A DNA stretch of 64,000 nucleotides. Origin: an uncultured Pelagibacteraceae bacterium (GTDB lineage: Bacteria > Pseudomonadota > Alphaproteobacteria > Pelagibacterales > Pelagibacteraceae). The translations under genes and the position numbers were made by a program. Positions 1 through 64,000 of the stretch are shown here, one piece after another. The first letter of the stretch is position 1, and the number at the start of each line of letters is the position of its first letter. The stretch lies in NCBI GenBank assembly GCA_902614355.1, contig CACMKP010000001.1:1-64000 (forward strand), read 5' to 3'. A model generated the notes under the pieces. It worked only from the letters and a program-made list of their open reading frames with translations, was not told the DNA's origin and did not search any database.

Positions 1-911
1 CCCGCTAAAAATTTTTCATAAGCGCTTTTTCCTGAATCAACTCCGCCAACACCTATAATTTTAATTCTTCCATTGAGAATTTTGTAAAATTTATGAATTA
101 AATTAGTAGATTTTTCCTCAATTGGTTTTCCAGAAAGACCCCCTTTTTGATGCTTTTGTATATTATTTAAACTATCCCTAGCTGAGTCTGAAGTATTTGA
201 AATAATCACAACCTCAATGTTATTATTTAATAATACCTCTGAAATGTTATTAATTTCTTTATCTTCTATATCAGGAGAAACTTTTACTGCTAATGGAACT
301 GTTGAATTTAATTCTTTCTTTTCATTCTCTATTTCTTTTAACAATTGATTTAATTTTGACTGATCGTGAAAATTTCGTAAATCCTCAGTATTTGGGGAAG
401 AAATATTTATAGTAATATAATCAGCAACATTATGGAAAGTTTTAAGACACTTTAAATAGTCCTCAAGTCTATTTTCAGAATCTTTATTTGGTCCAATATT
501 TATACCTAGTAAACCAATTTGTTTATTAGATTTAATTCTATGAACTATATTTTCTGCACCAGAGTTATTAAAGCCAAGTCTATTTATTAATGCCTCATCC
601 TCTTCTAATCTAAATACTCTTGGTTTAGGATTTCCGTATTGCTTTAAAGGAGTTATAGTGCCTACCTCTACAAATCCGAACCCCAATTTAAATAATGAAT
701 TATATACTTCAGCATTTTTATCAAAACCTGCTGCCATACCTATAGGATTTTCTAATTTTTTATTAAATAATTTTGTTTCAAACAAGGGATTATTTTTTTC
801 ACGATCTAAAATATTTGGAATAAAATTAAATTTTAGTGATTTTATTGCCAAATTATGGGCTGTCTCTGGATCTAATTTAAAAATCAAAGATCTTAAATTT
901 GAAAACATCAT
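1..911 (-). CDS. pyrD: dihydroorotate dehydrogenase (class 2), 3' end truncated by window edge
   Basis: Reverse-strand reading from ATG at 911 gives MMFSNLRSLIFKLDPETAHNLAIKSLKF...NPIGMAAGFDKNAEV...VEVGTITP...NRLGFNNSGA...INISSPNT...GVGGVDSGKSAYE. Open to base 1, not in the ORF track. Start overlaps the lysK stop (TGATG). Confidence 0.93.
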   Translation of the reverse strand, partial: MMFSNLRSLIFKLDPETAHNLAIKSLKFNFIPNILDREKNNPLFETKLFNKKLENPIGMAAGFDKNAEVYNSLFKLGFGFVEVGTITPLKQYGNPKPRVFRLEEDEALINRLGFNNSGAENIVHRIKSNKQIGLLGINIGPNKDSENRLEDYLKCLKTFHNVADYITINISSPNTEDLRNFHDQSKLNQLLKEIENEKKELNSTVPLAVKVSPDIEDKEINNISEVLLNNNIEVVIISNTSDSARDSLNNIQKHQKGGLSGKPIEEKSTNLIHKFYKILNGRIKIIGVGGVDSGKSAYEKFLA

Positions 912-2470
912 TTTACTCTTTTTTGTATAAGATCTTTTGTTTCTTGGACACCAAAAAAACTTATAAAAAATCCCATTCGTGGTCCATTTTGGTCACCGAA
1001 AACAACCTCATAAATTAATTTAAACCAATCTCTTAAATTTTTTGAGTATCCATTTTCTTTGCCAGTTGAATAAATTAATGTTTGGATATCCTCTGGTGAC
1101 ATTTCATCATTACAATTATCTAATGTACTAACTAAAGCCTTAAGTGCAATTTTTTCATCATTATTGGGTATTTTATATTTTTTTTGTTTTTTTATTACAT
1201 CGTTAAAATATTTAATTGCATATCCTACTAAATCATTAAAAATTGGATAATCTTTTTCCTCAATATCTTTTTTATATTTCTTTACAAATTTCCATAGAAG
1301 CTCTTTACTGTCAGCATTACTTGTTTCAACAAGATTTAAAAGCATTGAAAAGGACATTATCATTTTTTCTTCAGGAACTTTACTATCATGTACATGCCAT
1401 ACAGGATTCATTAACAACTTGAAATCATCTTGATTTTTCGCCTTATCCAATAATTCTAGATATTCATCAACAGTTTTTGAAACAATTTCTTTATAAAGTT
1501 TTTTAGCTCTTTTAGGATTTTGATACATGTATAAGGAAAGACTTTCTGGTGAAGCATATTTTAGCCATTGATCAATCGTAATTCCATTTCCCTTTGATTT
1601 AGAAATTTTCTCCCCTTTTTCATCCAAAAATAATTCATAAGCGAATCCAGATGGGTTTGTTTTTCCTATTAGTTTTATTATTTTTGAGGATAAAATTGCG
1701 CTCTCAATAAGATCTTTCCCATACATCTCAAAATCTACATCTAAAGCATACCATCTCATGGCCCAATCTACTTTCCATTGAAGCTTGCAATTACCATCTA
1801 GAATACTCATCTCTAAATCTTTCCCATTATTATCAAAAATTATTATCAATTTTTCTTTATTTATTTCTTTCATCGGAATTTCTAAAACATGACCTGTATC
1901 AGGACAAATAGGTAAAAAAGGACAATATGTTTTCTGACGCTCTTTTCCCAAGGTTGGTAATATAATATTCATAATTCCATCATAATTTTTTAAAATTTCT
2001 TGAAGTGATGAATTAAAAAAACCTGACCTGTAGAGTTTTGTTGAACTTTTAAAACTATATTTAAAATTAAAATTATCTAAAAAATTTTTAAGCATTTGAT
2101 TATTATGCTCTCCAAAGCTATCAAACTTTTTAAATGGGTCTGGAACTTTAGTTAGCGGTTTATGTAAGTTTTCTTCAAGCAAGTCTTTATTTGGTACATT
2201 GTCTGGAACTTTTCTAAGTCCATCCATATCATCTGAAAAAGTAATAATTTCAGTAGGAAGATCGGTAAGATGTTTCAAGGCGTTGACAATCATTGAGGTT
2301 CTAGCAACTTCACCAAAAGTTCCTATATGGGGAAGTCCACTAGGGCCATAACCTGTTTGCAAAGTAATTTTACCCTTTTTTTCGATTATGGACTTTCTTT
2401 CCCGCAGTATTTTTTTTGCCTCAACAAAAGGCCATGCACTTGTTTTGTCTAAATTTTCTTTTTTTATCAT
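908..2470 (-). CDS. lysK: class I lysine--tRNA ligase
   Basis: HIGH-like motif PSGLPHIGTFGEV and KMSKS-like EKISKSKGNG; class I LysRS architecture, 520 aa. Confidence 0.92.
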   Translation of the reverse strand: MIKKENLDKTSAWPFVEAKKILRERKSIIEKKGKITLQTGYGPSGLPHIGTFGEVARTSMIVNALKHLTDLPTEIITFSDDMDGLRKVPDNVPNKDLLEENLHKPLTKVPDPFKKFDSFGEHNNQMLKNFLDNFNFKYSFKSSTKLYRSGFFNSSLQEILKNYDGIMNIILPTLGKERQKTYCPFLPICPDTGHVLEIPMKEINKEKLIIIFDNNGKDLEMSILDGNCKLQWKVDWAMRWYALDVDFEMYGKDLIESAILSSKIIKLIGKTNPSGFAYELFLDEKGEKISKSKGNGITIDQWLKYASPESLSLYMYQNPKRAKKLYKEIVSKTVDEYLELLDKAKNQDDFKLLMNPVWHVHDSKVPEEKMIMSFSMLLNLVETSNADSKELLWKFVKKYKKDIEEKDYPIFNDLVGYAIKYFNDVIKKQKKYKIPNNDEKIALKALVSTLDNCNDEMSPEDIQTLIYSTGKENGYSKNLRDWFKLIYEVVFGDQNGPRMGFFISFFGVQETKDLIQKRVK

Positions 2471-2558
2471 TAATAAACTTAATAAATTCTCTAAATTACG
2501 AACAACTTAATTCTTATAGAGTTGAAATTTATTTACCATAAAATAATGTTCTTTCAAA

Positions 2559-3998
2559 ATGTCTAATTATAAAACTGTTTTTTTCACACTTGGAATTCTG
2601 CAAATAATACTCGGAATTTTTATGTTCATTCCAGTTGGTGTACAATTTTTATATAATGAAATTGATTCTTCGTTTTTTGGTGCCTCAATAGTAACAATTA
2701 TTTTTGGAACTTTATTTTTTCTATCAAACCTAGATCACAATAAAAAATTAAATCTTCAGCAGGCCTTTTTATTAACTGCTTTATCTTGGTTAAGTATTGC
2801 TATATTTGGTTCACTTCCATTTTTGTTCTCAAGTATTAATTTTTCATTTACAAATGCATTTTTTGAGAGCATGTCTGGTATTACCACTACAGGCTCTACT
2901 ATTATTTCTAACCTTGAGGATATGCCAAGAGGTATTTTGTTATGGAGAGCGTTACTTCAGTGGTTGGGTGGCATTGGTATCATTGTAATGGCAATCACAT
3001 TGATGCCAATTATGAATGTTGGTGGTATGCAACTTTTTAAAATTTCAAATAATGACTCATCTGAAAAAATTCTACCTAAATCAAAAGAAATAGCATTAAG
3101 ATTAATACTTGTTTACACAACACTAACAATATTTTGCGCAACGTCTTACAAAATCTTTGGGATGAATTTCTTTGATAGTATAACTCACTCTATGACTACA
3201 ATAGCTACCGGAGGATTTTCGAACTACAATGAGTCTTTAGGTTTCTTTAATAGTAGATTTATCGAAAGTTCAGCAATAATTTTCATATTATTAGGGAGTA
3301 TTCCTTTTATTTCCTATATAAAATTTTTAAATGGAGATAGAGAAATTTTTTTCAGAGATATACAAATCAAATCTTTTTTAAAAATAATCTTTTTTTCAAT
3401 AGTAATTTTATCGATTTATCTAAATTTTAATGGGTCAATTAAATTTGATTTTATTGCCGTTTTATTCAATGTAATTTCAATATTAACTGGTACAGGTTAT
3501 GTAAATGCTCAATTCGATAGTTGGGGAAGTTTTTCACTCGTATTATTCTTAATATTAATGTTTATAGGTGGTTGCGCAGGTTCGACAACATGTGGTGTTA
3601 AAATATTTAGAATCCAAATTTTATACTCTTTTGTGATTAATAATTTAAAGAAAATTATTTATCCAAAAGGAATTTTTATTCTTAAGTATGATCAAAACCC
3701 AATCGATAATAAATTTATTTCATCAATAATTTCTTTTATTTATTTGTATCTAATTATATTTTTTCTTCTGGCTGTTATGCTATCTTTAACTGGACTAGAT
3801 TTTGTGACTTCAATTTCTGGAGCAGCTACATCAATATCCAATGTTGGACCAGGTTTAGGGTCAACTATAGGTCCCAATGGGGATTTTTCCTCAATACCAA
3901 ACATATCAAAATGGATATTGTGTTTAGGAATGATTTTAGGAAGACTAGAATTATTTGCAATATTGGTTTTATTTTTACCCTCATTCTGGAGAAATTAA
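2559..3998 (+). CDS. trkH: Trk potassium uptake membrane protein TrkH
   Basis: Four P-loop-like segments (MSGITTTGSTI, MTTIATGGFSNYN, ILTGTGYVNA, TSISNVGPGLG) in a multi-TM 479-aa protein. Confidence 0.9.
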   Translation: MSNYKTVFFTLGILQIILGIFMFIPVGVQFLYNEIDSSFFGASIVTIIFGTLFFLSNLDHNKKLNLQQAFLLTALSWLSIAIFGSLPFLFSSINFSFTNAFFESMSGITTTGSTIISNLEDMPRGILLWRALLQWLGGIGIIVMAITLMPIMNVGGMQLFKISNNDSSEKILPKSKEIALRLILVYTTLTIFCATSYKIFGMNFFDSITHSMTTIATGGFSNYNESLGFFNSRFIESSAIIFILLGSIPFISYIKFLNGDREIFFRDIQIKSFLKIIFFSIVILSIYLNFNGSIKFDFIAVLFNVISILTGTGYVNAQFDSWGSFSLVLFLILMFIGGCAGSTTCGVKIFRIQILYSFVINNLKKIIYPKGIFILKYDQNPIDNKFISSIISFIYLYLIIFFLLAVMLSLTGLDFVTSISGAATSISNVGPGLGSTIGPNGDFSSIPNISKWILCLGMILGRLELFAILVLFLPSFWRN

Positions 3999-4001
3999 AT
4001 T

Positions 4002-5462
4002 ATGAAAAATATTAATATTTTTTTTGAAAAAAAACCTTTAAAGATGATTTGTTTAGGATTTTCATCTGGGCTTCCAATATTACTGGTTTTTTCAACCCTT
4101 TCAGTTTGGCTTGTTAAAGCAGGAATAAGTAGAAGCACTGTAACATTATTCAGCTGGGCAGGATTTGCGTATGCATTTAAATATCTATGGTCACCACTTG
4201 TAGATAATTACAAATTACCAATCTTTAAAAAATTTGGTCACAGAAGAAGCTGGCTCTTATTTTCTCAATTTTTAATTATTACCGCATTAATATTAACTGC
4301 ATTTACAGATCCCAAAGAAAGTCTTTTTTTTACTGCTTTATTCATTACAATTCTAGCCTTTTTTAGTGCAACTCAAGATATTCTAATTGATGCTTTTAGA
4401 ATTGAGTCCGCTCCACAATCTTTGCAAGGTCCGTTATCATCTATGTATATCGCTGGTTATAGAATTGCAATGCTTGTCGCAGGTGCTGGAAGTTTATGGT
4501 TAGCATCCTTTTTTGGGACAGAGATCTATGACCAAAATGTATGGAAAAAAGTTTATCTAATTATGTCTTTGTTCATGTTTATTGGAGTTTTTGCAACTTT
4601 CATCTCAGATGAGCCAAAATTAAAAAGAAATTTAAATTCTGACAATCATGTAAAATTTCTAATAACTATCTTCATTGCTGTTTTAGGATTTATTTATTTG
4701 TACTCAGTTATAGATAGCCCTTTTGAAAAAAAGGATGTTTTAATAAATTTTTTATTTTCATTATCAAGATTAATAATCTGTTTTGTTTTTTCGTATTTGA
4801 TAATTTCTTTACTTATATTGATTCAATTTGCTCCCAAAAATAAAATTTCAAAGAGTTATATGGGTCCAATTTTAAATTTTATTAAAAGATATGGAGAATT
4901 TGCATTTTTAATACTTATTTTAATTTCGCTATATAGAATTGCTGATATCGTAATGGGAGTAATGGCAAATATATTCTATTTAGAAAAAGGTTATAAGATT
5001 TCAGACATTGCAACTTATTCAAAATTTTTTGGGGTTTTTGCTACAATATTTGGTGGATTTGTTGGAGGTTATTGCTCATATAAATTTGGTACAATGAAAT
5101 GCTTATTCTTTGGTGCCTTGATTGCTGCTTTAAGTAATTTGTTGTTTGCATGGTTAGCATTATCTCCAATCAGTATTAACTTTTTAATTGCGGTGATAAC
5201 AGCTGATAACATATCTAGTGGATTTGCTGGAGCTGCCTTTGTAATCTATTTATCGGGCTTAACTTCAATAAAGTTTACTGCAACACAATATGCTTTATTC
5301 AGCTCTATCATGTTGTTTTTACCCAAGTTAATTGCGGGGTATGCTGGTAGCTGGGTAGATATTATGGGATATCCATATTTTTTTTCTTTAACTGCTCTTT
5401 TGGGATTACCTGTTCTCATTTTGATTATTTGGATCAGTAAAGTAGCCCCAGTAAAAAATTGA
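4002..5462 (+). CDS. ampG: AmpG-like MFS muropeptide transporter
   Basis: N-terminus GFSSGLPILLVFSTLSVWLVKAGISRSTVTLFSWAGFAYAFKYLWSPLVD is typical of AmpG. Confidence 0.85.
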   Translation: MKNINIFFEKKPLKMICLGFSSGLPILLVFSTLSVWLVKAGISRSTVTLFSWAGFAYAFKYLWSPLVDNYKLPIFKKFGHRRSWLLFSQFLIITALILTAFTDPKESLFFTALFITILAFFSATQDILIDAFRIESAPQSLQGPLSSMYIAGYRIAMLVAGAGSLWLASFFGTEIYDQNVWKKVYLIMSLFMFIGVFATFISDEPKLKRNLNSDNHVKFLITIFIAVLGFIYLYSVIDSPFEKKDVLINFLFSLSRLIICFVFSYLIISLLILIQFAPKNKISKSYMGPILNFIKRYGEFAFLILILISLYRIADIVMGVMANIFYLEKGYKISDIATYSKFFGVFATIFGGFVGGYCSYKFGTMKCLFFGALIAALSNLLFAWLALSPISINFLIAVITADNISSGFAGAAFVIYLSGLTSIKFTATQYALFSSIMLFLPKLIAGYAGSWVDIMGYPYFFSLTALLGLPVLILIIWISKVAPVKN

Positions 5463-6215
5463 ATGAGATACAATTTCTTAAATACATCCATATCTAACTT
5501 ATATGCTAAACCATCTAGTAAGGCAGAGGTTAATTCACAAATAATATACGGAGAAAAATTTAAAATATTATCAAAGAAAAAAAGTTGGGTAAAAATTAAA
5601 ACTAGTTATGATAACTATGTAGGCTTTATAAAAAATAATAATTTTAAGAAAAAATTTAAACCAACAAAAAAAGTTTACAAGTTAAAAGCAAGAATTTACA
5701 AAAAAGTAAAAAAAAAATTTTTACTTACTAATCAATTTTTATATTTTGCTTCAGGAATATCTGTAATTAGTAAAAATAAAACTTTTATCCAATTTGAAGA
5801 TAATAAATGGTTGAGAAATAAGGATTTAAGAGAAATTACACATTTTGAAAAAAATTATAAAAAAATTTTAAGATTATTTCTAAATTCTAAATATAAATGG
5901 GGTGGTAAAACAGCTGACGGTATTGATTGTTCTGCATTAATACAAATATACTATTATTACAATAGAACTTTTTTTCCAAGAGATTCAAAAGATCAAGTGA
6001 AATATTGTAAAAAAAAAATAAGTAAAAATTTTTCAAAGGGAGATATCGTCTTTTGGAAAGGACATGTTGGAATGTGTCTTAATAAACATCAATTTATTCA
6101 TGCTTATGGTCCCAGAAAAAAAGTTGTAATAATGCCAATGAAATTTACTATCATGTTGATTGATAAAACAGCGAGCTTGAATATTATAAAGATAAGTAAT
6201 ATTAAAAATTATTAA
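5463..6215 (+). CDS. SH3-domain NlpC/P60 family cysteine peptidase, no obvious signal peptide
   Basis: Catalytic motif YKWGGKTADGIDCSAL; His-containing GDIVFWKGHVGMCL; SH3-like N-terminal region. ATG directly follows the ampG stop. Confidence 0.87.
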   Translation: MRYNFLNTSISNLYAKPSSKAEVNSQIIYGEKFKILSKKKSWVKIKTSYDNYVGFIKNNNFKKKFKPTKKVYKLKARIYKKVKKKFLLTNQFLYFASGISVISKNKTFIQFEDNKWLRNKDLREITHFEKNYKKILRLFLNSKYKWGGKTADGIDCSALIQIYYYYNRTFFPRDSKDQVKYCKKKISKNFSKGDIVFWKGHVGMCLNKHQFIHAYGPRKKVVIMPMKFTIMLIDKTASLNIIKISNIKNY

Positions 6216-7108
6216 TTTCTACCAAAATCAGGTTCGCTAGTATCTTGTTTCAATTTAACGATTTTAGATCTTACTTTCTTAGTTTGAGTTAATTTTTTAA
6301 TAACTGATTTACTATTACCTGAGATAATGTCTCTCTTAAAAGAATGGAGATTTTTCACAAAAATATCAATTGCTTTTGATACATTTGTTTTATTGTTAAA
6401 AAAAATATCTCTCCACATTATTTCATTTGATGCAGCTATTCTTGAGAAATCTCGCAAACCACCTGCGCTATATTTAATTAAGTTGTATCTCTGTTTTTTT
6501 TCAAAATCTTGTGCAGATTTTACGAGATTATAAGCAATTAAATGTGGTAAATGACTTGTCATTGAAAAAATCTTATCATGTTTTTCAGAATCCATTACAA
6601 CAGTTTTAGAGCCTACCTTTTTCCAGAAAGATCTTAAAAAATTTAAATGATTAATATTAGTTTTTTTATCTTTTATTAAAACACACCATTTATTTTCGAA
6701 TAAATCTTCTTTCCCATTTTCAGGCCCGCTAACCTCAGAACCGGCAATAGGATGACTTGAAGTCCAGAATATTTTTTTTTTTAAATTTTTTCTAATTATT
6801 TCATTAGATTTTAGCTTTGCTGAACCAATGTCCGTAATTATATGATCAGACGAAAGATAATCATTTATTTTTAAAATTATTTTTTTATATTCACTCATTG
6901 GTGTACAAAAAATAATAAAATCTGTATGAGGTACTACATCCTTTAATTTTTTTACAATAGTACCTTTTAATTTAAGTTTTTTTATTTTTTCAATATTTTT
7001 TCTGGATTTTTCGTAAATGAAAATTTTTTTTGAAATTTTTTTTTTGGAAATTTTTCTGACTAAAGATGAACCTAGTAGACCACAGCCAATAATCAATATA
7101 TTTTTCAT
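6212..7108 (-). CDS. tyrA: prephenate/arogenate (cyclohexadienyl) dehydrogenase
   Basis: NAD-binding ILIIGCGLLGSSLVRKI, TDIGSAK, SSHPIAGSEVSGPENG. Confidence 0.88.
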   Translation of the reverse strand: MKNILIIGCGLLGSSLVRKISKKKISKKIFIYEKSRKNIEKIKKLKLKGTIVKKLKDVVPHTDFIIFCTPMSEYKKIILKINDYLSSDHIITDIGSAKLKSNEIIRKNLKKKIFWTSSHPIAGSEVSGPENGKEDLFENKWCVLIKDKKTNINHLNFLRSFWKKVGSKTVVMDSEKHDKIFSMTSHLPHLIAYNLVKSAQDFEKKQRYNLIKYSAGGLRDFSRIAASNEIMWRDIFFNNKTNVSKAIDIFVKNLHSFKRDIISGNSKSVIKKLTQTKKVRSKIVKLKQDTSEPDFGRN

Positions 7109-8181
7109 CTTTTAAATATACTTTGAGCTGCTTTCATAAATTTTATATTATCAGTTTTTGAACCCACTGTTAATCTCAACATATTTTTTATTTTATACCC
7201 ATCCTCTGTAGATCTTAAAATTATTCCTTTATTCTTTAGTTTTTCATAAAAATATTTAGCTTTAATTCTACATTTTGAAAAATCCAAAAGTAAAAAATTA
7301 GCTGAAATTTTATTAGAATTAATTTCATAGTTTTTCAAAAAATTTTTGATTTTTTTTGCATAAAAAATATTATGGCTAATTGAACGAGATATAAATTTAT
7401 TATCTTTAAGAGACTCTACTGCTGCTTTTTGAGCTACCTCGTTAACATTAAATGGAGGTTTGATAATGTTGAGGGACTTTATAATTTTTTTTGACCCATA
7501 TCCCCATCCTATTCTTAATGAAGATAATCCATAAATTTTTGAGAATGTCCTTAAAATAAAAACATTCTCTTTTTTCTTAAATAAATCTAAACCTGATTTG
7601 TAATCGTGATTTTTCATATATTCTGCATAAGCATCATCTACTACAAGTAAAATATCTTTTCTAAGTTTTTTTCTTAATTCAATAAGTTCAATTTCAGTTA
7701 AATAAGTTCCTGTCGGGTTATTTGGATTTGCTAAGAAAACAATTTTAGTTTTTTTTGTAACTTTTTTAATTATTTCCAAAATTGAGATTTTATAATTTTT
7801 TTCTTTAGCAAATATTACTTTTGCACCTACTATTTTTGAATAAATCCTGTACATTAAAAAACTAAATTGGGGAACAATTACTTCATCTTTTGGTCTTAAA
7901 AATAATTGACATAACATCTGAATAACCTCATCAGATCCAGCCCCACAAATAACTTTGTCTTTATCGCATTTAAATTTCTTTGAAATTTGAGACCTGAGCA
8001 CCTTAGATTTTCCATCCGGGTATCTAAAAAAATTAAGGTTTTTATTTGATATTATTTTCTTTACTTTAGGGCTCATGCCAAGAGCAGATTCATTAGCTGA
8101 TAATTTAATAACCTTTTTCAAATTATTAACGCTAGATTTACCTGGCTCATAGGCATCAATATTGAATTTTTTAAATCTCAT
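7105..8181 (-). CDS. hisC: histidinol-phosphate (or aromatic amino acid) aminotransferase
   Basis: KLSANESALGMSP, NPNNPTGTYL, RTFSKIYGLSSLRIGWG PLP lysine motif. Confidence 0.88.
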   Translation of the reverse strand: MRFKKFNIDAYEPGKSSVNNLKKVIKLSANESALGMSPKVKKIISNKNLNFFRYPDGKSKVLRSQISKKFKCDKDKVICGAGSDEVIQMLCQLFLRPKDEVIVPQFSFLMYRIYSKIVGAKVIFAKEKNYKISILEIIKKVTKKTKIVFLANPNNPTGTYLTEIELIELRKKLRKDILLVVDDAYAEYMKNHDYKSGLDLFKKKENVFILRTFSKIYGLSSLRIGWGYGSKKIIKSLNIIKPPFNVNEVAQKAAVESLKDNKFISRSISHNIFYAKKIKNFLKNYEINSNKISANFLLLDFSKCRIKAKYFYEKLKNKGIILRSTEDGYKIKNMLRLTVGSKTDNIKFMKAAQSIFKR

Positions 8182-8267
8182 AATATTTTCTTTTTTTTTT
8201 TAATTTTTATGCTCTTTATAGATAAATTAAGATTTTTTTATATAGCTTAAGTTAAAATATATTAAAA

Positions 8268-8296
8268 TTGACATAGCTCAAAACTTCTTGTACAAA
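8268..8296 (+). promoter_or_regulatory. predicted sigma70 promoter for metX
   Basis: TTGACA (8268-8273), 17-bp spacer, TACAAA (8291-8296); predicted start falls just at the 5' edge of the riboswitch. Confidence 0.6.
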
Positions 8297-8299
8297 ATT

Positions 8300-8352
8300 T
8301 CTGCGCTGATTTATCTGAATTGCGAGCGCTATAAAAAAACCGCTAAAAAAGT
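8300..8352 (+). ncRNA. SAM-II riboswitch (metA RNA element) upstream of metX
   Basis: tGCGCTGATTTATCTGAATTGCGAGCGCTATAAAAAAACCGCTAAAAAAG: GCGCT/AGCGC helix, conserved GCTGATTTA and 3' GCTAAAAA strand of the SAM-II pseudoknot; position upstream of metX is the classical one in alphaproteobacteria. Confidence 0.9.
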
Positions 8353-8385
8353 TTTTTTCTCACAATTCAATTTTCAGCAATAATT

Positions 8386-9516
8386 ATGAATATAAGAGAA
8401 AATATAAAAAAATTGATAATTGAAAAACCACTTAAGTTAGACTGTGGTAAAACTATTAGTAAATTTCCTTTGGCATACGAGACCTATGGCAAATTAAATG
8501 AAAATAAGGATAATGCAATTTTAGTCTTTCACGCTTTAACAGGTGATCAATTTGTAACAGGTGTAAATCCAATAACTAAAAAAGATGGATGGTGGTCTTA
8601 TGCGGTAGGCCCAAAAAAATCTATCGACACAGATAAATATTTTGTGATTTGTGCTAATGTAATTGGTGGTTGCATGGGGTCTTTTGGTCCAAGTCACGAA
8701 AATCCTGAAACAAAAAAAATATATGGAACAGATTTTCCAGTTATTACGATCAATGATATGGTAAACGCCCAAGTAAATTTATTAGATTTTTTTAATATCA
8801 AAAAGCTTTTTTCTGTAGTTGGTGGATCAATGGGAGGGATGCAGGTCTTACAATTTGTGAGTAATTTTCCAGACAAAGCTAAAACAGCTGTCCCTATTGC
8901 TTGTACATCTAGCCATTCAGCCCAAAATATTGCATTCAATGAGCTTGGTAGACAAGCAATAACTGCTGATCATAATTGGATGGATGGAAAATATAATTCT
9001 AAAAGCACGTTGCCAGATAAAGGGTTAGCTGTAGCAAGAATGGCTGCTCATATTACCTATTTATCTAAAAAGGGACTTCAAGAAAAATTTGGTAGGAATC
9101 TCCAGGAAAGAGATGATCTTAAATTTGGATTTGATGCTGATTTTCAAATAGAAAGTTATTTACGTTATCAAGGTTCAGTATTTGTAGATAGATTTGATGC
9201 TAACAGTTATCTTTATATAACTAGAGCAATGGATTATTTTGATTTGGTTAAACAATTTGATGGCAATCTATCAAGCGCCTTCAAAAAAACCAAAACTAAA
9301 TTTTTTATTATGTCTTTTACGTCAGATTGGCTTTATCCAACTCAAGAAAATAAAGATATAGTTATTGCTTTGAACGCAATTGGTGCGAATGTAGGTTTTG
9401 TTGAAATAGATTCTGATAAAGGGCATGACTCCTTTTTGCTAGAAGTTCCAGATTTTTTAAATGCACTCAAAAATTTTTTAGATAAATCTTATATAGAAGG
9501 TAATAGTGAAAGCTGA
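8386..9516 (+). CDS. metX: homoserine O-acetyltransferase
   Basis: [26 protein letters not shown] nucleophile elbow, [17 protein letters not shown]. Confidence 0.93.
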
Positions 9517-10105
9517 ATATAATTTTATTGCAAATATAATCGAAAAAAACTCAACTGTATTAGATGTTGGTTGTGATGATGGAACTTTGATGGAATTTTT
9601 GAGAAAAAACAAAAATGTGAATATAAGAGGAATTGAAATTTCTAAAGAAAAAGTTCAAATATGTATAGCTAAAGGATTGACAGTTATTGAAGGTAATGCA
9701 GAGCTTGATTTAAAGCAATTTCCGAAAAATTCTTTTGACTACGTTGTTTTGGGTCAGACACTGCAAGCCTTTATAAATCCAGAAATTGTCATTAAGGAAC
9801 TTTTAAGAGTTGGCAAAAAAGCCATTGTGACTATTCCGAACTTTGGAAATTGGAAGGTAAGGTTAGACTTACTTTTTAAAGGAACTATGCCAATTACAAG
9901 TTCACTACCTCATGAATGGTACAACACACCAAATATTCATATGTGTACTATTAAAGATTTTGTAAGATTTTCAGAAACTATTAATTTTAAAATTGTTAAA
10001 TCTTTAGCTCTAATAAATAAAAATATCTCGAATATAAGTAAATCAAATATTTTTTTGAAAAATTTATTTGGAGAGCTTGGAATATTTTTGATTGAAAATA
10101 AATGA
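9506..10105 (+). CDS. metW: methionine biosynthesis protein MetW
   Basis: SAM-binding [61 protein letters not shown] typical of MetW; overlaps metX end. Confidence 0.92.
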
Positions 10106-10821
10106 AAATAAAAATTATTAAATGTCTTCAAGATAATTATAGTTACGCAATAATTGACGAAAATAGTCAATCTGCTTGTATAGTTGACCCAAGCGAATCC
10201 GAACCAATAATTGATTTTATAGATAACAATAAGATTGACCTTAAATATATTTTAAATACCCATCACCATCACGATCATATCGGTGGTAATCTTGAACTGA
10301 AAAAAAAATATAATTGTGATGTTATTGGATTTAAAGATGATAAGGATCGAATTCCAGGAATAAATATTCTTGTAGAAAATAATCAAATCTGGCAGAAAGG
10401 TAACTTTGAAGCAAAAATTTATCATACGCCGGGTCATACATCAGGTCATATTGCTTTCCATTTTTTTAAAGAAAAAATAATTTTTACAGGTGATACTTTG
10501 TTTTCTCTAGGTTGTGGTAGAATCTTCGAGGGAACTTATGAGCAGATGTTTAACTCTTTAAAAATATTTAAAAAATTACCTAAGGATACTCTGATCTATT
10601 GTGGTCATGAATATACACTAAAAAATTCTGAATTTTGTTTATTAAATGATCCAGACAATTTAAAACTAAAAGAAAAAGTTTTAAAAATTAAGAATAATCA
10701 TAAATTTAATTCACCAACTATTCCCTCTGTATTAGATGATGAATTAGAGTGTAATATATTTTTAAAAGCTGAGGATATTAAGACTTTTTCAAAACTGAGA
10801 GATTTAAAGGATAATTTTTGA
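10102..10821 (+). CDS. gloB: hydroxyacylglutathione hydrolase (glyoxalase II)
   Basis: THHHHDHIGG metallo-beta-lactamase motif, FTGDTLFSLGCGRIFEGT, YCGHEYTL. Confidence 0.93.
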   Translation: MKIKIIKCLQDNYSYAIIDENSQSACIVDPSESEPIIDFIDNNKIDLKYILNTHHHHDHIGGNLELKKKYNCDVIGFKDDKDRIPGINILVENNQIWQKGNFEAKIYHTPGHTSGHIAFHFFKEKIIFTGDTLFSLGCGRIFEGTYEQMFNSLKIFKKLPKDTLIYCGHEYTLKNSEFCLLNDPDNLKLKEKVLKIKNNHKFNSPTIPSVLDDELECNIFLKAEDIKTFSKLRDLKDNF

Positions 10822-10831
10822 TTTATTGAGC

Positions 10832-10859
10832 TTGACTAAAGTTTCGCTCAGATTATATT
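10832..10859 (+). promoter_or_regulatory. predicted sigma70 promoter for rplU-rpmA
   Basis: TTGACT (10832-10837), 16-bp spacer, TATATT (10854-10859). Confidence 0.5.
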
Positions 10860-10884
10860 GCGGTTATTAAAAATTGAGATCATT

Positions 10885-11286
10885 ATGTCTTATGCAGTAA
10901 TACAAACTGGTGGAAAACAATACAAAGTAGTATCAGGTGAAATCCTAAAAATCGAAAAGCTACCAAATTCAAAACCGGATACTAAAATAGAATTTAAAGA
11001 AATTTTAGCTTACGGAAATGAAAAAGAGATAGAAATCGGATCTCCTACGGTGCAAGGCGCAAAAGTTGAAGCAAACCTGATAAAAAATAGCAAAAATAGA
11101 ACTATTTTAATTTTTAAAAAAAGACGAAGACAAAATTCAAGAAGAAAAAATGGCCATAGACAACAATATTCTATGATCAGAATAAATAAGATTTTTTCAA
11201 AAGATGGTAAGGTTTTATCTGAAGCTAAAGAAGTTTCTAAAGTAACAAAAACAGTGGCAAAGGATACAAAAGAAAACAAAAAGTAA
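10885..11286 (+). CDS. rplU: 50S ribosomal protein L21 (start revised from ORF-track 10858 to ATG 10885)
   Basis: MSYAVIQTGGKQYKVVSGEILKIEKL; KRRRQNSRRKNGHRQ. Confidence 0.93.
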   Translation: MSYAVIQTGGKQYKVVSGEILKIEKLPNSKPDTKIEFKEILAYGNEKEIEIGSPTVQGAKVEANLIKNSKNRTILIFKKRRRQNSRRKNGHRQQYSMIRINKIFSKDGKVLSEAKEVSKVTKTVAKDTKENKK

Positions 11287-11295
11287 GGTAAAGTT

Positions 11296-11550
11296 ATGGC
11301 AACAAAAAAAGCAGGTGGATCATCAAGAAACGGGCGTGACAGTGCTGGACGAAGACTTGGTGTGAAAAAATATGGTGGAGAAACCGTGGTGCCAGGAAAC
11401 ATAATCGTAAGACAAAGAGGGACAAAAATTTTTCCCGGTGAAAACGTTGGTATGGGTAAGGACCATTCAATTTTTTCTGTTGTTAAGGGCAAAGTTGTTT
11501 TTAAAAAAACTAAATCAGATAGAACTTTTGTTTCTGTAAAACCCAATTAA
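11296..11550 (+). CDS. rpmA: 50S ribosomal protein L27
   Basis: [57 protein letters not shown]. Confidence 0.97.
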
Positions 11551-11568
11551 TAGTACAACTTAAAATAG

Positions 11569-13653
<2,085 letters not shown>

Positions 13654-13657
<4 letters not shown>

Positions 13658-14907
13658 TAAAAAAAATTTTAACCAATATTGGAAAAAATTCAAAAAGCGC
13701 CTTAGCACATCGGGTGGATACTAAAAAGAAAAATAAAGTATTGATAGATTACTGTTCACTTATTAAAAAAAATCAAAAATTAATCCTTAGTGCAAATAAG
13801 AAGGACGTCAATAGATCGATAAGTAAGGGAGTCAAAAAAAATTTAATTGAACGTCTTATTTTAAATGAAACAAAAATAGATAATATTATTAGTTCAATAA
13901 AATCTGTAATAAAACTTAAAGACCCAACAAATAGAGTTTTGGAGAAATGGAATAGACCAAACGGGTTAAATATTTCTAAGATCTCAATTCCTATAGGAAT
14001 AATTGCTATTATTTATGAGAGTAGACCAAATGTTACCTCGGACGTCGCATCATTATGCTTTAAATCTGGAAACCCAGTAATTTTAAGAGGTGGATCAGAG
14101 GCCTTTTTTTCAAATAAAATTTTGTCAAAGCTTTTTAGAGACTCATTAAAAAAAAATAATATTAACGAAAATTTTGTTCAATTCATTGACTCCACCAATA
14201 GAAATATTGTCGATTATATATTAAGTAAAATGGATAAATATGTTGATGTAGTTATTCCAAGAGGAGGAAAAAATTTAGTAAAAAAAGTTCAGAAGTTATC
14301 TAACTTACCAGTGATTGGTCATTTGGAAGGAGTATGTCATACTTATGTTGATAAGAACGCAAACTTAAATACAGCAAAAAAGATTATTTTTAATGCAAAA
14401 TTAAGAAATACAGCAATTTGTGGGGCTACAGAAACGATTTTAGTTCATCAAAAAATCTTAAAAAAATCATGTAACATTATTTTAAAACACTTAGAAGATC
14501 ATGGATGCAAAATTATTGGAGACAACAAAATCAAAAAAAATTATAAAGGGAAAATTATTAGAGCTACTAATAAAGATTGGTCAAAAGAATATTTGTCAGC
14601 TACAGTTTCTGTAAAATGTGTCAAAGATATAAATGGTGCAATCAATCATATTAATAAATATGGGACAATGCACACTGACTCGATTATCACCATGAATAAG
14701 AAGTCAGCAAAAAAATTTTTAAATGAGGTTAAAAGCTCAATTGCCATGCATAATACATCGACACAATTTGCAGATGGTGGAGAATTTGGTTTTGGTGGCG
14801 AAGTTGGTATTTCAACTAATAAGCTTCCTCCAAGAGGCCCTGTTGGACTTAATCAACTAGTGTCTTATAAATATCAAATATCAAGTAATGGGAGAATAAG
14901 GAAATAA
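13654..14907 (+). CDS. proA: glutamate-5-semialdehyde (gamma-glutamyl phosphate) reductase
   Basis: IGIIAIIYESRPNVTSDVASLCFKSGN, GVCHTYVD, NTAICGATETIL. Confidence 0.96.
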
Positions 14908-14908
14908 T

Positions 14909-15427
14909 TTGAGATTTAAAAATAAAATTGGTGTTCTTGGTGGGTCGTTTGATCCTGCCCATGTTGGTCATTTAGCAATATCAAAAAAAGCTTTAAAAGA
15001 ATACAAATTAAAAAAAATAATTTGGGCAATTACTTCAAAAAATCCTTTAAAGAAGAAAAATAATACAAGCATTTCTGAAAGAATCCAAAGTTGTAAAAAG
15101 ATCATAAAATTAAATAATTTTATAAAAATAAAATTTTATGAAAAGATAATAAGATCTAATAAAACTATTGACTTAATAAACTTTCTAAAAAGAACTACCA
15201 AAGCTGAAATTTATTTTCTAATGGGGGCAGATAATCTTATTAATTTTCATAAGTGGTATAAGTGGGAAGCTATTTCAAAAAAATGCAAAATTATTGTTTT
15301 TGATCGTCATGGCTATAAAAAAAAATCATTGAATTCAGTCTCATATAAAAGATTAAATGGAAAAAGTTTAAAGTTCATTGAATTTAATAAAGTTAATATT
15401 TCATCTTCTCAATTAAGGAAAATTTGA
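14909..15427 (+). CDS. nadD: nicotinate-nucleotide adenylyltransferase (TTG start)
   Basis: GVLGGSFDPAHVGHLAI, FLMGADNL, VNISSSQLR. Confidence 0.93.
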   Translation: MRFKNKIGVLGGSFDPAHVGHLAISKKALKEYKLKKIIWAITSKNPLKKKNNTSISERIQSCKKIIKLNNFIKIKFYEKIIRSNKTIDLINFLKRTTKAEIYFLMGADNLINFHKWYKWEAISKKCKIIVFDRHGYKKKSLNSVSYKRLNGKSLKFIEFNKVNISSSQLRKI

Positions 15428-15444
15428 TAAGGTAGATGTAATTA

Positions 15445-15795
15445 ATGGATAAAATCTTAAGCTTAAAAAAAATTATCATTGAAACTCTCGACATAAATAA
15501 AGCTCAAGACATTGTAAGTATAGATTTAAAAGATAAAAGTTCTATGGCTGACTATATGATAATAGCTAGTGGGACTTCCTCTAGACATATTCAAGCTCTT
15601 TCTGAGCAAGTTTTAGAAAAACTTAAAGATTATGGAATAAAAGATTCTAAAATTGAGGGCAAAGATAGTAGTGAATGGAAGTTAGTAGATGGTATTGATC
15701 TGATAATACATATTTTTCATCCAGAGAAGAGAAGATTTTATGAGCTTGAAAAGATGTGGTCTGAGCTGATTCCTAAAGAAAAATTAATTATATGA
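15445..15795 (+). CDS. rsfS: ribosome silencing factor RsfS
   Basis: MIIASGTSSRHIQALSEQV, WKLVDGIDLIIHIFHPEKRRFYELEKMWS. Confidence 0.93.
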   Translation: MDKILSLKKIIIETLDINKAQDIVSIDLKDKSSMADYMIIASGTSSRHIQALSEQVLEKLKDYGIKDSKIEGKDSSEWKLVDGIDLIIHIFHPEKRRFYELEKMWSELIPKEKLII

Positions 15796-16937
15796 AAAAA
15801 AAAGCAATACTAAATTTTTTAACTTTTATTTTAACTTTATTTTTATTTAGTCAAAAAGTAATTTCTTCTGAAAACGAACTATACGAAAAAATAGATGTTT
15901 TTGGTGAGGTTTTAGAAAAAATTAACAAGGAGTACGTTGATGAAATTAATCAATCTGACAGTATGGACTCTGCTATCAACGGTTTGCTTCAATCTCTAGA
16001 TCCATATTCAGGCTATATGTCTCCAGAAATTTTCAATGAAATGCAAACTGAAACAAGTGGAGAATTTGGAGGACTTGGTATTGAGGTTACTATGGAATCG
16101 GGTGTTGTTAAGGTTATATCTCCAATAGACGATACACCTGCATCAAAAGCTGGGATAAAATCTGGAGATTACATTGTTAAGATTAACAATACACAAGTAC
16201 AGGGTAAATCTTTAAGTGAAGCAGTTGATTTAATGAGGGGGCCTGTTGGTTCTGCTATTGAATTAACAATAAGAAGAAGAGGAGAAAAAAAAGCTTTAAC
16301 TTTTAATGTCACAAGAGAAATAATTCAAATTAAATCTGTTAAGGTAGATCTATTAGAAAAAAATATAGGATATATCCGTTTAACATCTTTTAATGAAAAT
16401 AGTTCTGGACAAATTAAAAAAGAAATCAATAAATTTGAAAAAAATAAAAATTTAAAAGCTTATATTTTAGACTTAAGAAATAACCCAGGTGGTTTGCTCT
16501 CTCAAGCAATAAAAATCTCTGATTTTTTTCTTGATAATGGTGAAATAGTATCCACAAAAAGTAGACAACAATCAGAAAATCGGAAATGGTTTGCAAAAAA
16601 AGGAGATCTTACTAAAGGAAAAACTATTCTTGTTTTGATAAATTATGGCTCTGCCTCTGCATCTGAAATTGTAGCTGGAGCTTTAAAAGATCATAAAAGA
16701 GCAATTTTAATTGGTGAAAATAGTTATGGAAAAGGATCTGTTCAATCTATTATTCCTTTAAAAAATAAAGGGGCTATAAGATTAACTGTAGCTAAGTATT
16801 ATTTGCCTTCAGGCAAATCTATTTCTGAAGTAGGTGTTTCACCTGACATTGAAATCGATGAGACAAGTGATGATTTTAAAATTAAAACTGAAACCGACAA
16901 TCAATTAAATTACGCAATTAAATTACTTAATGGTTGA
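15792..16937 (+). CDS. ctpA: S41 family C-terminal processing peptidase
   Basis: Signal peptide, PDZ domain (GLGIEVT...GIKSGDYIVKIN), catalytic GSASASEIVAGALKDHKRAILIGENSYGKGSVQ. Confidence 0.93.
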   Translation: MKKKAILNFLTFILTLFLFSQKVISSENELYEKIDVFGEVLEKINKEYVDEINQSDSMDSAINGLLQSLDPYSGYMSPEIFNEMQTETSGEFGGLGIEVTMESGVVKVISPIDDTPASKAGIKSGDYIVKINNTQVQGKSLSEAVDLMRGPVGSAIELTIRRRGEKKALTFNVTREIIQIKSVKVDLLEKNIGYIRLTSFNENSSGQIKKEINKFEKNKNLKAYILDLRNNPGGLLSQAIKISDFFLDNGEIVSTKSRQQSENRKWFAKKGDLTKGKTILVLINYGSASASEIVAGALKDHKRAILIGENSYGKGSVQSIIPLKNKGAIRLTVAKYYLPSGKSISEVGVSPDIEIDETSDDFKIKTETDNQLNYAIKLLNG

Positions 16938-17415
16938 AATTCAGGAAAAATTTAAAGATCTACCTTACAGAGTAGGTGTTGGCATAATTGTCTTAAATAA
17001 AGAAAATAAAATTTTTGTAGCAAAAAGAATCGACAACCCAAAAGGTTTTTGGCAAATGCCACAAGGAGGTGTTGATGAAGGTGAAGATTTTTTATCTGCT
17101 GCCTACAGAGAACTAGAAGAAGAAACTAGTATTAAAAACGTCGAGTTAATAACCGAAATAGATGAAATAACCACTTATGAACTGCCAAACCATCTTCTAG
17201 GTAAAATTTGGAAAGGTAAATTTAAAGGGCAGAAACAAAAATGGTTTTTAATGAGATATCTTGGTAGTGATAATGAAATAAATATTAACACAAGCAAACC
17301 AGAATTTTTTGAATGGAAATGGATAGAACTAAATTCTATTACAGAGATAGTTGTAAGTTTCAAACTTAATGTTTATAAGATACTTCAAAAAAAATTAGAA
17401 AAGATTATTAATTAA
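16930..17415 (+). CDS. rppH: RNA pyrophosphohydrolase (Nudix)
   Basis: YRVGVGIIVLN, GFWQMPQGGVDEGEDFLSAAYRELEEETS Nudix box. Confidence 0.92.
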   Translation: MVEIQEKFKDLPYRVGVGIIVLNKENKIFVAKRIDNPKGFWQMPQGGVDEGEDFLSAAYRELEEETSIKNVELITEIDEITTYELPNHLLGKIWKGKFKGQKQKWFLMRYLGSDNEININTSKPEFFEWKWIELNSITEIVVSFKLNVYKILQKKLEKIIN

Positions 17416-17799
17416 TAGTTCTTAAAACTTCAATTTTCTGATCAATTAAATATTTTGCTTGATCGCTTATGTTGTCCTTAGCTGTCTCTTCTTCGGCAAC
17501 TCTCAACATTTTATCTATTTTGCTTTTTTCCATATCTTTAATGTTAAAAATTGAGCTGGTAAGAATTGATAGATTGTTATTTTTGAATTCAATTATTCCA
17601 TCCTCAACATAATATTTTTCTTCACCTGATTTTGAATAAAGTTTGATTATGCCAGGTTTTAAAAAAGAAATTATAGATATATGATCTTTAAGTATTCCCA
17701 TCTCGCCCTCAAATGCTGGGACTACCACTTCAGTGACATCATCTTTTGAAAGAAAAGATTTTTCTGGGTTGACTACTTCAAGTTTAAATTCTTCGCTCA

Positions 17800-17800
<1 letters not shown>
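17408..17800 (-). CDS. atpC: ATP synthase F1 epsilon subunit
   Basis: FKLEVVNPEKSFLSKDDVTEVVVPAFEGEMGILKDH; last gene of atpHAGDC. Confidence 0.93.
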
Positions 17801-20093
<2,293 letters not shown>

Positions 20094-20100
20094 AAATATT

Positions 20101-21636
20101 TTATGAATTAAATGTTTGTTTTAGTTGTTTTATTACTTCTACTAATTTTTGTTCAGTGTCTTCCTCAAGCTTGCCTGAACTTAAAATAGACTCTATGATT
20201 TCTTGCTTTTCAGATTTACATTTTTCAATTATTTTATTTTCAAAATTTGCAATTTCTTTTAGCTCTATGTCATCTAGATAACCTTTAACACCACAAAAAA
20301 CTGAAATTACTTGCTCAGCCACAGTCATCGGAGAATATTGTTTTTGTTTAAGTAATTCTGTAAGTTTTGATCCTCTATTAAGTAATTGTTGAGTTGATGC
20401 ATCTAAGTCAGAGCCAAATTGTGCAAAAGCTGCCATTTCTCTGTATTGTGCCAATTCTAATTTCATTGAACCAGAAACTTTTTTCATAGCCTTTGTTTGT
20501 GCCGCAGATCCAACTCTTGAAACTGAAAGCCCCACATTTATAGCGGGTCTTATACCTTGATTAAAAAGTTCAGTTTCTAAAAAGATTTGTCCATCAGTAA
20601 TTGAAATAACATTTGTGGGTATGTAAGCAGAAACATCTCCACCTTGTGTTTCTATAATTGGTAATGCTGTTAAAGAACCACCGCCGTGTTCATCACTTAG
20701 TTTTGCTGCTCTTTCAAGTAATCTGCTATGAAGGTAAAACACATCCCCAGGATATGCCTCTCTTCCTGGTGGTCTTCTTAAAATTAATGACATTTGTCTA
20801 TAAGCAACAGCTTGCTTTGAAAGATCATCATAAATTATTAGTGCATGCATACCATTATCCCTAAAATACTCACCCATTGCACATCCAGTGTACGGAGCTA
20901 AAAATTGTAAAGGAGCTGAGTCTGATGCTGTCGCAGCAACAATAGTTGTGTACTCCATCGCTCCAGCTTCTTCCAAAGTTTTTTGAATTTGTCTAACAGT
21001 TGACCTTTTTTGACCTACAGCTACATAAATACAATATAATTTTTGTTTCTCATCACCCGACTCATTTATTTTCTTTTGATTGATGATTGCATCAACAGCA
21101 ACTGCTGTTTTACCCGTTTGTCTGTCTCCAATGATTAATTCTCTTTGTCCTCTTCCAATTGGTACTAAACTATCAATGGATTTTAAACCAGTCTGCATTG
21201 GTTCACTAACAGATTGACGAGGAATGATTCCTGGTGCCTTTACCTCCACCCTGCTTTTCTTTATACCTTTGTCTAAAGCGCCTTTTCCATCAATAGGACT
21301 CCCTAAACCATCTACCACTCTTCCTAACAATTCTTTTCCAACTGGAGTATCAACGATACTTCCTGTTCTTTTAACTATATCTCCCTCTTTGATATTTCTA
21401 TCATCACCAAAAACAACAACTCCGACATTTTCACTCTCTAAATTAAGAGCCATACCTTTTGAACCATCGGTAAACTCAACCATTTCACCTGCTTGAACAT
21501 TATCAAGTCCATAAATTCTAGCAATACCATCTCCAACTGATAAAACCTGACCTACTTCAGATACCTTCGCCTTTTCTCCAAAGTTTTTTATTTGTTCCTT
21601 TAATATTTTTGTTACTTCTGAGGGGTTTATTTCCAT
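20101..21636 (-). CDS. atpA: ATP synthase F1 alpha subunit
   Basis: [52 protein letters not shown]. Confidence 0.99.
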
Positions 21637-21637
21637 A

Positions 21638-22195
21638 TTATACCTTCATCATTTTATTTTCTATTTGTTGTAATTTATTTTTAATAGAAGTATCAATCAT
21701 TATACTGCCTACTTGTACAATCAGTCCTCCTATTAAACTTTCATCATATTTGTAATTTAATTTTATCTTTGAAGTAAAATTTTTTGATAATTGATCTTTA
21801 ATTTTACTAATTTCATCATTTGATAGATTTTTTGCTGATTTTATCTCTGTTTTTAACTCACCTCTTTTTTCTGAACAAATTTCAATAAAATTATTCAATA
21901 TTTGCTCTATAAAGAAAAATCGTCTTTTTATTACTAAAAAATTTGTAAAATTTTTTAGTAAATTTTCAATTTTCAAATAATCAAAAATCTTATTTATTGA
22001 ATTAGTTAAATCATTTTGACTAACTGTAGGATCTTTAATTAAGTTTTTAAAATCGTCACTTTTTTCAATTAAATTTAGAATCGATATTGCGTTTTTTTCT
22101 ATTTGAGAAAGCACACTTGACTCCTCTGCCAACTCGTACAAAGCTGAGGAATATCTGTTTGCTGAAGTGTCGGAAAAACCTTTATTTTTACTCAA
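21638..22195 (-). CDS. atpH: ATP synthase F1 delta subunit
   Basis: [13 protein letters not shown]-terminus; [31 protein letters not shown]-terminus; operon position. Confidence 0.93.
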
Positions 22196-22254
22196 TTTAT
22201 AACCTTTTAATGTAAGTGATTAATTTAAAAATTACGATTTAATTAACACATGCC

Positions 22255-22283
22255 ATAATACTCTTCAAGTAACACATTAACAA
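22255..22283 (-). promoter_or_regulatory. predicted sigma70 promoter of the atpHAGDC operon
   Basis: Minus strand TTGTTA - 17 bp - TATTAT in the 108-bp priA/atpH gap. Confidence 0.45.
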
Positions 22284-22303
22284 AAAAATGTTTTTTTTAG
22301 GCT

Positions 22304-24259
22304 TTAATTGAAGTTTATTGGATCAACATCAACTGATAGTTTTATTCCTGGCAAAAACTTATATTTTGTGATCATAGCGGACAGAGACTTTTGTAACTTT
22401 AAACTCTTTGGACCTCGAATTAATAACCTAATTCGATACCTTCTTTTAAGTTTAAAAATAGGTGCGCTTACTGGTCCTAAAACTTTACCAACTAATTTAC
22501 TTTTTAAATATAATTTAAATTTTATGGCTTCTCTTTCTAATTTATTTTCATTTTCTCCTGTCAAAATTAATGAGATAAATCTTTGAAATGGGGGTAGATT
22601 ATTTTTTCTTCTGATTTCTATCTCTTTATCTAAAAAAATATTTGGATTTTTGTTTGTTATATCAGCGATTAACCTTTGGTTTGAATTATATGTTTGAAAA
22701 TATACAGTTGAAGGTTGTCCTGTACGTCCTGCTCTACCAGATAACTGATGATATAATTGTAAATTTTTTTCTGCTCCTCTTAAATCATGACCATTTGATG
22801 ATAAATCAATATCAATGACAACTATGCAGTTTAGATTTGGAAAATGAAATCCTTTAGAAATTAATTGAGTTCCAATCAAAATTTCGATTTCATTATTTAT
22901 AATTTTTTCCAATTTTTCTCGTGAGTTTTTTTTATTCATTGTATCACTTGAAAAAATTTCTATTTTTTTTGATGGAAAATTTTTTTTAACTTCCTCTAAA
23001 ATTCTTTCTACGCCAGGTCCACTAAATATAAAATCACAATTATTTTTTTTAGAACAACTTCTATTTAAAGAAGTTTTAAATCCACAATAATGACAAAGTA
23101 AATTATTTTTACTTTTATGATAAACTAAATTTATTGAGCAATTTGGGCAAGAAAAACTACTTAAGCATTTTTTGCATAAAACATTCGGTGAAAAACCTCT
23201 TCTATTCAAAAAAAACAAAACTTGATCTTTTTTTTTCAGATGTGAATTGACTTTTTGGATAATTTCATTTGAAAGCCAAGACTGTTTCTGCAACTTAGCA
23301 AGATTCAAGTTTATTATTTCATAATTTGGTAATGAAGCATTAAGGTATCTTTGTTCAAGTTTTGAAAATGTATACTTTCTCTTTCTTATATTTTCATATG
23401 TTTCTAAAGAGGGAACAGAAGTTATTAAATTGATTGGAATTTTTTCAAATGATGCCCTTGAGACAGCCATGTCTCTGGCATTATAAATTACTCCCTCATC
23501 TTGTTTATAAGATTGGTCATGTTCCTCATCAACAATTATCAATCCTAAATTTTTAAAGGGCAAAAATAAAGATGATCTTGCTCCGATTACTACACTGATT
23601 TTACCATTTATTATACCATTCCATATAATTTCTTTATTCTTTTTCGTAATACTAGAATGCCAAATAGCTGGCTTAAAACTAAAAAATTCTGTGAATTTTT
23701 TTTCAAATTGACTCGTCAAACCAATTTCTGGCAAAAGAATTAAGCCTTGAAAACCTTTCGCTAAAACATTTTTTAAAGCTTCGAAATACACAAATGTTTT
23801 ACCTGAACCTGTTGTACCCTGTAAAACATGCACATTAAATTTTTTATTTGAATTATTTATCTGTTCAAGGGATTTTTTTTGATCATATGTCAGTTTAACA
23901 ACGCTATCTTGACTATTAAATACAAATTCATCGTAGTATTTTTGATCAATGCTCTTTGGTCTTCCTAAACTTGTCAAAACTAACTTCAGAGCCATACCTT
24001 TAGGAACAATGTTATATTCTGAAAACCAATTTAAAAAATCTAAAGTGTTTTTTTTTAAACTTGGAATATCTAATTTACTGATAACTTTTTTAATCTTAAA
24101 TTTTTTTGAACTATTTTTTTCAAACCGATCCCAAATGACACCAATTATTTTAGAATTACCAAAAGGCACCTCAACAAAATCACCTACGTTTAATTGAAAG
24201 TGACTCTCATAAGTGAATGGATGATTAAATATATTTGGTAAAAGAACTGGAAATTTCAT
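22304..24259 (-). CDS. priA: primosomal protein N' (replication restart helicase)
   Basis: LQGTTGSGKTFVYFEAL, DEEHDQSYKQ, zinc-binding CPNCS...CHYCG, GTQLISKGFHFPNL. Confidence 0.95.
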   Translation of the reverse strand: MKFPVLLPNIFNHPFTYESHFQLNVGDFVEVPFGNSKIIGVIWDRFEKNSSKKFKIKKVISKLDIPSLKKNTLDFLNWFSEYNIVPKGMALKLVLTSLGRPKSIDQKYYDEFVFNSQDSVVKLTYDQKKSLEQINNSNKKFNVHVLQGTTGSGKTFVYFEALKNVLAKGFQGLILLPEIGLTSQFEKKFTEFFSFKPAIWHSSITKKNKEIIWNGIINGKISVVIGARSSLFLPFKNLGLIIVDEEHDQSYKQDEGVIYNARDMAVSRASFEKIPINLITSVPSLETYENIRKRKYTFSKLEQRYLNASLPNYEIINLNLAKLQKQSWLSNEIIQKVNSHLKKKDQVLFFLNRRGFSPNVLCKKCLSSFSCPNCSINLVYHKSKNNLLCHYCGFKTSLNRSCSKKNNCDFIFSGPGVERILEEVKKNFPSKKIEIFSSDTMNKKNSREKLEKIINNEIEILIGTQLISKGFHFPNLNCIVVIDIDLSSNGHDLRGAEKNLQLYHQLSGRAGRTGQPSTVYFQTYNSNQRLIADITNKNPNIFLDKEIEIRRKNNLPPFQRFISLILTGENENKLEREAIKFKLYLKSKLVGKVLGPVSAPIFKLKRRYRIRLLIRGPKSLKLQKSLSAMITKYKFLPGIKLSVDVDPINFN

Positions 24260-24313
24260 TTTTTTATAATATTAATACTTATAATTTAATTCTCATAAAT
24301 AATTTTAAATACT

Positions 24314-25156
24314 ATGATTATATGGCTTGCTTCCTATCCTAAAAGTGGAAATACCTGGGTACGAGCACTTATAGCTGCTCTTGTATATTCAGAAAATGGC
24401 GTATTTGATTTTAAATTATTAGAGCACATACTTCAATTTCCAGACGAAAGATACTTTAACAAGTTCACTGAAGACACAGGGAATTTAAACAAAATTAAAA
24501 AATATTGGATACCGGCACAAATTGAAATTAATAAAGATCAAAAGTTGAGGTTTTTTAAGACCCACCATTTAAATTGCACTATAGGTAAAGATCACTTCAC
24601 TGATAAAAAAAATACTTTAGCTACAATATATATTGTAAGAGATCCTAGAAATCTTGTTAGCTCAATTTCAAATCATTTTAATAAATCAATAGAAGAAGCT
24701 AAAGATTTTATACTAACATCTAAGATTATTGCTGGAACAAAAAAAGATGGTGGTATGAAAAAAGATGACATAAAAACACTTATAGGTACTTGGAGTGAAC
24801 ATTATAGATTTTGGAAAAAAAATAACAATAACTACTTATTAATCAAATATGAGGATTTAACTAATAATCCTTTGAAAGAGCTTTCAAGAATAATAAATTT
24901 TTTAAAAAAATATACAAAAATAAATACAAATGAAACTAAAAATAATAATGTAATTAATTCTACAAATTTTGATAAATTAAAAACTTTAGAAAATGAGGGA
25001 AGATTTAAAGAAAGTGTTTATGATGCCAATGGTAAAATTATAAGCTTTTTTTATAAAGGCCCAAAAAATAAATGGCAGCATTTATTAGACTCAAGTATTA
25101 AAAATGAAATAGAAGATAAACTTTCAAATGAAATGAGAGAACTTGGTTATTTGTGA
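24314..25156 (+). CDS. sulfotransferase-domain protein
   Basis: 5'-PSB-like loop WLASYPKSGNTWVRALIAAL and 3'-phosphate motif TIYIVRDPRNLVSSISNHF. Confidence 0.83.
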   Translation: MIIWLASYPKSGNTWVRALIAALVYSENGVFDFKLLEHILQFPDERYFNKFTEDTGNLNKIKKYWIPAQIEINKDQKLRFFKTHHLNCTIGKDHFTDKKNTLATIYIVRDPRNLVSSISNHFNKSIEEAKDFILTSKIIAGTKKDGGMKKDDIKTLIGTWSEHYRFWKKNNNNYLLIKYEDLTNNPLKELSRIINFLKKYTKINTNETKNNNVINSTNFDKLKTLENEGRFKESVYDANGKIISFFYKGPKNKWQHLLDSSIKNEIEDKLSNEMRELGYL

Positions 25157-25160
25157 TTTT

Positions 25161-26561
25161 TTAAGAATGTATTGCTCTTTTGTCCACAGATAAAGCTGCC
25201 TCTTTAACTGCTTCTGAAAATGTAGGATGTGCATGACATGTTCTTGCAATATCCTCTGAACTAGCCCCAAATTCCATTGCTATTCCAATTTCAGCAATCA
25301 ACTCACCAGCGTGAGGTCCTATTAGATGTGCTCCCAAAACCTTGTCTGTTTTTTCGTCTGCTAAAATTTTAACAAAGCCATCGGTATCATCTATAGCCTT
25401 TGCTCTCGAGTTTGCCATGAATGAAAATTTTCCAATTTTATATTTTATATTCAATTCATTTAGTTGTTCTTCAGTTTTCCCTATTGATGCAACTTCTGGT
25501 GTTGTATAAATTACACCTGGAATAGTATTGTAATTTACGTGGCCTGATTGTCCAACAATATTTTCAGCAACTGCAATCCCCTCATCTTCAGCTTTATGTG
25601 CAAGCATCGGTCCGCTAATAACATCGCCTATTGCATAAATATTATCTATATTTGTTTTAAAATTTTTATCAGTTTTTATTCTATTTTTACCATCTAGATT
25701 TATACCAATTTTTTCTAAATTAAGTCCTTCGGTATTTGGTTTTCTGCCTACTGAAATTAGAACAACGTCGCAATCAAAATCTTTTTTATTTCCATCCTTA
25801 TCAGTTGTTGAAACGATCGCACTAGAATTTTTTTTTGTGATTTCATCGACTTTATGTTGCATATGGAATTTAATTCCTTGTTTTTTTAAAATTTTCATAA
25901 ATTCGTTAGAGATTTCCTTATCCATACCTGGAGTAATATGATCTAAAAACTCAACTACATGAACCTCTGCTCCTAGCCTTGACCAGACAGATCCCATTTC
26001 CAAACCTATATACCCACCACCTACAACAACCATCTTTTTTGGAACCTTATCTAATTTTAATACACCTGTTGAAGAGACTATTATTTTTTCATCAAAATTA
26101 ATACCTGGTAAAGATGTGGGGACTGAACCAGTTGCAATAATAATCTTTTCAGAAAATATCAATGTTTCACTTTTATCGGCGTCTTTTATAGAAATTTCGT
26201 TTTTAGATTTAAAACTTCCAACACCTTTGAAATAAGTCACATTATTTTTTTTGAGCAAAAATTCAACTCCTTTTGTCAAGACTGTGACTGCTTTTTCTTT
26301 ACTTTTCATCATTTTGTTTAAATTTAGTTTTACTTCACCAACCTCGATACCTTTATTTGATAAGTTTTTGACTTTATAAAATTCTTCTGACAAATTTAAT
26401 AAGCTTTTTGATGGGATGCATCCAATATTCAAACAGGTGCCACCAAGAGACCCTCTGGACTCTATACAGGCTGTTTTGAGACCCAATTGTGCAAGTCTAA
26501 TTGCACATACGTAACCCCCTGGGCCTCCTCCAATCACAACTGCTTGAAATTTATCTACCAT
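25161..26561 (-). CDS. lpd: dihydrolipoyl dehydrogenase
   Basis: GGGPGGYVCAIRLAQLG, GGTCLNIGCIPSKSLL, C-terminal CHAHPTFSEAVKEAAL. Confidence 0.97.
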   Translation of the reverse strand: MVDKFQAVVIGGGPGGYVCAIRLAQLGLKTACIESRGSLGGTCLNIGCIPSKSLLNLSEEFYKVKNLSNKGIEVGEVKLNLNKMMKSKEKAVTVLTKGVEFLLKKNNVTYFKGVGSFKSKNEISIKDADKSETLIFSEKIIIATGSVPTSLPGINFDEKIIVSSTGVLKLDKVPKKMVVVGGGYIGLEMGSVWSRLGAEVHVVEFLDHITPGMDKEISNEFMKILKKQGIKFHMQHKVDEITKKNSSAIVSTTDKDGNKKDFDCDVVLISVGRKPNTEGLNLEKIGINLDGKNRIKTDKNFKTNIDNIYAIGDVISGPMLAHKAEDEGIAVAENIVGQSGHVNYNTIPGVIYTTPEVASIGKTEEQLNELNIKYKIGKFSFMANSRAKAIDDTDGFVKILADEKTDKVLGAHLIGPHAGELIAEIGIAMEFGASSEDIARTCHAHPTFSEAVKEAALSVDKRAIHS

Positions 26562-27860
26562 TTAAATATCTAAAAAAAGCCTTCTTGGATCTTCTAAATT
26601 TTCTTTTATCATTTTTAAAAAAGAAACAGACTCTTTACCATCGATGATTCTATGATCATAAGATAAAGCTAAATACATAACTGGTCTAATTTTTATTTCA
26701 CCATCAATTACCACAGGTCTCTCAACAATGTTGTGCATACCTAAAACACCAGACTGAGGTAGATTTAATATAGGTGTTGATAGCATAGATCCATAAACTC
26801 CTCCATTACTTATTGTAAAAGTTCCACCTTGAAGATCTTCTATGGTAAGTTTACCACTTTTTGCCTTGTCTGATATTTCTTTTATATTTTTTTCAATATC
26901 TGCAAATGACATCATATCAGCGTCCTTTAAAACAGGAACTACCAATCCTTTATCTGTACCGACTGCAAAACTAATATTGTAATAGTTTTTGTAGATAATT
27001 TCGTCACCTTCGATCTCAGCATTTACAGCAGGAAAGTTTTTTAGAGCGACTATGGATGCCTTTACAAAAAACGACATCATACCAAGCTTAATTCCAAATC
27101 TACTTTGGAAATCATCTTGGTTATTTTTTCTCATTTCAATTACACTAGTCATATCTACTTCATTAAAAGTAGTTAACAATGCAGCATTCTCTTGAGCCTG
27201 TTTTAGTCTTTTGGCGATTGTTTGTCTTAATCTGGTCATTTTGATTCGCTCTTCTTGACCATATTTCACTTTTCTTTCTGACGGAGGAGGGTTTATACTC
27301 ATTAAACTAATCAAATCACCTTTTAATAATCTTCCATCTTTTCCTGAACCTTTAATTGTTTCCAGATTGATCTTATTTTCAGCAACAATTTTTCTTACCG
27401 CAGGTGACAAAACCTGTTTGTTTGATTTTTCTTTTAATGATGGCTCAGTTTCTACTTCTTTTGTTAAAACAAGTGGTTGGTCATGCTCAACTGGTTCTGT
27501 AATAACCTCATTATCTAATAATTGTGGTTCTGTTTGCTTAGACTCTAAATTTTCAATATCGTTTTTGTTAACTTTTGGTTTTATTTTTTCAATTTTTTCC
27601 TCTTTTTTTTTTGGAAGATCTTCGCTTTGATCTACAGATCCTAAATCTGCTCCAACTTCAACAACTGAGCCCTCATTTGAAATAACTTCAGTTAGTGTGC
27701 CTGATATTGGTGAGGGAACTTCTAGATTAACCTTGTCGGTTTCAAGTTCTACGATTGGTTCATCTGCTTGAACTATATCACCCTTTTTTTTGAGCCATTT
27801 AGAGACTGTTGCTTCTGTAATACTTTCGCCTAGAACAGGAACTTTAATTTTTTCACTCAT
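26562..27860 (-). CDS. sucB: 2-oxoglutarate dehydrogenase E2 (dihydrolipoyl succinyltransferase)
   Basis: Lipoyl domain [15 protein letters not shown]; catalytic [20 protein letters not shown]. Confidence 0.97.
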
Positions 27861-27866
27861 AATAAA

Positions 27867-30785
27867 CTAATCAAAAACTTTCTTTATTATTTCTTGTTGT
27901 TGAGAAATATGTCTTTTAGCATATCCTGTAGCGGGTGATGCATCAGGACTTCTTCCAATATAAGAAACATAATTATTATTAGCTTTTATATTATCTAATG
28001 TCCATTGGATATAGTCTCTAACTGAAAACCAAGCCCCCATATTTTTTGGTTCCTCCTGACACCAGTAAAAATTAGCATTCTTGGCATAAGGTTTTAGTTC
28101 CTTTGCAAGAGCTTTGGCTGGAAAGGGATAAAGTTGTTCAACTCTATAAAATACAATATCATCTTTTTTAAGTTTTTCTCTAGCCTCAAGTAAATCAAAA
28201 TAAATTTTTCCAGAACAAATAATCACTTTTTTGATTTTTTGGGATTTTTTTAATTTTATAAATCCTTTAGTTTTTGGATCTATAGCATGATCCCATAAAA
28301 CTCTATGAAAAGAATTTTTTTTATTAAAATCATCTAAATCAGAAATACAATGTTTGTGTCTTAATAAAGATTTAGGCGTCATAATTATTAAAGGTTTTCT
28401 AAAATCTCTATGCATTTGTCTTCTTAAGGCATGAAAATAGTTTGCTGGGGTTGTACAATTCATAACTTGTAAATTATCATTTGAACATAATTGTAAAAAC
28501 CTTTCCAACCTTGCTGATGAATGCTCTGGTCCCTGTCCTTCATACCCATGAGGTAATAGCATTACTATCCCAGATGCTCTATTCCATTTTCTCTCTCCTG
28601 ATGCAATAAATTGATCAATTACTACTTGAGCACCATTTGCAAAATCACCAAATTGAGCCTCCCAAAGAGTGAGGGTGTTTGGTTCTACAAGACTGTAGCC
28701 ATATTCAAAACCTAAAACTGCAAGTTCTGATAAAAAACTATCCACTACTTCAAATTGCTTTTGATTTTTAGAAATATTATTAAGAGGAACATACCTAGAA
28801 TTATCTATTTGATTTCTTAAAACGGAATGTCTTTGACTGAATGTCCCCCTACCAGAGTCTTGTCCTACAAGTCTAACTGGATATCCTTCCTCAAGCAAAG
28901 ATCCAAACGCAAGAGCCTCTGCAGAAGACCAATCGATTCCAGTACCTTTTTCAATCCTTTCTTTTCTGACATTAAATATTTTAGAGATAGTTTTGTGAAT
29001 ATTCTTTTCCTTCGGAATGACATTTATTTTATTTGAAATTATTTTTATTTTATTTTCGTCATAGCCGGTTATACCCCTCTTATCTTTACCTTTTTCAGGC
29101 TTATATCTTGACCATGTTCCCTCAAACCATTCTATTTTAGGTTTATAATCTTTTGCACTCTTATATTGTTCATCAAGCAAATTCTTAAATGATTTGACGT
29201 TTTGATCTAACAATTCTTGCGTTATAGAGTTTTCATTTACAAGTTTACTTCCATAAATTTTATAAACACTGGGATGTGATCTAATTTTTTTATACATTAA
29301 AGGTTGGGTAAATGAAGGCTCATCTCCTTCATTATGTCCAAACCTTCTATAACAAATTAAGTCTACTACTACGTCTCTGTTAAACTTTAATCGAAACTCT
29401 GTAGCTATTCTGGTCGCATAAACAACTGCTTCTGGGTCGTCTCCATTAACATGAAGGATCGGTGCTTCTACCATTTTTGCAACATCTGATGGATAAGGTG
29501 AGGACCTAGCAAATCTTGGGCTAGTAGTAAATCCTATTTGATTATTAACAATAATATGAATTGTTCCACCAGTATTATGTCCTGGTAATCCAGACATTGC
29601 AAAACATTCAGCTACAACTCCTTGGCCAGCAAAAGCTGCATCTCCATGAATAAGAATAGGTATTACTTTATTTCTCTCTTTATCTTTATGGAAATATTGT
29701 TTGGCCCTTGTCTGTCCTAAAACCACTGGATTAACAGCTTCTAAATGAGAAGGGTTGTCTGTTAAACTTACATGAACCGAATTTCCATCAAACTCTCTAT
29801 CTGATGATGCTCCAAGATGATATTTGACATCTCCAGCGCTATCTTCAGTATCAGAACTAAACTCACCAGCAAATTCATTAAAAATTCTTTTATAAGATTT
29901 TTGTAGAACATTTGCTAAAACATTCAGTCTGCCTCTGTGAGACATACCTATCTTAACTTCTTTAATATTGTTTTGCCCTCCAATTTTTATTATTTGTTCA
30001 AGTGCAGGTATTAAACTTTCTCCACCATCTAAACCAAACCTTTTTGTTCCCACATACTTGGTGGCTAAAAATTTTTCAAAACCTTCTGCCTGTACTAATT
30101 TATTTAGAATTGCCTCCTTACCATTTTTTGTAAACTGAAGTGCATTTTTATCTTGCTCTATTCTGTCTCTAAACCACTTTCTTTCTACAGGATTTGAAAT
30201 ATGCATAAACTCATAACCTATTTTTCCACAATAGGTCCTCTTCATAAATTTAAGTATCTCTCTTATATTTGCATATTTACGATTGATCACTCCATTTAGA
30301 AAAATTTTCTTTTCATAGTTTTCTTTTTTAAAACCATAGAATTCAGGATGTAGTTCGTCTAAATATTCTGACTCTCTCATTTCTAGAGGATCAAGATCTG
30401 CTAATAAATGGCCCCTTAATCTATATGCTCTAATTAATGCTACAGCACTTATAGAATCTTTGTTAGAGTCAGCAAGTAATTGAAAATTAAATTTTTCTGA
30501 TAAATCTGATTTAATATTGTCTACATAACCTTTATCTTGCTCTTCTATTTTCTTTTGTAGTTCATCTATATTTATTTTTTTTTTAGTTGGTCCCCAAGAT
30601 GGACCATTAATTTCTTTTGCAATTACATTTAATTCTTCACCAATCCCCTCAAAATAATTTGCCCAACTTTCAGGAAGATCTGTGTCTTTATTAATAAATT
30701 TTAAATACATCTCTTCTATGAACGCACTATTAGACTTATTTAAAAATGAAGTTTTTTCGAAATCAAGATTTTTTGATGAAGACAT
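27867..30785 (-). CDS. sucA: 2-oxoglutarate dehydrogenase E1
   Basis: GMSHRGRLNVLANVL, HGDAAFAGQGVVAE, YRRFGHNEGDEPSFTQP; 972 aa. Confidence 0.98.
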   Translation of the reverse strand: MSSSKNLDFEKTSFLNKSNSAFIEEMYLKFINKDTDLPESWANYFEGIGEELNVIAKEINGPSWGPTKKKINIDELQKKIEEQDKGYVDNIKSDLSEKFNFQLLADSNKDSISAVALIRAYRLRGHLLADLDPLEMRESEYLDELHPEFYGFKKENYEKKIFLNGVINRKYANIREILKFMKRTYCGKIGYEFMHISNPVERKWFRDRIEQDKNALQFTKNGKEAILNKLVQAEGFEKFLATKYVGTKRFGLDGGESLIPALEQIIKIGGQNNIKEVKIGMSHRGRLNVLANVLQKSYKRIFNEFAGEFSSDTEDSAGDVKYHLGASSDREFDGNSVHVSLTDNPSHLEAVNPVVLGQTRAKQYFHKDKERNKVIPILIHGDAAFAGQGVVAECFAMSGLPGHNTGGTIHIIVNNQIGFTTSPRFARSSPYPSDVAKMVEAPILHVNGDDPEAVVYATRIATEFRLKFNRDVVVDLICYRRFGHNEGDEPSFTQPLMYKKIRSHPSVYKIYGSKLVNENSITQELLDQNVKSFKNLLDEQYKSAKDYKPKIEWFEGTWSRYKPEKGKDKRGITGYDENKIKIISNKINVIPKEKNIHKTISKIFNVRKERIEKGTGIDWSSAEALAFGSLLEEGYPVRLVGQDSGRGTFSQRHSVLRNQIDNSRYVPLNNISKNQKQFEVVDSFLSELAVLGFEYGYSLVEPNTLTLWEAQFGDFANGAQVVIDQFIASGERKWNRASGIVMLLPHGYEGQGPEHSSARLERFLQLCSNDNLQVMNCTTPANYFHALRRQMHRDFRKPLIIMTPKSLLRHKHCISDLDDFNKKNSFHRVLWDHAIDPKTKGFIKLKKSQKIKKVIICSGKIYFDLLEAREKLKKDDIVFYRVEQLYPFPAKALAKELKPYAKNANFYWCQEEPKNMGAWFSVRDYIQWTLDNIKANNNYVSYIGRSPDASPATGYAKRHISQQQEIIKKVFD

Positions 30786-30820
30786 CTTTTTAATTTAATA
30801 TATCTCTCTAATATTTTTTT

Positions 30821-31696
30821 TCAATTAGACAGTTTATTAAATAAAGTTTTTCCAATAATTGATGGTGATTTAGCAACAGTAATACCACTTTCTTCCATCT
30901 TTTTAATTTTATCTTTGGCTCCACCTTTGCCACCTGAAATTATAGCACCAGCATGCCCCATTCTTCTGCCTGGAGGGGCAGTAATTCCTGCAATAAAGCC
31001 AACTATAGGCTTTTTGATCTTATGATTTTTTATAAATTCAGCAGCTTCTTCTTCAGCAGTTCCTCCAATTTCACCAATCATTAAAATAGACTCTGTTTCA
31101 TCATCATTTAAAAATAAATCTAGACAATCTATAAAATTTGTACCATTTATAGGATCTCCACCAATTCCAATACAAGTTGATTGACCGAGTCCATTTTCAG
31201 TTGTTTGAGCCACTGCCTCATATGTTAATGTGCCTGACCTTGATACAATTCCAACACTTCCTCTTTTATGGATATTGCCTGGCATAATTCCTATTTTACA
31301 TTCGTCTGGTGTAATTATTCCTGGACAATTGGGTCCAATCAATCTGCAACTAGATCTGCTTAATTTTTGTCTGACCTTAAGCATATCCTGAATTGGAATT
31401 CCTTCAGTTATACAAACAATAAGTTCAATTGATGCATCAATTGCTTCAATAATTGCTGCTGCTGCAAATTTAGCAGGTACATAAATCATAGTTGCATCTG
31501 CTCCTAGTTCATTTTTTGCCTCTAAAACACTATTAAAAACTGGTCTGTCTAAATGTTTTTGTCCACCTTTCTTTGGTGTAACTCCACCAACAAGATTGGT
31601 TCCATATTTTATAGCTTGCTCTGAATGGAAAGTACCATGCGCGCCAGTAAATCCTTGACAAATTACTTTAGTATTCTTGTTTACTAAAACTGACAT
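30821..31696 (-). CDS. sucD: succinyl-CoA ligase alpha subunit
   Basis: [44 protein letters not shown]. Confidence 0.98.
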
Positions 31697-31697
31697 A

Positions 31698-32858
31698 TTA
31701 TTTTATTGCCTCAACAATTTTTTTAGCCGCATCATCTAAATTTTCTGCAGAAATTAATTTTAATCCAGAATTATCAAGGATCTCTTTGCCTTCTTTAAAA
31801 TTTGTACCTGCTAATCTTACAACTAAAGGAACACTAATATTTATTTCTTTAGCTGCATCAACTACTCCTTGAGCAAGAACATCGCATCGCATAATTCCCC
31901 CAAAAATATTTATTAAAATACCTTTAACATTTTTATCTGATAGAATTATCTTTAATGCAGCAGATACTTTTTCTTTAGATGCTCCACCACCTACATCTAA
32001 AAAATTTGCTGGCTCTTTTCCATATAATTTAATTATATCCATCGTTGCCATTGCTAATCCTGCTCCATTCACCATACAGCCGATACTGCCATCTAGCTTG
32101 ATATATGCAAGATCATGCTTGCTAGCTTCTATCTCAGTAGGATCTTCTTCATTTAAATCTCTTAATTCAACAATTTCTGGATGTCTGAATAAAGCATTTG
32201 AATCGAAATTTACTTTAGCATCTAAACAAAGAATTTTTTCTTCTTTTGTCAAAATCAATGGATTTACTTCAACCATGTTTGCATCTGTACTAACAAACAT
32301 TTTAAATATCGATTTTATTAGTAACACTGCTTGCTTTTTTACATCTTCTTTTAAATTAAAAATTTTAATTACTTTTTCACAATCTAAATTAGAAATTTCG
32401 TTACCCATATCTACTTTTGTAGTTATAATTTTTTCAGGTGAGCTGCTTGCAACTTCTTCAATGTCCATTCCTCCTTGATCGCTTGATATGAACGCAATTT
32501 TAGAACTTGCTCTATCAACTAGACACGATAAATAAAACTCTTTATCTATGTTTGAAGACTCCTCTACGTATAATCTTTTTACCTCTCTACCCTCAGGACC
32601 AGTTTGATGAGTTATTAGTCTTTTTCCAAGTAATTCTTTGGCCGCTACTGTAAGTTCCTCTATTGAGTTTAAAATTTTTACACCACCTGCTTTTCCTCTA
32701 CCACCAGCATGAATTTGGGCTTTAAGAACATATTTATCAGTTTTTAATACTTTTGCTTTTTCAATAAGTTCATCAACACTGAGTGCAAATACCCCTTTAG
32801 GAACTACAGCTCCATATTTTTTTAATATTTGTTTTGCTTGATGCTCGTGAATATTCAT
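31698..32858 (-). CDS. sucC: succinyl-CoA ligase beta subunit
   Basis: [46 protein letters not shown]. Confidence 0.98.
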
Positions 32859-32860
32859 TA

Positions 32861-33823
32861 TTATTTAGATAAATCAGGATCTATATTAGATGCAGCTTCC
32901 CATAAAGCTTTTACAGCATCTATTGAATGCATAAATTCTTTTTTTTCTTTTTCATCTAAATCAATCTCTTGGATTTTTTCTACTCCATCTTTTCCAATTA
33001 CAACAGGAACACCTGCATAAACATTTTTCACACCGTATTCTCCATTTAATTGTACAGCACAAGGTAATAATTTTTTCTGATCATTCAAATATGCTTCTGC
33101 CATTTGAACACCTGAAGCTGCTGGTGCATAAAAAGCTGATCCTTTTTCTAAAAATTTAACTATCTCTGCACCACCATCTCGTGTTCTTTGATTAATTTCC
33201 TCAATTCTCTCTAAAGAGATCTTTCCATTCTTTACAAACTCTAGCAACGGTTTACCTGAAATTTTTGTAAATCTTGGCATAGGAACCATGGTGTCACCAT
33301 GACCACCCATAACCATTGCCTCAATTTCTCTTACCGGCACATTTAATTCTAGTGATAAAAATAATTTAAATCTTGAACTATCTAAAATACCTGCCATACC
33401 AACAACTTTATTTGATGGCAAACCTGAAAATTTTTGGAATGCCATAACCATGACATCTAAAGGATTAGTGATACAAATCACAAAGGCGTTCGGAGCATTT
33501 TTCTTTACCCCTTCAGCAACTTGTTTAATAATTTTTAAATTAATTCCAAGAAGATCATCTCGGCTCATTCCAGGTTTTCTTGGGACACCCGCTGTAATTA
33601 TAATTACATCTGAATTTTTTATATCCTCATATTTATCAGTTCCAGAAAACCTGACATTAAATCCATCTACAGATGAAGATTGTGCAATATCTAATGCCTT
33701 TCCTTTTGCAATACCACTAGCCACATCAAATAAAACCACTTCATTAACTAGTTCTTTTGTTCCTATTAAATGTGCAAGAGTTCCACCAATTTGTCCTGCT
33801 CCAATTAAAGATATTTTGCTCAT
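32861..33823 (-). CDS. mdh: malate dehydrogenase (LDH-like type)
   Basis: [46 protein letters not shown]. Confidence 0.97.
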
Positions 33824-33827
33824 TTTT

Positions 33828-35321
33828 TTATTTCATTGTTGGCATCACAAATTCGGCATTAGACCGAATACCTGAAGGCCATCTAGATGTTATTGTTTTT
33901 AATTTTGTATAAAATTTAATCCCTTCCATGCCATGCATTGCACTATCGCCAAATAAAGATCTTTTCCATCCACCAAAACTATGAAAAGCCATTGGCACAG
34001 GAATAGGCACATTAATACCAACCATACCTACTTGAATTTTACTTGCAAAAGTTCTTCCGGCATCACCATCCCTTGTGTAAATACTTACTCCATTTCCATA
34101 TTCATGATCATTGATTAATTTTGCTGCTTCTTCGAAAGTTTTAACTCTCACAACAGATAAAACAGGCCCAAAAATTTCTTCCTTATAAATTCTCATATCT
34201 TTTTTAACATGATCAAATAAACAGCCGCCAATATAGAAGCCATTCTCATATCCTTGTAATTTTAAATTTCTTCCATCAACTATTAATTTTGCACCTTCTT
34301 TTTCACCCAGGTCTACATAACTTTTTACTTTTTCAAGATGTTCTTTTGTAACTAATGGGCCCATCTCAGAGTCCTTATCCATCCCGGGACCAACCTTTAA
34401 AGCTTCAGCTTTTTTTGATAATCTTGACACTAATTCATCTCCTATATCACCCACTGCAACTGCCACCGATTGAGCCATACATCGTTCTCCAGCAGACCCA
34501 TAAGCAGCCCCCATTAAGCCGTTTACTGCACCATCCAAGTCACAATCAGGCATAACAACTAAATGATTTTTTGCACCACCAAGTGCTTGAACTCTTTTTT
34601 CATTTTTAGCTGAGTTTTCATAAATGTATTTAGCAATAGGAGTGGAACCAACAAAACTCACTGCTTTAATATCTTTGTTTGTTAAAATTGCATCAACCGC
34701 TTCTTTATCACCATTTACAACATTAAAAACTCCATCAGGAAGTCCAGCCTCTTTTAATAATTCAGCTAACTTAATCGAGCATGATGGATCTTTTTCGGAT
34801 GGCTTTAAAATAAAAGTATTTCCACAAGCAATTGCTATTGGAAACATCCACATAGGGACCATTGCCGGAAAATTAAATGGAGTGATACCAGCAACAACTC
34901 CTAAAGGCTGTCTCATAGACCAACTATCAACGTTGGTTCCAACATTTTCTGAAAATTCCCCTTTAAGCAAATGAGGAATACCACACGCAAATTCTACAAC
35001 TTCTAAACCTCTAGTAAGAGAACCTCTTGCATCCTCATAAACCTTTCCATGTTCTGAAACTATTAGTTTTGTTAACTCATCTGAATTTTTTTCTATAAGT
35101 TCCTTAAATTTGAACATTATTCTAGCTCTTTGGAGTGGAGGTTTTAAAGACCATTCTTTAAAGGCTTCTCTAGCAATTAAAACTGCTTTATCCAGATCAT
35201 CTTTAGAGCCTAACCTCACTTCTTTTTCTTGTTCACCTGTAGCCGGATTAAAAACTTTACCTTTTTTATTAGAAGTGCCAGGAATTATTTTTCCACCAAC
35301 AAAATGTTCAATTAATTTCAT
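33828..35321 (-). CDS. mmsA: methylmalonate-semialdehyde dehydrogenase (CoA-acylating)
   Basis: [63 protein letters not shown]. Confidence 0.94.
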
Positions 35322-35363
35322 GAATAGGGTGTTTTAGATTAAAAATTCTTATTAGTCTATTGT

Positions 35364-36146
35364 TTAAATATTGGCAGTTGCTAACATTTTTTTTATTTCA
35401 GCAATAGCTTTTGCAGGATTTAAACCTTTAGGACAAGCACTAGTACAGTTCATAATTGTATGACACCTATAAAGTTTAAGTTCATCTGCCACTTTTTTTA
35501 GTCTGGCATTTCTTTCCTCATCTCTGCTATCAACTATCCATCTATATGCCTGTAAAAGAACTGCAGGACCTAAATATTTATCACCGTTCCACCAATAGCT
35601 TGGGCATGATGTTGAACAACAAGCACACATAATACACTCATATGCACCATCTAGTTTAGCCCTATCTTCTTTAGATTGAATAATTTCATTTGTCTCGGAT
35701 TTGGAATTATTCTTTAGCCAAGGCTCGATTGACTGATATTGTTTATACAATCCATCTAAATCTCCGATTAAATCTTTTTTAACTTTTAGGTGTGGTAATG
35801 GATAAATATCTATATCACCATCTATTTCTTCGTGTGGTTTTGTGCATGCTAAACCATTTTTGCCACCCATATTCATTGCACATGACCCACAAACTCCATG
35901 AGCACAAGATCTCCTATAAGCTAATGTTGGATCTATCTCATTTTTAATTTTATTTAAAATATCTAAAACTTTGGATGGACAATTGTCCATATCAACCTCG
36001 TAGCTATCTATACGAGGATTTTCGCCAGTTGAAGGGTCCCATCTATAAATATTTACTTTTCTTAAATTTTTTGAGCCAGTTTTATCTTTAAAATATTTAC
36101 CTTTTTTTATTTCTGAGTCTTTAGGTAAATTAATTTGTACCATCAA
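35364..36146 (-). CDS. sdhB: succinate dehydrogenase iron-sulfur subunit
   Basis: [16 protein letters not shown] [2Fe-2S]; [40 protein letters not shown]. Confidence 0.98.
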
Positions 36147-37918
36147 TATACTCTTTCCTGAGGTGGAAAATATTGAACATCGTTGGTTAAAGTAGACTTA
36201 TGAACTTCTCTATAACTTATTTTAGTATCTTTTCCATTGCACCAAGCAAGGGTATGTTGCATGAATTTTTCGTCATCTCTTTTTGGGTAATCCTCCCTCG
36301 CATGAGCCCCTCGGCTCTCTTTTCTGTTATACGCTGAATCTACTGTTACAACTGCCTGTCTTATTAAATTATCAAATTCAAGTGTCTCTACTAAATCTGT
36401 GTTAAATATTAAAGATTTATCTTTTACTGATACAGAGTCTAATCCATCGTAGGTTTCTCTAATTTCATTAACACCTTCTTTTAAAGTTTTCTCTGTTCTA
36501 AAAACTGCACATTTTGATTGCATTGTTTTTTGCATTGATTGTCTCAATTCTGCTGTACCGATATCTCCCTCTGCATTCCTTAATTTGTCAAAACGATCCA
36601 AACATTTTTGTGTTTGTGTCTCACTAATTTGTTCATGAGGCGTCCCTGGTTTAATTAATTCTGCTGCTCTTTTTGCTGCTGCTCTTCCAAAAACAACTAA
36701 GTCAATTAACGAATTGGAACCTAATCTATTAGCTCCGTGCACTGACACGCATGCAGCTTCTCCTATTGCCATTAATCCAGGCACAGTTTTTTCTGAACCG
36801 TTAACAGTCAGTACTTCTGCTTTGTAATTCGTTGGAATGCCACCCATATTGTAATGAACAGTTGGTACTACAGGAATTGGATCTTTTGTAACATCAACAT
36901 TTGCAAATAATCGCGCAGCATCAGTAATACCTGGCAACCTACTTTCAATTATATCTTTATCTAAGTGGCTTAAATTCAAATGAACATGATCTTGATCTTT
37001 TCCAACACCTCTTCCTTCATTTATTTCAATTGACATTGATCTACTTACAACATCTCTTGATGCCAAATCTTTTGCTTTAGGTGCATATCTCTCCATAAAC
37101 CTTTCACCTTTAGAATTTGTTAGGTAGCCTCCTTCACCTCTAGCACCTTCAGTTATTAATGTACCATGTCCATAAATTCCTGTAGGATGAAATTGAACAA
37201 ATTCCATATCCTGAAGTGGCAAACCTGCTCTTAAAACCATAGCATTTCCATCTCCAGTGCATGTGTGTGCTGAGGTTGCTGAATAATAAACTTTTCCATA
37301 ACCACCTGTTGCAATAATTACTGTATGGGCTCTGAATCTATGAATAGTTCCGTCGTTTAAATTCCAAGCAATTAAACCTTTACATGCACCATCTTTCATT
37401 AACAAATCTAGTGCAAAATATTCAATAAAAAATTCTGTTTTGTGTTTTAAAGCTTGTCCATACAAAGTATGTAAAATTGCATGTCCAGTTCTATCAGCAG
37501 CAGCACAAGTTCTTTGGACGATTCCATTTCCATAATCTTTGGTCATACCACCAAATGGTCTCTGATAAATCTTTCCATCCTCCGTTCTACTAAACGGTAC
37601 ACCGTATTTTTCTAATTCAATTACTGCCTTTGGAGCTTCTTTACATAGGTATTCAATACTGTCTTGATCGCCTAGCCAATCTGCACCTTTGACTGTGTCA
37701 TACATATGCCAACGCCAATCATCCTCTCCCATGTTACCAAGCGCAGCTGATATTCCTCCTTGCGCAGCAGAAGTATGACTTCTAGTAGGAAACACTTTTG
37801 AGATACATGCAGTTTTTAATCCTGCTTCACTTAAACCTACTGCAGCTCTTAGTCCGGACCCACCCGCACCTAAAACAACAACGTCATACTCATGATCAAC
37901 TATTTTATAAGAACTCAT
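36143..37918 (-). CDS. sdhA: succinate dehydrogenase flavoprotein subunit
   Basis: [36 protein letters not shown]-terminal ARAREDYP-like [23 protein letters not shown]. Confidence 0.98.
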
Positions 37919-37920
37919 AT

Positions 37921-38238
37921 TTAATTAATTAATATAATTGTAATTAGAGGAATTACCACTGCCGAAATATATAAAAGCCTATTTGCGACATTTTTGATTT
38001 TATCTTCCTTAATATAATCCTCAAAAACCTCACTTATACTTAATGCAGAAAAGAAATAAGCATTAACAATAAATATACTAAACAAAAACTTAGTTAAGGG
38101 GTTTGAAAAAAAGCTTACAAAATCTAAGTAATCTTGGTCATAGATTTTTATAAAGTTTAAAATAAACCACAACATCAGTGGAACTAGTAATGCACCACTT
38201 ATTTTTAAAAAAATCCACTTCTTCGTTGCATTTATCAT
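37921..38238 (-). CDS. sdhD: succinate dehydrogenase membrane anchor subunit (no histidine residues)
   Basis: Position between sdhC and sdhA; three TM segments; VFEDYI aligns with the quinone-site D-Y motif of SdhD. Confidence 0.85.
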
Positions 38239-38239
38239 G

Positions 38240-38623
38240 TTAAATTAAATTTTTCCCAATTATATAAAATATCACTGTTAAAATTAGAGAACCAAACATA
38301 ACTAACAGACCTGTAATTTTAGAAGTCTTTAACTCAAATCCATAGCCCAAATCCATGATTAAATGTCTTATTTCACTTAATATTTGAAATGAAAAAGACC
38401 ATGTTAGACCTAAAATAATAAATTTACCAATTTTAGAACTTAAGAATAAATTAATGATCTCGTGATTATTTTGATTAATAAAAATTAATGATACCCACAA
38501 ACAAATTAGAGTGATAGCAATGATATTTATAATTCCTGTGATTCTATGCGATATGGAAACTAAAGATGAGACATGCCATCTATAAATTTGAATATGTGGG
38601 GATAATGGTCTTTTATTTTCCAT
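38240..38623 (-). CDS. sdhC: succinate dehydrogenase cytochrome b-type subunit (heme-ligand His replaced)
   Basis: RPLSPHIQIYRWHVSSLVSISHRITG and FSFQILSEIRHLIMDLGYG. Confidence 0.93.
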   Translation of the reverse strand: MENKRPLSPHIQIYRWHVSSLVSISHRITGIINIIAITLICLWVSLIFINQNNHEIINLFLSSKIGKFIILGLTWSFSFQILSEIRHLIMDLGYGFELKTSKITGLLVMFGSLILTVIFYIIGKNLI

Positions 38624-39620
38624 AATAATTATTTTTTATCAACGTTTCAGCTATTTCTACGGCATTCAAAGCCGCACCTCTCAATAAGTTGTCGGAAACA
38701 ATCCAAAGATTTAATCCATTTTTTATAGATTTATCCACTCTTATTCTTGAAATAAAAGTTTCTTCTTTTCCCTCCGCCTCTAAAGGTGTTGAATATCCGC
38801 CATCCTTTCTTTCATCAATAACTTTACAACCTTCAAAGTTATTTAATGTTTCTCTTACCTCTTCAAGCGAAAAATGTTTTTCAAATTCTAAATTTACAGA
38901 CTCTGAATGTGAAACAGTAATTGGTAACCTTACACAGGTTGCTGTTAAATCAATTTTATTATCTAAAATTTTTTTTGTTTCATTGCTCATTTTAAGTTCT
39001 TCTTTCGTGTAACCATCATCAGAAAAAACATCAATGTGAGGAATTGCATTAAATGCTATCTGTTTGGTAAAATTTTTTGATACAACGTTTTTGCCTTGTA
39101 AGATTAACTTTGTTTGTTCAATCAATTCATCCATAGGAGCTTTCCCACCTCCAGAAACTGATTGATATGTAGATACAACTACTCTTTTAATTTTAAATAA
39201 GTCATGTAAAGGCTTTAAAACGATTACCAATTGAGCTGTTGAACAGTTTGGATTTGCGATAATATTTTTTTTTATATCGTTTAAATGATTTGGATTTACT
39301 TGAGGAACTATTAAAGGTACGTCAGGATCCATTCTAAAAAAACTTGAGTTATCAATCACAATACAGTCTTTTGCAGCTTTTAATGCAAATTTTTCTGAAA
39401 TTTTTCCTCCAGCTGCAAAAAAAGCAATTTTAACTTTTGAAAAATCAAAACTCTCTAGATCAGAGACCTCTAATTCTTTACCTTTAAAATTCATTTTTTT
39501 TCCTGCACTTTTTGATGAAGCCACCAAATATATATTATCGATAGACAGTTCTTTTTTTTCAAGAACTTCGAGAGTTTTTCTACCTACATTTCCTGTAGCT
39601 CCGACTATTACGATATTCAT
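38613..39620 (-). CDS. asd: aspartate-semialdehyde dehydrogenase
   Basis: IVGATGNVGRKTLEVL, FFAAGG, NPNCSTAQLV catalytic Cys, STYQSVSGGGK. Confidence 0.96.
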   Translation of the reverse strand: MNIVIVGATGNVGRKTLEVLEKKELSIDNIYLVASSKSAGKKMNFKGKELEVSDLESFDFSKVKIAFFAAGGKISEKFALKAAKDCIVIDNSSFFRMDPDVPLIVPQVNPNHLNDIKKNIIANPNCSTAQLVIVLKPLHDLFKIKRVVVSTYQSVSGGGKAPMDELIEQTKLILQGKNVVSKNFTKQIAFNAIPHIDVFSDDGYTKEELKMSNETKKILDNKIDLTATCVRLPITVSHSESVNLEFEKHFSLEEVRETLNNFEGCKVIDERKDGGYSTPLEAEGKEETFISRIRVDKSIKNGLNLWIVSDNLLRGAALNAVEIAETLIKNNYYGK

Positions 39621-39635
39621 GATGTAAGTTTTATA

Positions 39636-40745
39636 CTAGATGAAAGGTAAATCGCAAACTTTAACAGTAAATGAATTTCCCTCAATTTCCAGCTTTCCAG
39701 CCATAGAAGCTTTACAATATGGCTCATTTATCATTGCTATACCTATAACTTTTTTAAAATGAGGTGAATAACAGGCTGACCTAAGTTCACCGATAAAATT
39801 TCCATTTTCATCTTTAATATCTAAAGATTTAGTTAAATTAATTTTATTAGTATCTAATTGAATACCCATTAATTTTTTTTTGATACCATCTTTTTTTATT
39901 TTGATTAATTTTTCTTTTCCTAAAAAATTGACATCAGAATCTAAATGAACATATTTTTCAAATCCACATTCAAATGGATTATCTTGATTATCAAAATCAT
40001 TACCGTAAGAAAGTAAGCCACTTTCAATTCTCTCAATCAAATTTGGACATCCTGGTTTAACATCAAATTCTTTTCCAACTTTAAACAATTCATCATAAAG
40101 ATCTAAACCAGATTTAGTATTTTCTACATAAACTTCAAAACCGCCTTGTTTTGACCATCCTGACCTAGCAATTAAATGTTTTATCCCCTTAAAATCAAAA
40201 TAATCAAAACCAAAAAATTTCAATTCTTTTATTTTTTTACCAAAAATTTTTTCCATTAAGTCAAAAGATTTTGGGCCTTGAATTGCTAAAATATCTACAT
40301 TGGGCTCAAATATTTCTACATCAAAATTATTTCCAGAAGCTAGTCCTTTTGCAAAAAAAATTACATCTGAATCTGCAATAGAAATCCACCATCTATCCTC
40401 TTCTAATTTTAAAATTACTGGATCATTTACTAAGTTACCGTCACCATCAATTAAAGGACAATAATAACACCTTCCTATTTTTGATTTAGATAAGTCTCTA
40501 CAGGTCATTAATTGAACAAGTTTTGAGGCGTCTTTTCCTGAAATTTCAACTTGTCTTTCTGCTGCAACATCCCAAATTTGAACATTTTTTTTTAAATGAT
40601 TACAAGAATCTTCTAAAGATCCAAATGCTGCGGGTAAAAGCATATGGTTATATACTGTGTAAGCTGTTACACCTTGTTTTTCAATCCTTGAAGTATAAGG
40701 CGAACTTCTTACTCTTCTAGATTTTACTATAGGAAAACCTTTCAT
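39636..40745 (-). CDS. dmdA: dimethylsulfoniopropionate demethylase DmdA (GcvT-family, THF-dependent)
   Basis: 369 aa; [43 protein letters not shown]...[19 protein letters not shown] closely resembles the Pelagibacter DmdA I recall; adjacent to dmdB/dmdC-like genes. Confidence 0.9.
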
Positions 40746-40753
40746 TTATTTTT

Positions 40754-42370
40754 CTAAAACTTTTTTCTCAATTCAAATTTTTGAATTTTACCTGTTGATG
40801 TTTTGGGCAAATCACAAAAAACTACTTTTTTTGGGACCTTAAACCCTGCTAAAGTTTCTTTACAAAAACTAATTAATTCTTTTTCAGTCACTGGTTTGTC
40901 CTTAACCATTTCAATAAATGCGCAAGGTACCTCTCCCCACTTATCATCTGGTTTAGCAACTACAGCTGCAATGGACACTGAAGGATGCTTAGCTAAAGTA
41001 TTTTCTATCTCGATTGAAGAAATATTTTCACCGCCTGAAATAATAATATCTTTGGACCTGTCTTGGATTTTTACATATCCATCTGAATGCATTACCGCTA
41101 AGTCACCTGAATGAAACCATCCTCCATCCATTGCTTTGTTGGTAGCATCTTTATCTTTAAAATACCCTTTCATCACAACATTCCCTTTGATCATAATCTC
41201 ACCAATAGTTTTACCATCTTTTGGTACTTCTTTCATGGTCTTAGGATCCATAACAGCTATTCCCTCGGTGTTTGGATATCTAACTCCCTGCCTTGCTTTA
41301 ATTTCATTCTGTTTTTCTTCATCAAATTTATTCCAAGATTCATTCCATGCGCATTGAGTGACATGACCATAAGTTTCTGTTAATCCATAAACATGCATAA
41401 CTTCAAATCCGAGTTCTTTCATTTTTTTAAATATTATACTAGGCGGGGGGGCTCCAGCAGTTAAAACAAAGACTTTTTGTTTTAATTTTTTTCTATCAGA
41501 CTCAGGTGCGCCAGTGATCATGTTTAATACAATCGGTGCTCCACCAAAATGAGTTATATTGTGTTTGTCTATTAATTCAAATATCTTCTTCACATCAATA
41601 TTTCTTAAACAAATAGTTCTTCCGTTTAACATAGGCACGGTCCACGGGTAACCCCAACCATTGCAATGAAACATTGGGACGATAGTTAAAAAATTTAACC
41701 TATTTGGCATATTCCAAGCAACTGCACTTCCAGTAGACATCAAATAAGATCCTCTGTGATGATAAACAACACCTTTTGGATTTCCAGTGGTTCCAGATGT
41801 ATAACTTAATGAAATCGCCTGCCACTCATCCTCGGGCATTTTCCAATCAAAATTTTCATCTCCAGTATTTAGAAAACTTTCATATTCTAACTCTCCAATT
41901 TTTTCACACTTTGATTGATCGGCAAATTTATCTAAAATATCAATAATGATTATTTTCTTATTTAGTGTGTTCAATGCTTTCTTAACTTCACCATGAAGCT
42001 GCCTATCAACGACTAATACTTTTGCATCGCTATGATTTAAAATGTATGCAATAGTCTTAGCATCCAATCTAATATTGATTGTGTTTAAAACTGCACCAGT
42101 CATTGGCACAGAGTAATGACCTTCAAAAATTTCTGGAGTGTTAAAAGCTAAAAATGAGACAGTGTCACCTTTTTTGACACCAATTTTAGTGAGAGCACTC
42201 GCAAATTTTACAGTGCGCTTATAGACTTCATTCCAAGAGTATTTACGATCCTCATAAATAACCGCCTCATAGTCTGGATATATATCTTTGGCTCTTTTTA
42301 AGAAAGTTAGGGGTGTTAAGGGTATATAATTAGCCTCGTTTTTATCTAAATTTGTGTCGTAATGACTCAT
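40754..42370 (-). CDS. dmdB: 3-methylmercaptopropionyl-CoA ligase DmdB (acyl-CoA synthetase)
   Basis: AMP-binding SLSYTSGTTGNPKGVVYHHRG, HVYGLTETYG, context with dmdA. Confidence 0.82.
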   Translation of the reverse strand: MSHYDTNLDKNEANYIPLTPLTFLKRAKDIYPDYEAVIYEDRKYSWNEVYKRTVKFASALTKIGVKKGDTVSFLAFNTPEIFEGHYSVPMTGAVLNTINIRLDAKTIAYILNHSDAKVLVVDRQLHGEVKKALNTLNKKIIIIDILDKFADQSKCEKIGELEYESFLNTGDENFDWKMPEDEWQAISLSYTSGTTGNPKGVVYHHRGSYLMSTGSAVAWNMPNRLNFLTIVPMFHCNGWGYPWTVPMLNGRTICLRNIDVKKIFELIDKHNITHFGGAPIVLNMITGAPESDRKKLKQKVFVLTAGAPPPSIIFKKMKELGFEVMHVYGLTETYGHVTQCAWNESWNKFDEEKQNEIKARQGVRYPNTEGIAVMDPKTMKEVPKDGKTIGEIMIKGNVVMKGYFKDKDATNKAMDGGWFHSGDLAVMHSDGYVKIQDRSKDIIISGGENISSIEIENTLAKHPSVSIAAVVAKPDDKWGEVPCAFIEMVKDKPVTEKELISFCKETLAGFKVPKKVVFCDLPKTSTGKIQKFELRKKF

Positions 42371-42371
42371 T

Positions 42372-44138
42372 TTAATTAAATTTAAAATTCATGATATTTG
42401 AACTTCCCGAGATGGCAGATTTATAATGTTGTTCAGCTCTCGGCAGAACTTTTTCAAAATAAAATTTTGCAGTATTTATTTTATCTTCATGAAACTTTTT
42501 ATTTTCCTCAAAATCTTTAAAACTTACAGTTAAAACTTTTACCCAAGAAAAAGCTAAAGATATATAACCAAGTGTCTTCAAATAATCATTGGCGGCTGCA
42601 CTGACATCATCTTTGTTAGTCTTTATTTTATCAATAGTCCAGTCACTAAATTTTTTTAAAATTCCTAAATTATAATTTAATGTATCAACAAATGGCTTCA
42701 TTTTTTCATCATCTGAATTAGTTTCAGATTTAATTAAATTCATAAATTTATCGACTATGTTTCCATTCTTAGTTGACAGTTTTCTAAAAACTAAATCAGC
42801 TGCTTGTACTGAATTGGTTCCTTCATAAATCGGCGTAATCCTGTTATCTCTATACAACTGCTCTATACCTTGATCTTTTGTATAACCGTATCCACCAAAT
42901 ATTTGCATTGCATCACTCGTTATTTCCATTCCTAAATCAGAAAATAACGATTTTACAACTGGTGTCATTAACGAGACCATATCCAAGGCCTCCTGTTTGA
43001 TCTTTTGATCATCATGATTTAAACTAACTTCGGTTTGTTGAGACAACCAGAAACATAACGCTCTTTCTCCCTCAATTATAGACTTCATGTTCAACAAAGT
43101 TTTTCTTATATCAGCATGCTCAATAATTGAGTCTGCTTTTCCATTTTCAGACTTATTATTATTGCTTTTTCCTTGTTTTCGCTCTTTTGCATAATTAAGA
43201 GAATTTTGATAAGCAATTTCTGAAATTCCTAAACCTTGAATACCTACAACAATTCTCTCTAGATTCATCATTGTGAACATTTGACTTAATCCCTTGTTTT
43301 TAGGGCCAATCATTATTCCTGTGGCCTCATCAAAATTTAATACACATGTAGCTGAACCCTTAATACCCATTTTTGTTTCTATTGATCCAGTAGATATCCC
43401 ATTTCTTGAGCCAACAGTTCCATCTTCTTTTACAATAAATTTTGGAACTAAGAATAAGCTTATTCCCTTAGTCCCTTTAGGCGAATCTGTTGCTCTTGCT
43501 ATTACCAAATGTATAATATTTTCTGTTAAATCATGATCACCCGAGGTAATAAATATTTTTTGCCCTGTGATTTTATATGTTCCATCTGGTTGTTCTACTG
43601 CCTTTGTTTTTAATAAACCTAAGTCTGTTCCACAGACTGGTTCGGTTAAACACATTGTGCCACTCCATTTGCCTTCAACCATTTTAGGAAGGTATTTTTC
43701 TTTTATTTCATCTGTAGCATGGTGATGAATACAATTATAAGCTCCTAAAGTTAATTCACTATAAAGTTTAAATGCTAGACTTGCAGATGAAATCATTTCA
43801 TCAAAAAATGCGCTAACAGTCCGAGGCATGCCTTGTCCTCCGTATTTTGGATCACAGGATAATGAAGTCCAACCGTCTTCTATATATTTTTGGTAAGCCT
43901 CTTTGTATCCTGGTGGAGTTCTTACAACTCCATTTTCTAAAATTGCAGGATTTTCATCTCCAGCTTTTGCGAGTGGCAAAATCAAATTTTGATTGATTTT
44001 TGCAGCTTCCTCTAAAATATCTTTTACTAGCTCTGGACTTACCTCTTTATATTTTTCCAGTTCATTATAGTTTTTATTGTCCCTTAATTTCTCAAAAAGA
44101 AACATCATATCATCAACTGGTGCTATATAGCTTGGCAT
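42372..44138 (-). CDS. dmdC: 3-methylmercaptopropionyl-CoA dehydrogenase DmdC (acyl-CoA dehydrogenase family)
   Basis: 588-aa long-form ACAD; MCLTEPVCGTDLGLLKTKA, QIFGGYGYTKDQGIEQLYRDNRITPIYEGTNSVQ; adjacent to dmdAB. Confidence 0.82.
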   Translation of the reverse strand: MPSYIAPVDDMMFLFEKLRDNKNYNELEKYKEVSPELVKDILEEAAKINQNLILPLAKAGDENPAILENGVVRTPPGYKEAYQKYIEDGWTSLSCDPKYGGQGMPRTVSAFFDEMISSASLAFKLYSELTLGAYNCIHHHATDEIKEKYLPKMVEGKWSGTMCLTEPVCGTDLGLLKTKAVEQPDGTYKITGQKIFITSGDHDLTENIIHLVIARATDSPKGTKGISLFLVPKFIVKEDGTVGSRNGISTGSIETKMGIKGSATCVLNFDEATGIMIGPKNKGLSQMFTMMNLERIVVGIQGLGISEIAYQNSLNYAKERKQGKSNNNKSENGKADSIIEHADIRKTLLNMKSIIEGERALCFWLSQQTEVSLNHDDQKIKQEALDMVSLMTPVVKSLFSDLGMEITSDAMQIFGGYGYTKDQGIEQLYRDNRITPIYEGTNSVQAADLVFRKLSTKNGNIVDKFMNLIKSETNSDDEKMKPFVDTLNYNLGILKKFSDWTIDKIKTNKDDVSAAANDYLKTLGYISLAFSWVKVLTVSFKDFEENKKFHEDKINTAKFYFEKVLPRAEQHYKSAISGSSNIMNFKFN

Positions 44139-44164
44139 ATTTAAAGTTTAAAATAATTAATTAA

Positions 44165-45271
44165 TTATTGCAATTTTGAAATGATCGCATCACCCATTTT
44201 AGATGTTGATATTTCTTTCATTCCCTTGGATAGAATATCTTTGGTTCTTAAACCATCATTTAAGACATCCTGAACAGCTTTTTCTAAGCCTTCTGCCTCT
44301 TTATCAAGGTCCAAGGAGTATCTTAAAGCCATTGCAAAGCTTAAAATTGTTGCTATTGGATTTGCTAGACCTTTTCCTGCTATATCAGGTGCAGACCCAT
44401 GAATAGGCTCATACATCGCTCTCATTTCTCCATCTTTATTTTTTGCACCTAATGAAGCTGAGGGTAATAATCCTAATGAACCTGTTAACATTGAAGCTTG
44501 GTCTGAAAGCATATCCCCAAAAAGATTATCTGTGACAATGACATCAAATTGTTTCGGATTTCTTAATAACTGCATTGCACAATTGTCGGCAAGCATATGA
44601 CTTAATTCCACATCTTTATACTCCTTTTCATGAAGTGCTTGAACCTCCTCTTTCCATAATTGTCCAGCCTCCATTACATTAGATTTTTCACAAGATGTAA
44701 CTTTATTTGATCTTTTTTTCGCTAAATCAAAAGCTACTCTTGCTACTCTTGTAATTTCACTACTTGTGTAAGTGTGAGTATTTATTCCTTTTCTTTCACC
44801 ATTTTCAATTGGTTTAATACCTCTAGGTTCACCAAAATAAATTCCACCAGTCAACTCTCTCACGATCATAATATCTAATCCTGAGACGATCTCAGGTTTT
44901 AATGTAGATGCTTCAACTAATTGTTTGAAACAGATAGCGGGTCTTAAGTTTGCAAATAATTTTAATTCTTTTCTCAATTTTAAAAGTGCTCTCTCTGGTT
45001 TTTTTGAAAATTCAACATTATCCCATTTAGGTCCTCCAACTGCACCAAGCATAACAGCTTCACTTTCCAAGGCTTTATAAAAAACTTCGTCAGTAATCGG
45101 TGTCCCATGTTTGTCATAAGAACAACCTCCTGCTAAATCTTCATCGATTTCAAAATCTAAAGATTTTTTATCGTTGAACCAATTTATTATTTTTTTAACT
45201 TCACCAATAACTTCTGGTCCAATACCGTCTCCTGGCAATAAAAGGATTTTTCTTTTTTTAACTTTAATCAT
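44165..45271 (-). CDS. leuB: 3-isopropylmalate dehydrogenase
   Basis: [54 protein letters not shown]. Confidence 0.97.
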
Positions 45272-45869
45272 TAAAGATCCAAGGCTTTTTATTTTTTAGA
45301 TCTTTTTCGAAGTTTTCAATTTTGTCAGATTTTTTTAAAGATAAAGCTATGTCATCTAATCCCTCTAAAAGACATTTTTTCTTAAATGGGTCAATTTTAA
45401 ATTTAACCTCGTTGTTTCCGTAAACAATTTTCTCCTCGTTGAGATCCACAAAAATTTCCTCTTTTCTGTTGGTATACTCTGATAACTCCTTTATTTTTTC
45501 ATCATCTAGTGTGATTGGTAAAATTCCATTCTTAAAACAATTATTATGAAAAATATCAGCAAAACTTGAGCTTATAACACAAGTAATACCAAAATCTAAT
45601 AATGCCCATGGTGCGTGCTCTCTTGATGAACCACAGCCAAAATTTTTTCCTGCAATTAGAATTTTTGAATTATTGAATGGATCTTTATTTAAAATGAAAT
45701 CATTTATTTCTTTACCATTATCATCATATCTCATCTCAAAAAATAAATTTTTACCCAATCCAGTTCTCTTAATTGTTTTAAGAAATTGTTTTGGAATAAT
45801 CATATCTGTATCAATATTTACTATCGGTAAATAAGCTGGGATACTTTTTAATGTGCTAAATTTTTGCAT
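45264..45869 (-). CDS. leuD: 3-isopropylmalate dehydratase small subunit
   Basis: [36 protein letters not shown]. Confidence 0.97.
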
Positions 45870-47273
45870 TTAATTTTGATACTTTCTCACATCATCAAGG
45901 CTGCCTGATATTGCAGCAGCTGCAGCCATTCCAGGACTAACTAAATGAGTTCTTCCACCTCTTCCTTGTCTTCCTTCAAAATTCCTATTTGAGGTAGAGG
46001 CACATCTTTCTTCAGGTTTCAACTTGTCTGCATTCATGGCTAAACACATTGAGCAACCTGGTTCTCTCCATTCAAATCCTGAATTAACAAAGATTTTATC
46101 TAATCCTTCTTGTTCTGCTTGTTGTTTTACCAATCCAGATCCTGGAACTACCATTGCATGAACATGGGAAGCTATCTTTTTATCTTTTAAAATCTTCGCT
46201 GCTTCTCTTAGATCCTCAATTCTACCATTTGTGCAACTACCTATAAAAACTTTATCTATTTTGATATCTCTGGCTGACATATCAGGTTTAAGACCCATAT
46301 ATTTTAAGGATCTCTCTATGGAATTTTTACGGTCCTCGTCTTTTTCTTCACTTGGATTTGGAACTTTGCCGTCAATCGTAATTACATCTTGAGGCGAAGT
46401 TCCCCAAGTTATCATTGGCAAAATTTCGTTAGCCTGCAAACTTACTTCTTTATCAAAGCTTGCATCATCATCAGTTTTTAAACTTTGCCAATGTTCTAAA
46501 GCTTTATTCCATTTTTCCCCTTTTGGTGACATTGGTTTTCCTTCTAAATATTTAAATATTTTTTCATCTGGTGCTATTAATCCAGCTCTTGCGCCACCTT
46601 CTATTGTCATATTGCATATCGTCATTCTTTGTTCAACGCTTAGCGACCTTATTAAATCGCCTGCATATTCAACAACACAACCTGTGCCACCTGCGGTTCC
46701 AATTTTTCCAATTATTTGTAAAATAACATCTTTTGAAGTGACACCTACAGGAAGTTTACCATTAACATTTATTCTAAAATTTTTTGCTTTTTTTTGAACA
46801 AGTGTTTGAGTTGCTAAAACATGTTCTACCTCTGAAGTTCCAATTCCGAAGGCTAAAGCACCAAATGCTCCATGGGTTGCAGTATGGCTATCCCCACAAA
46901 CTATAACTGTTCCGGGTTGTGTAAAACCCTGCTCTGGACCAGTTACATGAACAATACCTTGTCGCTTATCATTCATGCTAAAAAGTTTAATACCAAATTC
47001 TTTGCAATTTTCCTCTAAGGTCTCTACCTGAATTTTAGATTCATGATCTGAAATACCCTTTGATCTATCGGTTGTTGGCACATTATGGTCTGCCACAGCT
47101 AAAGTTAATTTTGGGTGCCTGACTTTTCTTTGAGTATTTCTAAGTCCCTCAAAAGCTTGTGGGCTGGTAACCTCATGGACCAAATGTCTATCAACAAATA
47201 ATAATGCTGTTCCATCATCTTGTTGATGTACTAAATGGTCATTCCAAATTTTATCATAAAGAGTATTAGGCAT
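45870..47273 (-). CDS. leuC: 3-isopropylmalate dehydratase large subunit
   Basis: [56 protein letters not shown]. Confidence 0.98.
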
Positions 47274-47284
47274 TGAGAAAAAAA

Positions 47285-47875
47285 TTATTTTTTTTCTTGT
47301 AAGTTTTCAAGCTTTTTTTCTGTACTAGTTTCGGCCTTAGGGGCATCTTTTTTAACTTCATTTCTTGAAGTTTCGTCTATTTTTGGCTCAACCGCTGGCG
47401 CAGCCTCATTTTTAATTTCTGAAGTATTTTCTTTAGTGATTGGAGCTAAATTTTCCTCAGTTACTGTTTCTGGTTTAACATCAACATCGATACCAATTTT
47501 TTTTCTAATTTTTTCGGCAATCCTTGCTGACTTCCCAGTTCTATCTCTTAAATAGTAAAGTTTTGCTCTTCTTACTTTTCCAGATCGAATTACTTTAATT
47601 GAGTCAATCACAGTTCCAAACAATGGAAATGTTCTCTCAACTCCCTCACCGAATGAAATTTTTCTGACAGTAAATGAGGAGTTTAAGTCTCTGCTTTTTT
47701 TAGCAATACATACTCCTTCAAAATACTGAATTCTTTCTTTTTTACCCTCTGTAATTCTTACCCCAACCTTTACAACATCTCCTGGAAAAAATTCAGGTAT
47801 CTTTTTTTCAGAGAGAATCTTTTTAACGTTGTTTCGGTTAATTTCTTCTATTGTTTTCATTTCAGTATTTATCAA
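47285..47875 (-). CDS. rplS: 50S ribosomal protein L19 with a long low-complexity C-terminal extension
   Basis: [28 protein letters not shown]...[17 protein letters not shown]-type L19 core, then a roughly 60-70-aa K/E/A/P-rich tail. Confidence 0.95.
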
Positions 47876-47876
47876 T

Positions 47877-48563
47877 TTAATCTTTCTTATATTTTTGCCA
47901 CAAATCTGGTCTTCGGTCGCGTGTTATAGCCTCAGATTGAGATAAACGCCAGTCTTTAATTTTACTGTGGTCTCCAGATAATAACACTTCTGGCACTGCT
48001 TTTTCTTCCCATATTTGAGGTTTTGTGAACTGCGGATACTCTAAAAGGCCATTTTCAAAAGTTTCATCAGCCGAGGATTTATCATTTCCTAAAACCCCTG
48101 GTAAAAGTCTTAATACGCTATCTAGAATAACCAAAGCTGCCGTTTCTCCTCCAGACAATACATAATCTCCAATGCTCACCTCTTCAATATTTCTTGTACC
48201 CAAAACTCTTTCATCAACACCCTCAAACTGTCCACAAATCAAAGAAAATGATTTTTCTTTAGATAAATCTTGTGCAAATTTTTGATCAAATCTTTTACCT
48301 TTTGGTGAAAGATAAAAAATTCTATCTCCCTTATTTACATTTTGATCAATAGAATTCGCCAAGACATCTGGTTTAATTAACATACCTGTCCCACCACCGT
48401 AAGGAGTATCATCAACTGTTTTATGTTTATCTTGAGCAGAGTCTCTAATATTAATTACTTTTAAGCTCCATAACTTTTTAACCATTGCTTTACTGTAAAT
48501 ACCTTTATTTAAAGGCCCAGGGAAAACTTCTGGATAAAGTGTAAATACTTGAGCTTGAATCAT
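47877..48563 (-). CDS. trmD: tRNA (guanine-N1)-methyltransferase
   Basis: [40 protein letters not shown]. Confidence 0.97.
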
Positions 48564-48577
48564 AAATAATCTTTGTA

Positions 48578-48982
48578 TTATTTCTTTTCCTCTTTTTTAG
48601 CTTCTGCTTTTGGAGCTTCCTCTTTTTTAGCTTCTGCTTTTGGAGCTTCCTCTTTTTTAGCTTCATCACTGCCTTCTTTTTTTCGATCTTTTTTTGGAAT
48701 AGCTTTCTGAGGATTATTTCCATTCGCCGGCATAGGCATTAATTCATTTTCACCTAAAATTCTTGCTACTCTAGTTGTTGGTTGTGCACCTTGACCCAAC
48801 CAATACTTTATTCGTTCTGCTTCTAATCCAATTCTTTCCTTTTTTTCCTTTGGTAATAGTGGATTAAAAAATCCCACTTTCTCTATAAATCTACCATCTC
48901 TTGCAAAACGACTGTCTGCAACAACTACTTTATAAACGGGTCTTTTCTTAGTTCCGCCTCTTGATAATCTTAACTTTAACAT
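48578..48982 (-). CDS. rpsP: 30S ribosomal protein S16 with repetitive KKEEAPKAEA C-terminal tail
   Basis: MLKLRLSRGGTKKRPVYKVVVADSRFARDGRFIEKVGFFNP. Confidence 0.96.
   Translation of the reverse strand: MLKLRLSRGGTKKRPVYKVVVADSRFARDGRFIEKVGFFNPLLPKEKKERIGLEAERIKYWLGQGAQPTTRVARILGENELMPMPANGNNPQKAIPKKDRKKEGSDEAKKEEAPKAEAKKEEAPKAEAKKEEKK
48591..48664. repeat. in-frame 30-bp tandem repeat (about 2.5 copies) in the 3' end of rpsP
   Basis: Unit tcttttttagcttctgcttttggagcttcc at 48591-48620 and 48621-48650 exactly, then 14 bp of a third copy; encodes the (AKKEEAPKAE)n tail. Confidence 0.97.
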
Positions 48983-48996
48983 TCACTCTCCTTCTT

Positions 48997-50355
48997 TTAC
49001 TTTAATTGATTAAATAATTCTGGAGGTATTCCTTTGTCAGTCATACCTTTCAGATTACCCTTTGACATCTTTTTCATCATTTCAGACATCAATTTAAATT
49101 GTTTTAACAACTTATTGATAGTGGCTGGATCTGTCCCAGAACCATTAGCAATTCTTTTTTTTCTAGAACCATCAATTATCTTTGGGTTCTCTCTCTCTTT
49201 TTTTGTCATAGACAATATTATAGCTTCATTCTTTGTAATAATACTCTCATCAATTCCAGCCGCATCCATTTGTGATTTAACTTTTGAAACACCAGGCATA
49301 AAAGACATGATGCCTTCTATTCCACCCATTTTTTTCATTTGTCTTAGTTGTGCTAAATAATCTTCCATAGAGAATTGCCCCTTTTTTAAATTCTCTTCTG
49401 CCTTTTTAATATTTTCTTCTCCAAGATCTTGAGCCGCTTTCTCTACTAGAGAAACAATATCTCCCATCCCTAAAATTCTATTAGCAATTCTATCTGGATG
49501 AAAAACCTCAAGATTATTAATTTTTTCTCCTATACCCAAAAATTTAATTGGTACTTGTGAGATAAATTTCATACTAACTGCGGCTCCACCTCTTGCATCA
49601 CCATCAGCTCTTGTTAAAATAATACCAGAGAGATTTACAGTATCTTTAAATTCTTTTGCTACGGATGCTGCTACTTGACCAGTCAAAGAGTCAGCAACTA
49701 AAAAGGTTTCAGCAGGTTTAATTATATTCTCGATTTGTTTTATTTCACTCATCATTTGCAAGTCTATTTGTGTTCTACCTGCTGTATCAAATAAAATGAC
49801 ATCAGCACCATTTAGATTTGCAGCACTAATTGCTCTTTGACAAATATCAGCTGGTTGTTGCCCTTCAATTATTGGCAAAGTTAAAATATTATTTTGTTCA
49901 CCTAAAGATTTTAATTGCTCTTGGGCGGCTGGCCTATAAATATCTAAACTCACCATCATAACTCTTTTTTTTTTGTTATTTTCCAAATATTTTGCAAGTT
50001 TAGCGGTAGTTGTAGTTTTACCAGAACCTTGTAGACCAACTAACATCATAGGCACTGGTGGTACGGCATTAAGATTTACATCATTATTTTTTTCACCTAA
50101 TAAAGATACTAATTCGTCGTAAACAATCTTAACAACCATATCGCCAGGAGATGTAGATCTGATGATTTCTTGTCCTAAAGCTTTAGGTTTAATTTTCTCA
50201 ATAAACTCTTTTGCAACATCAAGTGATACGTCAGCTTCTAATAAAGCTTGCCTAATGGATCTCAGACCTTCATCAACTTGACGCTCATCAAGCGAAGGTG
50301 CTTTTTTTAAAGAGGAAAAGACTTCCTCGAATTTATTTGTCAAATTTTCAAACAT
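48997..50355 (-). CDS. ffh: signal recognition particle protein Ffh (start revised to ATG 50355)
   Basis: MFENLTNKFEEVFSSLKK; GLQGSGKTTTTAKLA; DTAGRTQID; M domain. ORF-track N-terminus MQLLLCKIN lies inside the structured leader. Confidence 0.95.
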   Translation of the reverse strand: MFENLTNKFEEVFSSLKKAPSLDERQVDEGLRSIRQALLEADVSLDVAKEFIEKIKPKALGQEIIRSTSPGDMVVKIVYDELVSLLGEKNNDVNLNAVPPVPMMLVGLQGSGKTTTTAKLAKYLENNKKKRVMMVSLDIYRPAAQEQLKSLGEQNNILTLPIIEGQQPADICQRAISAANLNGADVILFDTAGRTQIDLQMMSEIKQIENIIKPAETFLVADSLTGQVAASVAKEFKDTVNLSGIILTRADGDARGGAAVSMKFISQVPIKFLGIGEKINNLEVFHPDRIANRILGMGDIVSLVEKAAQDLGEENIKKAEENLKKGQFSMEDYLAQLRQMKKMGGIEGIMSFMPGVSKVKSQMDAAGIDESIITKNEAIILSMTKKERENPKIIDGSRKKRIANGSGTDPATINKLLKQFKLMSEMMKKMSKGNLKGMTDKGIPPELFNQLK

Positions 50356-50365
50356 ATTTATTTTA

Positions 50366-50464
50366 CACAGCAGTAACTGCACTAGTGGGCGAACCCTCGC
50401 TGACTAGTGTCGATCTCTTTGTTTCCAAAGACACCGCAAATTTAACGTTTTTGCGGAAACTGGC
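50366..50464 (-). ncRNA. structured 5' leader of ffh (candidate cis-regulatory RNA)
   Basis: Locally GC-richer noncoding region immediately upstream of ffh with successive inverted repeats: CCGCAAA/TTTGCGG (50434-50456), TCTTTG/CAAAGA (50416-50431), CACTAGT/ACTAGTG (50380-50409), GCAG/CTGC (50370-50380). Meyer et al. 2009 reported a candidate cis-regulatory RNA upstream of the SRP protein gene in Ca. P. ubique (from memory). Confidence 0.75.
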
Positions 50465-50468
50465 ACAA

Positions 50469-50497
50469 ACTATAATAGAGGTTCAAAAAGTCAATAA
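50469..50497 (-). promoter_or_regulatory. predicted ffh promoter
   Basis: Minus strand TTATTG (50497-50492), 17-bp spacer, TATAGT (50474-50469); predicted start coincides with the 5' end of the structured leader. Confidence 0.45.
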
Positions 50498-50516
50498 ATA
50501 AGTTAAATAACTATAT

Positions 50517-51341
50517 ATGAAGATAAGAGCTTTTAAAATGGATGGATTAGGTAATGATTTTGTCATCATTGATAATAGGCAAAAAATTACCGATTTAACT
50601 AAAGATCAGATTATAAAGATTTGTGATAGAAATTTTATTGGTTGTGATCAATTAATATTTATTGAGACCAGCAAATCAAGTGATGCGAATTTAAAATTTT
50701 TTAATTCTGATGGAGGGGAGTCTGGTGCATGTGGAAATGGCACTAGATGTGTTGCAAAATTAATCTCTGAAGAGACAAAAGCTGAAAAGATCATCTTATC
50801 TACTTTAAATGGAAGTTTAGAGTCAAAAATCTTAGATAAAAATGTTGTTACAACTGAAATTGGTAAAGCTAAATTACAATGGAACGAAATTCCCTTATCG
50901 GAAAAATTAGATACTAAAAATTTGAATATTGGGATCACTGATTTGAATAATAAAGAACATTTTGGTGGTACTGCTGTTAATGTTGGAAATCCACATATTA
51001 TTTTTTTTGTAAACGAAATTGAAAATTTTAGTATTGAAAAAATTGGACCCAAAATTGAAAATCATAAAATTTTTCCAGAAAAATGTAATGTTACAATTGC
51101 TAAAATAATTAATAAAAATTTGATTAAAGTGAAAGTATGGGAGAGAGGGGCTGGGCTAACCAAAGCATGTGGAACAGCTGCATGCGCAACTGCATTTGCC
51201 GGTAAATTAAACAATCTTAATGAAAATAAAACAGACATAGAATTTCAAACAGGTAAGTTATCAATTCTTATAGATGATAGAAATTCAATACACATGAAAG
51301 GACCTGTTTCAGAAATAAAAGAAATTGAGATCGAACTATAA
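50517..51341 (+). CDS. dapF: diaminopimelate epimerase
   Basis: MDGLGNDFVIIDNR, SGACGNGTRC, ERGAGLTKACGTAAC. Confidence 0.96.
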   Translation: MKIRAFKMDGLGNDFVIIDNRQKITDLTKDQIIKICDRNFIGCDQLIFIETSKSSDANLKFFNSDGGESGACGNGTRCVAKLISEETKAEKIILSTLNGSLESKILDKNVVTTEIGKAKLQWNEIPLSEKLDTKNLNIGITDLNNKEHFGGTAVNVGNPHIIFFVNEIENFSIEKIGPKIENHKIFPEKCNVTIAKIINKNLIKVKVWERGAGLTKACGTAACATAFAGKLNNLNENKTDIEFQTGKLSILIDDRNSIHMKGPVSEIKEIEIEL

Positions 51342-52258
51342 TGGGAATTTTTGACAAATTTAAGATAGGTTTTAAAAAAAGTGCTTCTGCACTGACATCT
51401 GGATTAAAAGAAATAATAATAAAAAAAGAGATAGACGATAAAAATTTAGATAAAATCGAAGAGTTTTTAATTGAGTCTGATGTTGGTGTAGAGGCTGCAT
51501 CTGAAATTAAAGAAATCATTTCGAATAAAAAGATTGATCCCAACAAAGATCTATCTACCGAGATAAATCTTATTTTAAAAGAGTACATTGTTAATTTAAT
51601 GAAGCCTTTAGAAAATAATTCTTTTTTTGAAAAAAAAAATAAACTCAATGCAACTTTAATCTCAGGAGTAAATGGTGTTGGTAAAACAACAACAATTGGT
51701 AAAATAGGTAAAATATTAAAAACTAATGGCAACAAAGTTATGTTTGCTGCCTCTGATACTTTTCGAGCAGCTGCTATTGAACAATTAGAAAATTGGGCAA
51801 ATAAAATTGATGTTAAATTAACTAAATCATCTCAAGGTTCTGATCCAGCATCGGTGGCATACAAAGCAGTTGAGGAAGCAATCAAAAATAATTTTCACCA
51901 AGTTTTAATCGATACTGCTGGAAGACTACAAAATAAAAAAAATTTAATGGAAGAATATAAAAAGATAGCTAATGTAACAAAAAAAATTGACCAAGATGCT
52001 CCTCACAATATTATTTTAGTTTTAGATGCAACATCAGGACAGAATGTGATTAATCAAGTGGAAGAATTTAACAAAATTATTCCTTTAACTGGTTTAATCA
52101 TGACTAAATTAGATGGAACTGCCAAAGGTGGTATTCTGCTGGCAATAGCAAAAAAATATCAACTACCTATTATTGCTTTAGGTTTAGGTGAAAAAGAAGA
52201 TGATTTAGAATTATTCAATGCAGAAAAATTTGCTGAGGCTTTTACGCAAGTTAGTTAA
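51341..52258 (+). CDS. ftsY: SRP receptor FtsY (minimal form lacking an acidic A domain)
   Basis: LISGVNGVGKTTTIGKIGK, AASDTFRAAAIEQL, DTAGRLQNKKNLMEE, LDGTAKGGILLAI. Confidence 0.95.
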   Translation: MGIFDKFKIGFKKSASALTSGLKEIIIKKEIDDKNLDKIEEFLIESDVGVEAASEIKEIISNKKIDPNKDLSTEINLILKEYIVNLMKPLENNSFFEKKNKLNATLISGVNGVGKTTTIGKIGKILKTNGNKVMFAASDTFRAAAIEQLENWANKIDVKLTKSSQGSDPASVAYKAVEEAIKNNFHQVLIDTAGRLQNKKNLMEEYKKIANVTKKIDQDAPHNIILVLDATSGQNVINQVEEFNKIIPLTGLIMTKLDGTAKGGILLAIAKKYQLPIIALGLGEKEDDLELFNAEKFAEAFTQVS

Positions 52259-52814
52259 TTAAATTACTCGAAATTAAAGGTTTATAAATACTACACTTAT
52301 AATTATCCTTGAATTTATAATGCCCACAATCTTTAGAGAAAGAGGAAATAATAAAATCAAATTTTCCTGTTGTAGAGTAAAGTTCAAGTTTCTTATTAAA
52401 AATATCATATTTAAAATTAGCATTTAAATTTTTAACTGCACTAATCATTACTAGCGTTTTATCGTCTTTTAAAAGGTAATAAGCGAAATCATCTGGAAAT
52501 ATAGGAAAGTCATAATCCGCTAAATGAAACTTGGCTTGAGAGGGAAACCAATCATAAGAGATCAATGGTGAAGAGGACTTTGTTGAATAATTATAGATAT
52601 AAAGATCTTTTGGGTAATCATTTATATAATTACTTTCTTCACCTCTTGCTAAAATAGATTTCTTTCTTGTCTTAAAATATAGTGCAAATTTTTTATTGTG
52701 TGAGTCCATATGATCTATATGAAATAAATCATCAGGATAAAATGAATTATCTTTTGAGAATGCAAAACTTTTTAAAGTTAATAGTAAAATTGTGATTAAA
52801 TAAAAAATTTTCAC
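52251..52814 (-). CDS. hypothetical exported protein
   Basis: N-terminal signal-peptide-like MKIFYLITILLLTLKSFAFS; no recognised family. Confidence 0.6.
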   Translation of the reverse strand: MKIFYLITILLLTLKSFAFSKDNSFYPDDLFHIDHMDSHNKKFALYFKTRKKSILARGEESNYINDYPKDLYIYNYSTKSSSPLISYDWFPSQAKFHLADYDFPIFPDDFAYYLLKDDKTLVMISAVKNLNANFKYDIFNKKLELYSTTGKFDFIISSFSKDCGHYKFKDNYKCSIYKPLISSNLIN

Positions 52815-52863
52815 TTTATAAGCGTAAAATTAAATCTTGAGCACTATTTGTTTAGAATATGAC

Positions 52864-53709
52864 CTAATTTAAATTAATTAAAAATGAATTTAATGTTTTT
52901 ATAAGATTCTCATCATACTCCATCATATGATTGTCATATTTGGTAAAATAAGAATATTTAGGTTCATTAGCTATTTCGAACATCTTTTGACCCATCTCAA
53001 AAGGGACTATTTGATCTTTTTCACCGTGCATTATCAAAATTGGGGACTTAACATTTTTAATTTTATTTTTATTTTCAAATTTATCTTTTAGTAAAAGACC
53101 AACGGGTATATATGGATAAAATTTTTTAGCAGCGTCAATCATTGATGTAAATGGGGTTTCTAAAATTATACCTGCAAAATTTCTATTTTGGGATAAATGT
53201 GTTGCAACTCCTGTTCCTAATGACTCTCCATAAATTACTATATTTTTTTCATCCACACCTTTTTTTATCAACCATCTAATTGCACTTTCACCATCCTCAT
53301 ATAATCCAATTTCTGATGGTTTGCCCTCATTTCCACTAAAACCTCTCCAGGCAACTATTAAAAAATTAACACTCATGTCTCTAAAATGATTCAATTTATG
53401 AATTCTATTTTCTAAAGATCCAGCATTCCCATGAAAAAATAAAATTGTTTTATTTTTTGTTATATCTTTTTCATGATACCAGCCTAACAAGGCTAATCCG
53501 TCTTGTGTTGATATTTCAACCTCTTCAATATTAACTGAAAGTTTATCGTTAAAATAATTGTTTTCATCAGGATGGTACATTAAATTTCTTTGATAAAAAT
53601 AAAGAAATGCCAATAGAAAAAGGTAAACTAAAATTATTAGTTGTAAAAATGATAACAAATTATTCCTAAACTTTTTTAACATTATTTTTCTTAGCCAAAT
53701 ATACGCCAA
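52864..53709 (-). CDS. alpha/beta hydrolase, membrane-anchored BEM46/ABHD13-like (actual start may be ATG 53682)
   Basis: FFHGNAGSLENR, GFSGNEGKPSE, YGESLGTGVATHL nucleophile elbow, MHGEKDQIVPF; single N-terminal TM. Confidence 0.87.
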   Translation of the reverse strand: MAYIWLRKIMLKKFRNNLLSFLQLIILVYLFLLAFLYFYQRNLMYHPDENNYFNDKLSVNIEEVEISTQDGLALLGWYHEKDITKNKTILFFHGNAGSLENRIHKLNHFRDMSVNFLIVAWRGFSGNEGKPSEIGLYEDGESAIRWLIKKGVDEKNIVIYGESLGTGVATHLSQNRNFAGIILETPFTSMIDAAKKFYPYIPVGLLLKDKFENKNKIKNVKSPILIMHGEKDQIVPFEMGQKMFEIANEPKYSYFTKYDNHMMEYDENLIKTLNSFLINLN

Positions 53710-54571
53710 AGAAAACTAAAATGGTTCCAATAATATGAAAATTTTCAAATTTTTCGTCAAATAAAAAGTATCCATAAATTGCTCCATAAACTGTAAAAAC
53801 ATAAAGTGTAAAGCCAGTCAATGATGCACCTAATTTTTTCTGAGCTATAGTATAAAGAGTAAAAGCAATAATCCCTGGTGATATAGCTGCAAAAATTACC
53901 CATAAATAGAATTCTGTCGCAAAAATAGTCTCTTTATAAAATAATTCCTCACCAACGTAAAAAGGTAACAAACTCAACGCACCAAAAAAAGAAATCATAG
54001 TAAATCTATCAAAAATTTTTAATTTAGATTTCCAATAGAATAAATAAATTGAATATAAAGCCCATCCAATTGCAGCAGCCAACATCCACAAATCACCAAT
54101 TGTAAATTTTAGATTAATCAGTAAGTCGAAATTACCTTTAATAATGATGATAAGTACTCCGATCAAGCAAGTAATTAAGCCAATTATCTTTGTTGTATTT
54201 ATTTTCTCATGAAAAAAAAAATATGAGATTAAAATAATAAAAACTGGAGAGGATGTGTAAATTATTCCCATATTGATAACAGTTGTTGTCTCACCAGCTA
54301 AAAAAGGGAAGGCACCACATACACCGCATCCCATTGATCCTAAAAAAAATAATTTTTTATATTCCTTTTTAATTATATGAAAATTATTTTTTAAAGTTAC
54401 ATAAGTGAATGGTAACAAAATTAAAAAAACAACTGTCCAACGCCAAAATGCAAGTGAAATAGGTGGAACAAATTCAACACCACCCCTAGCTACAACTAGG
54501 TTACTAGCCATAAAGATTGGTTGTATAAATAATAATGAGTATGAGAATATATCTGTCTTAATATTTTTCAA
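53666..54571 (-). CDS. DMT-family (EamA) transporter
   Basis: Ten hydrophobic segments; SLAFWRWTVVFLILLP, GVLIIIIKG, LGASLTGFTLYVFTVYGAIYGYFLFDEKF. Confidence 0.88.
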   Translation of the reverse strand: MKNIKTDIFSYSLLFIQPIFMASNLVVARGGVEFVPPISLAFWRWTVVFLILLPFTYVTLKNNFHIIKKEYKKLFFLGSMGCGVCGAFPFLAGETTTVINMGIIYTSSPVFIILISYFFFHEKINTTKIIGLITCLIGVLIIIIKGNFDLLINLKFTIGDLWMLAAAIGWALYSIYLFYWKSKLKIFDRFTMISFFGALSLLPFYVGEELFYKETIFATEFYLWVIFAAISPGIIAFTLYTIAQKKLGASLTGFTLYVFTVYGAIYGYFLFDEKFENFHIIGTILVFFGVYLAKKNNVKKV

Positions 54572-54582
54572 TTTAATTGATA

Positions 54583-54759
54583 CTAATCTTTATCAAAGAA
54601 GGCTTCGTATATCATCATGATGATTGCTGCACCCATTAAAAGATAAACTGGGATAACATCCAAAAAGCCTATCATCATTGATCTCGTTAGAGTTGTTGCT
54701 AAACCAATTAAAAAGAAAACTGCAAAAGATAATCCTATGATTGTAGTAATTTTATTCAT
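54583..54759 (-). CDS. small two-TM membrane protein (58 aa), below the ORF-track cutoff
   Basis: MNKITTIIGLSFAVFFLIGLATTLTRSMMIGFLDVIPVYLLMGAAIIMMIYEAFFDKD; ATG 1 bp after the amidase stop, AGGA upstream, fills the otherwise empty gap. Confidence 0.7.
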   Translation of the reverse strand: MNKITTIIGLSFAVFFLIGLATTLTRSMMIGFLDVIPVYLLMGAAIIMMIYEAFFDKD

Positions 54760-54760
54760 T

Positions 54761-56089
54761 TTATTCCTGACATTCTTTCTCTAACCAATTAGCAACTCCT
54801 AAAAATCTATGATCATCATATTTATTGCCAATTAATTGAACACCTAATGGTAAATTATTTTCTCCCTCAAGTAAAGGTAACGAAATACATGGCGTCCCAA
54901 GATAAGACCAAACTTTATTAAATTCCGCTGTTCCTGTACTTTTTAAACCTGTAGGCGCAACACCTGGACTAGCTGGCGACAATACTCCATGATAATCCTC
55001 AAAAACTTCTTGGTATGACTCATAACTTCTTTTCATAAAATCAATTGCCTCTGCATATTCTTTGGCCGAATATTTATTTCCTCTTGTGATTGCATCTTGC
55101 ATATACTTAGACAATTTTTTTTTAAATTTTTTAAAATAAACTGAAAAATTATTAGCTAAATCAGTCTCATGAATAATTTGATGGTATTTATGTATATCCT
55201 TAAAATAAGAAGGAGTATCAAAAATCTCAATATTTTTTTTAAATGATTTAATGAAGTATTCAAACGACTCTCTAGACTTTTTATCTATTAATTTCCAATG
55301 TTCAGTTTTGTAAAAAATAAATTTTGGATCGAACAGAGGTCCTTTTTTTGTTTCAGATAAAATATTTTCTGTTGAGTAATGTATGGTTGCTGGATCAAAT
55401 TTATCTTTTTTTATGAGAACTTTTGCCAACATAGCTACATCTTCAACTTTTCGTCCAAAAATTCCTATATGATCTAGACTATAAGATGTTCTCAAAACAC
55501 CATTTCTAGATATTAATCCGTAACTAGGCTTATATCCCACTACTCCACAATAAGATGCTGGTCTAATAATAGATCCACCAGTTTGAGATCCAATTGATGC
55601 AGGTGCCATAAAAGAAGCCACGGATGCGGCGGATCCGCTTGAGGAACCACCTGGTGTTCTTGTTTTATCGTGCGGATTTGTGGTTGCCGGAGGTCCTAAA
55701 TAAGCAAGTTCTGAGGTTGCTGTTTTACCCATTACAATTGCTCCGGATGCATGAAGCAAATCTATTATTTCTGCATTTTGTGAATATGATTTACCTTTTC
55801 TTATAACTGTTCCACATTCTGTTGGCATATCAACTGTGCCAATGATATCTTTAACCGCAATGGGCACACCGTGAAGTGGACCAGTTGGTTTTCCAGATCT
55901 TCTATGATCATCAGCCTCAGAAGCTTTTTCCAACAAAACTTTTTTATCGAAATGGGCCCATGCCTTTATATCTTTGTCAAATTTGTTTATTCTTTCAATA
56001 TACTTTTCACAAACATCAACTGAGGTGAGTTGGGCGTCTTTAATCTTGTCTGCAAGTTCTTCAAGACTTAAAGAAAATATATCTGTCAT
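54761..56089 (-). CDS. amidase signature family hydrolase
   Basis: LHGVPIAVKDIIG, TRTPGGSSSGSAASVA, GSQTGGSIIRPASYCGVVGYKPSYG. Confidence 0.92.
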   Translation of the reverse strand: MTDIFSLSLEELADKIKDAQLTSVDVCEKYIERINKFDKDIKAWAHFDKKVLLEKASEADDHRRSGKPTGPLHGVPIAVKDIIGTVDMPTECGTVIRKGKSYSQNAEIIDLLHASGAIVMGKTATSELAYLGPPATTNPHDKTRTPGGSSSGSAASVASFMAPASIGSQTGGSIIRPASYCGVVGYKPSYGLISRNGVLRTSYSLDHIGIFGRKVEDVAMLAKVLIKKDKFDPATIHYSTENILSETKKGPLFDPKFIFYKTEHWKLIDKKSRESFEYFIKSFKKNIEIFDTPSYFKDIHKYHQIIHETDLANNFSVYFKKFKKKLSKYMQDAITRGNKYSAKEYAEAIDFMKRSYESYQEVFEDYHGVLSPASPGVAPTGLKSTGTAEFNKVWSYLGTPCISLPLLEGENNLPLGVQLIGNKYDDHRFLGVANWLEKECQE

Positions 56090-56096
56090 TTAAAAA

Positions 56097-57458
56097 TTAA
56101 TTTGCAAATAATGTCTCTGGTAACCAAAGTGCTATACCTGGGAATAAATACATTAAAACCATAGCTAAAATCACAATACCTAAAAATGGCATGATTCCTC
56201 CAAAGATTTGCATTAATTCTACATTCTTTGATTGAACTCCCTTTAAGTAGTAGGCAGACATTGCCATGGGGGGTGTTAAAAATGAGGTTTGCAAATTTAA
56301 AGCAATTAACATTGCAAAGAAATATGGGTTAACTCCAAAAAATTCAACTAATGGTAAAAATATCGGCACAAAAATAATTAATATTTCTGTCCACTCTAAT
56401 GGCCAACCTAATAAAAATATAATCAATTGTGTAATTACTAAAAATTGCCAAGGCTGTAAATTTAGAGATTTAAAAAAATGTTCAAAAACTTCGTGACCAC
56501 CAAGGTAAGAAAATACAGAGGCAAATGTCCACGATCCTATGAATAACCACATAATCATTGCAGTTGTTTTAGCTGTTAGAAAGACAGACTCTTTGAAATT
56601 TTTCCATTTAAGAGTTTTGTAAAAATATGATAGCACTAATGAACCAAATGCTCCTACTGCTGCAGCTTCTGCAGGTGTTGCGATTCCAGCTAAAATTGTA
56701 CCTAGAACTAAAATTATTAGAGAAAATAAAGGTAAAAAAGAGACAAGAACCTCTTTCATGATTACTGCTGTAGGAGGTATTTCCTCTGCGGCAGGTTTTG
56801 GTGCTATCGATGGATTTAACCAAGCTCTAAACACTGCATAAGCAATGTAAAGGCCAGCTAACATAAGTCCTGGAAAAATAGCAGCGGCGAATAATCTTAA
56901 GGGCGATAGTTGAGCAATTACAGAGTAAACAATCAACATAATGCTAGGTGGAATTAAAATTCCTAAACACCCGCCTGAGCAAATTATTCCAGATGCAAAT
57001 TTTTTGTCATAACCCGCTTTAATCATGGCAGGCCATGCTAGTAATCCCATTAAAGTAACAACTGCACCGATAATACCTGTAGCTGTTGAAAACAATGCAC
57101 AAGTAATCAATGCTGCAACTGCCATTGATGCAGGAAGCTTATGAGATGCTAATCTAATTGCAAAAAATAATTTTGCTACGATACCTGCTCTTTCAACCAA
57201 ATATCCCATAAACAAAAAGAGCGGAACCGCGGTAAGCACATTATTATCCATGACAGTGTAGGTATTTTGAACAAAAAGTTGAAATATCCTATTATCAAAG
57301 AGATGTTCCATCTTAGTTGGATCAAAGTAAGCATAATATCCAAAACCAAGTCCCATTGCCATTAAAGTGAACGCAATCGGGAAACCTAATAATACGGCAA
57401 ATAAAAATATACCCATCATCATAATTGCCACTTCAGGATTAGTTAAACTAAATAACAT
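56097..57458 (-). CDS. dctM: TRAP transporter large permease (DctM)
   Basis: FLLGFPIAFTLM-like N-terminus; LFLFMGYLVERAGI; GGCLGILIPPSIMLIVY; ATPAEAAAVGAFGSL. Confidence 0.94.
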   Translation of the reverse strand: MLFSLTNPEVAIMMMGIFLFAVLLGFPIAFTLMAMGLGFGYYAYFDPTKMEHLFDNRIFQLFVQNTYTVMDNNVLTAVPLFLFMGYLVERAGIVAKLFFAIRLASHKLPASMAVAALITCALFSTATGIIGAVVTLMGLLAWPAMIKAGYDKKFASGIICSGGCLGILIPPSIMLIVYSVIAQLSPLRLFAAAIFPGLMLAGLYIAYAVFRAWLNPSIAPKPAAEEIPPTAVIMKEVLVSFLPLFSLIILVLGTILAGIATPAEAAAVGAFGSLVLSYFYKTLKWKNFKESVFLTAKTTAMIMWLFIGSWTFASVFSYLGGHEVFEHFFKSLNLQPWQFLVITQLIIFLLGWPLEWTEILIIFVPIFLPLVEFFGVNPYFFAMLIALNLQTSFLTPPMAMSAYYLKGVQSKNVELMQIFGGIMPFLGIVILAMVLMYLFPGIALWLPETLFAN

Positions 57459-58041
57459 CTTCTTTATTTCCTTCTTGTGAGGTTCTCATTAATACTTTTT
57501 CGGTTTCTTCTGCGTCACGTTCAGTTCCTCTCTCTGGCCAACTACCGGTTTTTATACATATGATACATCTGAACACCTCACTTATTCCCTGGAGAGTTAA
57601 TAAAGTTCCAGACAAGGGTATCAAAGATTTCGCCATGTAAATTTGAATTTGAGCTGGGCTGTTCCAACTTGTTTCTTTAATTTTCCATGCAAGCGCTGCA
57701 TATTCGTAACCATAAAAAGCTAATGCAACAACACCAGGGAAAAAGAAAATAAAATACAAAACTAAATCTATCCAAGCTTGTGTTTTTTGAGGAAATAATC
57801 TGTAAATAACGTCTCCTCTAACATGCGCTTCTGTACATAAAGTGTATGCACCTGCCATCATAAAAATTGCGCCATACATTTGAAGGCTAAAATCAAAATT
57901 CCATAAAGTTGGTGCATTTAAAGCGTATGCCATGAAAACTTCATAGCAAGTTCCTCCCATTAATATTACGATGCACCATGAGAAAGCTTTACCCATTGAG
58001 ACGCTTAATCTATCAGCAAATTTTATATAAGATCTCATCAT
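57448..58041 (-). CDS. dctQ: TRAP transporter small permease (DctQ)
   Basis: Four-TM small permease; FDFSLQMYGAIFMMAGAYTLCTEAHVRGDVIYRLF. Confidence 0.9.
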   Translation of the reverse strand: MMRSYIKFADRLSVSMGKAFSWCIVILMGGTCYEVFMAYALNAPTLWNFDFSLQMYGAIFMMAGAYTLCTEAHVRGDVIYRLFPQKTQAWIDLVLYFIFFFPGVVALAFYGYEYAALAWKIKETSWNSPAQIQIYMAKSLIPLSGTLLTLQGISEVFRCIICIKTGSWPERGTERDAEETEKVLMRTSQEGNKEDVI

Positions 58042-58081
58042 AGATATAAACTTTTATTGAATTGTATTGAATTAATCAAAT

Positions 58082-58103
58082 AAAAAAGGGGGCCTAAGCC
58101 CCC
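58082..58103 (-). terminator. intrinsic terminator/attenuator between dctP and dctQ
   Basis: Minus strand GGGGGC-TTAG-GCCCCC followed by TTTTTT, located 23-44 bp after the dctP stop. Confidence 0.82.
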
Positions 58104-58125
58104 CCTTAAATTTATTTAAAGTTAA

Positions 58126-59280
58126 TTACAGTTTAACTTTTCCTATTGGACCAAACTCATTTTCGTATGCAAGTTTGTAATTTGGCTGATTCATCAGCAA
58201 GTATTTCATTACTCTCTTCGCATATGATTTTTGAGAATCTACGACTTTCTTAAAGAAAGGATCTTTCTTATTGAAGTCGCCGATAACTTTATCCCAACCT
58301 TTTAATTGTTGAGCTAAAATCTCATCTGAAGTTTGATACACATTTACTTTATGCTCATTCATTAACTTAGCTAAGTCAGCTGAGTATCTTACTAAAGCTT
58401 TAAAGTAGTTATCACTGTTTGCAGCATAAGCAGCATTTTTCAATATCGCTTGATGTGCAGGTGATAAACTATTGTATGTTTTTTTGTTAACTGGAATTTC
58501 AAACATCTCTTGAGATTGGTGGAAGCTTCCTAAGTGATAATGCTTAGAAACATCTTGCATACCAAATTGAGAGTCAGAAGTTGGGTTGTTAAACTCAGCA
58601 GCTTCAATCAAACCAGTTTTCATTGCTGGCTGGATTTCACCACCTGGTAACTGTCTAACTACCATTCCCATTGCAGTCAAAACGTTAGTCGCTAAACCAA
58701 CAGTTCTGTACTTCATACCTTTAACATCAGATACTTTAGTTACGTTCTTTTTGAACCAACCAAAAGGCTGAGCTGGCATAGGCATATGGAAAAAACCAAT
58801 ATAATCGAAGCCAACTTTTGCAAGTGTTTCGTCATATAGTTTTCTTCCTCCACCATATTCCATCCATCCCATTACTTCTTGAGACGACATTCCGTATGAA
58901 GGACCAGTTCCAAATAATGATGCAGCAGGATTTTTACCATACCAATATGCAGTCACCCAGTGACCCATATCTACTACACCGGAACTAACCGCTTGTCCGA
59001 TTTCTGAAGTCTTTACAACTGCTCCAACTGGTTGAAGATCAATCTGAAGAGAACCTCCAGACATTTCTTTTACCATGTTACAATAGTCTCCAGCCATTTC
59101 AAAAAAGATGTTTGCTCCACTAGGCCATGCAGCTTGCATCTTTAATGTAGTTGCTGCATTTGCCTTTACGTATGGCATTGCAACAGCGGCTGCAGCTAAA
59201 GCACCTGTCTTCGCAGCAGTCTTAAAGAACTTACGTCTTGAAGATGTTTTCACCTTCAATGATTTATTTTCTTTAGTCAT
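58126..59280 (-). CDS. dctP: TRAP transporter substrate-binding protein (DctP) with Tat signal
   Basis: Tat motif SRRKFFK near the N-terminus; DctP fold features GGEIQPAMKTGLIEAAEFNNPTSD. Confidence 0.93.
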   Translation of the reverse strand: MTKENKSLKVKTSSRRKFFKTAAKTGALAAAAVAMPYVKANAATTLKMQAAWPSGANIFFEMAGDYCNMVKEMSGGSLQIDLQPVGAVVKTSEIGQAVSSGVVDMGHWVTAYWYGKNPAASLFGTGPSYGMSSQEVMGWMEYGGGRKLYDETLAKVGFDYIGFFHMPMPAQPFGWFKKNVTKVSDVKGMKYRTVGLATNVLTAMGMVVRQLPGGEIQPAMKTGLIEAAEFNNPTSDSQFGMQDVSKHYHLGSFHQSQEMFEIPVNKKTYNSLSPAHQAILKNAAYAANSDNYFKALVRYSADLAKLMNEHKVNVYQTSDEILAQQLKGWDKVIGDFNKKDPFFKKVVDSQKSYAKRVMKYLLMNQPNYKLAYENEFGPIGKVKL

Positions 59281-59397
59281 TATTTCTCCTATTACAGTTA
59301 ATTAACTGACGAATTTAAGCATAGTTTGAGATTGGAGTCTTTCTAAAAAGTAGCGTAGATGTCGCAGAAGTTGAATTTTATTCAATCCAAGGTAGAA

Positions 59398-60351
59398 TTA
59401 ATTGACTTTATTTTTACAATTTCCAGTTTTAAAAAACTCATCGATATTATCTATAGCTAAATTAGCCATTGCAATTCTTGTGTCCTTCGTTGCACTACCA
59501 AGGTGAGGTAAAATAAATGCTGATTTAATTTTACTATACCCTGGATTTAAATTTGGCTCATTTTTATAAACATCAAGACCAACTGCATAAATTTTTCTTC
59601 TATTTAAAGCATCTATTAAAGCCTCATCATCAACAATGTCTCCTCTAGCTACGTTGGTTATTACTGCACCTTTTGGAAAATACTCTACTGTTTCTTTATT
59701 AATCATATTCTCAGTTTCTTTTGTTGCAGGACAACAAATAGACAAAACATCAGAGACAGAAAAAAGACTTTTTATATCTTTATGATAAACAGCGCCTTGT
59801 TCTTTTTCCTCACTAAGTTTTGATCTGTTGTGATAATGAATTATCATTCCTAATGATCTAGCGATTTTAGCTATTTTTTGACCTATTCTTCCCATTCCTA
59901 AAACTCCTAATCTTGTTCCCGTTAATTGCTTACCAATTAAATAATCTGCTGACCATTTCCATCCACCTTCTTGTGCTGACTGTATGCCCTCTGCAGCTCT
60001 TCTGCATGCACCAAGAATTAAAAGTATTCCTATCTCTGCAGTTGCATCAGATAATACCTCAGGAGTATTTGTAACAGCAATACCTCTACTCTTTGCAGCC
60101 TCTAAATCAATATTTCCAAATCCAACAGCAAAATTTGATATTATCTTGATAGTATCAGGTAGTTTATCAATAGTCTGTTTATCCATTTTGTCTGTGAGTG
60201 ATGATAAAATTCCATCACACCCATTACTCATTTCAATAACTTTTGTTTGTGAGTACAATTCATCATTAGTGTTAAATATTGGTTTAAAAGTTTTAACAGC
60301 TTTGTCTTCGCTTTCTTTAATCAACTTTCTTGTAATTAGAATTTTTTTCAT
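59398..60351 (-). CDS. D-isomer-specific 2-hydroxyacid dehydrogenase (glyoxylate/2-ketoacid reductase-like)
   Basis: GTRLGVLGMGRIGQKIAKIARSLGM, ITNVARGDIVDDEALIDAL, LDVYKNEP, LPHLGSAT. Confidence 0.93.
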   Translation of the reverse strand: MKKILITRKLIKESEDKAVKTFKPIFNTNDELYSQTKVIEMSNGCDGILSSLTDKMDKQTIDKLPDTIKIISNFAVGFGNIDLEAAKSRGIAVTNTPEVLSDATAEIGILLILGACRRAAEGIQSAQEGGWKWSADYLIGKQLTGTRLGVLGMGRIGQKIAKIARSLGMIIHYHNRSKLSEEKEQGAVYHKDIKSLFSVSDVLSICCPATKETENMINKETVEYFPKGAVITNVARGDIVDDEALIDALNRRKIYAVGLDVYKNEPNLNPGYSKIKSAFILPHLGSATKDTRIAMANLAIDNIDEFFKTGNCKNKVN

Positions 60352-60368
60352 AAAATATCTAAATTTAA

Positions 60369-61742
60369 CTAGTTAAGATCAAATATCTTACCAGGATTCA
60401 TAATGTTATTTTGATCAATGCTTCTTTTTATAGATTTCATTAATGGAATGCAGTCACCATGTTCTTTCAATAGATAAGCTTTTTTATGTAATCCAACTCC
60501 GTGTTCACCTGTTATTGTACCATTAAGTTCCAAAGTTTTTTCAATTAAAAGATCACTAAAGTCTCTTATTTTGTTATAGGTTCCCTCTTCTTTTGGATCA
60601 TAAGGTAAAATTACATGAAAGTTTCCATCGCCTAAATGACCTACCATTGGAGCTCTCAAACCAAGCTTTTTTGTTTGCGCCTCAGCAAAATTTACACACT
60701 CAGTGATTTTGGAAATAGGTAAACAAACATCTGTAGAATAAACTCTCCCATTGTTGATTAATGCTTTAACGGAGTAATAAACATCCCACCTAGCTTTCCA
60801 AAGTTTATTTCTTTCCTCTAAATCTTTTGCCCATTTAAAAGAGCTTCCATTGTTATCCTTTGAAATTTCCTCAACAATTTTTATATTCTCCTTATTTGAC
60901 CCCTCTGTTCCGTGAAACTCAAAAAATAAAGTTGGGACTGCTTCAATATCTTTTAGTTTTGAGTAATTAATACTAATTTCCATTTGATCTTTATTGAGCA
61001 TTTCAATCCTAGCAATAGGCACACCATATTGAATAACCTGCTGGGCAGTCTGAACTGCGCTTTCTAAAGTTGGAAAGTGACATACAGCTGACATAATACT
61101 CTCTGGTATTGGGGATAATCTCAATTGAATTTCTGTTATAATCCCCAAAGTTCCCTCTGAACCAATAAATAAATTTGTCAAATTGTAACCTGCTGAAGTT
61201 TTTTTAGTTCTGCTACCTGTATTAATAATATCTCCATTAGGCAAAATTACAGTTAAACCGGTTATTACAGTTTTCATCGTGCCATATTTTACTGCCATGG
61301 TTCCCGAAGCTGAGGTCGACGCCATACCACCTATAGCTGCATTGGCTCCTGGATCGATTGGAAAGAAAACTCCATCCTCCCTTAAATAATCATTTAGCTG
61401 CTCTTTAGTTACACAAGCTTGAACTCTACAATCAAAATCCTCAACGTTGACACTCAAAATTTTATTCATTTTTTCAAGACTAATTGTGATTCCCTTGTCA
61501 TGACCCACAACGTTTCCTTCTAAAGAGGTTCCTGTCCCAAAAGGAACAACTGGGATTTTGTGTTTGTTGCAAAGGCTTAATATCTTAGAAACTTCCTCAT
61601 TAGTTTCAGGAAATATAACTGCCTTTGATAGAATAGGATCATACGTATCTTCACCCCTTGCATAGTTTGCTCTAGTCGATACTGATGTTGAAAACCTACC
61701 GTTAAAAATCTTTTTTAACTCAGCTTGTACTTGATCATTCAT
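60369..61742 (-). CDS. FAD-linked D-2-hydroxyacid (D-lactate/glycolate-type) dehydrogenase
   Basis: VVPFGTGTSLEGNVV, DPGANAAIGGMASTSASGTMAVKYGTMK, GSEGTLGIITE, GEHGVGLHKKAYL, NNIMNPGKIFD. Confidence 0.92.
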   Translation of the reverse strand: MNDQVQAELKKIFNGRFSTSVSTRANYARGEDTYDPILSKAVIFPETNEEVSKILSLCNKHKIPVVPFGTGTSLEGNVVGHDKGITISLEKMNKILSVNVEDFDCRVQACVTKEQLNDYLREDGVFFPIDPGANAAIGGMASTSASGTMAVKYGTMKTVITGLTVILPNGDIINTGSRTKKTSAGYNLTNLFIGSEGTLGIITEIQLRLSPIPESIMSAVCHFPTLESAVQTAQQVIQYGVPIARIEMLNKDQMEISINYSKLKDIEAVPTLFFEFHGTEGSNKENIKIVEEISKDNNGSSFKWAKDLEERNKLWKARWDVYYSVKALINNGRVYSTDVCLPISKITECVNFAEAQTKKLGLRAPMVGHLGDGNFHVILPYDPKEEGTYNKIRDFSDLLIEKTLELNGTITGEHGVGLHKKAYLLKEHGDCIPLMKSIKRSIDQNNIMNPGKIFDLN

Positions 61743-61779
61743 TGATAAATATTAATAAAAATTTTAACAAAAATACAGC

Positions 61780-62946
61780 TTATTTAGTCAGCATTTTCTT
61801 TATATTTTCAAGAGCTTGAGAAATATTATCCCTTGATGCTGCAAAACTAAATCTAACATAATTTTGGCAAGTTTCACCAAAAGCTGATCCAGGAACTATT
61901 GCAACTCCTGCTTCATGCATAGCCTTCCTTGCAAACTCTGCACCATTCATACCAGTACCGATCACCTTAGGAAATGCATAAAAAGCCCCACCAGGTAAAC
62001 TACATTCTACACCTGGTAAATCATTTAAACCTTTATAAATTAAATCTCTTCTTTGAGTAAATTTTTCCATCATTGCATCAATTGAGTCGTCTGGTCCATC
62101 TAAAGCAGCAATACCAGCAAATTGAGCGGCAGCATTAACACATGAAACACTATTAATTAATAATTTATTAACATGTTCAACTAAATGTTCTGGCCAAAAG
62201 CTCCAACCAAGTCTCCATCCTGTCATGGAATAAGCTTTACTCCATCCCTCTAATACAATTAATCTTTCCCTTAACTCAGGATAATTAAAAAATGTTGGCA
62301 TTTCTTTTCCATCAAAAATTTGTCTACTATAAATTTCATCGCTAAGTATTGTAACATGAGGGTGTTTCTTCAGACCATCAGCTAAAACATCTACGTCTTT
62401 TTTTTCAACAAAACTTCCAGTTGGATTATTTGGATTTATTAAAATTAACAGTCGAGTTTTATCTGTTATCATAGATAAAATTTTATCTGGGTCGAATTTT
62501 AAATCTTTATTTTCTGTTAAATCGTATGGGACAGAGGTTGAACCTGTATAATTTATCATAGATTCATAAATTGGAAAAGCAGGTGTGGGATGTATAATCT
62601 CTGCTCCTGGTTCACCAAAACATTGAATAGCATAACTCATAGTAGGCTTTCCACCAGGCATAATTAGAATTCTTTCAAAATTAATATCTACATTGTAACG
62701 TTTTTTAATCCACCTTGTAACAGCTTGACGACATTCTGGGATACCATTTGACATAACATATCCATGATGTCCATCATCTAGTGCTTTTTTAGCAGCTTCA
62801 ACAACGTGTTTAGGAGTTTTAAAATCTGGCTGTCCTAAGCCCAAATGAATCATGGGCTTTCCTTGTGCCTCTAATTTTTTTGCTTCTGCAAGAACAGTAA
62901 ATGCAGACTCTGTACCTAATCTATCTAAACTTTTCGCTAACTTCAT
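61780..62946 (-). CDS. class I PLP-dependent aminotransferase
   Basis: LGLGQPDFKTPKHVVEAA, INPNNPTGSFV, SDEIYSRQIFDG, GWSKAYSMTGWRLGW. Confidence 0.93.
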   Translation of the reverse strand: MKLAKSLDRLGTESAFTVLAEAKKLEAQGKPMIHLGLGQPDFKTPKHVVEAAKKALDDGHHGYVMSNGIPECRQAVTRWIKKRYNVDINFERILIMPGGKPTMSYAIQCFGEPGAEIIHPTPAFPIYESMINYTGSTSVPYDLTENKDLKFDPDKILSMITDKTRLLILINPNNPTGSFVEKKDVDVLADGLKKHPHVTILSDEIYSRQIFDGKEMPTFFNYPELRERLIVLEGWSKAYSMTGWRLGWSFWPEHLVEHVNKLLINSVSCVNAAAQFAGIAALDGPDDSIDAMMEKFTQRRDLIYKGLNDLPGVECSLPGGAFYAFPKVIGTGMNGAEFARKAMHEAGVAIVPGSAFGETCQNYVRFSFAASRDNISQALENIKKMLTK

Positions 62947-62956
62947 AATTATCCCT

Positions 62957-64000
62957 CTATTTTCTATAGATTAATTTTGAACTATTCAACTCTTTTAAAC
63001 TTTTACAACCCATTAAAACCATATTTCTATAAATCTCATCGTGCATATTTTTAAGTAAATGTTCAACACCTTGCTGACCCCCTGCGGCCAAAGAGAACAA
63101 AAACATTTTACCAAAACTACATGCTTTTGCACCTGCTGCTAATGCTTTTAAAACATGCGTGCCTCTTCTAACACCCCCGTCTAGAATAATTTCAAGCTTG
63201 TCACCAACTGCATCTGAAATTGCTTTCACTTGATCAAAAGGTGATCTAGAGCCATCTAGCTGTCGACCTCCATGATTTGAGATCATAATAGCAGTACAAC
63301 CAATATCAACAGCCTTTTTTGCATCCTCAACTGACATAACTCCTTTTAGAGCAAATGGTCCACTCCATTTTTTTGCACAATATTCTGCATCTTTCCATCC
63401 CATCAGTGGATCATACTGCTCATTAATATATTCAATAACTGATTTTGCAATGTTCGTTCCTTTGTCTGTTTTTTTTTTAACATTTGAGAGTTCAAATTTT
63501 TTTCCAGTTAAATAATTAAAAACCCAATTGGGTCTCATTGCAAAACTCATTAAGCTTTTTAATGTAAGTTTTGGAGGTGTTGTAAATCCTGTTCTATGAT
63601 CTTTTTCTCTGTTTCCAGCTACCAATGTGTCTACAGTCAGGCACATTGCATCAAATCCTGATCTTCTTGACCTATCAATCAAATCATCTGTGATTGATTT
63701 GTCTTTATGAACATAAAGTTGAAATAATTTTGGACCACCAGAAATATTGGCTATCTCCTCAATAGAATTATTACTCATCGAAGACATACTGTAAAAAGTT
63801 CCAAATTTTTCTGCTGCTCTTGCTGAAGCTTTGTCGCCATCAACGTGATAAAGTCTCTGCATTGCGGCTGGAGAAAGAAAAATTGGCATATCTATTTTCC
63901 TTCCAAACAAAGTCGTTGTTAAGTCAGGTTTACCAACATTTGCTAACACATTTGGAACTAAATCACATTCATTGAATGATTCTGTGTTTCTTCTTAGAGT
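62957..64000 (-). CDS. FMN-dependent alpha-hydroxy-acid oxidase/dehydrogenase (LldD-like), 5' end beyond window
   Basis: SNHGGRQLDGSRSPFD, ILDGGVRRGTHVLKALAAGAKACSFGK; frame stays open upstream of 63949 (TLRRNTESFNECDLVPNVLANVGKPD). Confidence 0.92.
   Translation of the reverse strand, partial: TLRRNTESFNECDLVPNVLANVGKPDLTTTLFGRKIDMPIFLSPAAMQRLYHVDGDKASARAAEKFGTFYSMSSMSNNSIEEIANISGGPKLFQLYVHKDKSITDDLIDRSRRSGFDAMCLTVDTLVAGNREKDHRTGFTTPPKLTLKSLMSFAMRPNWVFNYLTGKKFELSNVKKKTDKGTNIAKSVIEYINEQYDPLMGWKDAEYCAKKWSGPFALKGVMSVEDAKKAVDIGCTAIMISNHGGRQLDGSRSPFDQVKAISDAVGDKLEIILDGGVRRGTHVLKALAAGAKACSFGKMFLFSLAAGGQQGVEHLLKNMHDEIYRNMVLMGCKSLKELNSSKLIYRK

What the first reader, a model, noticed from the sequence alone, without database searches (positions are those of the whole stretch)
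37921..38623. SdhC and SdhD both lack the conserved heme b axial histidine: candidate heme-free succinate dehydrogenase
Seen directly: the 105-aa SdhD contains no histidine. In SdhC, KFIILGLTWSFSFQILSEIRH aligns without gaps to E. coli KFIMWGILTALAYHVVVGIRH, putting Gln at the His84 heme ligand. In Sdh[15 protein letters not shown] aligns to E. coli HAWIGLWQVLTDY-type sequence, with a non-His residue at His71. Quinone-site positions appear kept: Ser/Arg in SISHRITG (SdhC S27/R31), Asp-Tyr in FEDY (SdhD D82/Y83), and Trp and His in SdhB CPSYWW and YRCHTIMNC. So ligand loss looks selective and not general decay. Heme b is known to be dispensable for turnover in some Complex II variants. Inference: an iron/heme-sparing Complex II in an iron-limited ocean lineage. 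I do not know whether this has been described.
Basis: partly seen in the sequence, partly recalled or inferred. Interest (0 to 1): 0.8.

Follow-up and report, generated by a model that had tools for sequence, protein, structure and literature searches.

The report
Heme-free succinate dehydrogenase of ocean SAR11
The ocean bacterium SAR11 (Pelagibacter), one of the most abundant organisms in the sea, carries a respiratory enzyme (succinate dehydrogenase, Complex II) that has lost both amino acids that normally hold its heme, and the comparison with relatives says the enzyme almost certainly works without heme, a state so far shown by structure only in yeast and a few protists.

Summary
In the window SdhC has Gln80 where E. 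coli has heme ligand His84, and SdhD (no His at all) has Phe63 where E. coli has His71. It is much wider than one genome: all 80 named Pelagibacter relatives retrieved, including the cultured strain HTCC9565, and every same-genus genome read have Gln at the first site; the second is Phe, rarely Tyr, and His in one two-genome lineage. The class norm is His/His (83 of 86 families sampled). Within SAR11, freshwater LD12 and its relatives keep both ligands; sister genera mostly lost only the SdhD one; a second SAR11 family has SdhC Tyr with SdhD His. The glycines one helix turn from each ligand changed too: SdhC Gly88 is kept in every tabulated His/His sequence and lost in every other. Quinone-site residues, SdhB cysteines and purifying selection are intact; ferrochelatase and cytochrome oxidase are present. 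Best reading: a functional, heme-free type-C succinate:quinone reductase whose heme cavity is filled by side chains, as in the solved heme-free yeast enzyme, possibly by a mirror image of the yeast solution. Iron sparing as the cause is untested. New bacterial variant of a known kind; spectroscopy of a cultured strain would settle it.

The parts
38240..38623 (-). sdhC, 127 aa membrane anchor, ligand histidine lost
   Evidence: TIGR02970 120 bits; AF2 pLDDT 86.1, Foldseek best hit E. coli SdhC, E 1.2e-5
37921..38238 (-). sdhD, 105 aa membrane anchor, no histidine
   Evidence: TIGR02968 52.2 bits; AF2 pLDDT 92.9, Foldseek prob 1.00 to E. coli SdhD, TM 0.79-0.82, although E is only 6e-3
36143..37918 (-). 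sdhA, flavoprotein, 591 aa; the only SdhA-type match over cut-off in the assembly
   Evidence: TIGR01816 959 bits
35364..36146 (-). sdhB, iron-sulfur subunit, all Fe-S cysteines and quinone-site W/H kept
38384..38386 (-). SdhC Gln80 (CAA) at the E. coli His84 axial-ligand position
   Evidence: invariant Gln in all Pelagibacter sequences read, CAA 96 / CAG 17
38372..38374 (-). SdhC Glu84 at the E. coli Gly88 position, one helix turn from the ligand; proposed stand-in for a heme propionate
   Evidence: Glu in all genus g1, g8, g9 sequences; Gly in every His/His sequence tabulated
38050..38052 (-). SdhD Phe63 at the E. coli His71 axial-ligand position
38038..38040 (-). SdhD Ser67 at the E. coli Gly75 position (Glu112 in heme-free yeast Sdh4)
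   Evidence: PMC13066397
38203..38205 (-). SdhD Lys12 at the E. coli Arg20 position (heme propionate hydrogen bond in E. coli)
   Evidence: R in 8/8 His/His genomes of the same family, K in nearly all of g1/g8/g9; PMC3290573
38543..38548 (-). SdhC His26-Arg27 (E. coli H30/R31); Arg invariant, His lost in L020 and L136, so not a fixed alternative ligand
38363..38365 (-). SdhC His87 (E. coli H91), kept in nearly all, Gln in L091
38014..38019 (-). SdhD Asp74-Tyr75 (E. coli D82/Y83) quinone site, invariant

Best explanation
This is the ordinary SAR11 succinate:quinone oxidoreductase (SdhCDAB), a type-C Complex II by descent, that assembles and turns over without heme b. Electrons go succinate -> FAD -> [2Fe-2S] -> [4Fe-4S] -> [3Fe-4S] -> ubiquinone directly; in E. 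coli the heme is not on that path. SdhC and SdhD hold together without the His-heme-His link because the former heme cavity is occupied by side chains: SdhC Gln80, Ser83 and Glu84 with SdhD Phe63, Ser67 and Lys12. Shown here: loss of both ligands and of the flanking glycines across the genus, intact quinone site and Fe-S ligands, purifying selection. Inferred: absence of heme in the protein, cavity filling, and a SdhC Glu84-SdhD Lys12 polar contact replacing a heme propionate contact.
For: (1) Gln at E. coli position 84 in 80/80 named relatives and in all same-genus genomes read; Phe at 71 in 79/79 of the named set with SdhD; in the wider genus Tyr occurs in five genomes and His in two. (2) Class norm is H84 83/86 and H71 85/85, one genome per family; about 40 further Pseudomonadota loci read by eye are all His/His. 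(3) Of the 15 SdhC/SdhD columns at least 98% conserved in 83 His/His families, exactly four changed in SAR11: H84, G88, H71, G75; the other eleven, including S27, R31, D82, Y83, are kept. (4) SdhC Gly88 is kept in all 94 His/His sequences tabulated and lost in all others, including lineages that lost only one ligand. (5) Synonymous codon variation at positions 84 and 88 with no amino-acid change; sdhC/sdhD dN/dS 0.02-0.34. (6) SdhB W164, H207, P160, I209 and all cysteines invariant in 77 sequences. (7) Precedents: a heme-free E. coli Sdh variant grows on succinate (PMC3290573); native heme-free type-C enzyme in yeast, and heme-free Complex II in Tetrahymena and Perkinsus (PMC13066397, PMC10227065). 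In yeast the positions equivalent to H71 and G75 are Tyr108 and Glu112, and Glu112 takes over a propionate contact.
Against: No spectrum or structure of the SAR11 enzyme. Single-ligand E. coli mutants can retain heme (title of Maklashina 2001, cited in PMC13066397; paper not read), and SdhC H30/H91 equivalents are kept in nearly all SAR11. Two genus g1 genomes (L144, L145) have His at 71. Order-level relatives with Tyr/His could keep a heme. The heme proximity of G88 is by pseudo-symmetry and conservation, not measured here; no complex with heme could be modelled.
Confidence: 0.86

Rival explanations
1. The heme is kept with other axial ligands, for example SdhC His87 (E. coli H91) or His26 (E. 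coli H30), or Gln/Tyr as weak ligands.
For: Both histidines are near-invariant and in E. coli lie at the heme propionate or against the ring (PMC3290573); single-ligand mutants of E. coli are reported to keep heme (title only).
Against: SdhD of the window has no His. H30 is lost in L020 and L136, H91 in L091. H91 and R31 also shape the quinone region, which explains their retention without heme. Replacement of the ligand-side Gly by Glu, and of SdhD Gly75 and Arg20, points to a filled cavity.
Confidence: 0.08
2. Iron-sparing adaptation (a claim on the cause, compatible with the best explanation): the heme was lost because iron is scarce in the open ocean.
For: Marine SAR11 respond to iron addition (PMC11069385).
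Against: Saves 1 of about 10 Fe per complex. Several small-genome families in the class sample keep His/His; Tyr/His cases outside SAR11 also occur. Ferrochelatase and heme-copper oxidase are kept everywhere tested. Relaxed constraint on a dispensable cofactor explains the pattern as well.
Confidence: 0.3
3. Non-functional or decaying anchor; succinate oxidation no longer reaches the quinone pool.
For: Loss of otherwise near-invariant residues.
Against: dN/dS well below 1, intact operon in complete genomes, all quinone-site and Fe-S residues invariant, no second SdhA-type enzyme over cut-off.
Confidence: 0.03

Closest known systems
Heme-free type-C Complex II of Saccharomyces cerevisiae (PMC13066397)
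   Same: Type-C scaffold by descent, SdhD-side His lost, quinone site kept, the conserved glycine one turn from a ligand replaced by Glu, heme absent (shown in yeast, inferred here).
   Different: In yeast the SdhC-side His stays and pairs with Sdh4 Tyr108; Glu is in the SdhD-type subunit (position 75) and contacts SdhC-type Arg97. In Pelagibacter the SdhC His is Gln and the Glu is in SdhC (position 88), the pseudo-symmetric site, with SdhD Arg20 changed to Lys.
Complex II of Tetrahymena thermophila (PMC10227065)
   Same: Aerobic Complex II with two core anchors and no heme b.
   Different: Highly divergent, extra subunits, cardiolipin in the heme place; called type D by its authors.
E. coli succinate dehydrogenase (type C, 1NEK) and its heme-free variant (cited in PMC3290573)
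   Same: Same subunits, quinone site and Fe-S chain; the variant shows heme is dispensable.
   Different: Wild type binds heme b through SdhC H84 and SdhD H71.
E. coli fumarate reductase FrdABCD (type D)
   Same: Two anchors, no heme.
   Different: SAR11 anchors match the Sdh families TIGR02970/TIGR02968, not the Frd anchors.

Membership tests
Type-C succinate:quinone oxidoreductase (SdhCDAB) | Two three-helix anchors of the SdhC and SdhD families plus SdhA and SdhB in one operon | tested here: met
Type-C succinate:quinone oxidoreductase (SdhCDAB) | Quinone-site residues SdhC S27/R31, SdhD D82/Y83, SdhB P160/W164/H207/I209 | tested here: met
   invariant wherever tabulated
Type-C succinate:quinone oxidoreductase (SdhCDAB) | One axial ligand from each anchor for one heme b | tested here: not met
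   Gln and Phe at the two positions. So it is not a standard heme-bearing type C; it belongs to the type-C lineage by descent
Heme-free type-C subgroup (yeast-like) | Type-C scaffold with ligand loss and replacement of the ligand-adjacent glycine by Glu | tested here: met
   met at the pseudo-symmetric site, SdhC Gly88 to Glu; SdhD Gly75 is Ser or Thr
Heme-free type-C subgroup (yeast-like) | No heme in the protein | not testable with these tools
   needs spectroscopy or structure
Type-D (FrdABCD-like) | Anchors of the Frd C/D type | tested here: not met
   best family and fold matches are Sdh anchors; E. coli FrdD is only a weak Foldseek hit

The most novel reading that the evidence does not exclude
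The Complex II of some of the ocean's most abundant heterotrophs is heme-free throughout the genus Pelagibacter and its sister genera, and heme was replaced repeatedly and in mirror image to yeast: by SdhC Glu88 facing SdhD Lys20 in Pelagibacter, and by SdhC Tyr84 facing SdhD His71 in a second SAR11 family (yeast: Sdh4 Glu112-Sdh3 Arg97 and Sdh4 Tyr108-Sdh3 His156), using the pseudo-two-fold symmetry of the SdhC/SdhD pair.
Probability: 0.4. Interest if true: 0.85.

Novelty: new variant of a known kind. Interest (0 to 1): 0.74.

Why it matters
The heme b ligands of Complex II are close to universal in the type-C enzymes sampled here, and the role of the heme is disputed (electron sink, protection from reactive oxygen, structural rivet). 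A natural bacterial group that lost it, with close cultured relatives that keep the ligands (LD12 LSUCC0530 versus Pelagibacter HTCC9565), gives a clean comparison to test what the heme is for. It also bears on the iron budget of very abundant marine bacteria and gives a sequence signature (loss of SdhC Gly88 or SdhD Gly75) to look for heme-free Complex II elsewhere.

Tried and rejected
Misalignment: rejected, ungapped alignment around SdhC H84 to solved structures and fixed spacing of 12 residues to the SdhD Asp-Tyr. Assembly error: rejected, same in complete single-contig genomes. Second sdhCD copy: none found. Loss of heme synthesis: rejected, ferrochelatase and COX1 present in all 25 genomes tested. 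Simple streamlining effect: not general, small-genome alphaproteobacteria in the class sample mostly keep His/His. A Q-H swap between SdhC window positions 80 and 17 looked like covariation, but with only three independent cases and many other separating columns it stays a note. Three look-ups of older E. coli heme-mutant papers found nothing held, so statements on E. coli heme-free and single-ligand mutants rest on later papers that cite them. Smith 2010 on iron limitation in P. ubique does not mention succinate dehydrogenase or cytochromes in its main text.

Full report
What is there. The window holds asd-sdhC-sdhD-sdhA-sdhB on the minus strand, next to a DMSP demethylase gene (dmdA) and a methylmalonate-semialdehyde dehydrogenase gene. 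The nearest named relative is the single-cell genome AG-899-G21 (SdhC 97% identical), and the 80 best named relatives are labelled Pelagibacteraceae or Pelagibacter, plus a few labelled only Pelagibacterales or Alphaproteobacteria, so this is a SAR11 genome. SdhC and SdhD score over the curated cut-offs for the Sdh anchors. AlphaFold models (pLDDT 86 and 93) have three long helices each and match E. coli SdhC and SdhD best in the PDB, with yeast Complex II chains also in the list; the SdhD match is by probability and TM-score, its E-values are weak.

The observation. The SdhC alignment to vertebrate SDHC is ungapped through the ligand helix and puts Gln80 under the ligand His. In a joint alignment with E. 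coli, SdhC Q80 is H84 and SdhD F63 is H71. SdhD of the window has no His. The codons read CAA and TTT at 38384-38386 and 38050-38052.

How widespread. All 80 named relatives have Gln at 84 and, where SdhD is on the contig, Phe at 71 (79 of 79), including Candidatus Pelagibacter ubique HTCC9565. Same-genus genomes read one by one are all Gln at 84, with Phe, Tyr (L016, L019, L023, L030, L137) or, in L144/L145, His at 71. A single-contig genome of 1,308,759 bp (G046; that length is HTCC1062's from my memory) is Gln/Phe. Outside SAR11, one genome per family of the class gives His at 84 in 83 of 86 and at 71 in 85 of 85; about 40 further Pseudomonadota loci, read by eye without a tabulated alignment, are all His/His.

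The path of loss. In the same family, genera g5, g6, g7 are His/His. G045 in g6 has exactly the published length of the LD12 isolate LSUCC0530 (1,160,202 bp; PMC6018831). Genomes of g5-g7 also lack dmdA, as reported for subclades IIIa and LD12 (PMC10030771). Genera g8 and g9 are mostly His/Phe with three Gln/Phe members, and g1 is Gln with Phe, Tyr or rarely His. On a tree of partial SdhA, g1+g8+g9 form one clade (SH-aLRT 97; inner branches often weak), and the fewest changes are 5 at position 84, 5 at 71 and 3 at 88. The simplest reading is one change of SdhD His71 with SdhC Gly88 at the base of that clade, followed by His84 to Gln at least three times; early loss with regain is about as short by parsimony but less likely biologically. 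A second family of the order shows SdhC Tyr84 with SdhD His71 in genera g2 and g4 and His/His in g3. Three distant small-genome families (L233, L236, L237) also have Tyr84.

Why this says heme-free. Fifteen SdhC/SdhD columns are at least 98% conserved in the 83 His/His families; in Pelagibacter exactly four of them changed: H84, G88, H71, G75. The two glycines sit four residues from each ligand, at pseudo-symmetric positions (offset 13, like H84/H71 and H91/Q78; the pairing of H91 with Q78 and R31 with R20 is stated in PMC3290573). Gly88 is present in all 94 tabulated His/His sequences and absent from all others, also where only one ligand is gone. SdhD Arg20, a propionate partner in E. coli, is Arg in the 8 His/His family members and Lys in nearly all g1/g8/g9; SdhD 19 and 23 and SdhC 87, heme-pocket sites mutated in the same paper, changed too. 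Meanwhile SdhC S27/R31 and SdhD D82/Y83 are invariant, and SdhB P160, W164, H207, I209 and all cysteines are invariant in 77 sequences. Pairwise dN/dS of sdhC and sdhD is 0.02-0.34, mostly near 0.1, and in the genus Gln84/Glu88 vary only by synonymous codons. This is a maintained enzyme with a rebuilt heme site.

Alternative ligands. The only near-invariant SdhC histidines on the heme side are the H30 and H91 equivalents. H30 is Thr in L020 and L136 and H91 is Gln in L091. Both have other roles near the quinone site or propionates, so their retention is expected without heme. One-sided heme binding cannot be excluded from sequence.

Mechanism. From PMC3290573: the [3Fe-4S] cluster reduces quinone directly, the heme is off the path, and a heme-free E. 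coli variant supports growth on succinate with reduced rates. From PMC13066397: yeast Complex II, type C, has no heme; Sdh4 Tyr108 (12 residues before the quinone Tyr120, so E. coli 71) pairs with Sdh3 His156, and Sdh4 Glu112 (E. coli 75), which replaces a glycine, takes over a propionate contact with Sdh3 Arg97. Pelagibacter has its Glu at the pseudo-symmetric SdhC 88 and a Lys at SdhD 20, the pseudo-symmetric partner of Arg31/97. I propose a Glu84-Lys12 (window numbering) polar contact there, the mirror image of the yeast one; and in family f2 a Tyr84-His71 contact mirroring yeast Tyr108-His156. L233 and L236 carry Glu at SdhD 75 itself, as in yeast. These contacts are inference; no complex could be modelled with the tools here.

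Cause. Ferrochelatase and heme-copper oxidase are present in all 25 genomes tested, so heme is made and used elsewhere. The iron saved is one atom of about ten per complex (9 in the three Fe-S clusters; general knowledge). Several other small-genome families keep the heme ligands. Iron sparing is possible, relaxed constraint on a dispensable cofactor equally so.

Known or new. Heme-free Complex II is known for yeast, Tetrahymena and Perkinsus by structure, and as type D for E. coli FrdABCD. Searches of the held open-access papers for SAR11 or Pelagibacter with succinate dehydrogenase and heme gave no description of this (judged from titles, abstracts and term counts); subscription papers were not searched. 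I rate it a new variant of a known kind: as far as I could find, the first natural heme-free type-C enzyme proposed in bacteria, and in a dominant lineage.

Noticed in passing
window 38573-38575 (SdhC residue 17) and homologues: SdhC residue 17 (E. coli P21) is His in 113 of 116 family members with Gln at 84 and Gln in 16 of 17 with His at 84; the swap recurs in g1, g8 and g9. Too few independent cases to call covariation.
   Followed up: partly
G004, G098, G107, G173 (genome search handles): These SAR11 genomes have only a longer COX1 homologue (about 610 aa, E about 1e-137) instead of the usual about 546 aa one; G167 has both. Looks like a quinol-oxidase-type replacement in some lineages.
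   Followed up: no
L144, L145 (G125, G098): His at SdhD position 71 together with Gln at SdhC 84 and Glu at 88: a retained or regained half-site within Pelagibacter.
   Followed up: partly
L233, L236, L237 (class-level families, genomes 1.2-1.4 Mb): Tyr at SdhC 84 with Gly88 lost; L233 and L236 have Glu at SdhD 75 as in heme-free yeast. Candidate independent heme-free enzymes.
   Followed up: partly
window 38613-38623: The start of sdhC overlaps the end of asd by 11 bases, and sdhC-sdhD-sdhA-sdhB are separated by 1-2 bases or overlap: a very tight operon with dmdA and an acyl-CoA synthetase gene just upstream.
   Followed up: no
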